DNA from: Adineta ricciae
Lineage: Eukaryota > Rotifera > Eurotatoria > Adinetida > Adinetidae
DNA: 64,000 bases
Assembly: GCA_905250025.1 (NCBI GenBank)
Contig: CAJNOJ010000001.1
Coordinates: 496,001 to 560,000, forward strand
Reading direction: 5' to 3'
This document shows positions 1-64,000 of this stretch, in pieces (positions within the stretch are counted from its first letter, which is position 1; every line of letters starts with the position of its first letter). The notes beneath the pieces are model-generated. The model was not told the DNA's origin. It searched no databases and saw nothing but the letters and a program-made list of their open reading frames with translations. Position numbers and translations under genes: made by a program.

Positions 1-1
1 C

Positions 2-2115
2 GATTCCTCACGACGTGTTCGTTCACTCCAACGACAGCAAGATGAATCAAGCGTACCTTTACGTAACAATGTGCCTGCTACAACTAACAAAGCAGCATCG
101 ACATCGAAAAAGCCAAAGCAAGCGGCTGAGAATGAATTGCCATCAGTCATATCGATTTCGACAAATATTGAGCATAAGGGAAAGGAACATGATAAACAAA
201 TGAGACTTATTGAGGTTCGAATGTCACGGCAAACGAAGCTTCTAGTGTCATCATTGTATTTAGGAACAAGTGATAAGATCTAGAGAACATGAACGGGATT
301 CAAAACGTTCGGAAGGCGATGTTAGACGAGAACAACGGTATTTACATCATACATTGAAAGGATTAAGTACTGCTGGTAAGATTCCAATGGAATCAAAACT
401 TCTTACTACAGTTTCAATTTTAGACACAATCAAGAAACGTTTAGAAGCAGAAAATTATCTTTCCACGAACTTCGATGACAAAAGTCAAAATGAACGGGAA
501 GCTTTGAAGAAGAAAGAACAGGTAATTGAATCATTTCCGGATAGAATTTGAATGACTGATAGTTTCGTTTCATTAGCAAATGAAACAACGAACTGAACCA
601 GTTGTTGATTTACTTCAAACTAGTAAAGATGCTGACCGTAGGAATGTTCTTGTTTGCACCGATCTAGCACGACAATATCGGACAAAAGCAGAAGAGCTTG
701 AAGCTAAACATGAACAATTATCTCAAATCCATCAAGAATTTCAAGATAAACTTCACGAGAAAATGGTTGGATTACTATTTCCGGCAAATCGATTGTATAC
801 GTAGTTCCTTATATTTCATTTAGTCCAAAGAAAATCAAGCTAAGAAAGAATTGGCTCAAATCGCCATGGCTCTTCACTTGGAATCTCAAAAGGGTAAAAT
901 CGATAAAAATGAACTGGCAGAGTATGCACAGGACCTAACGAAAAAGTAGAGAGTTATCTGTTGTTCGCTACATAGTTTATCAAGTCGTGAACGGATTCAA
1001 ACAATCAACCATGATCTTAATCAAGAGCAAACATTTGAACAACGATTGAAGTAAATTTCCATTCTGTTCTGAGAAAGGACTGAAAATAACAGTTCGATAT
1101 TTTTCTCATCACGTTTCAGTAAGACAAGTATCTATGTAAAGAGCTTCGATCTTGAACGAAGACGTTTGTCGGTCGATGTTACATTGAACCGTTCTCTAAT
1201 TGACCTTAAACAACGTGAAGGTAGAAACAAAGCCTCCTTGTCTTTTGATCTTCACATATTCCACATTCTCATTTAGCTGCACGTCGAATTATCGATGCGA
1301 AGAATCGTCTTGAGACGATTTATGCTAAACAACGTGAGCTTAATCAAGACGCTGCTATTGCTCTGCAAGATCGCCGTGCGGCTGAATTAATGGCTAAGAT
1401 AACAGTCTGTTATTTGATTTCGTATTGGGAAAAAAGGCAAATAGTTGTGTGTTGTTAAACTAGGATGTTGATAGTCGTCGAACACAGTTAATGACCCAAT
1501 ATTTACGCGAAAAAACTGAACGAGAAGAGGAACGCGAAGCGGAAGGAGCAAGTAAAGCGAAAATTCACCATGCTGAACAAGAAACACGGCACCATGAAGA
1601 TCATTTGCGACATTTTCAAGTAAAAAATTTTGATTAGATATTTCAGTGTTCATTTCGTTTGTTTTGATAGAAAACTGCTGGAAAAAACGAAGAGACTGAA
1701 CATGATTTACGTGAATCGTTGAAACAAGCTGAATACGATCGACGTAAAAAAGAGCATGAAGTACAAAAACTTCAGGATGAGATAATCCAAAAGAAAAAAT
1801 CAGATGCTGTTCGCGTCCGAAAAGAAATCGCTCGTGCGCAGCATGAAGAAAAAGAATTAGAAGAACAATTAGTTAAGGAAAAAGCCAAACTAGATAAAGT
1901 ATGAGAACAAATGTTTTCAATTGCTCGATCTTCAAATTTCTTGCTGTTTTGCTTAGTTACACGCCAAACGTGAAGATAGTTATTTACGTTTAATCAAACA
2001 TCGTGATCAAATTCGCGAAAATCAACTTTTATTGCAAACACATGAACGAGAATACGAACGCTTATTACGTGTTCGTGCTCATTCACGATCCTTACAATCA
2101 CTCAACAATATTTAA
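2..2115 (+). CDS. Coiled-coil protein, 5' end outside window
   Basis: Multi-exon gene whose start lies upstream. Exons read in phase include 2-214, 264-521, 577-765 and 824-945, continuing to a TAA at 2113-2115. After a Ser/Thr/Lys-rich start the protein is almost entirely charged Glu/Lys/Arg/Gln heptad sequence, a long coiled coil with no other domain visible. The introns are typical of the window, about 50-60 bp, except one after 945 that is only 30 or 39 nt depending on the acceptor; both choices keep the frame. Long charged coiled coils of this kind are common in ciliary and cytoskeletal proteins, but I do not recognise the family and assign no function. AATAAA at 2252-2257 fits its polyadenylation signal. 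Confidence 0.75.
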
Positions 2116-2488
2116 TAAACTTCATTAGATTTACCGGTGTTTTTCTTACTAATGAGAGTTTTTTTTTCAGTTATTTTATACACAATTTACTATGGTCTTT
2201 TCTTTTTCGGTGAAATAACTAACACTCGTCTGCTTATATTTTGTATATCCAAATAAAATTGAAGGAAAAAATGACTTCCGCTATATAAAGAAACGCCCTC
2301 TTTTGATGTAAAACATACTATTGGTCATAGCCAATCATCGAATCCGATGTTACTCACAACTGATGTGAGTTCGTCATAAAAACAACTCTAAAAAAACTAA
2401 ACTAATGTATATTTGTTGACTGATAAGATCATTCGTTCGTTGGTTCGAAATATTATTAGTTTGTTGTAGTTTTATTTAGATAGATCGA
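2116..2488. other. Intergenic gap: 3' UTR and V-ATPase promoter region
   Basis: It holds the AATAAA at 2252 and AT-rich sequence leading to the ATG at 2489. No further gene is seen. Confidence 0.5.
2252..2257 (+). terminator. AATAAA polyadenylation signal of the coiled-coil gene
   Basis: An AATAAA hexamer lies about 137 bp after the stop codon at 2115, in AT-rich sequence before the next gene. Confidence 0.45.
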
Positions 2489-3320
2489 ATGACTACTTCT
2501 TATTTAAGTAAAGGCGCTCTTAGCGCTGGTGTCGGTTTAACAATTTATGCCGGTATGGATCATTTTCTGACGCGAGGAATAGATCTCGACGATGATACAT
2601 GTGTCATTTTAGGTTTAACATATATGTTAACAAACTATGGCTTTCGTTTTGATATTGGTTGGTTTCTTCTCTCTATTTCACCTTATCAATGGGCGTTAAT
2701 TGGTATTGCTTTGGCTGTGTCGTTATCTGTTCTCGGAGCTGCATTGTAAGTCGGATAAAATGTCAGTCCATCTTCACAAGATGTAGTTGTCTTCGATAGA
2801 GGTATATTTGCTACTGGTGTCAGTATATTAGGCGGTGGAGTAAAAGCACCGCGTATTCGAACGAAAAATCTTATTTCGATCATCATGTGCGAAGCTGTCG
2901 CTATTTATGGATTGATTATGGGCATTGTTATATCGGGTTCAATCACGGTGAGTGAACAAAACAATGATAGTAGAGTTTATCATTTATGTTGTTATTTAGA
3001 GTTTTATGACAACAAAACCGGAAGAGCTAGCTCTCAAATATCGTGCCGGTTATAAATTATTTGGCGCTGGTTTAACTGTTGGCCTATGCAACCTATTTTG
3101 TGGTGTTTGTGTTGGTCTCGTTGGATCAGGAGCTGCATTGGCTGATGCACAAAATTCATCGTTATTCGTTCGTATACTCATCATCGAAATTTTCGCTAGT
3201 GCAATTGGACTTTTCGGCCTTATTGTCTCTATTCTTCAAGTAAGAATTATATATTAAACTATTTCATAAACATAACTCTGATTTGCGTTTTAGTCGAACG
3301 GAGCCAATATGTCTGATTAG
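2489..3320 (+). CDS. ATP6V0B: V-type proton ATPase 21 kDa proteolipid subunit c''
   Basis: Membrane rotor subunit of the V0 sector, which carries protons across endomembranes. Exons are 2489-2745, 2800-2947, 3000-3239 and 3294-3320, giving 223 aa. The family-specific stretches are clear: the GGGVKAPRI segment, [19 protein letters not shown] (the helix with the proton-carrying Glu), [18 protein letters not shown] and [10 protein letters not shown]. Several hydrophobic helices cover nearly the whole chain. The segment spanning intron 1 reads AALGI where the human protein has AAWGI. The last coding exon has only 27 nt and encodes SNGANMSD, like the short polar tail of the human subunit. Length and order match a complete, intact subunit c'' rather than the shorter subunit c. 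Confidence 0.95.
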
Positions 3321-3603
3321 ATAAATCTGACAGGTGACTCATTCCAATTCCAAATAATCATTCTATTTTTATTGGCCCCATTACTTAAATGTATAGCCAT
3401 CTGTATTTTCAGTGCATTTATCGCGTCAACGTATTTGTTCATTGTCATCGTAAATAAAGCTGAAATGATCAATTTCTTTTTCGACCTCGACAAGAAATGA
3501 ATGATCTAAGCTGTTGCTTTTTTTGAGAAAAGAAAAAAAATAGACAATGAAAATAAAACAAAAACAAAACTGGGTCGAACTGTACACAATCATATTGTTG
3601 GTA

Positions 3604-5507
3604 TCAATTGAAATGGAAGCGAAATGTGAAACCTTGGTTGTTTCCACCACCGAAAGGATTAAAACCTTGAAAGGGATTGTGTTGTTGAGCTTGCTCCTCA
3701 GCATCAAGAGGATCATCACCAGCGTCGAATTTAGCACGTTTTTCTAAAAGAGAAAACGAATCGTTGATGATCGAACAGTTTAACTCTTCGAAGACATAAC
3801 AAATACAAACCTGGATCAGTTAAAACTTCCTTTGCTGCTGCAATGTCGATAAACATCTTCTCTGCTTTCTTCTTATCGTCACCTTCGTACTTATCTGGAT
3901 GCCACTTGATTGCTAATTTTCGATAAGCTCGTAAGATCTCTGCTTTATTCGCGGATCGCCGTACACTCAAGATCTTGTAATAGTCACGTTTCTTCGATTG
4001 TTTAATCAACTTTTGTACACGTTTGATACCGTCATGTATACGATTGGAATCTTCAGTTTCATGTGCACGTTGATAATCAGCTAATGCCGCTTCGTAATCT
4101 TCATTCAAGATATGTGCTTCAGCACGGCTAACTAACACTTCGGGATCGGCTACTTGGTAAGTATCTAAGAATGATGTACATGCTTCGACTGTTTCCTTGA
4201 CAGGAGATTTTCCACGAGACAAACATGTACACAGCGATGAATGAGCACGTTGAACGAAAGCAGCTGATGATGGATCTGATGAGAGTTTCATTACTTGACG
4301 AGCTTTTTCCAAGCAATCATTCCAGCGAGATTGACTGGTAGCATCACGAATTGTTTCCAATTGTTTGGCTAGTTTTTTCACTTTTGTGTAATGAGCATGG
4401 CATTCTTTGTGATCTGGATCTAATTTAAGACATTCACGAATATTTCTAGAAAGATACAAGATGCTATGCTAACAGAGTAACGCAGGAGATATACTTACGC
4501 TAAGCTATCATCAGCGTCACCCATTGAGTAGAGCATAAGACTGATTTGAAGGAAGGCATGAGTATTATCAGGAACTAATTTTGCCGTGGCTTTGAGATCA
4601 TTGACAGCTTTCGAAATGTCTTGTAGCTGCAAATAACTATCAGCACGTAACTCACGCATTTTAACTGCCCATGGACAGTGCTATGAAAAGAATGGAGCGT
4701 CGAGTTCGTTTGAGAAACATGAAACGAATAAACATACTTCAATAACCGTAGAAAACAATTCGGCAGCTTTGGCGTAATCTCCACTTGTGTATAATCGCTC
4801 TGCTTGTTGAAATAGTTGCTCCATTTGTATAGTCGTTTCCAATTGACTTTGAGCTTCACTATTGGAAGATTCCGATTTTAGCTAAACAATTCCGATAGAA
4901 TCAACTGATGAAATTCAGTTAAAGAGCATATACATACCACAGTCTGGTAATCTACTTTCGCTTCTTGGAAATCACCTTGTTTTAGGAGAACATTACCTCG
5001 TTGCATACGAGCCTATTTCAATCCAAATCATATATTACAGTATGACTATACTACGCAAGAACTTACCGCAATAAAGTCTGGTTTCAGTTCGATAACTTTA
5101 GTTAGATCGGGCAATGCCGATTTCGATTTACCCATGGCTAAATAAACTGTAGCTCGACGAAAGTAACTTAGATAATTTTTTGGATCCGCCTCTACAAGAA
5201 AAAATGTCATGTCAACATCGAATTACATTGAGAAGTTTCACTTACCAACTGCCGAATGAAAATGTGTTAGAGCATCGGACAATTGTCCTGCCGCTAACAG
5301 CTTCTTTCCCTTCTCTAAGTGATCGTTTACAGCATCTGCGTTAGCACCTAAAAACACATCAGAATATATGACAAAATCTTGTGGTGTTTCGATCCTACCA
5401 AGCGAGAATACATCTGACAAGGTTATTAATACAAACAAATACGTGAAGAATCTCGTGCGTCGGACCATCGAGTGCTCGCCAATGAAAGAAAATCTAGTTA
5501 AAGGCAT
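3604..5507 (-). CDS. DNAJC3: DnaJ homolog subfamily C member 3 (P58IPK), ER co-chaperone
   Basis: ER-lumen Hsp40 co-chaperone of BiP and part of the unfolded-protein response. The protein starts with a hydrophobic signal peptide; ATG is at 5507, and a second in-frame ATG at 5468 would give a more compact signal. Nine-ish TPR units follow, beginning with the family hallmark HLEKGKKLLAAGQLSDAL. The C-terminal J domain keeps the HPD motif in KWHPDKYEGDD and the family segment MFIDIAAAKEVLTDP. The last exon encodes a short Gly/Phe-rich tail ending GFTFRFHFN. Several introns of 50-70 bp interrupt the TPR region. It is divergent from the remnant at 5610 and convergent with ATP6V0B. All expected domains are present. 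Confidence 0.94.
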
Positions 5508-5609
5508 AATATCTTGCTTTGACTATGTGAAATATGTAATATTCACACCATAATATCCTTCAGCTGAAAAAGTACAGGTACAGATGCATGCCGGCGACAA
5601 ACGTTGAAG

Positions 5610-6000
5610 ATGATGAGTGGTGGATTTCATCCAATGGAAGATCAGCAAGAGAGACCTATAAAGACCAAAAAGATCATTTTTATAATCCTTGGTTTTCCTA
5701 TGAGTTTCTTATTTTTCTATGTATTTTCAATAAATACACATGAGATTTCCCTGGTGAACCAGCGACCTCTATATGACAAAAAGATAAGAGCTAATGTTAG
5801 ACCTTCACTCATATGATTTAGTTCAACCAACTAGAGTTCCAGTCCCAGTTAGTTACATTCCAAACGGTGCAAACTATTTTGAAGGTGAAATACTGATATG
5901 TATCACGCTTAGTTTTAATCTTCAGCGTTTGCTGGTCAAATGATACATGTGTATAATAGTACAGTAAGAGACGAAAGAGAAACGTCGACACTTGCGCTTA
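5610..6000 (+). pseudogene. Frameshifted remnant of a type II membrane protein (tentative)
   Basis: An ATG at 5610 opens a reading frame with a charged N-terminus and one strong hydrophobic segment (KKIIFIILGF onward), the arrangement of a Golgi-type type II membrane protein. It stops at 5814-5816. The +1 frame then stays open across 5790-5885 (DLVQPTRVPVPVSYIPNG) and could continue through a possible intron (GT near 5887, AG near 5925). A single-base indel near the A-rich stretch at 5780 would join the two frames. Nothing downstream resembles a catalytic domain, because the next gene starts at 6070. I cannot name the family. It may be a truncated duplicate, or two unrelated chance ORFs. Confidence 0.3.
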
Positions 6001-6069
6001 TCTCATACACAAGAGTATTTTCATTTATTGACTTAAGTCTTATTGTATTCTTTTTCTTATTTTTTTCCG

Positions 6070-7725
6070 ATGACTTCAATAACGACGAGTGATTGTCGAA
6101 CAAATCAGAATAGTAAAAACCATTATAACGATGAAAGCACATCAGATGATAGTCTTTTATTGATGGGTGATGATATGGAAGAAAAAGCACCGTTACTAAA
6201 CATCCTTACCGATGATTTAGACAGAGATGCTTTGATTTTATCGACTGATATTCCTTTACGTCCACGCTCAACTAATTCGCATTGTCATGTACCTGATGAT
6301 AAGTTTGATTACACCGCCCGAAATCGTCTCATTGCTGTCTTGATTGTCTGTGTCGTTTTTATGGTCATTGAAATCATTGGTATGTAAATACTACGTATCA
6401 AAGTAAATTAATTGTCTGCGCACATACATTTTCAGGTGGTATACTTTCGAATTCAACGGCGATCGCAACGGATGCTGCACATATGTGTATCGATGCCGCC
6501 AGTTTTCTTATTTCGTTAGCAGCCATGTATCTAGCGAGAAGGAAACCTACGAAGAAGCTGTCGTATGGGTATATACGAGCAGGTGAGATTCAGATATCAA
6601 TCTTTTAAATAAGTCATTTTAATGGAATAAAACTAGAAATACTTGGAGCATTGGTGAGTGTATTGACAATATGGGTGGCAACCGGTATTCTTGTATATAT
6701 GGCTATTGGCCGTTGTGTTGATCAGAGTTTCGAAGTGAAACCATTGGAGATGATCATTGTAGCATCATGTGGCGTCGTTTTCAATATAGTGTAGGTACGA
6801 AACTTGTACTCCTGCCATTTAAAAACTAAGAAGCAATTTTTTTTTTGCAGAATGTTTTTTGTTTTACATGCTAATGTATGTGGTAACTCACTACCGCATC
6901 ACGGACATTCACATGGAGGTGGCCACGGTCATTCCCACAATAATCATTCTCATACTGATAACGATGACGTTCTATCGGTTGAGATTACATCGCCCGATCA
7001 TCAGCACTCGCATTCACATTCACATTCACATCATAAACCATCAAAGTCATCCAACAATATCAACGTCCGAGCAGCCGTCATCCATGTCATCGGCGACTTT
7101 GTTCAGAGTGTTGGCGTTCTCTGCGCTGCCATACTCATCAAGCTCAAAGTATGCACACTACTTCCCCTTTCTCTTCTTCTTCTTCTTCTTCTTCTTCGTG
7201 TCATCTACAACCCGTCGTCTCTTCTAGCCTGAATACAAACTAGCCGATCCGATCTGTACTTTCATCTTCTCGATCTTGGTTCTCATCACCACGATCACAA
7301 TCATGCGTGATATTGTTGTCGTTCTCATGGAAGGTAACATCATTTCTTCTCTATTTCTACTTCTCTGACCCACCGATGATGCGATAGGTGTTCCATCACA
7401 TGTCAACTACAGTGGCATCGTAGACGATCTTCTTCGTTTGCCAGATGTTCGAAATGCTCATAGTCTTCACATCTGGTCATTGTCAACTCAAAAGGTGGCA
7501 TTATCTGTTCATATAGCGATAGGTGAGGGAGACGGTTGAGGAATGGTGATGTATGAATGTGTTTGTTTTGATATAGAAAACGAAGGTGATTCGATGAGAG
7601 TACTGACTGAAGCACAAGAAATGCTTCGTCGTGATCATGGAATCAGTCGATCGACGATACAAGTGGAAATGTACGATGCGAATATTATGAACTCATGTGA
7701 CAATTGTCAGCGTCCTGATGTTTAG
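6070..7725 (+). CDS. SLC30A (ZnT2/3/4/8-like) zinc transporter, copy 1
   Basis: Cation diffusion facilitator that exchanges cytosolic zinc for protons, normally into vesicles. Exons: 6070-6379, 6436-6582, 6637-6790, 6851-7148, 7228-7333, 7388-7522, 7577-7725. Six membrane segments are predicted. Zinc-site residues in TM2 (TDAAHMCID) and TM5 (VIHVIGD) follow the HxxxD pattern of the ZnT2/3/4/8 group. A His-rich loop ([12 protein letters not shown]) lies between TM4 and TM5. The conserved [19 protein letters not shown] segment and cytosolic C-terminal domain with LHIWSL match ZnT8. The start is the first ATG in frame. The TM2-TM3 loop reads YIRAE where ZnT8 and copy 2 have a His (WHRAE / YHRAE). 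It is tandem with copy 2, and the 3' half is nearly identical to it. Confidence 0.93.
7171..7200 (+). repeat. CTT microsatellite in intron of zinc transporter copy 1
   Basis: A run of TTC/CTT units sits in the intron 7149-7227. The equivalent intron of copy 2 (9778-9844) has a shorter run. This length difference is the main change between otherwise matching introns. Confidence 0.7.
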
Positions 7726-7829
7726 CAAATGACATATAATAAGATTAAAACGAGAACCGTACTCTATATAGGTATTCTTTACAGCGGCATGTCTAGATTT
7801 TAATGTTTTGAGCATGTTAGTATTTTCAA

Positions 7830-8252
7830 TTGATTGTTACCTTTTTTCTACGAGTGAAAGATAGTTTCAAACAAAATGTGTTGCTAATATTAAATCGAAT
7901 AAAATCCACCGGTATATTTATAGTGGGCACATTGTATCCTGATGTCACCATTAGCAGCATAAAAAGACAGTTTAATGGAATATTTAAAGAAAACAAGACG
8001 GATGTTGACTTGACAGGATTAGTATTATTGAAGAGACTGATTACATAGGGAGGAGAAATTGATGAACGTTGGATAATTAATATTGAAGAGTTGTCAAGAT
8101 TAATTTCAAAGGGAACGTTTCTTGTGTTCAGCAATAGCTCTGAAAGACTTTTTATCAGTGGAACAAAAATTATTGGAATGAAAACAGATGACATCCCGCG
8201 TTCATTTAACGAAAGCTTTTGTTTCATAGAAAAGTCCATGAGGATCAAATGA
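7830..8252 (+). pseudogene. 141-codon frame broken by one TAG (tentative remnant)
   Basis: One frame runs from 7830 to a TGA at 8250-8252 with a single interruption, the TAG at 8046-8048. Both halves have a normal mix of charged and hydrophobic residues (IKRQFNGIFKENKTDVDLTG before the stop, GGEIDERWIINIEELSRLIS after it). There is no ATG at the start and no recognised domain. Read-through in one frame suggests a decayed coding segment left between duplicated genes, but chance is possible in such AT-rich DNA. Confidence 0.28.
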
Positions 8253-8541
8253 TCTATAAGAAAGAAAAACAGTCTGAATGTATATCATTTCTCAAATGAT
8301 TCTGTTTTCTATAGTAAACGTTTATTGACGGATGATAAACAGAATATTAATGATATAACTTTTTAATGATGCATTCTCTTCTCGTGCATGGAATAATGTT
8401 AATCAATATGAAAAGTAAATCACAAGTACAACTGGAATATATTTGGCATGCAGAATCAAAAATCTTTTATTGATTATATACAAAAAAGCTTTTTTCTCTA
8501 AGGTGATACCCTTGACTGTTATTATTTTCATTGCTTTTGGC

Positions 8542-8559
8542 TATATATATATATATATA
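8542..8559. repeat. AT dinucleotide microsatellite
   Basis: Uninterrupted TA repeat of about nine units in the spacer upstream of zinc transporter copy 2. Confidence 0.8.
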
Positions 8560-8804
8560 CGGTATATATCATCAGCAATTGATCATAAATATGTCTCCAT
8601 ACATATATCTTTCTCCGCTTCTTTCGCTCTCTTCGACTTTTTCTTCGTTCTTGTTATTTATTTTGGATGACAAGAAGACAAAGCGTACGACAGGAAAGAT
8701 GGCGTATATAAAACCAATATAAACGCTCGAAAAACTGGTTGACAAATAATCCTCCATCACGACGGATTTATACTGTCTTAGATTTGCAACACTACTAATT
8801 AGGT

Positions 8805-10342
8805 ATGATTCGAATTAATGAAGATCAAGTCCGAGTGACCAATATCGTGGATGTCGACTTGGGAAAGGATCATGCAACGGTATTACACGATGTAAATCTT
8901 AAAACGCGTCCAACTCTATTACACTGTCATCGACATGATGATACATTCGATTTTGCGGCACGAAATCGTATCATTGCTGTACTTATTCTTTGTATCGTTT
9001 TCATGATCATTGAAATTATTGGTATGTCGTACAATACTATCTGAAAGAAACGTTTTGATATGGGTTTATTTTAGGTGGCATGCTTTCGAATTCTACGGCA
9101 GTCATGGTTGACGCTATCCATATGAGTATTGATGTCACCACCTTTATTATGTCATTAGCTGCCATGTACTTAGCGACCAAGCAACCAACGAAACGACTTT
9201 CATTTGGTTATCACCGAGCAGGTCTTTTTAATAGTGAAGTGAATGAATCGAGTTCGTATATCTAATTTAGAAGTTCTTGGAGCGCTATCGAGCGTTTTGA
9301 TTCTATGGTTTGGTACCGGCTTTCTTGTCTATATGGCTATTGGCCGTTGTGTTGATCAGAGTTTCGAAGTGAAACCGAATGAAATGATTGTGATCGCTTC
9401 ATGTGGTGTTCTATTCAACATTGTGTAAGATTTAGCAGATATAATCTTTCTCTGCATATTGGTGCCCTTTCTTTTTATGAAGGATGTTTTCTGTGTTGCA
9501 TACCAATATTGGTGATCACTCCATTTCACATCATGGGCATTCACATCGAAATAAATATGAGCATTTAGAGGAAAACCATGGTATTCAAACTCCTAACAGT
9601 GACGTTCTATCGATTGAGATTGCATCGCCCGACCATCAGCACTCGCATTCACATTCACATCATAAACCATCAAAGTCATCCAACAATATCAACGTCCGAG
9701 CAGCCGTCATCCATGTCATCGGCGACTTTGTTCAGAGTGTTGGCGTCCTCTGCGCTGCCATACTCATCAAGCTCAAAGTATGCACACTACTTCCTCTTCC
9801 TCTTCTTCTTCTTCGTGTCATCTACAACCCGTCGTCTCTTCTAGCCTGAATACAAACTAGCCGATCCGATTTGTACTTTCATCTTCTCAATCTTGGTTCT
9901 CATCACCACGATCACAATCATGCGTGATATTGTTGTCGTTCTCATGGAAGGTAACATCATTTCTTCTCTATTTCTACTTCTCTGACCCACCGATGATGCG
10001 ATAGGTGTTCCATCACATGTCAACTACAGTGGCATCGTAGACGATCTTCTTCGTTTGCCAGATGTTCGAAATGCTCATAGTCTTCACATCTGGTCATTGT
10101 CAACTCAAAAGGTGGCATTATCTGTTCATATAGCGATAGGTGAGGGAGACGGTTGAGGAATGGTGATGTATGAATGTGTTTGTTTTGATATAGAAAACGA
10201 AGGTGATTCGATGAGAGTACTGACTGAAGCACAAGAAATGCTTCGTCGTGATCATGGAATCAGTCGATCGACGATACAAATCGAAATTCATGATGTAGAA
10301 ACTGTAAATTCCTTGACCGGCTACCGGCGATCTGACCTCTGA
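8805..10342 (+). CDS. SLC30A (ZnT2/3/4/8-like) zinc transporter, copy 2
   Basis: Tandem paralogue of the gene at 6070 with the same seven-exon structure: 8805-9021, 9075-9221, 9271-9424, 9483-9777, 9845-9950, 10005-10139, 10194-10342. It is also a zinc/proton vesicular exchanger by family. TM2 carries VDAIHMSID and TM5 VIHVIGD, so the HxxxD zinc-site residues are kept. The cytosolic N-terminus is shorter than in copy 1. The loop between TM4 and TM5 has fewer His residues ([16 protein letters not shown]). Exons 1-3 and their introns differ strongly from copy 1, but from about 9637 to 10279 exons and introns are almost base-for-base identical. The 3' end lies within 80 bp of the convergent gene at 10419. 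Confidence 0.93.
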
Positions 10343-10411
10343 CAAGCTACAATGAATTGCCAATGAAAATGTGTTTTTAGTCTTTTTTAAACAAAACAAC
10401 ATAGTATAACA

Positions 10412-10417
10412 AATAAA
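10412..10417 (+). terminator. AATAAA signal of zinc transporter copy 2
   Basis: AATAAA lies 70 bp after the stop at 10342 and only 2 bp from the stop codon of the convergent gene. The two 3' UTRs must therefore abut or overlap. Confidence 0.5.
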
Positions 10418-10418
10418 G

Positions 10419-11336
10419 TCATTCAATACTCAACGAAGACGACAAAATTGATACCGGATTAACTAATTGCGCTCCATATAATTCTACGTCATTCGAGTAT
10501 AACGGCTCTGCTGGAATATTTTTAAATAACAATGTTTCTGAACGATCTTGATTCTTCCCCTTGTTCGGATTATCATCACCATCGATCGAGTTCATGGACG
10601 AATCGGAATATGTTCGTTGCCGATCATTCCTACTGGATAACAACATCGATTGATGTTCAATTGTATTGTCATTTACTCCATCTTCATGCATATCTTGTTT
10701 TAGAACGTCATCAAATTCGAATATTGGTCGCATGTAGATAGCTATTTGTCTCAATCGTTGTTGGAAACTAGAATAAAATGTGAACATTTCTCGAAATTCA
10801 TTGACAAAAACGTAATACTTCGCTTCGAAGGTTTGTCGTAGATGCTCGAAATAACGTTTTCTTTCCAATGTATGCAGTTGTTGTGCTCGTAATTGTTTTC
10901 TTGTATCTAACTGCATAATTTTGTCAATACGTTGATTACACTGGCGAAGATTAGCACGTTTTAGTTTAGCTTTCATTAAACGTTCTTCACTTCTTTTCAC
11001 TTCCTGACGCAATTTCTGAACTATGTCAGACATGTGTCTTGTTTTCGACGCATAACAAATTTGTTCATGTTGATTCATTCGAAGTGATGAATTGATAAGA
11101 CGGTAGGAGTGTTCGACAGAGTAAAGTAATGAATGTAATTTTTCAATATCAGATGATGAACTATTGAATAGTTTCATCAATGCCAATATACGACGATCAT
11201 CATTTCCATGATCACCTTCGTAGAGAAGACGAGAACGAATGATATCATCATCATCAGAGACATTCCGATGACGTTGAGATATACATTCCAACTTAGCAGA
11301 TGGTAAGGAGATTTGCATTATTCGCTTAGATGGCAT
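10419..11336 (-). CDS. Intronless coiled-coil protein, 305 aa, family unknown
   Basis: One uninterrupted frame from ATG at 11336 to the stop at 10419. Residues about 60-205 are rich in Lys, Arg, Glu, Gln and Leu with heptad character (VQKLRQEVKRSEERLMKAKL), so a coiled coil is likely. The N-terminus has an acidic DDDD run and the last 90 residues are polar and Ser/Asn/Asp-rich, probably disordered. There is no signal peptide or membrane segment. It is convergent with zinc transporter copy 2. The lack of introns contrasts with most neighbours. I recognise no family and offer no function. Confidence 0.75.
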   Translation of the reverse strand: MPSKRIMQISLPSAKLECISQRHRNVSDDDDIIRSRLLYEGDHGNDDRRILALMKLFNSSSSDIEKLHSLLYSVEHSYRLINSSLRMNQHEQICYASKTRHMSDIVQKLRQEVKRSEERLMKAKLKRANLRQCNQRIDKIMQLDTRKQLRAQQLHTLERKRYFEHLRQTFEAKYYVFVNEFREMFTFYSSFQQRLRQIAIYMRPIFEFDDVLKQDMHEDGVNDNTIEHQSMLLSSRNDRQRTYSDSSMNSIDGDDNPNKGKNQDRSETLLFKNIPAEPLYSNDVELYGAQLVNPVSILSSSLSIE

Positions 11337-12049
11337 CGTATGTCTGTCACAAACGAAATCACCTCTGAGAAGGCTTGTTAATATGAAAAAAAGAATACAG
11401 TAGAACTAAGTGATTCATCTGTAAAATCAGTTTCTTCGAACTAATCATAAGTGCTTTATGTTCGTTTGCGATTAGATGGCACTAGAATACTTTATCACGA
11501 TTTTGTGGAAAACATAAGTTGCATATTTTCTGTTTCTTTTCATTTTTTCATGGGAAATACCCACGTAAACATTACTATTATTTATTCCCATGTCGTCAAT
11601 TAGTTGGAAATGTTAGTTGTGATTGGAAATAGGGTATTGTTCTCGTTGACTAACCATGACTTCGGTACAAGGACAAACTTGTTAATATTGTGTCAATTTA
11701 CCGATCTAGATGGTCTACGTTTTATCCTTTGTTCGTCAGTACTGAAATCGACATTATTCAGAAATGTTCTTTCGATTTGCAATGTCACGAACATGAAACG
11801 AGCAATATTAAATCTCTTGCTAACTAAAGTCTAATCATATTCAGCTATTGACATAGACTTTAAACGATATCCGTATTCGTGCAGCCATTGATCTGTTGAC
11901 ATTTCTTTTTTGTTATGTCATTTTTCAAATAATAATGACGGAGCAAAGAGTATAATATAGCAGTAGACATGTGCGCAATGTTTCTCTCTTAAATATAGAT
12001 GCAGTGATTTGCACATGAACTATTCTGATTTTTTCCTCAAGTTTCAACA
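11337..12049. other. Intergenic region between coiled-coil gene and GST
   Basis: About 700 bp of AT-rich DNA between two divergent genes, presumably holding both promoters. A short ORF at 11604-11834 has no domain or coding character. Confidence 0.5.
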
Positions 12050-12664
12050 ATGTCAACATACAAACTCTATTATTTCAACGCTCGTGGCCGTGCTGAAATT
12101 TCTCGTTTAATATTTGCAGCTGTCGGTCAGAAATTTGAAGACGTTCGTTATGCATTCCGTGACTGGCCAGCACATAAAGCCGAAACACCACTGGGTCAAA
12201 TACCTGTTCTTGAATTCAACGGTATTAAAATAATTCAATCAACCAGCATCGCGCGTTTTCTTGCTAAACAATTCCATTTAGCTGGAAGAGATAATGCCGA
12301 ACAAGCGAAAGTCGAAGCCGTTGCTGATACAATCAATGATGTTGTCTCATTGATTATGTCCATTCGTGGAGAACAAAATGAAAACAAAAAACAAGAACTA
12401 CTGCAAAAATTTAGCAACGCGTTGCCGCAACATGTAAGAAATCTGGACGTGTTGGCTAAAATGTATAGTAATGGTGGTTATTTCTTTGTTGATAATCAAT
12501 TCACATGGGCGGATTTGTTCTTTTATGATCTTGGAGAAACAATTCTTCAATGCGATCCAAATGGTCTGCAGAATCATCCTTGGCTACAACGAAATCGTAC
12601 ACAAGTAGAGAGACAACCCAGAATAGCAGAATATTTGAAGAATCGACCAAAAACACCTTTTTGA
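12050..12664 (+). CDS. Glutathione S-transferase, sigma-like class
   Basis: Cytosolic enzyme that conjugates glutathione to electrophiles; sigma members also act as prostaglandin D synthases. The gene is a single exon of 204 aa, the usual cytosolic GST length. The thioredoxin-fold domain begins [20 protein letters not shown], placing the catalytic Tyr at residue 7 or 8. The cis-proline site follows in [10 protein letters not shown], and the glutathione-binding Gln-Ser pair in [13 protein letters not shown]. The all-helical C-terminal domain has the conserved [10 protein letters not shown] segment. The YxxYFNxRGRAE start and overall length favour the sigma class over mu or alpha. Nothing is missing. 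Confidence 0.93.
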
Positions 12665-13057
12665 AATACTCAGTTAGTTGCTTTAAGTAACAGATGAATA
12701 TTTGTAATCAATGTCTTTTACCGACCTACATCAACTTCTGGCACTCTCTATCGGCTACTTTCGACTATTGGTTTACATTTTTGCTTCTCACTTCATCTAC
12801 GTTTTTTTCGTTCTATAATTTCTTTTTTAATAATTACTTATTTTTGAACATTTCCCTAATTAATATCAATATTCAAAGTCAACTGATCCTAGTTCTTTTC
12901 AAATTTCTCTCTGCATACGTATGTTAGTATATGTTTCGAGAGCAGCACGCTCAGTAAATGTAGAGAATCGAGACTGATAATTTTGCACTTTTATCGTCAA
13001 TATAAATAGAGGTAACATCAATAGAAAATGTAGAACATTCTATCTTATCATTTTCAG
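12665..13057. other. Gap between GST and GH5 gene
   Basis: T-rich 3' flank of the GST gene followed by AT-rich sequence. It ends in a splice-acceptor-like TTTTCAG directly before the GH5 ATG. Confidence 0.5.
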
Positions 13058-14791
13058 ATGCGACACACTTTTGTTATTGTTTCTCTTTCTCTGTTAATTC
13101 TTCATTGTTACGGCTCTGCCAACGTTCATGTGTCGGATAGGTTGATTGTCGACGATTCAGGTCGTGTCAGATTGTATCATGGTGCCAATTTTGTTATGAA
13201 AGGGCCTCCATGGTATCCCCCTGAATTACTTGATCCTGTCAAGGTAGCCAATCTTTCGCAGTTGGGTGTGAATTTTATTCGACTAGGGTATGCTGCCTAT
13301 GAGATTGTTTTCATTGCATAGAGATTCGTTCTTTTCCATTAGAATGATGTGGGCAGGAGTGGAGCCTCAACCGCAACAGTACAATGTCACTTATCTAAAT
13401 GTGATGAAACAAATCATGGAATTACTTCGTTCATATGATATCGTTGTTTTGCTGGATATGCATCAAGACTTATTATCAAGTCGAACGGGAAGTTACGACG
13501 GAATACCCGCTTGGTTATACGATCGATTTCCTCCACCGAAACATCCATGTAAGATAACGAGACTTTGAGTAGTGCAGATGACTTTTTATTTGTATGTATC
13601 TAGATCCTTGGCCATTCAAATCGACTGTTGGTATGAACTGGTTTGATATGTAAGTCTGTCTACAATTTGTATGAACAACCCAATTCTTTTTTTTTTGAAT
13701 GTTAGTTATCTAACCGAAGCTTGTTCACATGGTTTTCAATGTTTATACGACAATGTAGCCGGTGCTGTTGAATCAATGAGTAATTTCTGGCGACAAGTAG
13801 CGAGTACATACAAAGATCAGCCTAATTTAATCGGGTATGAAAACTATTTGTAAGTTCGATTTGTATAAACTCACTTTCATCGTTGAAGGTATGAAATTAT
13901 TAACGAACCATGGGCTGGAAATTATTTTACAAATCCAACTTTATTTCTGCCGGGTATTGCTGGAGCTACAAATCTGCAACCATTGTATGAAAAAATAGCT
14001 AAAGCCATTCGTTCTGTTGACAATGACACACTTATTTTCTACGAACCGGTTACATGGGGTGGTATGTTAAGATTTTATCATCATTCGATTTTCATATTTG
14101 TTTCTTTTAATATTCAGTTCGACTAAATGGTAAATATTTTGGTACTGGTTTTACACATGTACCGGGCGGTGATGACTATCGTAATCGAAGTGTTCTCTCC
14201 TACCATTATTATTGTATCATATTGTCAGTTATACCTGTACCTGGCAACGAAACAATTCCTGTTTTCGATCGGCTTCTTTGTGATGATGTCGAAGGACCTG
14301 CGTTATTCCGTTCAGTTCAAACTGATCTTCAGCAACTAGGTGGTTCCGCTTTTCTAACTGAATTCGGCGGTTGTGATGGTTCACAGACATGCGATGAACA
14401 ACTCGATTGGGGCCTCGATGCCGCAGATCAATTTCTGCAATCATGGGCTTTCTGGGGTGACATTTTCGGTCATACATCAGCAACTCAACGTATATCACGT
14501 GTCTATGCACGTGCTATTGCTGGCACACCGGTCAGCATGCAATACATCGCCAAAGAACGTTTGTTCTATCTGGCGTATTACGTTGATCTAACAATGAGAC
14601 AACCAACCGAAATTTTCATTCCTCCATTACAATTTCCTTCGCAAAGTTACAATCTAACAGTGAATGCTGTCTTAAAATGGTCTGTTGATCCGACAAATAC
14701 AAATATTATTCTTGTAGAACCAAATACAAAATATGTAAAAAGAACAGATCCGCCTGTGATCGGTGTTGTAGATATTCGTCCGAAAGCTTAA
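13058..14791 (+). CDS. Secreted GH5 endoglycoceramidase-like glycosidase
   Basis: Endoglycoceramidases cleave the link between the glycan and ceramide of glycosphingolipids; this assignment follows from family resemblance. Six exons (13058-13287, 13343-13548, 13604-13649, 13706-13834, 13889-14061, 14118-14791) give 485 aa. Residues 1-20 are a signal peptide. The TIM-barrel GH5 motifs are visible: DMHQD, YEIINEPWAG with the acid/base Glu at about 210, and FLTEFGG with the nucleophile Glu at about 343. A beta-rich C-terminal extension follows, as in bacterial and cnidarian endoglycoceramidases. The ATG is directly preceded by an acceptor-like TTTTCAG. Introns show it is an established eukaryotic gene. 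A related GH5 sphingolipid hydrolase is the main alternative. Confidence 0.88.
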
Positions 14792-15922
14792 TAGTGATGA
14801 AATTTGATTCCTTTTTCAGTTTTTCAATTTTTTTGTGATGATTATTTTAATTTATTAAATTCCAATATTTCCTATTTTTTCAATCAATTCCAACGTTTAT
14901 TCACGTTTACTCTCGTGATGTACCTCTTGTCGAATGACAAAATAAATCTCATTTCTCTATTTGATGAAAGTCTCGTATTACGTAACACGACCGTTGAAAT
15001 GAGCATTAAATATCGTTCACGAGCGACATCAGTCACCAAAACGGTCTTGTTGGTTATTTAAAACCAATAAGAAACGAGAAAAATTCTTTAATGTCACGCA
15101 TCTGTCTGTCACACTTCATTCATATATATTTTTTTCTTTCTTTCCTATATATCTGTACGTATATAAAAACTACCTTGAAATTATTTCATGAGCGTTGTAT
15201 AGCAACAAACTAATACTAGATATACAATTTTTTTTCTTCATGTGACCTTAAAATCTCTTTCAGATAGATACTTTCTTCAATGTCTTCGAACATCGTTAAC
15301 TAAATACCTGCTTGAATATGCCGACAGGTACGTTCGTAAACGAGAAAAAGAAAATAATAATATTATATTAAGAATAGGAAAAACATTCCCTAGAAACAAC
15401 GTTGTTTTTCTTTGTTTATCGTTCGTATTGATTGAAGACTGGAGAGCAAAATCGACTAGCAATTTCATCGAGATATCAATCTCTCTACTAGAAATCAAAC
15501 ACATGACTATCGCCGTTGAAATATTAATTTTGATCAACTGAATAACATAACACGAAGGACTTCATGATTATTACTACCTGCGCATGACTGCCTTTGCATG
15601 CTTATAATGATGTACACTTTTCTCTTGCCCATTGACTTAAAATTTCAGAATGGAGCATAACAAAATAGTGTACGTTAGTTTATTATGATGAAATGCGCTT
15701 GATTATTTTCTATTTATTTGTAGTGTGAAGACAACGAACGCAATATGAAACGATTTGTCGATTTTTTCTTGAGAAAAACAAAACAAGGTACAAGCCGCGT
15801 ACCAATTAAGCGCAAATCTTGTGAAGAAAATCCACCAAATCAAAACATGCGTTCAATTATTCAAATGTTTGCGTTTGCGACAATCATTCGCTTGTTCATT
15901 CAGTCTAATCTGGTCTGTCAAA
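14792..15922. other. Intergenic region between GH5 and phosphatase genes
   Basis: AT-rich DNA of 1.1 kb with poly-T and TATATA stretches. ORFs on both strands at 15242-15541 overlap each other in antisense and show no domain. No gene is supported. Confidence 0.5.
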
Positions 15923-17313
15923 ATGGCGACATCGATTGAACAAGTGGAAAATGACGACGAATCGAGTTATGACTTTGACGTGCATCCAATTACGTTATCC
16001 ACATTCGCAGTGAGTTCCCAGCAATCATTAGCTGCGTCCTTAGCTAATTCAGAGATTTCCAATGGTAAATTAAGACATGGTGTACGAAGTTTTCTACAGA
16101 AACTTTTCCATCCAACGAAAATTTCATTCGCCAATCAAGAAATTACGTCGACGAATCATGAAGCATTGAATATGAATTATATCAATGAAACAGCTTATCC
16201 AATTGTCAGTCCATTACCTGTCACACAAGGTCCAATTCGTTTGTTCATATTGCGACATGCCGAACGACTTGATTGTTATTACTCGTCACAATGGGTACGA
16301 CAAGCATTTGACAAAGATGACAAGTTCTGTCGATTTTCACCGATTCTACCGTAAAGTTGTCAAAGAGCAAATGAGTTTTGATTTTAAGCTTTCTTTCTTC
16401 TATAGAGAGACGATTCCATCGCGTACTTCGATATGTGATTTTGTTGCTGATCCGCCGCTTACTTTGCAAGGACTGAAAGATGCTTATCGGACGGGTAACT
16501 TGATCTTCACCTTCTTTCTTCGATTTCATCATTGTCGTCGATTGAATAGGTATCATTTTACGAGAGAAGAATATCGATATTCATTATTGTTATTCATCGC
16601 CATCATTGCGATGTATTCAAACAGCAACAAAACTACTCGAAGGATTACATTCGAATCATAAATTGAAAATCAGGTAAGATTCACTATCAAAAAACGAAAA
16701 TAAAACATCCGATGATCATTGCAGGATTGAACCTGGTCTATTTGAATACACAACATGGTATGCGAATGATGAGACTACGGATAGTTTAGAAATGCCTCGG
16801 TTCTTAACAAAAAAGGAACTTCTCGAAAACCAATATTCCATAGATAAGAATTATCACGAACAAATGTCGATTTCGGAAATATCTCGATCAGAAACCGAAT
16901 CCGATTATTACGAACGAAGTCACCGAGTGACGACAGCAATCTTGAAACAACACGAGAATGATTTAATTACGCAGGTTCAACAAGGACAAACATCTACACA
17001 CGATCACTTGCACGTTTTATTCATCGGTAATCATTCTGGTCATTTTCTAGACGTGCAAGTCAGTATTGTTTACTTCAGCTCATGCTCCAACACTGGAAAC
17101 ATGTACTCGAAAATTATGCGGTGGGAAATTTCGTTCGGATCGACTCAGTTCGATTTCTCGTCATATTGATTTTCTATCGGTAACTATGACCAGATAATTT
17201 TCATTCAAATGTACGCAATATGCTTCATTTAGATGACTGTCATAGAGAAAAAAGATAACAACTGTGATCGATGGATGTTTCGACGAAGTTCGATTTTCAA
17301 AGAAAATACTTAA
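15923..17313 (+). CDS. UBASH3/TULA-type histidine phosphatase, lacking UBA and SH3
   Basis: Member of the histidine phosphatase (phosphoglycerate mutase-like) superfamily, closest in motif to the C-terminal phosphatase of UBASH3/TULA and insect ecdysteroid-phosphate phosphatase. Exons 15923-16350, 16406-16494, 16550-16673, 16725-17026, 17079-17179 and 17233-17313 sum to 374 aa. The catalytic RHAER motif is at residues 111-115, followed by PLTLQGLKDA, YSSPSLRCIQTA (phosphate-binding Arg) and the second catalytic His in IAHAPTLETCTR. The first 105 residues are low complexity. No UBA, 2H-phosphoesterase or SH3 domain is present and no upstream exon for one is evident. The start is the first ATG in this frame. 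Confidence 0.87.
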
Positions 17314-17447
17314 TTTTAATCGTTTACCTCCTAAACTGTTGCAGATTTAGTTAATCAAGAAGAAAAAATATTCTTGTTGTTGTTTGGTCTTCTTTTTTGT
17401 AGATATAATGCCGTCCATATATCTATGTGATAAATAACCGAAACAAG

Positions 17448-20357
17448 ATGAGCAGTACGATGAGCACCGCAAATACATCAATACCCATCACTAAGATGGT
17501 TAATGATCTATTCTTACAATGGCTTTCATTACCAGACACACGCACTACTCTTTCTGCTGCTTTACATAGTGTTCGAACGAATAGTAAAATGCCCGAGCCT
17601 ATTGCTTATTCGAAGGTATGTCGTTTGGGTGAAAGGAAAAGATTCTATGTCTATGTGAATTTCTTCTAGATTCAGACAACGCGCGGAGGAGGATTTTCAA
17701 AATCTCAGCATTTCGATTCACCGCCCGTTTCACCCGTGCCACGAACCCCTTCGAGTCCTCGTTTTACGTCCTCCAATAATTATTCCATTGTTGAAAATAC
17801 ATCTGGTATAAATAATAATAATAACGATGACAAAAAGTTGCGTACACCGAAAAAAACATTCGCAGAGAATACCACTCCAACAAATATTGATCAACAACCA
17901 GTCTGTTTCTCGTTCACACATCAACACTTTCTTACCTTTTTTTGTCATTTCAGGTCATAATCGAAAAAGTTTCAACTCCGTCATCAGCTAAGCCCGAAGT
18001 TATCGCCTCAACACCGATCATATCAGCTAGTATCAATTCAAATCGTTCGACAACCTCCACTACGAACACAACTCCAGCAAGGCCATCGCAACAAACTCCT
18101 GTTCTACAACCACCTTCAACTGCTGTTCGTGAACAATCTCCCCGAACACCAAATACAACTGTTCTTTCTCCAAATGACCGACAGGATAATAACAAATCCT
18201 CACCCGTTGTCAACGCAGCAAAAACTCCCGTTTTATCATCAAATGAAAAACCTACTCGACCCATGCCATCAACAACAGTTACTCCACAACCAACTCCCAT
18301 CAATGTTCGAATAGAGTCCAAACCTAAACCAGTCGAACCCATTCCGAAATTTTACTTTCCTAATGGAAAGGTAACCACTACATCAACCAATGAAACTGTC
18401 CTAATGAAACATCTCCGACAAGCCAAAGACGAACTATTTACCCCCAAACACGATAAACTACATCTAGAAGATTTTGGAAAACTTGCTCAAGTATGTCGAA
18501 AATTCTCTTAACATATGTGCAAATCGCTCATCATTCTTTTAGATAATCGGACTGAGTTTATATTGGAAAGCACCTCTATTTCGTTCGTGTGTATACGAAA
18601 ATCTGGGTGCCAAAGCTAGTATAACAGCAACCACAACTATAAACTACATTCAATTCGAATCATTTTGGACTAAGTAAATAAATGTGCTATCGAGATAACA
18701 CGAAAAAAAGACCGTATACAATCATTTAGACTTTGTAAAGCAAACCATGACCATGCTTTGAAATTTATCTATCTACTCATACATTCATCATCGCCAGCAG
18801 CTTCAACGTTACCCATGAATCGACATTATCTAACAACGGACGATTGGGATTATCTAGTACAGGATATAATCGATACACATCCGGGTTTGAAATTTCTTCG
18901 CGAAGCCAAAGAATTTCATTCCAGATACATCAAAACCGTTGTTGCGCGAGCTTATTACAACTGCAATCGCTCGTGGAGTGGAAAACTAACTGTACAAGAA
19001 ATAAGACGATCGAATTTCATTCAGGTATATCGAATCTATTCGATATTTTACATAGCACTCTTTCGATTTTCATATAGACATTCGATCGGCTTGAGCAAGA
19101 AGATGATATTAATCGTATACATGATTACTTCTCTTATGAACATTTCTATGTTATTTATTGTAAATTCTGGGAATTAGATTCTGATCATGATCTCTTTATT
19201 AGTCGAGATGATTTAGCTAAACATTGTAATGGAGGTGAGTTGATTGTGTGCTGAGAATTGGCAATGCAATGAATTCTCTTTTGTTTATGTAGCAATTTCG
19301 AACAAAATGATCGACCGAATATTCTCTGGTGCTGTTTCCAAGTAAGTCACATCAGTTCAGTCTGATCGAAATTAAAATCGTTTGTCCGTATTGTAGTACT
19401 CCAAATATGAAAGAAGGAAAAATGTCTTATTATGAATTCGTATGGTTTCTAATATCAGAAGAAGACAAACGTTCACCAACAAGGTACGTTTTCTACACAC
19501 GAGATTCTCTTGTTGATTGATACACATCTCTGATCACTTTGATAACCCTAAGGTTAGTTCATAGTGATCAGAAGTTAGACAGTTAAAAGTCGACTGGATG
19601 TAAATGGCGCTTGTTCCAGCTGTCTTCTATATTCGTATTCTTTAGTATTGAATATTGGTTTCGTTGTATGGATATTGATGGCGATGGTATTCTTTCTATG
19701 TATGAATTAGATTATTTCTATCAAGAACAAGTACATAAAATGGAAATCTATGGCATTGAATATATGCCATTTGAGGATTGCATATGTCAAGTATGTATAT
19801 GATTTGAAGAAGAGTTAGTGAACAGATTGTTCGATATTGATTTAGATGTTGGATTTGGTTAAACCCGAAGAGCAAAATAAAATACGATTAAAAGATTTAA
19901 AACGATGCAAATTAACCAATGTATTCTTCGATACATTCTTTAATTTGGATAAATACTTGAATAATGAACAGAAAGATCCATTTTCAAATTTGAAAGTACG
20001 AAGAGTTTGATTTGTTTCACTTGCGATTAAGAGAGATTATTTAGGATCCCGAAGCACCTGATCTATCCGATTGGGTCAAATTCGCTGAAGCTGAATATGA
20101 CAATCTAACGCACGAAGATGGTGGTAATGACAATCTCGATGATGGGTAAGTCGAAGCGAAAGAAAACAAACGAAATTATTGTCTGATTTTTCTTTAGAAA
20201 TTATGATGAAGATTTTGAAGATGAAGATAACGAAGTTGAAGCAGTGACCAATCGAAAACTAGGGAATAATGCTATTTCATCACCGCAACGACATCCTTCA
20301 GAGCTAAATAGCAAAATCGATGATTTAGAAGACGAACTCAAACGTTGGAAAGATTGA
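17448..20357 (+). CDS. PPP2R3: PP2A regulatory subunit B'' (PPP2R3 family)
   Basis: Calcium-responsive targeting subunit of protein phosphatase 2A. A folded N-terminal piece is followed by a long Ser/Thr/Pro/Asn-rich disordered stretch (roughly 17690-18330). The B'' signature [10 protein letters not shown] comes next, then the conserved core ([40 protein letters not shown]). A canonical EF-hand loop reads [12 protein letters not shown] and a second is [14 protein letters not shown], as in PR72/PR70. The tail is very acidic. There are about a dozen short introns; for example one splits FWT/KLCK after 18674. ATG 17448 is the first in frame and the stop is at 20355-20357. I cannot choose between PPP2R3A and B. 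Confidence 0.93.
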
Positions 20358-20855
20358 ATTGGTCGTAACTAAATATATCTATGCTTTACCCGAACGTCTT
20401 TCTCTCGTAGATTTGTACTATTTTTTTTCCTTTCTCTCTTTTCCTCAGCAATTTCGCTCAAAAAAAAAACAACAAACAAACTTAACTCGTGTCAATGTAG
20501 TTCATTCATTGTTCTTGTCGATAAATTGAACAAGATACAACCGAATGGAGCACTTTAGAAGTTCGTATTTTATTATAAAACTTTGTATATGTGATTATAT
20601 TGTTAATCGAATAAAAATTAATATTTATCGAGAACGATAATTGTGTTCAACAATGTCTATTGCATTCGAATACACACCACTCGGACCACTAAACGCCATC
20701 TATTCGTCCCGATGACGACATTCTTCATGTTATCCGTACGTTTGTTTGTTCATCTAACTAATTTTTAATTGGTAGTTGTATTCACAAAGACGTAGTATAT
20801 AAACGAACTTTTCAGTTAGTTATTCCCTCTCGAACTTGGTCGATCCTACTATACT
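20358..20855. other. Gap between PPP2R3 and RACGAP1
   Basis: It contains AATAAA at 20610-20615, a likely polyadenylation signal for PPP2R3, and then AT-rich promoter sequence. Confidence 0.5.
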
Positions 20856-23153
20856 ATGGAAAATCGGACGCCTACAGATTTTAAAGCACGAGTACAAAAT
20901 CTAATAACTTACCAAGATGTTTTAATGAAGAATAGCCTACAAGCACAACGTTCCTGTGATCAAGGTAGACGAACATCGAGATTGTACGTTTTCAGAATAG
21001 GTGAAGAAATCTTTCTCGCATAGAATTTGATACATTTTTAACATTCTACAATGATCTTCGTCGTAAATACAATGAAGTACGTGTCTATGCTAATCAGTTG
21101 GAGCAAGATATAGAACAATATCGGGGAGAATTAGAACGTAAAGAGAAAAAGATGCAATCGCAAAGGTAAGTTTTGTTTGTGTAAAGATTTGATTCTTTAG
21201 AATTTAATCATTGGAATTTAGTGCACAAATTCTTCGTTTAACTCAGCATAATAAACGAAGCAATGAACGCCTTTCTCAACTTCAACAATATCTAGATCGA
21301 ATAAAAGGTTCACTAGTTGAACAAAATACTTATGATCAATTATGTGATATGCTTCGGTTTGTAAATTTTCTTCACGAAACCAAGAATTGTTGATTGCGTC
21401 TGTCTAGAGATTCGCTCATGTCTGAGAGTGAAACAACCGCGGATCTATCCGATAAGAATTGTACTGGCGATGAGTTAGAATATGAAACTTCACACATGCC
21501 GAAAGTTGTTAGTCAATCAACTGGTATTGGTGCGCCAAAACGATTAAATGCCACGAACCATGAAGTAACTTAGTTTGCAACAAAGAAAACAAGTTAATCT
21601 GAATGTATTTTAGACATCAGTTATTCATCGAACGACGACAGCTACATCGAAAGTTGATATGAACAACAATGAAATCGAAAATGAACACATATGCACTTCC
21701 CCATATGCGAATATAACTGTCGCACGTTCATCTCGTCATTCCATCTCAGTTCATCAACGAGCCAAACAAAAGAATCGTAGACCATCGAAAGAATTTCTTC
21801 ACAATAAATCAGGTTTCGTTCGACCTTCTTTTGAAACATATCAACATACCGCTTTTTCAATCTTGTAGAAGAATCCGAATTGAGTACGGACGACGTTTTC
21901 TGGTCGAAACATCCTGATATTCCCCATCCTCCAGAATACGACGTACCTCATGCACCTCCTACCCATCCAAAACTATCTCAACTAACAAGTCCGATAGCCG
22001 AGCAAAAACCTCTTACCCCCTCAACGCCCAATGGATTCGCCACAGCAAGTCCATGTGTTCTCGGCACATTGCGTTCTAGAGCGCATCACTTTGTGTCAAG
22101 AAATATTCTCATACCCGAAACATGTTGTGTGGTATTGATCATTGAACATATTCAATTCGTTTCGATTTCATTTCTCTCTTAGTGTCTCAAACGAATACAT
22201 TTTGGTAAATTAGCTTACCGTTGTCAGACATGTAACGCTTTGTGCCATACGGGCTGTAAGGAGAATTGTAGCACACTTTGTTTGCCAAATGTGAAAACAC
22301 CCAGCCGTGGTGTTGTAGCCAAATTCACTTCGCGAGAGACCAATCAATTACAAGTGCCACCATTACTTGTACATTGCATCAAAGAAATTGAACAACGAGG
22401 ATTACAAGAAGTTGGCATCTACCGACTGAATGTGTATGTCTGCTGATCAACATCAGACTTGTCCGCAATGTTTACTTCTCTTCTAGTGTCGAAGGACAAG
22501 TCAAGGAACTGAAAGATCGTCTGCTGAAATCTCGAACGGGTTTATTAGATTTATCACATTATCATGATATACATTTAATATGTGGTGTTGTCAAAGATTT
22601 TCTTCGTTCACTTTCCGAATCGTTGCTGACCGATGCATTATGGAAATCGTTTGCTGCTGTCGTCGATGAACCGGCTGACTTAACTCAACAGCAGAAATTC
22701 GATTCGCTTATTCATCAATTACCAAAACCAAATCGTGAGACATTAGCTTTTCTCATCTTACATTTACAACGCGTAGCAGAATCGCCACTCTGCCGCATGC
22801 CGATTTCAAATTTGAGTCGAACGATGGTAAACTACGAATCTGAAATATTTCTCTTATTTCATCGAATGAAATTTCTCTAGGGTCCAGCAGTGATCGGTTA
22901 TTCAACGAAACACATCTCCGATGCAGACATCATCGGTGAAACGTATAAACAAACTAAAATACTCGAAGTTTTCTTGAAATTATCTTCCGATTTCTGGACA
23001 AAATTTCTTGAAGAGAGCGAAATCAACGAATCATTATCCTCGATACACAAGCCGCAGCTTGCTACACCTACTCTAGCACGTCAACAACAGTACCATCATA
23101 CACCAATCGCAGCTTATCCTGCTCCTTTACACACATTTTTCTCTCCTATTTAA
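20856..23153 (+). CDS. RACGAP1: Rac GTPase-activating protein 1 (MgcRacGAP/CYK-4)
   Basis: Centralspindlin subunit that acts at the spindle midzone in cytokinesis. The order is diagnostic: an N-terminal coiled coil (FLTFYNDLRRKYNEVRVYANQ), a Ser/Thr/Pro-rich linker, a C1 zinc finger (about 22060-22300, with the C-x2-C pairs in CCVCLKRIHFGKLAYRCQTC and LCHTGCKENC), then RhoGAP. The RhoGAP arginine finger is in EVGIYRL; the frame crosses an intron just after it. VVKDFLRSLSESLL and MPISNLSRTMGPAVIG are further GAP motifs. Introns are about 50-60 bp. The first ATG is in a good position 100 bp after a TATA-like stretch. AATAAA at 23250-23255 fits the 3' end. Confidence 0.94.
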
Positions 23154-24729
23154 AATATTATCCTTATTTTTTTCACTCATAGCTGAATTTATAATCTATG
23201 CAAGAATTTCTTTTCTTAGTTGTATTTTATAGTAGAATTTCGAACATGTAATAAATTAACGAATTATTTTACATAAGATAAACTCGCCTTCCGTCGATTG
23301 TTGTTATCTGACAGTTGGTAATCATAACATTGTCACCGCTAGCACTATTGTTTTCCGTTAAGAAATAGGTTACAAGTACCATTGTAAGGCGTGTGAAAGT
23401 CTCATCTATATCGTCAGGATCTTTTGCTTTCGTAGAGATTCATGAAATATGTGACGCGAGATATGGAACTGATAATAATCCTTGAGCATGACATGATTAT
23501 GTCTACAGGTTTATGCTTCTTCTTAATAACTTGATGAGTATTAACAGTGTTCTTATAGTAACAATTATTTATTCTCTTCCAATGGTTTTCACTCTTCGAT
23601 AAACAGTAATGATAACAATAATCATAATCTACTTCCAGTTCACGATCGCTGCTTGATCGAAAAGACATAAAAAACCGATGATATGGTAACTCGTTAGAAA
23701 CAAAGTTTTCATGATGGATGAGTTTCTCCTACTTTCTCTCTCTCTCTCAGCAGTCTACTCTATCAACTTGCTCGTATTAGTTATATAATATTTTCCTTTC
23801 TCTGTGCCTTTTGTCTGTTTGCCCATACCGGATAATATCGTGGCATCGTTATTATCGAGTTTGACGAAATATCAGTTTGGCTGCTTCCTGATGATTGTAC
23901 TATAAGAAGTATGAGATGATAAATAAAGCGTCAACATCATTATTTTTGCTATTACCAACCGAGAAGAGAGAGAGAGAGAGAAAAGAAAAGGCGTACTTCG
24001 ATGTTTTTTCTCATTTCCTGATAGTCTTTTTTTTCTTCGTTTCCCCTTTTTTTTCAATAGAATCTGTTGCTTTCTAAGATTCAGTAGTTGTCAAGAGTAA
24101 CATGCTTGATGCACACATCCCTGCCTGATGCGATTAGAATTCTGCGAGCAAAACCAGCGTATCGAATTCAGATGAAACATCGATTTTGTTAGGTACGTTT
24201 ATCTATCGATCAGCAGAGACTTCTGATTGTATTAACTCGAATCTTTTCACTCCTTGTCAAATACTTGCGAATATTAATCAATCACATGTGATAATTTACA
24301 GTCTCTTCGTCTTCTCTCGGAGATTTCTATTCACAAGCACGGCGAAAACTAATTATATCGCAAACAGTTCTATTAATTGTGATTATACATTTTTGTTGAC
24401 GAATATCATTTCGAGTAGAAGAAAAAGACAACAGATAAATTGAATTTGCCTTTCTGTCTTTTGCATTAGTGATCGCATATTCTTTTCTTCTCATCGATCA
24501 AAAGAGATTTGCTGTGAGTGATCGAAGATACATGATGAAATTTGATCGACAAGCTATCATTGCTTTTACACTTCTCATGCGTAGAAAATCCGAAAGTTTC
24601 AAAAACAAAACCAGCGTCAGTTTCTTCTTTCATTTTCTACTTTCAGATGAGAATATCTGTCGACCATTTTGCGCGTTAATGAACATTATCGACCTTGTTT
24701 GATCTCCTCGTTGAACACAATTAAACAAT
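23154..24729. other. Gene-free region upstream of NDRG
   Basis: 1.6 kb with AATAAA at 23250 and TC and GA microsatellites (23740-23750, 23961-23980). The short ORFs have no domain and overlap on both strands. No gene is seen. It may carry distal NDRG regulatory DNA. Confidence 0.5.
23961..23990. repeat. GA-rich microsatellite
   Basis: A GAGAGA run followed by AAAAGAAAAG, with no coding support. Confidence 0.7.
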
Positions 24730-24792
24730 ATGGATACGACAAATCGTGAAAAACTACTTCGATTTCAATTGAGTGCTTCAACGGAAGAACAA
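24730..24792 (+). other. Candidate upstream first exon of NDRG
   Basis: Encodes MDTTNREKLLRFQLSASTEE(Q) and ends exactly before a GTATGTG donor in phase 0. It lies 1.5 kb upstream of the other candidate. Both have the same phase, so either yields a continuous protein. The choice of exon would change only the first 20 or so residues. Confidence 0.5.
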
Positions 24793-27700
24793 GTATGTGA
24801 AACAATGAATATAGCTGTAAATATACATAGAAAAACCACATATAAGACTTTGTTGACATAGGTGGTAGTTAGTGAAAATATCTCCTCTCGTGTAGGCTTG
24901 TTCGTCGGATTTCCGAGCACATGCTGACAGTTTTACTTGAAAGATGTTCAATGTAAAACATTAATTATAAATCATTCAGAAATGTTTTTCTAGAGAAGCG
25001 AATATTATCGGGTGAGTATTTCATCAGGCTTCACCTATACGATTTTGACGAACAAAATAAAATCAGTGAAAATTGCCGATTATACGTCTCAGTCTCGGCT
25101 GATAGGTTGTTAACGCGAGAACATGGATTATTCTCGTAGGATATAAAGAGCATACATCAGCAATTAAAGACATCAACTGATTATTTCTGACACATATCAG
25201 AACGTTGCTATTGACAGAAGTTGTCATTTAATTTCTTCCTCATTATGATGATTTTTCCGACGAACACAACGAAAAACATCATTCAATTTCTCTCTCTCAT
25301 TCCTTTGATTTTAAATCAACACATCATAAAATACTTTTTATCTAGTAAAATAGTGCGTGTATACATTTTACACTCTCATATAACATGTGTTATTCATAAA
25401 CGCACTCTCCACTTTGTCCTCTATGTTTTTCATCACGAGATTTCATCATTTTTTTTTCTGCCTCATACATTGCCTTGACGTTTCTTTAGCGTCGGATGTT
25501 GTTTGGGCTCGAGCGAGCAAGAAAGCAAATGATGTCTTCACTAACGCGCTACCAGTCTCACTATTCATTCTGCATAGTGCCAAGAAGCATACACTATTAT
25601 GTTGAAGAGAAGGAAAAAAAGAAATAACGAAGGCAGAAATTACGGCATCTGCGAATGCATAGACGATTTTCTTCTTTCATCCTTTTTTTGATCGTTCTGT
25701 TTTCGGTACTTTCTAAAAAAAACACGAGACCGTATATGCGCAGGCTCTCGAACAAATGCCGATAGGAGAAGGAAAAAAACCCGGCAATCGAGACCATGCC
25801 CCTGTATACTGTTTAACGCATACATACATTCATTCACTTGATTATTTATTTGTACCAAAAAAACAACGTAATTTAACAAGATAATATAAGAACGAGAATG
25901 TTCGAGCTGCACTGTTAAAAAGTGTTGTCTATCAAATGGCATCCATGTATCTTCTCATACATTTTCATCAAATTGATTTTATCACCTTGCTCACGATTGA
26001 TTTTTCTTGTCTCTTTCTCTCTCTCTCCTTCTCTTTCTATATATCAGCCGAGAATCCGATTTCAACTATTTCTCTTTCTCGTCCTCTCCATCTATGCCCG
26101 TATTTATATAAACATGCTCGTTTTTCTATTCATTTGATCGATAGTCATTCACTTTATTCTCCTTCAATAGTAAACTCATATATAACAATTGACTCTCATT
26201 TTTCTTTCATATTACAGAAAAAAAAAGAACATATAGATTTTTGTATTCTTATTCATATCGAACAAAATGAACGAGTCGGAACGCGCAGATTTACTTACAC
26301 AACTTTCAAGTATTCCACAAGGCCAAGTGAGTTGTTGCGAACAATGCTATTTTCGTGTATTTTTCCGTTGGTACATTCATTTTCATTCTTGATCATATTT
26401 CCATTCAAATATGAAGCTTCTCTCTCTCTTTCTTTAATCGAATACTCTTGAAGCTTTTGTCTTTGAGAGCCAATAAAGGTTATCATCAAATGAAAGAAGA
26501 TAAGGAAATATCGCTTGCTACCTATCTCGAACACTTTTTTCATGAACCATACAATAGAATTAATTCGATTCTTTTTTTCCTAAAATAGAAAAAACCTCAT
26601 GCAGTAAGTTTTTCTTTCGCTTAACATGACTGATCTGTCCTTTGTGAATTCATTTTATCAATATTAATCAAAATTCTTTTTTTTCCGATTTAGAAATATG
26701 TCATTCGATCTGAAAAACTCGGTCTTGATTACACTGTATGGGTTCAAGTAAGTTTGTTCTCTTCGCTAGATTGGATGATAACATCTTCTACTTGTATAAT
26801 TTAGGATGACACAGGCACCAATGCGAAATGTTATGTTATGACTATTCATGACCTTGGTTGTAGTCGTGAGTACTAGATATTGGATTTGTATGTGTTAAAG
26901 AACTGTTCGGCGTCATTTTTAGATTCGATTTTTACGGAATTTGTTTCTCAACCTGAAATGCGTGCACTGTAGATATAAAACGCATTCTGCTATTTCGATA
27001 TCAGTTTTCTTTTTTTAGCAAACAACGTATTGTGTGGGTACACGTGGATTTGCCGGGTCAAGAGGACGGTGCTGGTATTTTAACTATTGAGTAATGCATA
27101 GTCTTTCTCGCCCGAAGAATTTCGTACCTATTTGGGTTTTTTTCTATGTAGAAAATATCCGTCATTGGATGATGTTGGCAGCGAATTAATTAATATCCTT
27201 GATCATTTAAATATTCCACAAATAGTTGTCTTTGGTGAAGGTGCAGGTGCAAATATCGGTTGCCGTTTTGCAATCGAACATCCTACACGCGTTCATGGCG
27301 TTGTACTTGTTCATCCAACTGGTACTACGGCTGGTTTCATGGAAATTATGAAGGATAAACTCAACAATTGGAAATTGATTCATAAGGGAATGAATCCGGA
27401 TGCAGAAGCCTATCTGATTTGGCATCGATTTGGACGTGTAAGTTCGCAATTAACAAATCGTCATTCAAATGCATGATTTAACCTTTTCGTTTTGTTTTAG
27501 GATGCAGCGAAAGTACGTAATAACAAAAATCTCGATGGACATTTGTCAGGCATAGAAACTAAATATAATCTGCAGATTATCACAACCGGATTAACTGATA
27601 AACATATGTAGTATGTCAAACAGAAAGATAAATAAGCGAAGAAAAGTTATTTCGGATATTAGATATATCTGTAGTTTCGAAAATCAAGAGAATTAGATGA

Positions 27701-28810
27701 CAATACGTGTATGTAGAAGATCTAATTAGGAATACGACAGAAAAAGAGTATCAGCATAGGAGCGTAAACTCATGCACGTTGGCAACAAAGAAATAATCAT
27801 CGTCAACTCGTTGTTCTGCTTTTTTTGAAAGGATTTTCTTGTGATGTTCGTTATTTCGTCTTACTTTTCAAGTTTCGCATCGGAAAAATATGAAAAAAAC
27901 GAATGCATGTTTTTCAGTGAATGTTGCATTTGTGCCTCGAGGACAAAGGTTAATCTAATTAGTGCGAACAGAAGACCAGTTCCTAATAAATCGGAATGTT
28001 TATGTTTGTTTGTACTTCATGTCTGACATTTCTAATCCAATGCATTTTTTCCTTTTCAAATCAATTAGGGTTATGTTGATTCACAAGTATTGGAAGCCAA
28101 TATTCGTGAATTTTCCGAAAAACTCTATCAAAAACGAACAGCGAAGAACCTGGCACTCTTTCTCGATGCATTTCTCAAGTGAGTATTTCGAAATGTAGTC
28201 TCAGATTTCAACTTCACTTTTCAACTGTAGTCGAACAAACCTGGTGGATAAACTGGACAAATTAACGTATGTGACTTGAGAAAAGAAAACAACGTTGATG
28301 ATTTCATTCGTTCACTTAGGGTTGATTGTCTGGTTGCTGTTGGTAAAAAGAGTTCGGTGTTGCATACAACAGAAAAATTCTACGAAAAACTTCGCGATTC
28401 ACGTGATCCACAAAAAATGGTTAATTCACCAATACTCATCGCCGATAATGCTGGTGACATACTTGGTGAAGCAGTGAGTAGAAGACTAATCCTACATTAC
28501 GAAATTAATTGCTTTCTGCTGTTTCTTATTTAGCCGGATGTTTTAGCTAAATCAATGCAATTTTTCTTACAAGGAATTGGTTTAAGTACGTCTACAAATA
28601 TACATCTTTGGTTTGACTTTCAAAGATATCGAAACTATGTTCTGTTTAGTCTCTGGCTTACCAATGGATGCCGGCTTAGTTGGTTTAGGTCGTTTATCTC
28701 GTTCAATGTCCATGGAAGAAGCTGATCGTCCACGACGAAGTTCAGTTCTTAATTCAACATCATCACCCGGTACTGGTTCCCCGCCAAATGTTGGTTCACC
28801 ACCAAAATAG
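24730..28810 (+). CDS. NDRG family protein (N-myc downstream-regulated)
   Basis: Alpha/beta-hydrolase-fold protein of the NDRG family, which is considered catalytically inactive and acts in stress, differentiation and vesicle traffic. Two candidate first exons end in phase 0: 24730-24792 and 26267-26326. Both would splice to a 15-nt exon (26589-26603), then the core: DDTGTNAKCYVMTIHDLG, a segment with HVDLPGQEDGAG, and NIPQIVVFGEGAGANI at the nucleophile elbow position. A 12-nt exon (27501-27512, DAAK) is followed by a 556-bp intron. The last exons give the cap and C-terminal part, ending in a Ser/Arg-rich tail (SRSMSMEEADRPRRSS) of the kind phosphorylated by SGK/GSK3 in mammals. The elbow Gly replaces the Ser of true hydrolases. 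Which first exon is used cannot be told from sequence. Confidence 0.87.
26267..26326 (+). other. Candidate downstream first exon of NDRG
   Basis: Encodes MNESERADLLTQLSSIPQGQ, 20 codons, then a GTGAGT donor in phase 0. A T/C-rich tract ending TATTACAG lies about 50 bp upstream, which would also suit an acceptor of a leader or 5' UTR intron. Confidence 0.6.
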
Positions 28811-30211
28811 TCATTTGAATCCATAAATATATGTACATTCGTTCGTCTTTTGTCATGTGTGTCGTAGTTTATGGTTTTTCTTCTTTGTTTCACTAATGTC
28901 GAATTGATTAAGGTAATTCTATACATGATTTGGTTTGAATGACTCGAATTTTGCCGTGTTTTCGCTTTTCGTTTTATTCGTCAGAGAAACAAATGCTTCA
29001 ATGCATTAGATTTAGAGTACACTCAATAAAAGATTCTCGAAAAACGACATCTTCCAAATGCACTGAACTATCAAGCATTGATAATTAGTTTCAATCTCAA
29101 GGTGAATATGCGTCAATAGATGTTCGCTGATTAGAATGAACTCCTTTGCACATAAACAACACTATCCGGTAAATGCGTTTAATCGTTGGGAAAATTGCGA
29201 GAGTTTTTTCCTCATACACCAACTATGTGTTAGCCATAGCCTTGAACAAATCGTCTAATTATTCATTCCTGGGCAAGATGTTTGGAAGACAGACGGTGAA
29301 AGCGATTTTTGTTGATGACTTGAATGCTTGCAAAAATTGACACAAGTATGTCGTTGGGTTCGCTCGATCTTTGCTTTGAAGTCATTTAATTTGTGAGACA
29401 ACGAGAGTAGTTTTAGTTCTGTTCATTGTGCAATGTTATTGATAATTTTTCTCATAAAAAATTTAGTAAAACAACCTCGTGTTTTGATTTAGTTATTTGA
29501 TCTATTCAATTATTCATCCTGTGCCAAATCCGATTTGTCGCAACACACACTTACAGGTGTAGAAAAAGGAGAAATTCTTAGTTCTATATTAAGAACTATC
29601 CTCTTTTGTTTAAGAAAAAAATGAATTTGAGGAAAAGATTTATTCTCCTTCTTCTCATTATAAAAGATCGAGCATGTGCGTCACTAGGTTTTTCCATCGG
29701 TAAGTAACAACTACCGTGTTGTCACCCTCGAGTGACGCGAACAGACGAACATGCACATCAGCATCGTCTAAAGAGAGAGAGAGAAAAAGTAAAAGAAGAC
29801 GAGGAAAAAGTGATGTAAGTGAGAGAAACAGGATGAACGACGTCATTAACTCCTTCAGTCAAAGCAACAGCTCAAAGAACTGTGACAGATTGTGGCACAT
29901 ACATGAAGCGTCAAAGATAGAGGTAGGTAAAAAAGAAGCCTCTCCCTCCTCCTCTTCTTTCTTTTCTTCTATTTCACTCTTTTATATATTTTTTTTTTCA
30001 GAAAAACCTTGTCGTTGTCAAAGTAGCTCTTCTTTGTATTCTTTCTTTAGAAAACAGAAACAAAATATAACATAAGCACGTACGTCATCGCCGTGCATTT
30101 TTGTTCACCGAAGTAATGCACTGCTGTTAATCATTCTAATTGCTCAAGAGCAGATGTGCTGATCTTTCTTGCTTTTTACATATTATTAAGAAATACAATC
30201 TTCGCGTTGAA
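28811..30211. other. Gene-free region after NDRG
   Basis: 1.4 kb of AT-rich sequence with a GA run near 29771-29785. ORFs at 29716-30075 and 29658-29846 overlap in antisense and are low complexity. No gene is supported. Confidence 0.5.
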
Positions 30212-31885
30212 ATGATGCATAGTGTGATTCGTCGTTCTCCAAGGTGAGTAGGAAAAAAGGGGGAGAAAGAAGAGAAGAGAAAACTATTTCTAACAGAAGA
30301 TAAGATATGTAGCGAAAAAAAAAGGAAAAGATTGATTTTTTATTAAAAAGAGGGAAAGGGAAGAAGAAGAAGAAGAAGAAGAACATAAAATATTTATTTA
30401 GTATTACTTCGTCAACAGTGGCTGATCCATCGACAGTAACTGTGCGCATTCAAAGCGCCTCAACAAGTGATCTAAATGTTCAAGATGTCGATACGGGATC
30501 GTCCGATGATGACGAGGATGCCGATGATTTGCGGCGCAAATGTGACCGAAAGAAAATTCGTGAACGTATTCAAACACGACCATCGTCAGGAAATATTCGT
30601 CAAAATCCATCAGCACTTGTGACTAATCATAATCCTTCCTTTCAACAACGTACCGGTAGGAAAAGTGCTGACGTAACATCTTCAATGCGTCTACCACCGA
30701 CTCGTCCCACAACTGCTGTCTCATTACCAGCAAATCCATCGGCATTTGATAATGATTGGGATCTCGATATAGCAGAAACATTCAACTCATCGAACCCTCG
30801 GCGAAACCCATCGTGTCCATCTATCTCTCCAATTATCGCCCGGTCAAAACCGCCAACCCAATCAATATTCGCTCATCAAGCAGCTCCAGCCGTATTTACG
30901 ACTACTTCCGAATGTCTAGGTAAGTAGATTATTTTCATTAGCAACGGTCACAAACAAAGAATCGATCATTTTAGGTAAAGAGTTTCATCCACAACCACGC
31001 CGTGATGCGCCAAGACGATCTCAGTCGTTAGCAAAGTCTCTTGTACTCAACAATAATCCAGCATCGCCAACAACTCCAATTGTTTCCTTGACACAGAATA
31101 TTTTATTAGGCTCAATACGTGCTTTACAAAATGAACGACAACTATGTAAATATTCAGTTGATTATCTTATTGATGCAACCAATATGAGACCGAATGAACT
31201 AGCACGTAAAGCCAATGTTGGTGCTCGTCTTCCATGCCATTGCGGCCATACGCATTCACGTTGTACTTTAACATTAGAATTCGATCAACCATATGTCTCA
31301 TCCACAACAAATTCAACATTGCTTAGTACTGATCATAATAATCAAAATAACAGCAAAATGCGTGAATTATCTCGGACATATTTAGGTCAACTATTTTCAG
31401 CTGTTAATCGGTTCATATCCAAAGCTCAACAAGAGGGCAAACGTATACTTATCTATGGATTTGAATTGACACCGAACTCCCCGCTAGCAGTCATAGCTAT
31501 ACAATATTTAATGTTAACCGAAGAACTGTCTTATACTGAAGCCACACATCGAATTCATCGACTATTTCCCATTATTCCTTTACAACATCAGCAGTACCCC
31601 ATCATGGAAAAACGCTTTCAAGATTATCTTAAACAACTAGATCGACGTACATTTCCACGAAATATCACCGTTACTAATATCAGCGGTGATGGAAGTAGTA
31701 GTGGAAATGACTATCGACATTCGCCACATGAATCATCTCGAGAATCATCTGAAATCACGACAACTACAACAATTACAAATAGTACACCAGTTACGTCATG
31801 GACAACGATTCCAATGCCTATTGGTAATAATAGTGCTGAAACGTCGCGTTCCCTATTCGTAGCACGTGCAGCTTGGGACAGTTGA
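30212..31885 (+). CDS. Dual-specificity phosphatase-like pseudophosphatase
   Basis: Exons 30212-30243, 30402-30919 and 30975-31885 give 486 aa. Residues 1-215 are disordered and Ser/Pro/Arg-rich with an acidic DDDEDADD run. From about 222 the sequence follows the DSP fold: NILLGSIRALQNERQL, VDYLIDATN, a helix resembling AVNRFISKAQQEGKRILI, then AVIAIQYLMLTEELSYTEAT and a final helix. Where active enzymes have HCxxxxxR, this protein has IYGFELTPNS (about 343-352), so both the nucleophile Cys and the Arg are gone. It should bind rather than hydrolyse phospho-substrates, like STYX-type proteins. The C-terminal 70 residues are Ser/Thr-rich. AATAAA at 32005-32010 fits its 3' end. Confidence 0.72.
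30358..30383 (+). repeat. GAA trinucleotide repeat
   Basis: About eight GAA units lie in the first intron of the pseudophosphatase gene, just upstream of its acceptor at 30401. Confidence 0.8.
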
Positions 31886-33027
31886 ATACTCTATTTTTCT
31901 CCTTCTTTTTCTTTTCTTTTTCGTTTATTTTATGTCAACAAATGCTCATTCAGATGAGATTGCGTTTTTTTTTAAAATTCATCAACATCTGAAATTATTG
32001 ACATAATAAATTGTGATTAAATCTTTATAAATCTCTGCTAAGACTTTTATTGTGACATTTTTTTTCTCTATCAAGAGAGATGCCAGGAACTATTAATGAT
32101 TCAGAACCCGAAGCTGCCCATAATTTATTACCAATTATGCTTTCATTCGCCAGTGATTTTGAACTTTAACAGTGCAGTGCTCGACACGGATATACATTTG
32201 TCATAGCATGTTTTATAAATAGATGAACGGATAAAATATCGATAATAATCAACAAATTGCTCATCGGATTCATGAAGAGATTATCCGATGACGCATGAGA
32301 GAATGAAGTTCGAATTGGTGTTATGTCGAAGTTAATTTTCATCATGTGATAGATTAACACAGAATTGCATAAACTTTAACAGACGATAATCTTACGACTG
32401 ATCTAGCATTTACCTCAATCGGAAGAGTATGTTGGTCAAATTGGCACGTTTCCATTCAAATATTATCCAACGAAGGTACATCTCTCCTCTCAACAATGAG
32501 TCAAACGGAACGTGAATATCATATATCAGGAATCGTTCATAAGCTAATCACGCGCAAGACAAATTAACTTTGTTTTCCCACGGAATTTACAATTACTGAG
32601 CGGAAGTTTTACGTTGGCTTTTTCACTTCATCCGCCCACACTGTCGGCATACGTGCCATTTTAGGCGAATAAATTCTCATATCAGCGAATTGCATAGGTA
32701 AAAGTTTCTTCCTCTTCTACTGTGAAACGCATTGAATTCGAGAATCAAAGAATTTGCTTTGAAATATTAGTTCATATTAACTCGAGATTGAATTACTATG
32801 TAACTACAACGTCTTAACATAATACTTAAGGGAAATATTGACTTATTTTCTCTCCTTTTCAACCTCTGTTTACCAATTTTAGCGGAGTGAAAGAAATTTG
32901 ACAATCTCATCTGTGGAACTGTTTGACAGACTAAAACGCGCATATCTTTTTCATGTCTGTTTTTATTTATCTTGTCACAGAAAACCATCGTTTTGAACCT
33001 ATTGAAATAAGAATGTACAAGTTTCCA
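31886..33027. other. Gap between pseudophosphatase and small membrane protein
   Basis: It holds AATAAA at 32005-32010 and AT-rich sequence. ORFs here are under 75 codons with no recognisable features. No gene is seen. Confidence 0.5.
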
Positions 33028-33363
33028 TTAAGCATCGGTCGGTTTAGTATACGTTGGCACCGGTACCGTATAAGGTGCCGATACAGTCTGATACATAGTT
33101 GGATAATTTGTCATGTTCAGTGCATTTGATGGGTACTGATTCGACCAAGTTTGAGGATAGGAATATGGATATGTTTGTGGCGGTTGAAGAATCATTCCTC
33201 CTGCTGGCACATGTCTTGGTCGGCTGGCATGTTTGATAATACACACGATAGCGACAATCACTGCAATTAGAAGAATCAGACCAATAACCGATCCAACGAC
33301 GATGGCGATAATTGCACTTGTAGTTAATGCACTGTTGATCGATTCGAAATTGGATGAAGACAT
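33028..33363 (-). CDS. Small single-pass membrane protein with Pro/Tyr-rich tail
   Basis: Intronless 111-aa frame from ATG at 33363. A short polar Ser/Asn-rich N-terminus precedes one strong membrane segment at residues 16-43 (AIIAIVVGSVIGLILLIAV), then basic residues (KHASRPRH), which suggests the C-terminus is cytosolic. The tail is rich in Pro, Tyr, Gln and Ser (PPQTYPYSYPQTW), like adaptor-binding tails of CYYR1/Shisa-like proteins, but the Cys-rich ectodomain of those families is absent. No function is assigned. Coding status rests on the membrane segment and the biased tail. Confidence 0.62.
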   Translation of the reverse strand: MSSSNFESINSALTTSAIIAIVVGSVIGLILLIAVIVAIVCIIKHASRPRHVPAGGMILQPPQTYPYSYPQTWSNQYPSNALNMTNYPTMYQTVSAPYTVPVPTYTKPTDA

Positions 33364-34513
33364 AATAAATGGAAATGTATGTTAATATAATGTTTATTGG
33401 CAATATATTTTTTCCGTGTTTTTGAAGAAAAAAAAGAACACCGACGATGATGACAAACACACGGCAATGAAGTAATGCATATTGATTTTTACATAGCCTT
33501 ATAAGAGTATGTAGATCGTTTTTCTTTCTTTTTCTTATTTATTCTGTTTTCTTTTTACTTTCACTTGAAATATTACTTCAAAAACAATTAAGATGTAAGA
33601 GGAAAAAAGAAATGAAATTTCTAACTAATTACAAGAACTCGCACAATTAGTTTGGCAAACAAAAACCGAATTTGCATACAGTTTTCTTCTTTATGTAGGA
33701 TGTTTTCGAAACATTTTATTGAACGTTTGTTTCCGTAACGACCTCGGCAACAAAACATCGGTTTACTCGATGGTCTTAGCGAGAAAGAATGCTTTTGTCA
33801 ATTGTCTAATGAGCAGCTGTGTTTATGCCCTAGGAACTCGACAGTAAAAGAAAACGGCGACGAACAGACAATTTTGTACTGGAGAAAAATAGGCTCATTA
33901 TGTATAACAGGAAAAATCGCGCGTGCAAATCAACAATTGATCCATTAGCGATTTTCAATGAAACTTCATAATAGATGAATATCATTTTCTTTTAACAGTC
34001 AATTCCATAGTAGAAAAGACACACGATACTCTAGTCGTATATAAAGAGAAAAGTGACGTCAGCGCGTGTTATTTTGTCTGAAAGATAAGGTTTCCGAATT
34101 CTCAAGACTGGTACTAAATTAAAGCCTCTACCTTTCATTTCAACGCCCAATTAAAGTAAAGTATCTGTTTTGCACGACTATAGACCACTATTTTTGGTAT
34201 GTTGATTAGAATAACAGTATTATCCATGAGAAAACGGAATTCGTCGAAAGCACTCGATCGTAAGCTATATTTTTTTTCATAAGAATATCATTATTTTTTT
34301 ATTAGCACGTTCGAACTAACATCAAGGTATAGAGTACTCCTACAAAAACAGCTTCACGTCGAGTCATTTACATTTAAAAACTCTCCGATAGATGCCGTCA
34401 TAAAAAACGAGATATCATGTTCATACGCATTAAGAAGATTCTTCTTAATCTCTTCCGAAAAGACTTCCTTTTGGACGTGAATTACATCATACAAAAATAG
34501 CTACCTGTTTTCT

Positions 34514-34544
<31 letters not shown>

Positions 34545-34677
34545 AAATACATACGCTCAACATATCAAAAGGTTAGTTCATGTTGTATGAAGAGACCAGT
34601 GCTGACAAATATTCAACGTGATTATTTATACATATATGACAGGAGTACAAACGAAACGCTAATGTATTCAGTGTGTC
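33364..34677. other. Gene-free region with TC microsatellite
   Basis: 1.3 kb of AT-rich DNA that includes a perfect CT run at 34514-34541. No ORF of note. Confidence 0.5.
34514..34541. repeat. CT dinucleotide microsatellite
   Basis: About 14 uninterrupted CT units, 140 bp downstream of the GPCR stop codon. Confidence 0.9.
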
Positions 34678-35763
34678 CTATAAGGCAACATGACTCTTTT
34701 CAGTTTGTTTAGGTTCCTTATGTTTCTTGTATGTCCGCGTACTTGATCGTGCTGAACTGTTCGTTTGTCGAATACTGCTCTCCAATGATCTTTCGTCATA
34801 ATCGATCATTGCGTCCGGACAAAAGATTCGATAACAACATAGTGAATTGAGAAACGCTCTCAATTCCTGCCGAAAAAACGTTCCACTTGCGCAAAAAAGA
34901 ATAAAATTAACTGAATGACATAGGTAGAACAATAAACGCAATGATGTCCATTGTACGCGAAAGCCAGGTTGTAATTGATAGAGCGGTGGTGCAACAGCAA
35001 GAAAAATCGATGCTGGCGAGGTTAGAACTGTATAGAGAATACTGACAGCGTATAACATTCGTGTGACTGAACGTTTTTTATGCGTTGTCGAACGTGATCG
35101 TCTTGATGCTTGTCGAACAGTTCGTACAAGTAAAGCATTGCCGAATAGAATGATTGCTAATGGTATAATTGTATACGCTACAAGTGACAGTTTTGGATAA
35201 ATTTGACTGCGAAAATGATAGTATTTTTTATGACGAAATTTATTCACAGTGCATTCTAATGGCGCTTGATCGGTTAGTGGGCGTGTATCCGAATCAGTTA
35301 ACTCATAATAGATGAGTAGGTGTAGTTCTGCTAAACAAGCGAATAGAATGCAAGCAAATAATTGGATGCAAGTCGATTTTAATGAGCATAGAGCAATTTG
35401 ACTGACATATAAATAACGTTGTAGTGTCACTAAAGCTAATAATAATGGTGCTAGACGAAGAAAAACATATGTGAGATAAATATGTGTTCGACATGTAAAG
35501 GAGTTGATGGTTCGAAGGTCTAAATTGAATGCATCGATTAAAAATTGTCGTAGTAGGCCTGTATAACATGTGCCCATTTCCGCGACGCATAAGACGGCTA
35601 AGTAGATTGATGTTGTTTGTTTACGAAGTCGTGGTCGAATAAGAACCAGAAATGAGATGGCATTACCGATACCACAGCCCAGTAAGATGAGTGGTGTTAC
35701 GATACTTGACACCCATCGGGTTAAATTTACATGCGACTCGGTTAATGAGTTATTCATAATCAT
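34678..35763 (-). CDS. Orphan rhodopsin-like GPCR, intronless
   Basis: Single-exon frame of 361 aa from ATG at 35763. The N-terminus has Asn-linked glycosylation sites (NNSLT, NLT). Seven hydrophobic segments are visible: the first has GCGIGNAISFLVL (TM1 GN motif), and the second is YLAVLCVAEMGTCY. After TM3 the sequence reads LQRYLYVS, so the Arg of DRY is kept but the Asp is Gln. TM6 lacks the usual CWxP motif, and TM7 reads VNFILFCASGTFFRQEL, keeping N but with PxxY changed. The basic, Ser-rich C-terminus is cytosolic. It resembles invertebrate peptide/FMRFamide-type receptors in layout. The ligand is unknown. Confidence 0.85.
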   Translation of the reverse strand: MIMNNSLTESHVNLTRWVSSIVTPLILLGCGIGNAISFLVLIRPRLRKQTTSIYLAVLCVAEMGTCYTGLLRQFLIDAFNLDLRTINSFTCRTHIYLTYVFLRLAPLLLALVTLQRYLYVSQIALCSLKSTCIQLFACILFACLAELHLLIYYELTDSDTRPLTDQAPLECTVNKFRHKKYYHFRSQIYPKLSLVAYTIIPLAIILFGNALLVRTVRQASRRSRSTTHKKRSVTRMLYAVSILYTVLTSPASIFLAVAPPLYQLQPGFRVQWTSLRLLFYLCHSVNFILFCASGTFFRQELRAFLNSLCCYRIFCPDAMIDYDERSLESSIRQTNSSARSSTRTYKKHKEPKQTEKSHVAL

Positions 35764-38700
35764 CTTGAAGAAAATCCAACTGAAATCGCGAGATTCTTTT
35801 CAAAAGGTGTCTATCTAGAAAAAAAAGAATGAATGTTCACATATCACTGACTAATCCAAGGATTAGTTGGTCTGGAGTGCAATGAAGAAAAAAAAAACGA
35901 TGCGCTGTACTTAAAAGATAAATGATCATTGGTGGTCTGCTCTTCACAACCAGATGATGGCAATGTCGGAAGCCTACCTGCAGATGAATTTTTAATAAAT
36001 ATGCTAGTTATGCACGTAGACGTGGCCTAGATAAGCGTAAAAACAGGAATAGGAAATTGTAATTCTTGTTCAAAGTGAAGCGTTGACTATGCATATCTAT
36101 TTTACTGATAGTCACCATCTGTAATTAACCATCGGAAGGAATTTCGCCTCGTGTATATATTGATCCAAATGAAGATTGGATGACAGCGTATTTCTAATGC
36201 CGAATGTTCAGGAAAATCTCCAATGGAAAGCACAAATAATACGAATGACATTCACCTCGAATGGCAGACTTGTGGACGAGGTATCCTTATTTGCTGATCA
36301 ATCACATGAACCTATATAATCGAGCAAAACGCACTAATATGTAAGTTTACTCATTCAATAGATTATTCCGTACCGAGTTAATAATGTACGTCGATCATTT
36401 TATTTGTATTTTCCATAGCGAAACAAATCACCGGAAGCGTATTCTTCTCAGAATGACCCTATGCGTGTGTTTCTTTTCTTCCGTGCAAATATGAATACGG
36501 AATGTATGTAAACTTGAGAAGTATGCGGAAATGCAGTTCAGTCTCACATATTAGATCAAACTAACAACTGAACGTCATCTTCTTGATCAATATAACCCAA
36601 TAGAGTCTTTCGTGGGAGAAATTGTCTCTGACAATCGTCACTATTTTGCGGATAAAAGAAGAAAAAGCAGAACACTAAATGATGGATTTCTTAAATTTGA
36701 TGAGACATCTTAATTCAATACTGACAAATCACGCCAGCTGTCTCAATTGATATAAATTCATCATAATAGAAGGAAAACTCTTCAAGAATATCTCTCGACG
36801 TTCCAGTGCGAAAAAAAAGATGGAAGTCCAAATAATGACTTAGCTAGTATCAATAAACTAAGTACAACGATAAGTCAAGCAAACTGTGATGATAAGAACG
36901 AAATCATAACTGAGCATAAAGTGCAAATTTGTATAATTATCTGTAATCAGTTGTAAATATGTACGGAAAGAATCCTAGTAATTATATCACGTCTTTAACC
37001 CTCCGTGGATGTTCTTATTTTGTGTCCATTTTCAATGTCGAGAATTTTGTATAGATACTATGAGTTAGTGTTGAGTATTGTTTTCTGTATTTCAATTTCA
37101 TATGAAGTTACCAAAAGCATTACATTCGCAAAAAAGTTAGAGTTCTAGCAGGGTAAACTAAATGAGGTGTGAATCTACATGAACCCCACAACATCTATGG
37201 AGGGTTAATCGGCGACTATGTTTCGTTTTTCCCTAAGAATTTGTACGATTGTCACAAAACATAACATGTACTTACGATTCGGACCGAGATATATGTTTGG
37301 ATGTCTTGTCATTTCTTTTTTCATTCTCAATGTTTTCTAATAAAACTCATGAAAACAACATTGTACGAGAGTTCTTTATTGAAGTATTCGCATATCTTCC
37401 TGATTGAAATGACATATGGTTTAATAGGTAAGAAAAAACAAAGTAAACATAATGTATGTTATTAGACGCTGTACTGTGGTATCAAATGAATGCTAGAAAA
37501 GAAAACAAGTTCTCTGTCTCTCTATAGTTTCTCTCTTTCCATCTCTCTATCTCGCTGTTCTTAAATTCGGTCTTGTCTTATTGTTTTTTTATTTCTTCGG
37601 TTTGGCATGCTAACGTTTTTTTTTCTGACGCGCTATTCAACTAGTTCCAGCTAGATTTTTTTTCTTTCTTTTTGTGATGATAATAACAATTACTAGTGAT
37701 GCTGCGTAGTATTATTCACAATTGAGAAGCCGCTCGAGCGTCAATTAAAAGTGTGCTTTTCGCGTATTTTGTATTCAATCGAACATGCATCGCATTTTTC
37801 TCCAGCTCGATAACGAGCAGTCTCAATCACTCACATTTCTCGCTAAACATGAATAAAAACTTCACCAAACTAACATTCACACGAATGAACAATGCATTCG
37901 CCGTATTTTTATCTTTGAGCTTCATAAATTTGTTATGAGAAAGTATGACGCATTGAAAAGAGTTCGTAGTACAAAGAACGCTTAAAAATGCAAGTTAAGG
38001 TCATCGTGATTTGTCACACACACAAACAAATCGATCGATACTCCATAGATTGATCCTTTTTATCCTTAGTAAAAATATAGATTGCATGACTTATACAATG
38101 AATCTAAAGCTCATTAACGTTGACATCTATAGTTTTAGTCTTCTGTCTGGAAAATCATATCTGACATCTTGATTTGAGAGAAATATACTTTTCAAGTATC
38201 ACTGACAATCATCTTACAAATCAACTAAAGATAGATACATCCCGGTGATTATCATAAATGATATACTTTGAATAAAATTCATTTTGCGTAAATAAAAGCA
38301 CGTAAGGAACTTCCATGATCTTATTCATAGTTCTTGAAGTTCGTCACGCTCATAGAATATTTACTGATATTAACCAGAAATGTGTCAATTATAATGCATG
38401 AAATTTTCATGTTTTTTCTCGATACTTTCCAGAATATCAAAGCAAATATATATTTGGTATTCTTTTTTTTGTAAAATTTAATGATATGGCGACCTGTCGG
38501 TGGCTCATTGAGAGGAATCTGCAATCTGTTGTAATTAAGAAATGAAATGCTCAGCATAAATTTTCGAGATTTTCGAGTTCAAAGTAAAACGATGATTGCA
38601 GGAAGTGTTCTAGGTCAAAAACATCTTTTCATAATTTGTAATTTATCTTGTTTTCCACGAACGAAAACATGATGTATTCAAATTACTCCTATTGACTGCG

Positions 38701-39320
38701 AGCAAATAGATGATTACATTAAGTAAGAATTGTATCAAGTGACACATTGTGTATCTGTTGATGGTCATTAATAGGCAAAGGATTTTATCAAGCAGAAATG
38801 CCTAGCTTTTGGAAATGAATAGACGAAGTTCCCTCTAGTCGTTTAATAGATTTATGTTACATCGGCTCGAAAGAAAAGAAAAGCATAAATTATCGAATGG
38901 GCGCGGGGTTTTCTCTGCCCTATTGAGAAATTCATAGGGAAATGCCCTCTAACTGGAACGAACTCTAGCAAAGTCAAGTGAGATTAATCAGTAAATAGGA
39001 AACAGCTTATTGAATTTGCTTATTGACTGACTCATCAAGAACGGTCATGCAAGGATTAGACGAAGAGCGTAAACACGCACTATTTATATCGAGAACTCAT
39101 TGAAACAGTTCATTTATATGCGATTCATGGTGGATGTAAGGTGTACTCAAGCCAAAACGTCATCATTACGAAATTGAATTTACTTTAGCTAGAGAGTAAT
39201 TCAATTAAATCGAATGAGAAATGACATTTCCGTTACATTGTCATGATATATTCATTCGAAATCGATACGAGATGACAGAACTCTTTTTGCGATCAAATCC
39301 TATTTATTTACAAAAAATAT
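35764..39320. other. 3.6 kb gene-free region between two GPCR genes
   Basis: AT-rich sequence with short ORFs at 37753-37938 and 38321-38557 that have no domain or splice support. No retroelement, tRNA or repeat family was recognised by eye. Confidence 0.5.
39303..39308 (-). terminator. AATAAA signal of the second GPCR gene
   Basis: TTTATT on the + strand, AATAAA on the coding strand, is 13 bp downstream of the stop codon at 39321. It would give a very short 3' UTR. Confidence 0.4.
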
Positions 39321-41116
39321 TTACAATCGTTGGGGGGCGTTTGGTGTTGAGACAAGTTTCAATTTGATATACTCATATTTTTTACTCGAACGCTGTTTCG
39401 AAGGTTTTGATACATGAACAGACACTTCCGATGGCAACGTATTCGGTTCTTCTTCATAGTTCTTTCTTCGAACTTTTGAGTGTTGCCATTGACAATAGCA
39501 TGACAGATGCTGTCGTATGGGATGAATCCAACCTTTCAACATTCGTTCTAGCTCATGACGGAAACGCTTTGCCGCATAACAGTACAAGAGTATATTCGAC
39601 ATGGAATTGAGTAAATCGAAAAAGGCTAAGAATGGATGATAACGACGTAGAAAGTCGGGACAATCATCACCAATTGCGACTGACCGATGGCAAAAGTTGA
39701 TACTCAAAATAATGTCGACGAGCCAAGAGTTGATCACTGATAAAAGACATTCGATTGTGATAATTAGGATCACTCGGTGTGTTTCGGCCGTTCGGTGAAA
39801 TACCGCCGATTGCTTATGAACAGAGTTTCGTATGTTCAGTATCCAACGGAGTGATATGGCGTTACTTAAGATAGTCAAAATCGATGGAATAATACTTCCG
39901 ATAACTAAACAAATCGACATGTATTGAATTTGATGAACTGATTGAAATTTTCTCGAAACTTACCCAGTATGATCGTGTAGCGATTGAACGCGAGTACACG
40001 TGAATAGAGTAGATCGTATAAATTTAGAAATAAATCTGGCTGTAGTCGTACGAGACATGTGTGATAATGGTATTTCAATCGGAGCTCATTCCGAGCCATT
40101 TTACTGTTAAGAGTAGCTAATTGAATTTTTTGAATGAAAGATACAATAGATCGTTGGTGCATGTCAAAATAATGACCTAATAAAAAGATGTTTTTTTCAG
40201 ACTTTGAAAGGATATTTCTTAACTAGACTGTGAAAATGCTCTGGTGACAGTCTTCAAATATGTTTACGATATCGCGAGAAATCGAATTGAACAGAAAGGA
40301 GTCTCTAAGTAACAAAGGTAATATGTTTGGACATCTCAGAAAGGTCTCTCAAACCTAGAATCATTCGGAGCCCTTTTGAAACGTTCTTTTTCTTCTTTGT
40401 GACAGGTTGTGTATCAGAAAACTCAACAGATACTTACGAGCTATACGTTCAACTTCTTCGTACGAACAAGCTGAGCGGTTGTTGATCAGACAATCAATTT
40501 CATATTGACTTGCTGAATTGCTCTGCATGAAACTCATTAACAAATTGGTCTCATTGGGGAAATGCTTGTATAAATAATCATACCATTGATACGCGGTTGT
40601 TGAACTGAGTGTCACAGAACAGAAAATGCTTAAACCGAAGAATTCCAAGATGTATGCGGAGAGAAAAGCGATGAAAATAATCACAAATGCAAATGATCTT
40701 GACGATGAATTTCGTTGAATTAAACGAAATGATGTTCGACCCATATCATAAGCACGTTGAATAGCCAAGCAGGACATAAGTATCAAAGAAAATCGGATAT
40801 ATAATTCATAATGACACAGAGGAATGAAGATCTGAGGTGCAGATTGACTAAAGTATGCGTAAATCTTAATGAAGAACGTCGATGAACATGAAGATTGAAA
40901 AAGAAATTGTTGAAATAATGTGTCTTGATAATATAATAGTTTGATCACACGAAAGTTCAAGTAAATACAATCCACAACTAGTAAAGTCACGAAGAATGGT
41001 GTTAAAAGTGATGATCGAAAACGTTTACGCAAGAATACGCAAATGCACAAAACATTTCCTAGACAACCCATAAATATAAGCGAAAAGATGATCCACGTAC
41101 ATGATTCAAAGAACAT
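39321..41116 (-). CDS. Orphan rhodopsin-like GPCR with long second extracellular loop
   Basis: Three exons (41116-40438, 40176-39964, 39904-39321) join in phase to 491 aa. TM1 has MGCLGNVLCICVFL with the GN motif. The TM3 end reads LAIQRAYDMGR in place of DRY. TM4 (SFAFVIIFIAFLSAYILEF) is followed by a loop of about 130 residues encoded partly by the middle exon. TM5 contains LVIGSIIPSILTILSNAI. TM6 and TM7 (DLLNSMSNILLYCYAAKRF) follow, with a Cys/Ser-rich cytosolic tail ending near KLVSTPNAPQRL. The TM7 NSxxN/Y element resembles peptide receptors. The loop is unusually long for class A. Ligand unknown. Confidence 0.82.
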
Positions 41117-43695
41117 TTTGACTTGAAACTAAAAGCAAAAGAAGGTCTATAAATATGACGATGAGAAGATTGGTGAAAGGGAAAATTACAAACGTGATAA
41201 AGACTAAATGAGACTTATTACAGAGATTCATTAGTTCTGAAGACGATTGTTATCAACAATGTAAATTTTGTGCCGAAGGATTGAAATGATAATATTTGAG
41301 CACAAATAACCTATTTTAATGCAAACAATGAGAAAAAGGATCTGACTTAGAAAACGCGAATTATTCAGATGCAACTTAACAAATGGCTGATTCAAAAGAA
41401 ATCTATACAAAGCGTTTATCTGACAGGTAGACATATTGCCAGACCTGTAATTCAGAAGATCATAGCTTACATTGAAAGATTTAACTATCTTTGTCGGTTA
41501 AAAAACATCGCTATTAATCTAGTATGAGCTTTTTAATAAAAAAACGAGCTTTTCTCATTTAACTTGCCCGTCTGTGCGACTAAAACACCTGCCTTTGTCT
41601 TTGAAAGGAAAAAAGTATCTTTTCCAATCTCCGTTTTTCATTAAAAAAAGAAATATTTCATTTGACGTAGTTACAATAATAGAACTTCTTTGGCTTGAAA
41701 GATGCAAAGGAAAACGATAAGTTCTTCGACTAATATGTTGTAATCGATATCGCATCAGATTTATTTTCAGATTACGTGAATGTTCATCCTTACAATCCTG
41801 CACATAATCGCGATAACTTTACTAGCGTGCGACAGAAAGTTGTTTTCAATAATGACGAAGGAAATGGAAAGAGCTCTTGTATGAAAAACCTAATTAAACG
41901 TATTTAGATCTTTTCATGTAGAAACAAGAGAAAAATAGGTTTACTGATTGAAATCATTGTCATTCTGCTTATTTTACACTGTCAAAGACAGAAGAGAAAT
42001 GCATTGTCTGTATGGGTACAAACGGGTTTCTTGGAAAATCTTGTATTGATACTGACGAGCGAAGACAAAGTATTTGAAGATAGATTAGTTCTTAAAAGGA
42101 AATTGTTGACGCGCTCATTTTATATGAAATAATTCGATTGATACAGACTTATCCTATGCCTATCTTACCCTCCAAGTCGACCAATTTTTCATGTTGCACT
42201 TATATTTTTAATTAAACTAAGCTAATCTCCACTGACTACGGTATACCCGTTCTCATAAATACATACTGGATCTAGTGTGTGAATATACCATTTAAATTAT
42301 TAATTCTATTCAGATTAAGATACTATTACTTAAATTATTACATTTATAACTCTATAGAAACTATAAATAATCATTCAACGGAGAACCGCCGATTTAAATA
42401 GATGTTTTATACGCCCGTCGCATCTCGTGACATACTTTTTGTTCTCATATTCTAGCAAACGATCGAGTGTTTATATTCTAGAAGACTATGAACTTATCGG
42501 GTGCCGTGTGTCTCAGCTTGTGGGCAATTATTCATCGGAAGGTAGCATAGACTCGGCTGATCAATTTCAGATGATATTTTACGTGATATATTTTTACACA
42601 CGAATTGGTAGAGATTTTGAAAACAGAAAGATAACGATCTTATCAAGCAGGTTTCACTAGAAAGATGTCCTTTAAGTTTCCAAAGTGCAATATAATGTCA
42701 TCTAAAGATAAATATACGTACTCATTAAGATATTTATTGTATACAGTTAATGGACTTCAGTTTTTCAAGGTCACTAGGATATCTCTTGCTAAATAATTGA
42801 AAAAAATCGATATGAAGAACATTCTGCAAATAGCTATGGCCTCTCAACACATGAAATAAACATCCTTGTTGGAAAAAGTAACCCGTAGAAATCTAGGAAA
42901 TCGTGAAACTAAATTAATAAATATTCATTGAACTTCCCATGTGTATCATTTGTAAGTTCTGTTACACACAGACATCATGAATTCGATCATGTTGATAGTG
43001 TTTTTTTTTGGTCTCATCGCATGTTAATGTCTACAAACAAGGGCAACCCTTTCTGTTTTATGTATTTCACGAGAGAATTCCTTTCTTGTCATAAAAATAC
43101 GTTTTTGAAAAGTTTTACATATGCTCGAAGCGATGTAAACAAACAAAAATGTACTGATAGCATTTCACGGAAAAAGGAAAAGAAAGTTCACGAAAGTTAT
43201 GAAATTAAGACTTCAAACTTTGTGTTAAATTACGTTAGTTACTCAATATCCGTGGTACGAAAATGAGCAGCCAAATGCGTTCCCTCTCAGCTATTTCCTC
43301 TGTCAAAATAGTCGCACGAGAAATATATTCAGATCGGATTAAAAAAGCAATCAAACGAATGCAGATTTCAATAGAATTAGCCGTAATATGATTGATTTCT
43401 GTTAATATACAGTAGTATCTAGTAGTAGCGCCATCTATCGATGGTTTTGCATTTGTTTAATATTAAATTTGAAGTTTTTTACTCGATCTACTAGTTCGTG
43501 GTTCAAGGTGCATCATTCAGATGTTTGACGAGTAGGGATAAACAAGTTTTGCGGATAAATTTTTCGGTCAGTTGATCATTGAAGGTGAAGATAGTGCTGA
43601 TGATTCATTAGTTTAACGCTTCACATCAATTCGATAGCAAACGAACACGAAAAAACAAGAAAATAGCAATATCATTTGTAATTAACGTTGTAATC
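41117..43695. other. 2.6 kb gene-free region upstream of PI4K2
   Basis: AT-rich DNA with several ORFs of 60-110 codons on both strands (for example 42928-43266), none with a domain, splice structure or codon signal I trust. No RNA gene was recognised. Confidence 0.5.
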
Positions 43696-45568
<1,873 letters not shown>

Positions 45569-45945
45569 GCACATATACATGGCATTTATATATTTCTCTT
45601 TCTATATCTTTGTTTTAGCAATCATCTATACAGTAAGGTTTCTTCTATTTTCTTGTTTATGTGTGATTTGTCTATTTTTTTCATCGATAAAAATAGTATA
45701 TTTTAATAGTTTTTTTGAAATCAACGGTTAAAGTATTCTTTCTCATCGATAACCAATCGCTAGGATAGTTAATAGAATACGAACATCAACGTTTAACATT
45801 TGATTAGCAATTTTTTCTCGATGTAAACAAACCAAATTACGCAGTCATGACAATCGCTGATGATTGATCTTTTTCTTAAATCCACAAAAAATCATGAGGA
45901 AAACGTCTCTCTACGCCGAGAAATGTTAATTATAATGAGACTTAT
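45569..45945. other. Convergent 3' gap between PI4K2 and the ARM-TIR-SAM gene
   Basis: Poly-T-rich 3' flanks of two convergent genes. No gene is seen. Confidence 0.5.
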
Positions 45946-48900
45946 CTATCGAATATAGAACGGTTGTCCTCTCTTCTTGTGATGCCAAGACTCTATTCTA
46001 GGAATCAATCGTTCAGCCATTTTCAGTACTTGAGGTGTTGATGCATTTGAAGTAACAATGATATCATACGGTAAATCCGATCTGCGATAATATGGTGGTG
46101 TTGAACTTTTTTGTAACGGAACAGGTGCCGGTAAGGTCAACATGGATGAATATGATGCTATCGGAGGTGACGGTACTGATATTTGTGAGTCACCTTTTAC
46201 CTGTATTGTAGATTGCGATGATTGGATGTACAATGCACCTATTCTTTCCATGACACTAAGAAATCGTGTAAAAATACCAATGGGCAACTTGACCTGATAT
46301 GCAAGTTTTAATTCATCACTGAGTAGCGTATATGTGCTCTTTGAATGCGACGTACACATCTTATAAAGTTGTATTAACGCTCGACCATCCATTTTCTCGC
46401 ATAATGGCATGAGTTCATGAACACGATTATGGAACAGAAAGTCTAAAACATCTTGTTCTGTCCAGTTGTAAATATGTTTACGATCGAAGTCAAGTCTTGC
46501 TTTTCGTTCTGTATAGACGTTCGGTAACTTGCCCGATAGTACACTTGCAGGTGATGGTGGTGGTGGTAATGATACCGACGCTGCCGATGGTTTTTCGACG
46601 ACAACTTGGGTAATTGCAGGTTTATTATCTGGTTTTTCGTGTTGACCCATTTTACCTTCTTTAGATGGCAATGGTCGTTTGCGCTGCAGAGAGATCTCAT
46701 TCATAAGTTTTTCACATGCTGTATCAAAGTCGAATCGGCCAAAATCAACATAAATTCGCGATCCAATCATAAAGCCTAACCAGCCATCTGGTCTATATCC
46801 TGGTCTCACAATCAATGGTAACAATCGTCGTTTACATCCGAATGCATATTCGGCTTCCGCTTGACAATATGTACTTTGTTTGTACGAATCTGACATACAT
46901 AAAAGTACGAACTCGGAGTTTTCAACTGCTTCCGCCATGGCACTCATTGCTAAGAATGATAGAATGCAATATTTATCTTTCGGTCAAATCATTTCTACCT
47001 GGTCCGAACATATTATTCAAATCTATCCATATTTTAAAGCCTTGATCAAGAAGAAACTGATGAATCTTGTAAATTAGATCTTTATCAGCGTGACAATACG
47101 AGATCATCATGTCATACTGAAAGGTTTGTTCAGCTGGTGCAATATCAACTCGTTTCGTTTTCGTTACAATTTGTTCTTTACCATCAGGTCCAATGATGAC
47201 TTCTGTTGTTTCTATTTCTTGTTGTTGTGAACCTTCAGCCTCATTTTGTTGATTCTTTGCAACTTTTTCCAAGAATGCGGGTTCTGAAATAGTCAACGTT
47301 ATCGTGATCGAATGAACTTTCTTTTACAATGCAATACCTTGAACAAGTTTCCAAACTAAGCCATCCGAAGCTTTTTTCGTTCCTTCGTCATTGGAGTTTT
47401 TTGAAATATTTTGAATTTTTTCAAGAAATTCAGGATGATTTCGCAGTTGGAGTGCTCCGTTTTGAGAAAATGACAATGCCCATAGTGTTTCTAATAATAA
47501 TGTTAATAAATCTCCTTGAAACTTTTTCGTACACTCCAATAGAAATGTTAATTCATTTTGTTTCAGTATTTCTTCTTTAATTTGATCATGTTGACTGAGA
47601 CCTTGAAAAACAAACCAACATAGTCATGTTTTTCTCATTCTGATGAGTATTTACCTTTGAGTATCTCTAGTAATTGTGATACTTGTGATTCATCATTCGA
47701 TTCATCCCCGAACACTACTTCTTTCAATGATCGGGTGACCGTTGACAAGAGTTTACCTGGATTTTGCATTTCTTTAATATCTTTTTCGGAAGTTGTATAT
47801 GCGAGAATTGTATAGATATCATAAACTAGTGGTTCGTATTTCGCGGACGTCAATCGTAAGAATGTCGGTGCCATATTCTTCTGTTTAATATGTGCTAAAA
47901 CAGTCGGCTCAGCGATCATGTTTGCTAAGAAATGAACTGCTGAGTTCATTAACATTGTTTCTGGATTAGAAATGTTTTCAGCAAGTTTATTGTATAATGA
48001 AGATGTATTGATGATTGTCAGGATGTGATCAATAAGAGGTAAATGCGCAACGAGTAGTTTTGGTGTAGTTGGGCCGTGATTGATGAGTGTGATTAACTGT
48101 GCAACAGCACGCTTGGTGAATGGTTTCCATTTCTGAATAGAAAATATTAATTCGTTAAATAAAGTTAAATACTGTGGTAACATCGTTGATAGTAAACTTT
48201 CCATAGTTTGTTCTAAACGTGAACCTAGTAACAATCATATCGAACTGTTTTTCTTTTGTGTCAAGGCGGTATAAAGATACGTACCGTGATACGAAGTAAG
48301 AAACGAAGGACATTTGTGAAGAAAAAATCTTTCCTGCATTTTCGTTGTTTTATTGCTGCTTCCCTGTTTGCTGAATAGATCAACATATTGATCGGATTTT
48401 AGACATTGAACAACAGGATCGATGAGTTGATTCAAAACATCTTTATTGAAGGTTTTTTCTTTTTCTAAGCACGTTCCGTATTTTATGTAAAGATCAAATA
48501 AACGCATGAAACTTCTTGATTCACGTTGATTGTTTTTCTTGGAGAGCCGATCGGATTGGCTGATATCTGTTAGAGACCCTGCGACCATTTCTAGCAGAAT
48601 AGGGTTGAGTAACCAAGTGGGATATTGATTCAATTGAGTAACGTTTCGGAGAAGTTTTGTTAGTAGTCGTATTATCGAACGAAATAGAAAAACATCGTTT
48701 TCATTCAGTGATGATTCTCGTCGCCATTGTCGCAAATATTGGACCAATGGTGCGCGTAATTGTTGAAAAATACTATGTCGAGCAACTGTTGCTAATGTTG
48801 ACGTTTTTACGGGGATGAGTGCTGAGAGAAATTCTTGAATATTGTTGGTATTCTGTTTGGAGTTCTCACCAGTGTTCAATTCATTTTGAATTTGATCGAG

Positions 48901-49374
48901 TAGATTTTGTAATTCCAGCGTGGAAATGCTCTGCGCCTTTTGCTTAATCGTTTGACAGTGTTGTGACAAGACGCTCGATGTTGATTTCTCTAGTTTATTA
49001 TTCTTTGGTGTCACTGTCCGATAATCCCCGTTCATATTGTTACGTTGTGCAATGGGTCGATGCACGCTCCCTGACAATTCGTACTGCCTGGAAGGTTGCT
49101 GAGAAATTGGAGCAGGACTGTATGGTGGAGTTGCTTGATACTGTTGAGGTGACGGTGGTATGACTGGTACAGGATTATATTGTACATTTGGTTGGTAGAT
49201 CGTTGGCGGAAGTACATACTGTTGAGTTGGTTGATATATCATTGGCGGAAAACTGTACTGCTGAAGTGACTGATACGGATTAGGCATCGGCATGTACTGC
49301 GGTAGTATTTGGTACATATTCAACATCTGACTATACTGTTGATACGGTTGTGGCATATACTGGTACTGGTACAT
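45946..49374 (-). CDS. ARM-TIR-SAM protein (SARM1-like domain set, permuted order)
   Basis: Five exons (49374-48285, 48224-47655, 47601-47338, 47283-46999, 46949-45946) give 1070 aa. Residues 1-105 are Tyr/Gln/Pro-rich repeats (QYMPQPYQQY). About 130-640 is helical armadillo/HEAT-like sequence. A TIR domain at about 695-850 begins FQYDMMISYCHADKDLIYKI, with box-2-like GFKIWIDLNNM and STYCQAEAEYAF, placing a candidate catalytic Glu at 768. After a Pro-rich linker a SAM-like domain follows (about 893-975, IYNWTEQDVLDFLF). SARM1 is ARM-SAM-SAM-TIR and cleaves NAD+ through its TIR; the same chemistry is inferred here. No death or LRR domain is seen, so a Toll receptor is excluded. Confidence 0.87.
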
Positions 49375-50076
49375 GTCGTATGTATTTAGTAATGAAAGAT
49401 ATTACAACTTAATGAGCGATGATCGGATAAGAATGCGAAATGCGTATAACAAAGTATCTCTACCTTTTATTTTTATTTATACGGTTAAGTACGAAACCTT
49501 GCTATTGATGATTAAGAATGTTTTTTTTTAAACATTTTTCTATTATTGTTGCGTCAAATATATGTTATTTAGGTGAAGCTCGAAGAAACCAATACAATCA
49601 CTCTAGTTACATATAGCAAATCATGATACAGAATTTATCAAAGAACAACCTTGAAGGGAACATCATGTTTATGTACTCATTATAATAACTACAATGCCAT
49701 CAGTATTTAAATTCGATTCAGTACAGAGATTGTCAACGATTATTAATTTCATTTAGAAATTTTCTAAATTCCGTTTTTTCGAAAATAAAATTCGTCATAC
49801 TCTACGATACTCATATACATCCTTCGCATCGAGGCGTGCATGTTTACGCTCGAATGATCAATATGATGATGATACTATCACTCAAATGTGTATAATATGG
49901 ATTATGCATAGGAAAAAAAAACGGACGAATGAATAAAAGGTAAAAAAACTTGGCTTGCTAGGATTCGCGGTCGTGTTTTGTGGTGATAGTAATAATAATA
50001 ATAGTGGTAATAATAGGAAACAGCAATACATATTTCGATAATAAGTATACACAACGTTACGGGCGATAGAGTCGAT
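49375..50076. other. Divergent promoter region, ARM-TIR-SAM / TRPV
   Basis: 700 bp of AT-rich DNA between two divergent genes. An antisense ORF (49902-50321) overlaps the TRPV start and is a shadow. No other gene is seen. Confidence 0.5.
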
Positions 50077-52557
50077 ATGTCTACCGCAGAAAACGAGAAA
50101 TCCACTGCGGCAGTTGTTAATATCTGGTCACGTTTTCGTAAGAGTCTCAAGAAAGAAGAAAATGAAGCATCTAACGAACAAGATGATAAGAATTCCGTTT
50201 TATCGGCAGTCGAACGGCAAACTGAAAATTCAAGAAAAGGCGGTACTATTTGGGAAGCTGTGCGCAAAGCTGACGAAGAAGCATTTAAACGTCTTGTCAC
50301 ATTGGATCCGCAAAATGTCAATGCGCGCGGACCTGTCGGCGAATGTCCCGCTCATATGTTGTTTTTGTATGGAACTGACACTCATTTGAACATGGCTCGA
50401 TATTTGATCAAAAACTTTCCTTACACAATAACTCAAATCTACAATCAAGCTGTAAGAAGATTCATTCGATCTCATTTGGCGATTCGGGCTGTTTTGTTTT
50501 TTTAGGAATACTATGGCGAAGTTGTTCTTCATATTGCGATTATTAAACGAAACCCGACTATGGTTGAGTGGTTATTAGGTGAGGACCATAATGTCGCATA
50601 CCAAGAACAACAATTAACGGCCGCTGCGAGTGGAAACTTTTTTAAAGTGTAAGCTTTTGTTTATCATGTAAATTCGTGTGCTAAGACATCGTTTTCTAGA
50701 GGGCGACCATGTTATTACGGTGAGACGCCATTGGCATTTGCTTGTTGCACAAACCAATGGAATATCGTGGAAATTTTATTGAAATATGGTGCTTCGATGG
50801 ATGCAGTTCGTTCTTTTTTTGTCCCATTTATGAAATTGAATGAATATATTTAGGTTGATTCTAATGGAAATACTGTCCTACATTTATTGGTCATTCACAA
50901 TCTGCCAAAAATGTACACGAAGTTCAAGGAACGTTGGATAGCCGAACAAGAACCAGATAATTCCGATGATGAAGAAGATGAACTTTATCAAATTGAAAAG
51001 AAACGCATTGTTCCAATATGGAAACGTCTGAATAAAGATGGCTTTACACCGTTGACACTAGCAGCAAAATTAGGTCAAGCCGAAATGTTCTCATTTTTAC
51101 TTGAAGAACGTAAGATTGTCCAATGGAGCTTTGGCCCAGTCGCATGTGTACTTTATCCACTCGATCAAGTTGATTTAGAATTTCGAGAAGATGTAAACTT
51201 GTAGTTGTCTGAGAAATTCTTATGATTTCTTGAGTTTTCACTTAGGAACTTGAAAGTACGGCGGGCGCGTTGGAAATCATCGTGCAAAATGCACATGTCG
51301 AATTGATTATGCATCCTAGGATGATCGATTTAGTGAATAAAAAATGGGAACGTTTTGCCAGAACAATCTTCTTCAACCGATTTCTAGTTACATTTTCGTA
51401 CTTAATGGTCTTTCTCGTTACGACTATTCTCGATCAAACACGAATCGAAACGGTAAAACGATCTGTAGACTTTAAGTTAAACGCGTGAATAGCTTATTTC
51501 GTTTAATTGTTATATAGATTGAAGGTGACGGCGATGACGCTGTGGTCACAAATATAGAACCTCCAGGAATGATTATACAAGTCATCTGTGCGTTTGGTCG
51601 TCTATTTGTTTTGGCTGGGGCGATATGGAAAGGACGAAACGAAATAAAAGAAATGACTAGTTTAGGTGTGAAGAAATACTTTCAAACAACGGTAAAATTA
51701 TTCTTTGATTTTTCTCTCATTGACTATTCCGATTGCAATACAGGGTTCTGGTCTTTTGGAAAACTGTCTTTCACTATTATTTTGTTTGTGTATATACATC
51801 GTGAATATTCTACGAATGTTTGGTATGCGAGCAGAAACAGCTGCTTTGGCATTTGCATCAATTATTGGCTGGGGTTATATGCTTTTCTTCGTCATGGCAT
51901 TCCGTTTAACTGGACCGTTCGTTGTGATGATCTACGAGATGTTATTCAATGATGTTCTACGTTTTTGCGTTATCTACGTCGTGTTTCTGGCAGGATTTTC
52001 ACAAACATTCTTTGTGCTATTCGAACAAAATGGTAAAAATCAATTTCCAATAGAAAACTCAATAACTCGATCGTCATTTTAGGTTTTGGCGGTTTTCTTG
52101 TCAGTGTGAAACAATGTTTTCTAGGCATGTTAGGAGATTTTGATCTTGACGCTTACACGGAAACATCATATCGATATATCAGTGTAAGCTTATTGATCTT
52201 CTATATCATTGTCGTCACAATTTTATTACTGAACTTACTTGTCGCTATGATGGGTGATACATACGGAAATATCATCGAAGGTGCAACACAAGTCTGGTTA
52301 GTAGACCTATGGGTTGTACTTCGATGTATTGAAGAGATTTTTGTGAATGTTTTAGGCATTTGGAACGAGCACGAATTGTTTTTGCTATCGAAAACGAAAT
52401 GTCCAATGAGGACCGGAACTTACCATCGAATAAATACTGGACAAATATTGATGGTGAACGTTATTTACAAGTCGAGGAAGTGGATGACAAAGCTTTTCTT
52501 GGAGATGGTGATGGAGAAGGCGGAGAAGAAGAACAAAAGAAAGAAGAATCAGACTAG
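50077..52557 (+). CDS. TRPV-type cation channel
   Basis: Nine exons (50077-50451, 50506-50648, 50700-50805, 50854-51192, 51246-51452, 51518-51691, 51744-52032, 52083-52296, 52356-52557) sum to 682 aa. The N-terminal half holds ankyrin repeats (GETPLAFACCTNQWNIVEILLKYGA, DGFTPLTLAAKLGQAEM). Six membrane segments follow, starting at RTIFFNRFLVTFSYLMV. The pore region reads VKQCFLGMLGDFDLDAY, with GMLGD like the GMGD filter of TRPV1-4. S6 is IIVVTILLLNLLVAMMGDTY, the TRPV hallmark, followed by a TRP-box helix (TQVWHLERARIVF). The acidic tail ends EEQKKEESD. The layout is like invertebrate OSM-9/Nanchung/Inactive channels. AATAAA lies at 52630-52635. Confidence 0.92.
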
Positions 52558-53030
52558 AAAAAGAACTTTGTCAATATCATTTTGCATTAATTACAATAAT
52601 AGTTTCATATTTTTCTTTTCTTATTGGCAAATAAATTAACCTCAAGCAGAGATTAGTAGTGTGACATTTGAAAGTTGAAGTTGAGTAGCTCTCTTTCCAA
52701 CCTGTGCAGCGATAAATTTCTCGCCGAAAGCACTCAAAGAGCATCAAATAAAACATTGCTTACTCAATGAATCATGAACAAACTCAAGTAAGGAATTAAA
52801 ATTGGAAAATGCCGTCCAAGATTACTTCAGCGACCGAAAAATGCGCATTCTGGTCATTGCCAACCGTTCTTCCTCGTTAAATAGGGAGAAACCAACTGTT
52901 TCAAAACAACCTGCCCGTATTCTTCCTTTTTCTATCGTTTGACATTTTGCTAAACATACAGGTAATTCTTAGTTTGATCATACTATATATGCAGGTGCAA
53001 AACTAGTTTAGTCAGAGATAAAAACGACTA
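52558..53030. other. Gap between TRPV and calpain
   Basis: It contains AATAAA at 52630-52635 for TRPV and sequence leading to the calpain ATG. No gene is seen. Confidence 0.5.
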
Positions 53031-55222
53031 ATGATGATGAGTGTGGCATATTCCGATACAAAGCAATGGACATGTAAGATATGTACATTCTCAAATTACA
53101 TATCAGCATACCCAGAGTGTCATGTGTGTCAACGAATCGATCCGCTGCTGATTGAAACCAGTTACTTAGAAATACCAGTGGTAAAATCTTACTTATAGAA
53201 AATGTATAAAAAAATTTTATTATTTTTAGAGAGACTCGAAAACAGTGACGTCTCTGGCGGTAGGCAATCGTCAAAATCAAGATGAAATCGATGCAAGAAA
53301 AAGTTTCAATGAAATTATCTCATATTGTCGACAAGTATTTCTCGCCTGAAATTGTTGTTCAGTTTTGTGATAGGATTCTTTTTCTAGGTGAAAACCAACT
53401 TCGTTGATGATCAGTTTCTTCCATCATCTCGTTCGATTGGCTATAAGACTGAAAATGATCTCCAATGGTTACGAGTTTCTCAAACACGCCCATTATCATT
53501 GCGAGAAGACAAGTATTTGACTTGGACCGTTTATTCATCACCTTCGCCTGCTGATATTCAGCAAGGAATATTGGGAAACTGTTGGTTAATGGCAGCGTTG
53601 AGTTTGATTGCGGAACAGCCGCATATTGTCGAACAAATTGTCTTAACTAAGATGATCAACGAAGAGGGAGCTTATCTTGTACGCATCTGTTATAATGGTG
53701 TTTGGAAAATAATACTCGTCGATGATTATTTTCCGTGTACAGTTCATAATCAATTAGCATATTCTCAAGCAAGTCGTCACCAGATATATATTCCATTAAT
53801 TGAGAAGGCATGTGCGAAACTATTTGGTTCCTATGCAGAATTATGCAGTGGATTTCTCGAAGAAGGTCTGCAGCTATTAACAGGTGCGCCATGCGATTGT
53901 ATCAATATTAATCGAGATAGTGATGAATTCCAAAGTCATACTATTTGGGCAAAACTTCTATCAGCTTGTGAACTTCGGTATGAGCGTTGATTTACTTCCC
54001 TAGTTTGCTTATTCGATTGACTTGCTTTAGATTATTAATTGGTGCATCAACGGGTTGTACCAATGTGACCGAAGAGGAATACCGTGAGGTAAATATAAAC
54101 CCTAACCACGCGTTTTCTATTCTTGCTGTCTGTGCTCTTTCAAATATCTCTATGCAATTTGTACTCGTGCGTGATCCACATGCAGCTACAAATTATTGTG
54201 AAATACTGATAACACCGCTAATTCTCGCTCAATTAAATTCTTCTATTCAATTTTCTCCACCGTCAGGTGCCTTTTGGATTTCGTGGCCACTCTTTCTTCA
54301 ATACTTTGCTTCAATTACGATATCATCTTATCGAAGTGACTATTATGATGTACGACATGTTGCTCAATTTACTCGCTCATCAAAAGAATCCATTCCAACA
54401 TTTCAGTTCTATGTACCAAAGTAGCAAAATTCATGGAAACAAACGTTGAATGACTTCATTTTGTCTTTCAGAAAATCATTGATTACTATTAGTCTCCTTT
54501 ATCATCGTCAAAGTCGTTGGTTACCTTGCTCCCACACACAATGCTTTGTCTTATGCGATATAAACGATCGACAAATGAGAACTCTTGGCACCCATTTATC
54601 AATCCTACAAACAGATCGTCGTTCGTTTACACAATGGACCGGTTCATTAGAGTCAGGCTATTACATACTTATACCATTCTCCACTACCTTTTGGAATGAA
54701 GAAAATTGTGAACTTCAACGAGATTATACAGTTGTTGTACATTCGAATGTTCAATTCGATTTGCAACTAGTTATTGAACCAGCAACAGTTCTCACCGATT
54801 GCTTTATTAGCGCTATATCAAAGCGAGGCAGTTCAATAACTCAGGTTAGTTGGTAGAGAACTTTCGTAATCTAAAGAATACTTTCCCTTTAGGATCAATG
54901 CTTTAATTATTATGTCATACGCGGTCCATCGGATTTTTTTCTTTTTATCGCAGAAAACTTGTCTACAATCGATTATTTAAACATTGAATTGGACTTGAGC
55001 GATTCAGCTTGTATACAAAGTTCTCGTCAAGCATTTATCACTCACGACTGCATTCCACCGCATCACCGACAAGTTATATTTTTTATGGAATGGACTGATA
55101 CGCACAACAGAACTCCCCGTTTTCAGTATACTTTTGATTATTCCTACACTAGACTAGCAAGTCAATCCATACCAGTCATCGATATTTATCAGCATGATTT
55201 TCATTCATATCGTTCGATTTAG
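53031..55222 (+). CDS. Zinc-finger calpain of CAPN15/SOL type with altered active site
   Basis: Exons 53031-53180, 53230-53334, 53388-53977, 54031-54420, 54472-54844 and 54893-55222 give 645 aa. The first exon encodes a RanBP2-type zinc finger (QWTCKICTFSNY...CHVC), which with the FVDDQF segment places it with CAPN15/SOL calpains. The protease core keeps the catalytic Cys150 in GILGNCWLMAA and His308 in NPNHAFSIL. Where other calpains have RNPWG, this has RDPHA, so the catalytic Asn is Asp (about 330) and the following Trp is His. The C-terminal region is diverged beta sequence. AATAAA is at 55254-55259. It may be a weak protease or a non-catalytic calpain. Confidence 0.85.
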
Positions 55223-55677
55223 TTCAAAACTGAATCATTCGGTCATATTTTTTAATAAATGGAATGTTAAATAAATAAGTTTGTCTTCCGCTGTTATCCA
55301 ATCTATTTTATATATCAGAATGACTTTATCTTTTGATTAATGCTTCAAAGTCTAAGACATTACTAAACAAAGTTGATTACATCAGTCTGTTCGATCTTTA
55401 ATTACAAATGAGAATGTTCTCGAAGAGAACTGATCTTGTTGAATGGCTTCTTGATGTTCACGTCAAAAATGTATGAACTGTATCAGATCTTCAAAAGCTC
55501 ATTACTGTCATTGCATTGATTTGCAAATGAGGAAAACACATATGCCTCCTACGCATGTCTTTTGATAAAAAAGAAGAAACCCGAGAAAGATACATCTCGA
55601 GTTTGTTCATTCTATTCCCATCACTTATATATATATATAAGTAAAAAACGACCCGTCGGTAATATTGTAATCAGCAA
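55223..55677. other. Gap between calpain and tryptophan hydroxylase
   Basis: AATAAA at 55254-55259 ends the calpain gene. A palindromic AT dinucleotide run at 55625-55640 lies just upstream of the hydroxylase ATG. No other gene is seen. Confidence 0.5.
55625..55640. repeat. AT dinucleotide microsatellite
   Basis: Perfect TATATA run flanked by CTTA/TAAG, so the whole reads as an inverted repeat. It is 38 bp upstream of the tryptophan hydroxylase ATG. Confidence 0.7.
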
Positions 55678-58600
55678 ATGTCGTACAAGTCCTCGTACTT
55701 TCGATGTCTTGAAGTGAGAGAAAATAACGTTGTGAATTTGAATGAAACATTGAACTTGTCGTTTCTTTGTTTAGCATCGATTATCAACATTACATGAAGA
55801 TATGGATGACCAAGAGGCGCTCGCTGTTATCAATAATGACATGCCACCGGAAAAATTGCGATCGCTCGTTCAACAAGGCAATACAACATCGTTCATATTT
55901 TCAATTAAGAATCGAATCGGAGGTTTAGCACGAGCTTTGCAAGTGTTTCAGGTATGCTGATCGTCTTATTTCTATTAACATTACGATTGCTTCTTGTTTC
56001 AAAAGGATAATGGTATCAATGTCGTACATATTGAATCTCGTCGTTCACGTCGTACCAATTCCGAATATGAAATCTACGTTGATTTGGAAGCGGATCGTGC
56101 GCTTGTTCATGAGTCCATGCAACAACTAAAACGCCAGGTGTCATGCGTTCGTTTCGATTTGAACAACCTTTCGGAATTAAGTGAAAACCTTGATAAACTC
56201 AATGATGAGGTTTTTAATGGCGATGGGTCAACAAATGGTAACGAAAATCTCGAACTACCACCACCATCACCTTTTCTCGATGAAAATGGTGAACCAATCC
56301 GCCGTAAAAGTAAGTCGTCAAAAAAAAAAACAATCGACAAAGTAAGGCATCATATGTGTGCAAAGTCATTTGCGTGAGAGTAGGACAAACAAAAGACCGT
56401 TAGACTTATTTTTAACCAGTACAGAGTCCATCTGGAAAACATACTCGATGATTGCCTTTCGAAACAAATTGATTTACATAAACAAATATGAAATCGATTG
56501 GCAAAGTCAACAAAACGCTGCTCTTTGTTCCCTAAACGAAAAGAATAGTTGTGACAATATTTTCTTCTAAAAATAAGATCACGCCGAGAATGCCTGTCAT
56601 ACAGATGATCATGTCTACGCCGTTTTTGTCACCGGTAACTACGAGTATGAGTACAAATAAAAAATTCAAATTTTAGTCTATGGCGCCGATACGGCATCAG
56701 TCGTCTCTTCTCTACATTCGAGTATATCATATTTAAGCGATATCTAAGTACTTTTTGATATTTCTTTCTTCGTATAAACGTTATCAAAACTAAAAAATGC
56801 TTTCACCTGATAAAACTGCTCGTTCAACGTATCCTTTGGATATTTTTTCACTTCCTGTTAAAAATGCTCTCGATCGACAATTGTACATATCATTCAAAAG
56901 TGATTCGACATTATCAACACTCTGCTACGACGAAGTTCTATGTTATTTATCGAACATTATCAGTCAAGGTTCGTTAGCCGAAATCGAAGATAACCTAAAA
57001 CGATATTTTACACCCGACCAAATCCATCAGGCGTACAAAAATTTACAATCTGGTTTAGAATATAGCTTATCTATCATGAATAAAAGTAAAAATCAACATG
57101 TATATGATACTTTACAGCAATGTTCAATCAATTTAATTGATTCGACATCAATCTTATTAGTTATCGAAATTCTGCATCTTCATCAATTATTTTCCTATTT
57201 ACCCGTATTCGTTACCAACGATTGGCTTCATATGATACGTAGTGTACAAAATCTTGAGAAACTTGATCTCACACCTTCATCATCCGTGTCCAGTCTGGTC
57301 AAGCAAATGTTTCAGCTAAAAGAACATTTAAATATCTTACATAATCTTGTTAACAAGTATTATTCGATTTCAACAGTTATACAACCAACGCTATCGTCAA
57401 ATGAACAGTGTTGTTTACATACATCATGCAGTCATAATCCAACAGTGTACACGTCGACGCCAATGGTTCTAATTGATTCACCATCATCATCGTGGTCATC
57501 GATGGATATGGAGGCAAATCCAGGAACAACTATGACTGGTTTCATTCGAAATCCTGTAACAAATTTTATTATGCCCACCACGAAAGCGTCGGATTCGGAC
57601 ATAGAAACGTCTTTTCTTCCCGCTGATGACAATTTGAGTAGCGATGACGAAAATGAGATAGAATCATTTTCGTGCGCTCGACGATCTTCCGATCAATCCG
57701 TATCGAGTAAAACAGGCCCAGTAATCGTTAGACGTGCAGATGTTTTATGGATGTATCCAACTGGAGTCTTAAGAGCGAAAAACAGTTCACTTTGCTCTTC
57801 TATTCATGAAGGTTTAAATCCGAATGAATTCAAACCTCTTTATACACGAGCGAATAGTTGTAATATTGATTTATCTACTAAGATTACACAGGAACCCGCA
57901 CCGAAAATAAAACCGAAAAGACCTTCGATAAAACAAAAGCAAAGAAAAGGTTCGAAGATAGTTGTTTTTCTTACATGATGAACAAATTCTCTAATCAATT
58001 CATATTCGACTTATTTTCCTTTTTCGTTCTAGTTGAAGCAGAAGAAACGCCATGGTTTCCACATCGTATTGAAGATTTGGATCAATGTTCGAATAAAGTC
58101 TTGTTGTATGGAGCAGATCTTGACGCTGATCATCCGGTGCGTATAAACGCTGAAACGCTTAGTTTATTGTGACATAAGAGAACAGCTAATGAATCCCAAC
58201 GTGTATGTGAATAATCTTGAAATATCTTTTTCAAGATACTTTTACAGCTGTCGGGAAAATGGCAAGAATGATTTAATTAATGCACCAGCTGATGAAGAAC
58301 GAAGGCGTAAACAAAACATTTTCTTGCTATATGTTTTCTAGGGGTTTACCGACCAAGTCTATCGAGCACGTCGTATGTACTTTCATGATCTGGCTATTGC
58401 ATACAAACAGTAAGTCATTCATGTTCATTTCTCCTTTCGGAAGAGAAGAACAGCGAGTCTTTGCAGTGGTAATCCAATTCCTCGTGTTCAGTACACGAAA
58501 GAAGAAATTGAAACTTGGTAAGTTTTATTAACCAAAAATAAAATGAAAGTTGTATTAATTGAATGAATGTAGGGGTGCGGTATTTCGTAATTTGAATAAA

Positions 58601-59671
58601 ATCTATCCAACACATGCTTGCAATGAATATCTGGCAAATTGGCCCTTGTTAAGAGAAAAATGTGGTTTTCGGTAGAGTAGAAAGCACTTTTTTTCTTGGA
58701 AATATTTTTTTATTCGAACAACATTCTATCTAGAGAAGACAATATTCCACAATTGGAAGATATATCACGTTTTCTTCGCGAACGAACTGGATTTACATTA
58801 CGACCAGTCGCTGGATATTTATCACCAAGAGATTTTCTCTATGGTCTAGCATTTCGCGTATTTCATTGCACACAATACATTCGACATTCATCAAACCCAG
58901 CATACACACCCGAACCGTATGTTTAACCTTCGAGTTTAAAAAAAAACCAGTTCGAATAATTATGCTCTTATAGAGACTGCTGTCATGAATTATTGGGTCA
59001 TGTACCACTTCTAGCAGATCCTAATTTTGCGCAGTTTTCACATGAAATTGGCTTAGCTGCGATTGGTGCATCGGAAGAGGACATCAATCGTTTAGCAACG
59101 GTAAGATGACCCTTTAATCGATTCGTACTCTTTCTATAGACATGTATTAACCCAGAGAAACTTTTAACCTTTTTCCATTGATAGACATCACGGGATATTT
59201 ATATTTAGTGTTATTTTTTCACCATTGAATTTGGTCTCTGTCGCCAAAATGATGGTCTTCGTGCTTATGGAGCTGGTTTACTTTCGTCATGTGCTGAGTT
59301 GCAACATGCGTTGAGTGATAAAGCAAAGAAGCTACAATTCGATCCTGATGTGGTTTGCAAGACAACATGTTTAATCACAACGTATCAAGATCAATACTTT
59401 GTTTCGGCAAGTTTTGTTGAGGCGAAAGAGAAAATGAGGTAAATGAAAGAAATCCTTACTCCTTTTCTATTTCATTTGTTCTTCTGCTAGAGAATTTGCT
59501 CTGTCTATTAAACGTCCGTTCGCTGTTCGTTACAATCCGTATAATCAAAGTATTGAAATCGTTTCCAATACCCAACATGTTGCTCAAATCATCTCGGATC
59601 TCAAAGGTGACATGTGTATCATATTCGACGCACTGAAGAAAATTGAAAATAGCATTGGAAATGAGAAATAA
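55678..59671 (+). CDS. TPH: Tryptophan 5-hydroxylase
   Basis: Rate-limiting enzyme of serotonin synthesis, using tetrahydrobiopterin, Fe(II) and oxygen. Eleven exons join in phase to 519 aa: 55678-55713, 55775-55951, 56006-56309, 58033-58136, 58342-58409, 58467-58517, 58573-58671, 58734-58916, 58974-59100, 59209-59438, 59491-59671. An N-terminal ACT domain contains [15 protein letters not shown] and [16 protein letters not shown]. The catalytic domain begins [13 protein letters not shown]. Iron ligands are His345 and His350 (HELLGH) and Glu390 (YFFTIEFG). [19 protein letters not shown] and [11 protein letters not shown] are closer to TPH than to phenylalanine or tyrosine hydroxylase. A coiled-coil tail ends the protein. 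Intron 3 is 1.7 kb and contains the ORF at 56797. Confidence 0.93.
56797..57978 (+). CDS. 393-codon ORF inside tryptophan hydroxylase intron 3
   Basis: Open frame with an ATG at 56797 and TGA at 57976-57978, on the same strand as the host gene and ending 54 bp before the host acceptor. Residues 20-200 are helical with many Leu, Ile, Tyr and paired Asn/Gln ([20 protein letters not shown]); residues 200-300 are Ser/Asp-rich, and the tail is basic ([14 protein letters not shown]). There is no signal peptide or membrane segment. It may be a nested intronless gene. Alternatively a donor at about 57950 (AAAG/GTTCGA) is in the right phase to splice to the host exon at 58033, making a different 5' exon of a hydroxylase without the ACT domain. 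Family not recognised. Confidence 0.68.
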
Positions 59672-59889
59672 ACAACACGTACTTCTCTTATCTTTTCATC
59701 TATCTATCTATCTCTAAGTATTGTATTCGTGATTTATTGGTTCAAAAAAAAACAGCATATTGAAAAAAAGTTCGTTCCGTTTTGTGGTTGTTCTTGTTTT
59801 CATTTCATGGTGTTTTGTGATTTTGGTTTCGTTTTTATTATTAAGAGAGAAAAGAAAAAGAGACAAGCCTATCAGTATATTTCTGGCAT

Positions 59890-61323
59890 TTAAACATCAA
59901 ATGTTACACGTTCATCATTTTGAGTTATTACATTCACTGGTTTAGAAAACGGATTAAGCCACGTTAAGCCGACCTGAGAGCCAAAGACGACTTTTAATGA
60001 TGAAATAAATGAATTATTACGTCGTCGAGAATTTCCTTCGCCTTTGAAAGATTCGATACCCTAGCAACGAGAGAAAAAAACCAACTTGAAAGAAGACGTG
60101 CTTTCACAAAGAGAAATACATACCGTTGTATCAGTGTATATTGAGTATAATTGTGTACCTGTCATAATGCCGGTAAATAACGAGAATGAAATGGCTTCGA
60201 ACGCAAGAAATATAAGAAAAATGATCGTAGCCGGCGGCGACCAAGCTGTGCATACTAAATGCAAACGATGACAAACGAACTAGTACTACACTTCAGTGCA
60301 CTTACCAGACCAATCTGCTTGAATGCAAGTTGTAACATGAATACCGAGCAGAATAAGTGCATAGATTGAAATAATACATGTGTAGAACTAAACAAAAGAG
60401 TGTTAGTAGTAAGATTTACAAAGACGGAGAGGACGGTGAATGATATTGAAATGAATCTTACCGTAAATAGAATGAAATATTTTTGATTGTTTTGACCTAC
60501 GCAATTGTTCACAAACACACAATGATGATCCATTCGTTTCACGCATCGTTTACAAACACTAAGCATGTTGAAGAATTTTTATATACGAGATAAATAATTA
60601 GTAATCAATACTTTAGTACCTACAGTGATGGGCTCGAGGTGGTTTGATACTTTGACACATAGCACATCGGTAAACAACGGTACCATTAGCGTATTTCAAG
60701 AAGTTTTCTGGGGTTGCATTATTCAATGGAACAGTACCCTAGAATAGCGAAATTCTGCTAGGAAAATTCTTTGATAAACATACTGGATTTGAAAACATCG
60801 TTCGAAAATGTGATGACACAGCAAGAACTTCCAACGCATGAAAAATAATCAAATTAATAAAGTTGAACAAAGTTCCATGACTTTTCGGTATTAAAATAAC
60901 AAAAATCATAACAAATTGTGCGTAGACAAATAAAAACCAGGTGGTAAAGCCGCATGACAATCCGTAAGGATCTCTGACACACCAGTCCGACACAGTTGGA
61001 CAACATTCACAACGACAGCATGAGCATGTACATAAACAATCATCATCATTATCTCGATCATGATAGTACATCGAACGTGGTACAACATCTTTAATAACAA
61101 CTCCAGTTGTTTCGGTTGATTCGGTCGTTGTTGTTACCAGTGGCGTCATATCTGATGTTTGTGTCGGCCAATTCGTGTCTGTATTATATGAATGACGATT
61201 GATTCTAACCGCTGATGAACCCACTTCCACATCTTCATCGTAATCATCATTCGTATGTGCTGTGGGTAACAGTTTTGTCAACGACATTCTTCTATGTCCT
61301 CTTGTGATGCGATGTGTATTCAT
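59890..61323 (-). CDS. Palmitoyltransferase, ZDHHC3/7-like
   Basis: Golgi-type protein S-acyltransferase that moves palmitate onto substrate cysteines. From ATG at 61323 the long N-terminus carries a Cys cluster ([13 protein letters not shown]). Two membrane segments follow ([36 protein letters not shown]). The Cys-rich DHHC domain contains [17 protein letters not shown] and [20 protein letters not shown], with the catalytic Cys in DHHC. Later exons encode TM3-TM4 ([17 protein letters not shown]) and [16 protein letters not shown]. The last exon ends in NPFSKP and a short tail, stop at 59890. The TTxE/NP elements match ZDHHC3/7. The N-terminal extension of about 110 residues is longer than in mammals. 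Confidence 0.9.
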
Positions 61324-62112
61324 TCACATTCACACTTCCTTTGACATAAATAATGCCACTAGCGACCCCTAATAAATATCAACATTTTCTTTTCATAGTT
61401 GATTTATTTGTTGATTTCAATGGAAACAGAAAAAAAAAACTTCTTTTGAATAAATATGGATTATATGCTATGAATCAGTCGAGGAAGTGTTGCTAAGAAA
61501 CGTGCGAGGCGATGGCTGATGAATCATCATAGGACATGAACTCAGCGGCCGCCCTTTTTTATTCTTTTATAATAATCAACCTGTTAGACATTCTCTTTTT
61601 TTTTCCTATTCTCCTTTCGTTTTATTATTTTCCGGATGTAGAGAAAAAAAAAGTTTTTATCCGCGTAGATCGTCTGACAAAGAGAGATTTGAAGCTCAGG
61701 AAATGATGAGAGTATTTATTGTGATATGAGACAGAACAAAAAACGTTTTAAACGTCGTTCTCTTTTTCTATTCTTTCCAAAGCTCAAATTTTGCCTTCTG
61801 GTTAAACTGTGAGCGCATGTCTACCATCGCCCTTCCATAGACGTACTTTTTAGAAACCAGCTACCTTATCATTTGAGATATGTAATTCTTTCTTGACATA
61901 CAATATGCTAATGCTTTCTTTTTTCCTTAGTTGCCTGATATTAGTATGGAAAAAAAGTGCACTGAGAAAGGAGAAAAGAATAGACGATAACGCGAACAAT
62001 AACACTTTCTTTTTTTCCATGACGACTATCATCAATTTCTTATTTGCGATCTGAAACGGAGCGTTCTTTTGCAGATCTATGTACATATTGTATTCGAACA
62101 ACCGACGATAAA
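61324..62112. other. Divergent promoter region, ZDHHC / tubby
   Basis: 790 bp of AT-rich DNA between divergent genes. The antisense ORF at 61850-62101 has no support. No other gene is seen. Confidence 0.5.
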
Positions 62113-64000
62113 ATGATCAATGGCGAACATGTCCCTGGAGTGTAAGTGTACAAATGTTGTTGTTGTTGTTGTTGTTGTGTGTAAACAAGAAAACATGTGT
62201 TTTTACAGAATTTTGGAAGAAGATGATCAACATTCATCAATCTCGAAAAAGTTCGATCAGAAACGAATCAATCAAAGAGTAATTATACCGATAGTCGACA
62301 TAGATAAATTCATCCACTTGTGTTTAGACTGAATTGACAAGACGTGCTGGAGATGCTCGAACTACTCGAACGCCTCTTCGAACGGATCAGTCTCATCCAG
62401 ATGTAATCGGAGGTAAAGGTCCTATTTAACCTGTAGTTGACAGCCATGAACAAAGATTTGTGAAAGTGCTGATTGTCTTCATGTTAATTCTTTTCTAGGA
62501 TTTGTAAACACTTCATTTTATCCCGATAATGATGAAGGAAACTCATTTAATGGTTCAGTACCAATATCAACTCAACCATTGCATCCGATACGCTGGAAAA
62601 ACAATAACTCAGTAATGCATTTTTATTCTTTTACGAAAAAAAGTATTGATATTTCTCATTGTTAGAGAGACAGTCCGAATGATTCTCGACCATCTACTAG
62701 TATGTCGATACAAACGAGAACAATCAATGCTTCGAAAGGTCCAATCCAACTTCTGAATGACGCGACTACAACGCATAGTACTGATGATGGTCTTGGTAGA
62801 ACTGGTATGTAGAATAGTTCGGAAGTGAATGTGCTTTTAATATTGTTGCATAATTATTTGGACGAAAAAGTCATGTGCTTTTGTCTGTATACGCAGAATA
62901 CAATTCCCTAACTGTCAATAATGACGAGCATCCACGTTCTGCGAAACAAGCTCGTCGTCAACAGCGTCGTGCTCGTAACAAACGAAATGCTTCTCCATCT
63001 CTGTCGCTTGATGTTCTCGATCGTAGCGATGATGTTGTATCTCAGACTGAAAACGAACCGGTATCTAACAATTCTCTTCGTCGTACTTCAGATTCAGATC
63101 TTGAAACTGAAACAACAGCTATCCGACCATGGACATCACATTCACACCAGGATAATGAAACGCCAATGCCTAATTCGGAAGATGCTAATAATAATGATGA
63201 TAATAATCAAAATTCTCCGGCATTAGCACTGGCTTTACGATCTCTATTTGAAATGGTTAACGAAGATTTAGATAAATTTGTTTATACACCAGCACCAAAC
63301 GGTATCGGTGATGTTCAATGTCGTATTACGCGAGATAAACGAGGCATGGAAAAGGGTCTTTTCCCAACGTATTACATGCACATTGAACGACCCGGTGATA
63401 GTAAAAAGGTATGTACGAATCGGCAAATTAAGCAAGCAAAAGATGAAGTTGAATTTAGTTCTTCGTTTTGGCGGGACGGAAGCGGCGGCGTAGTGCAACA
63501 TCAAACTATTTAATTTCAACTGACGCAACAGATCTATCACGTGATGGCGAGAGATTCATTGGCAAATTGAGGTAGATACAAACATTCATGAAAAAGTAAT
63601 CGTGTATTATACTACTTCTCTTTCAGAGCAAATATGTTGGGCACACATTTCACTGTGTATGATCAAGGCTCTAATCCGAAGAAGAATATGTAAATAAAAT
63701 TTCGATTACTGAAAGAAAATGCTTGTTGACCATTGCTTGTTTAGTCCGGTTGATCAACAAAGAAGAGAATTAGCAGCGATTGCTTACGTAAGAAATATTA
63801 AGGGCAAAAATAGTCTCAGTCATTACATTTGATTATATTTAGGAAACGAACATTCTTGGTTTTAAAGGTCCACGAAAAATGACAATCATCATTCCCGGTA
63901 TGAGTAGTGATCATCATCGAGTAGAAGTCCGACCGAAAAATGTAAGAAAACGATGGAATTCATCAGCAACAGATACTTATTCATCTTTTCAAAGGAATCG
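62113..64000 (+). CDS. Tubby-like protein (TULP), 3' end outside window
   Basis: PI(4,5)P2-binding protein of the tubby family, involved in ciliary trafficking of GPCRs. The ATG at 62113 opens a short first exon; phases then join exons near 62209, 62330, 62500, 62667, 62898 and on. Residues up to about 340 are disordered with a basic run ([12 protein letters not shown]). The tubby domain starts [25 protein letters not shown], then [20 protein letters not shown] (phosphoinositide-binding Lys/Arg), [29 protein letters not shown] and [19 protein letters not shown] donor at 63942 and an acceptor at about 63994 leave six bases of the next exon, so the last domain strands lie beyond the window. Confidence 0.92.
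62156..62178 (+). repeat. GTT trinucleotide repeat
   Basis: About seven GTT units in the first intron of the tubby gene. Confidence 0.85.

Follow-up and report, generated by a model that had tools for sequence, protein, structure and literature searches.

ARM-like, TIR and SAM-like domains in an order unlike that of SARM1 in an expanded gene family of Adineta ricciae

Does a protein that carries the domain types of SARM1 in a different order belong with SARM1, or does it represent another kind of TIR protein? The question is raised by a gene in a 64,000-nucleotide stretch of the genome of the rotifer Adineta ricciae (hereafter, the window). SARM1 and TIR-1 are NAD+ hydrolases with the order ARM-SAM-SAM-TIR, so that the TIR domain comes last, after two SAM domains. 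The predicted product of the window gene appears to contain the same types of domain, but its TIR lies between an ARM-like region and a single SAM-like domain. An earlier note on this DNA had described the set of domains as SARM1-like, in a different order. We examined the gene, its paralogs across the genome, and the relationships of each domain.

Gene structure and family

The window gene is intact as judged from the DNA alone and is a member of a large ARM-TIR-SAM family (Table 1). When the exons were joined, the coordinates, strand, residue numbering (C765, E768) and domain order given in the earlier note all proved correct. Its central claim, that ARM, TIR and SAM occur in one protein with the TIR between the other two, also holds, and the order is fixed across paralogs. 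Several paralogs encode the end of the ARM region, the TIR and the SAM within one open frame, for example a frame of 403 aa on contig C171. Since several paralogs hold both TIR and SAM in one frame, the DNA refutes the idea that these two belong to different genes. An arrangement produced by chance or by mis-joined exons was ruled out by the colinear paralogs together with these single-frame copies of ARM end, TIR and SAM. Intron 4 has a counterpart at or near the same place in three paralogs (C13:331k, C13:336k and C182), and at many other loci the TIR lies in a single frame without an equivalent of this intron. On contig C225 (L049), one 941-aa frame spans ARM, TIR and SAM; parts of the ARM and TIR appear twice in it and two X positions are flanked by repeated sequence, which is probably an assembly fault.

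Table 1. Features of the ARM-TIR-SAM gene, in window coordinates
Feature	Position	Strand	Details and evidence
ARM-TIR-SAM gene	45946..49374	(-)	5 exons, 1070 aa; GT-AG model without internal stops; paralogs colinear
Exons 1 to 5	49374-48285, 48224-47655, 47601-47338, 47283-46999, 46949-45946	(-)	
Intron 1	48225..48284	(-)	60 bp, GTACGT...TACTAG, frame kept
Intron 2	47602..47654	(-)	53 bp, GT-AG, frame kept
Intron 3	47284..47337	(-)	54 bp, GT-AG, frame kept
Intron 4, within TIR	46950..46998	(-)	49 bp, GT-AG
Tyr/Gln/Pro-rich N-terminus, residues 1-105	49060..49374	(-)	22 Gln, 22 Pro and 16 Tyr among the 105 residues
Putative ARM/HEAT-like helical region, ~residues 180-641, exons 1-3	47338..48837	(-)	family profile A3; Pfam ARM/HEAT in paralogs
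TIR, ~residues 696-830, split by the 49-bp intron (46998-46950)	46669..47122	(-)	Pfam TIR_2 E 1.5e-20; PDB TIR matches
E768 codon (YCQAE)	46855..46857	(-)	opposite Glu of SARM1 WVHKE by hhalign
Putative SAM-like domain, residues 895-975	46234..46476	(-)	35/35 genome matches 3' of a TIR; PDB SAM matches of family profile

Other genes are recognizable in the window. Beside the ARM-TIR-SAM gene, exon-like frames at 50077-51204 (+) resemble by eye an ankyrin-repeat/TRPV-type channel, the first of them having no Pfam match. A rhodopsin-type GPCR lies at 34678-35763 (-) (7tm_1, E 1.5e-13), and two further frames, at 39321-39920 and 40361-41116 (-), look like GPCRs by eye alone. A calpain protease exon (53388-53990, +; Peptidase_C2, E 2.1e-40) and a glutathione S-transferase in one open frame (12050-12664, +; GST_C_3, E 2.6e-15, and GST_N, E 3.4e-12) are also present.

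The fixed order of the domains was evident across the whole 130-Mb assembly of 1033 contigs, in which the window is contig C1 496001-560000. The 81-aa SAM of the window gene matched 35 places, and for all 35 a TIR match on that strand lies upstream, at a distance of 49 to 2917 bp (median 178 bp). Given a limit of 3.5 kb for calling a SAM behind a TIR, the chance for a random place is about 0.0017; the order therefore cannot be attributed to chance. A second SAM query found 28 places in the genome, 25 of them behind a TIR. By profile comparison, ARM-TIR-SAM was recovered at 26 of 29 distinct TIR loci taken from the best 30 of 130 TIR matches (31 loci were scanned, three of which, L001, L009 and L012, are all the window gene). 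The exceptions were one locus with ARM and TIR (C94) and two with TIR alone (C126 and C146:191k). The alignments behind the profiles were hand-picked from the fetched loci (A1, 10 rows; A2, 9; A3, 6; A4, 17) and excluded the near-identical L044; the A4 profile was itself built from 17 of the 29 loci, and 9 of the remaining 12 matched it. The two TIR-alone loci (C126:16194-16571 and C146:191193-191573; L032 and L038) are near-identical frames of 615 aa and represent related TIR genes that lack the SAM tail; by eye, each frame ends with the TIR and has helical-looking sequence ahead of it.

The family is large. Searching with the window TIR returned at least 130 genome matches and Pfam TIR_2 at least 140 (150 scored of 176 candidates), numbers that are lower bounds and count exons, not genes. 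Seven of the 29 loci are clustered in some 32 kb of contig C19, and tandem arrays of this kind would fit the birth-and-death expansion typical of immune families. TIR_2 arrays are found on the same contig around 328-340k and 356-360k. SAM matches also follow TIR matches at C13:472.8-477.8k and at C483:32-43k, where several of the TIR frames are broken by stops; these may reflect unmodelled introns or decaying copies. Because the genome has dozens of such genes, the window gene is probably one of an expanded set of intracellular switches that act in immunity or stress.

Divergence is unevenly spread over the protein. Compared with the paralog at C13:331k, the TIR is 83% identical with dN/dS of 0.057, and the SAM 40% identical with dN/dS of 0.21. 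Identity is 41% in the ARM region, where dS is saturated, and 27% in the N-terminus. As these are simple Nei-Gojobori estimates at high dS, only the ranking is meaningful. The TIR is under strong constraint, and the pattern as a whole suggests an effector that stays fixed while the sensor parts drift. The first 105 residues have the Tyr/Gln/Pro-rich composition that had been claimed for them. A counterpart to this segment was found in one of ten paralog models, again at C13:331k, where it is weak and Tyr/Pro-rich; the starts of the ten models lack transcript support, and an upstream exon was possibly missed in those with no counterpart.

The TIR domain and its relatives

The identity of the TIR domain is certain: the window protein scores 74.4 bits against Pfam TIR_2, for which the gathering cut-off is 28. 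We aligned a nine-row family TIR profile to the human SARM1 TIR, using a query sequence identical to PDB 6wpk, with hhalign. E768 faced the Glu of the SARM1 motif WVHKE, which we take to be E642, consistent with the proposal that the window TIR keeps a Glu at the catalytic position. Among the fetched loci, Glu occupies this column in all 33 rows with a residue there, representing 29 of 29 loci (37 distinct rows were compared, 4 of them gapped at the column, and some loci gave several rows). The neighbouring E770, unlike E768, varies among aligned paralogs. The Trp of WVHKE is replaced by Tyr in the window TIR and by Asn in some paralogs. All 9 aligned members share a family signature, Y.(P/A)DGWLG (residues 788-795 of the window protein), which is not seen in the aligned SARM1 sequence.

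A conserved Glu permits catalysis without demonstrating it, since over 70% of TIRs have a Glu at this position, which need not track enzymatic activity; it is present in over 90% of the TIRs of TLR1/2/6/10, which have no reported activity (PMC7075850). These TLR domains bear on a scaffold adaptor as a possible, if less likely, alternative, in which the ARM and SAM regions would bind partners and the TIR would build MyD88-like signalosomes without enzyme activity, E768 having a structural role or one in TIR-TIR contacts. The searches of the PDB with the TIR profile are also in keeping with a scaffold. The best match was the CRISPR-associated TIR protein Cat1 (9mud, E 1.9e-8), closely followed by a TLR (4.5e-8) and MyD88 (~6e-8), so that MyD88 and this TLR fit the profile about as well as Cat1 and far better than SARM1; weaker matches were plant RPS4 (3.6e-5), C. 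elegans tir-1 (0.0014) and human SARM1 (0.04-0.09). When the window TIR was used as a single sequence, the best match was a Hydra Toll-receptor-related TIR (0.003). However, MyD88 has Gln at the E768 column, where the family has Glu at every one of its 29 loci, and Pfam scans of the window protein listed no death domain. The best match itself, Cat1, speaks for an enzyme, as it is a prokaryotic effector that consumes NAD. Its likeness to the family is a likeness of the TIR, consisting of the best profile match and a Glu in the same WCxxE-type place.

The same scores bear on whether the window gene might be a SARM1 orthologue in which the SAM has moved behind the TIR while the ARM region retains the same NMN/NAD sensing. 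The three shared domain types and the alignment of E768 with the catalytic Glu would suit such an origin, as would the human SARM1 TIR query, which found no match, and hence no separate SARM1 TIR, in the genome, although this search was run without a positive control and is uninformative on the presence of SARM1. We nevertheless regard a permuted orthologue as very improbable. Human SARM1 and tir-1 match the TIR profile far less well than Cat1 does. In place of the BB-loop motif of the SARM1 group, E(R/K)LEAG, part of which matters for catalysis, the window TIR has NNMFGP, and the EE-loop motif of that group, H(D/E)YQ, occurs in 0 of 9 aligned family TIRs (motifs from PMC7075850). In SARM1 orthologues, which form TIR group 24 of the same survey, the TIR is C-terminal, following SAM and/or ARM (PMC7075850), whereas the window TIR is not C-terminal. 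SARM1 is present at about one gene per genome and has two SAMs, whereas the family considered here comprises dozens of genes with a single SAM. No SARM1 chain was among the six PDB matches of the family ARM profile.

A specific kinship with SARM1 was rejected on the profile scores together with the BB- and EE-loop motifs. The interpretation offered in the earlier note thus stands with respect to the three domain types and an order unlike that of SARM1, while a specific kinship of the TIR to SARM1 is not supported, as Cat1, a TLR and MyD88 outscore SARM1 and the SARM1-group loops are absent. The window protein may work like SARM1, and an enzyme with a SARM1-like mechanism is a fair hypothesis, but in most of the features compared it differs from the SARM1 group.

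Two further searches were made for relatives. Genome-wide matches to SAM_2 and SAM_1 (36 and 38 places, respectively) included none near a TIR match when the lists were read by eye, the nearest pair being about 28 kb apart on C186. Tandem SAM pairs, considered as a sign of a SARM1 gene, were rejected: no TIR match lay near them, and the three clusters inspected look by eye like other genes, presumably liprin-alpha, liprin-beta and caskin. Small introns and SAM-gene clusters resembling several copies of liprins would suit a bdelloid rotifer. Searches of prokaryotic and viral contigs with two short family peptides, which can detect only close relatives, gave 24 and 90 pattern matches, respectively, among which no relative was confirmed.

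The ARM-like region and the SAM-like tail

The helical region ahead of the TIR appears, at the level of the family, to have an ARM fold. A Pfam scan of the window protein alone recognised no ARM family. Six ARM regions of the family, by comparison, included one with a match to ARM_ARMC5 (4.2e-5) and one with a match to ARM_PUB (8.4e-5), as well as matches to HEAT families. The six PDB matches of the ARM profile were weak, the top one being a designed helical bundle (0.026); designed armadillo repeats matched the C-terminal part of the profile at E 0.81 and above. A single-sequence AlphaFold model of exon 2 of the region was too poor for use (pLDDT 49.9).

The tail behind the TIR likewise appears, at the level of the family, to have a SAM fold. 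If it were instead a helical domain peculiar to the family, the protein would be an ARM-TIR of the usual kind with an extra tail of its own. Several results lean this way. Pfam reported SAM_PNT in the window protein at E 0.056, below detection, and the window tail reached 14 bits against a SAM cut-off of 24 (cut-offs being displayed for the first member only). A ten-row SAM profile had a best PDB match of E 0.29, and the resemblance is confined to the first half of the domain (W....V..FL...G..L). A single-sequence AlphaFold model was again too poor (pLDDT 54.8), and none of its 39 Foldseek matches had E <= 0.001 or was named SAM. A 17-row profile, in contrast, had as its top PDB match the SAM domain of sphingomyelin synthase 1 (5.8e-4 over the whole chain, 0.011 over the matched stretch). 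It also matched the SAM of SARM1 (0.41), and most of the 21 listed chains were weak; we take 19 of the 21 to be SAM/PNT proteins, several of them the same protein. Pfam SAM_3 matched the best of the 17 members at 3.7e-4. SAM_2, SAM_3 and SAM_PNT recurred in 4, 3 and 2 of the 17 members (E up to 1), and ten other families appeared in one member each. A family-specific tail that is not SAM seems unlikely.

A candidate TIR switch and its setting

Together, these observations appear most consistent with a lineage-expanded cytosolic switch, in which a TIR enzyme is restrained by the ARM region and assembled by the SAM, with a role in immunity or stress. We give this reading, in which catalysis is a prediction from sequence, a probability of about one half. 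The fast-evolving ARM-like solenoid, with its variable N-terminus, would sense a ligand or partner and restrain the TIR until then. A linker connects the SAM-like domain at the C-terminus, which would assemble or recruit subunits. Upon release, the TIRs would pack together and use E768 either for cleavage of NAD(P)+ or for production of a signal derived from NAD, in the service of an immune or stress response. SARM1 requires self-association of its TIR (PMC8635717), and its octamer is kept inactive by ARM-TIR contacts (PMC8635717, PMC8494770).

A bolder form of the proposal is that the dozens of ARM-TIR-SAM proteins are SARM1-independent, NAD-consuming intracellular immune switches and a second animal TIR-enzyme architecture; we put this forward tentatively. 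With an ARM sensor ahead of the TIR and a SAM assembler behind it, the geometry of such an NAD-consuming assembly would have to differ from that of the SARM1 octamer.

Related combinations have been described in other animals. Molluscs (Crassostrea gigas and Aplysia californica) have proteins with an Armadillo-type fold and a TIR that fall outside SARM1 and MyD88 (PMC9334734, PMC4346834); the Aplysia ARM-TIR genes number 10 in the text and 11 in the table of one report (PMC9334734). In the available text of these sources, neither a SAM behind the TIR nor the domain order is mentioned. The amphioxus gene model Brafl1_131196, which is expressed, combines TIR and SAM, its ARM part and order being undescribed in the available text (PMC2575513). 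Both likenesses are by description, not by sequence. As ARM-TIR in molluscs and TIR-SAM in amphioxus are already reported, ARM-TIR-SAM is a variant on known themes. The ARM-TIR-SAM order itself was not found in the literature on TIR-SAM, ARM-TIR and domain order, in a search that lay mostly outside subscription papers, and we claim no novelty for it; no title among the rotifer and bdelloid TIR papers listed by the search treats this architecture.

As of 2020, SARM1 was the sole animal TIR with known NADase activity (PMC7075850). A large animal family with a Glu at the catalytic position of every examined locus would test whether TIR-enzyme defence is widespread in animals, as it is in plants and bacteria. 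The different order of its regulatory domains would also test whether restraint by ARM and assembly by SAM are independent of position. If the bolder reading is true, animals would have a TIR-enzyme architecture besides that of SARM1, and its expansion would resemble that of the TIR immune receptors of plants.
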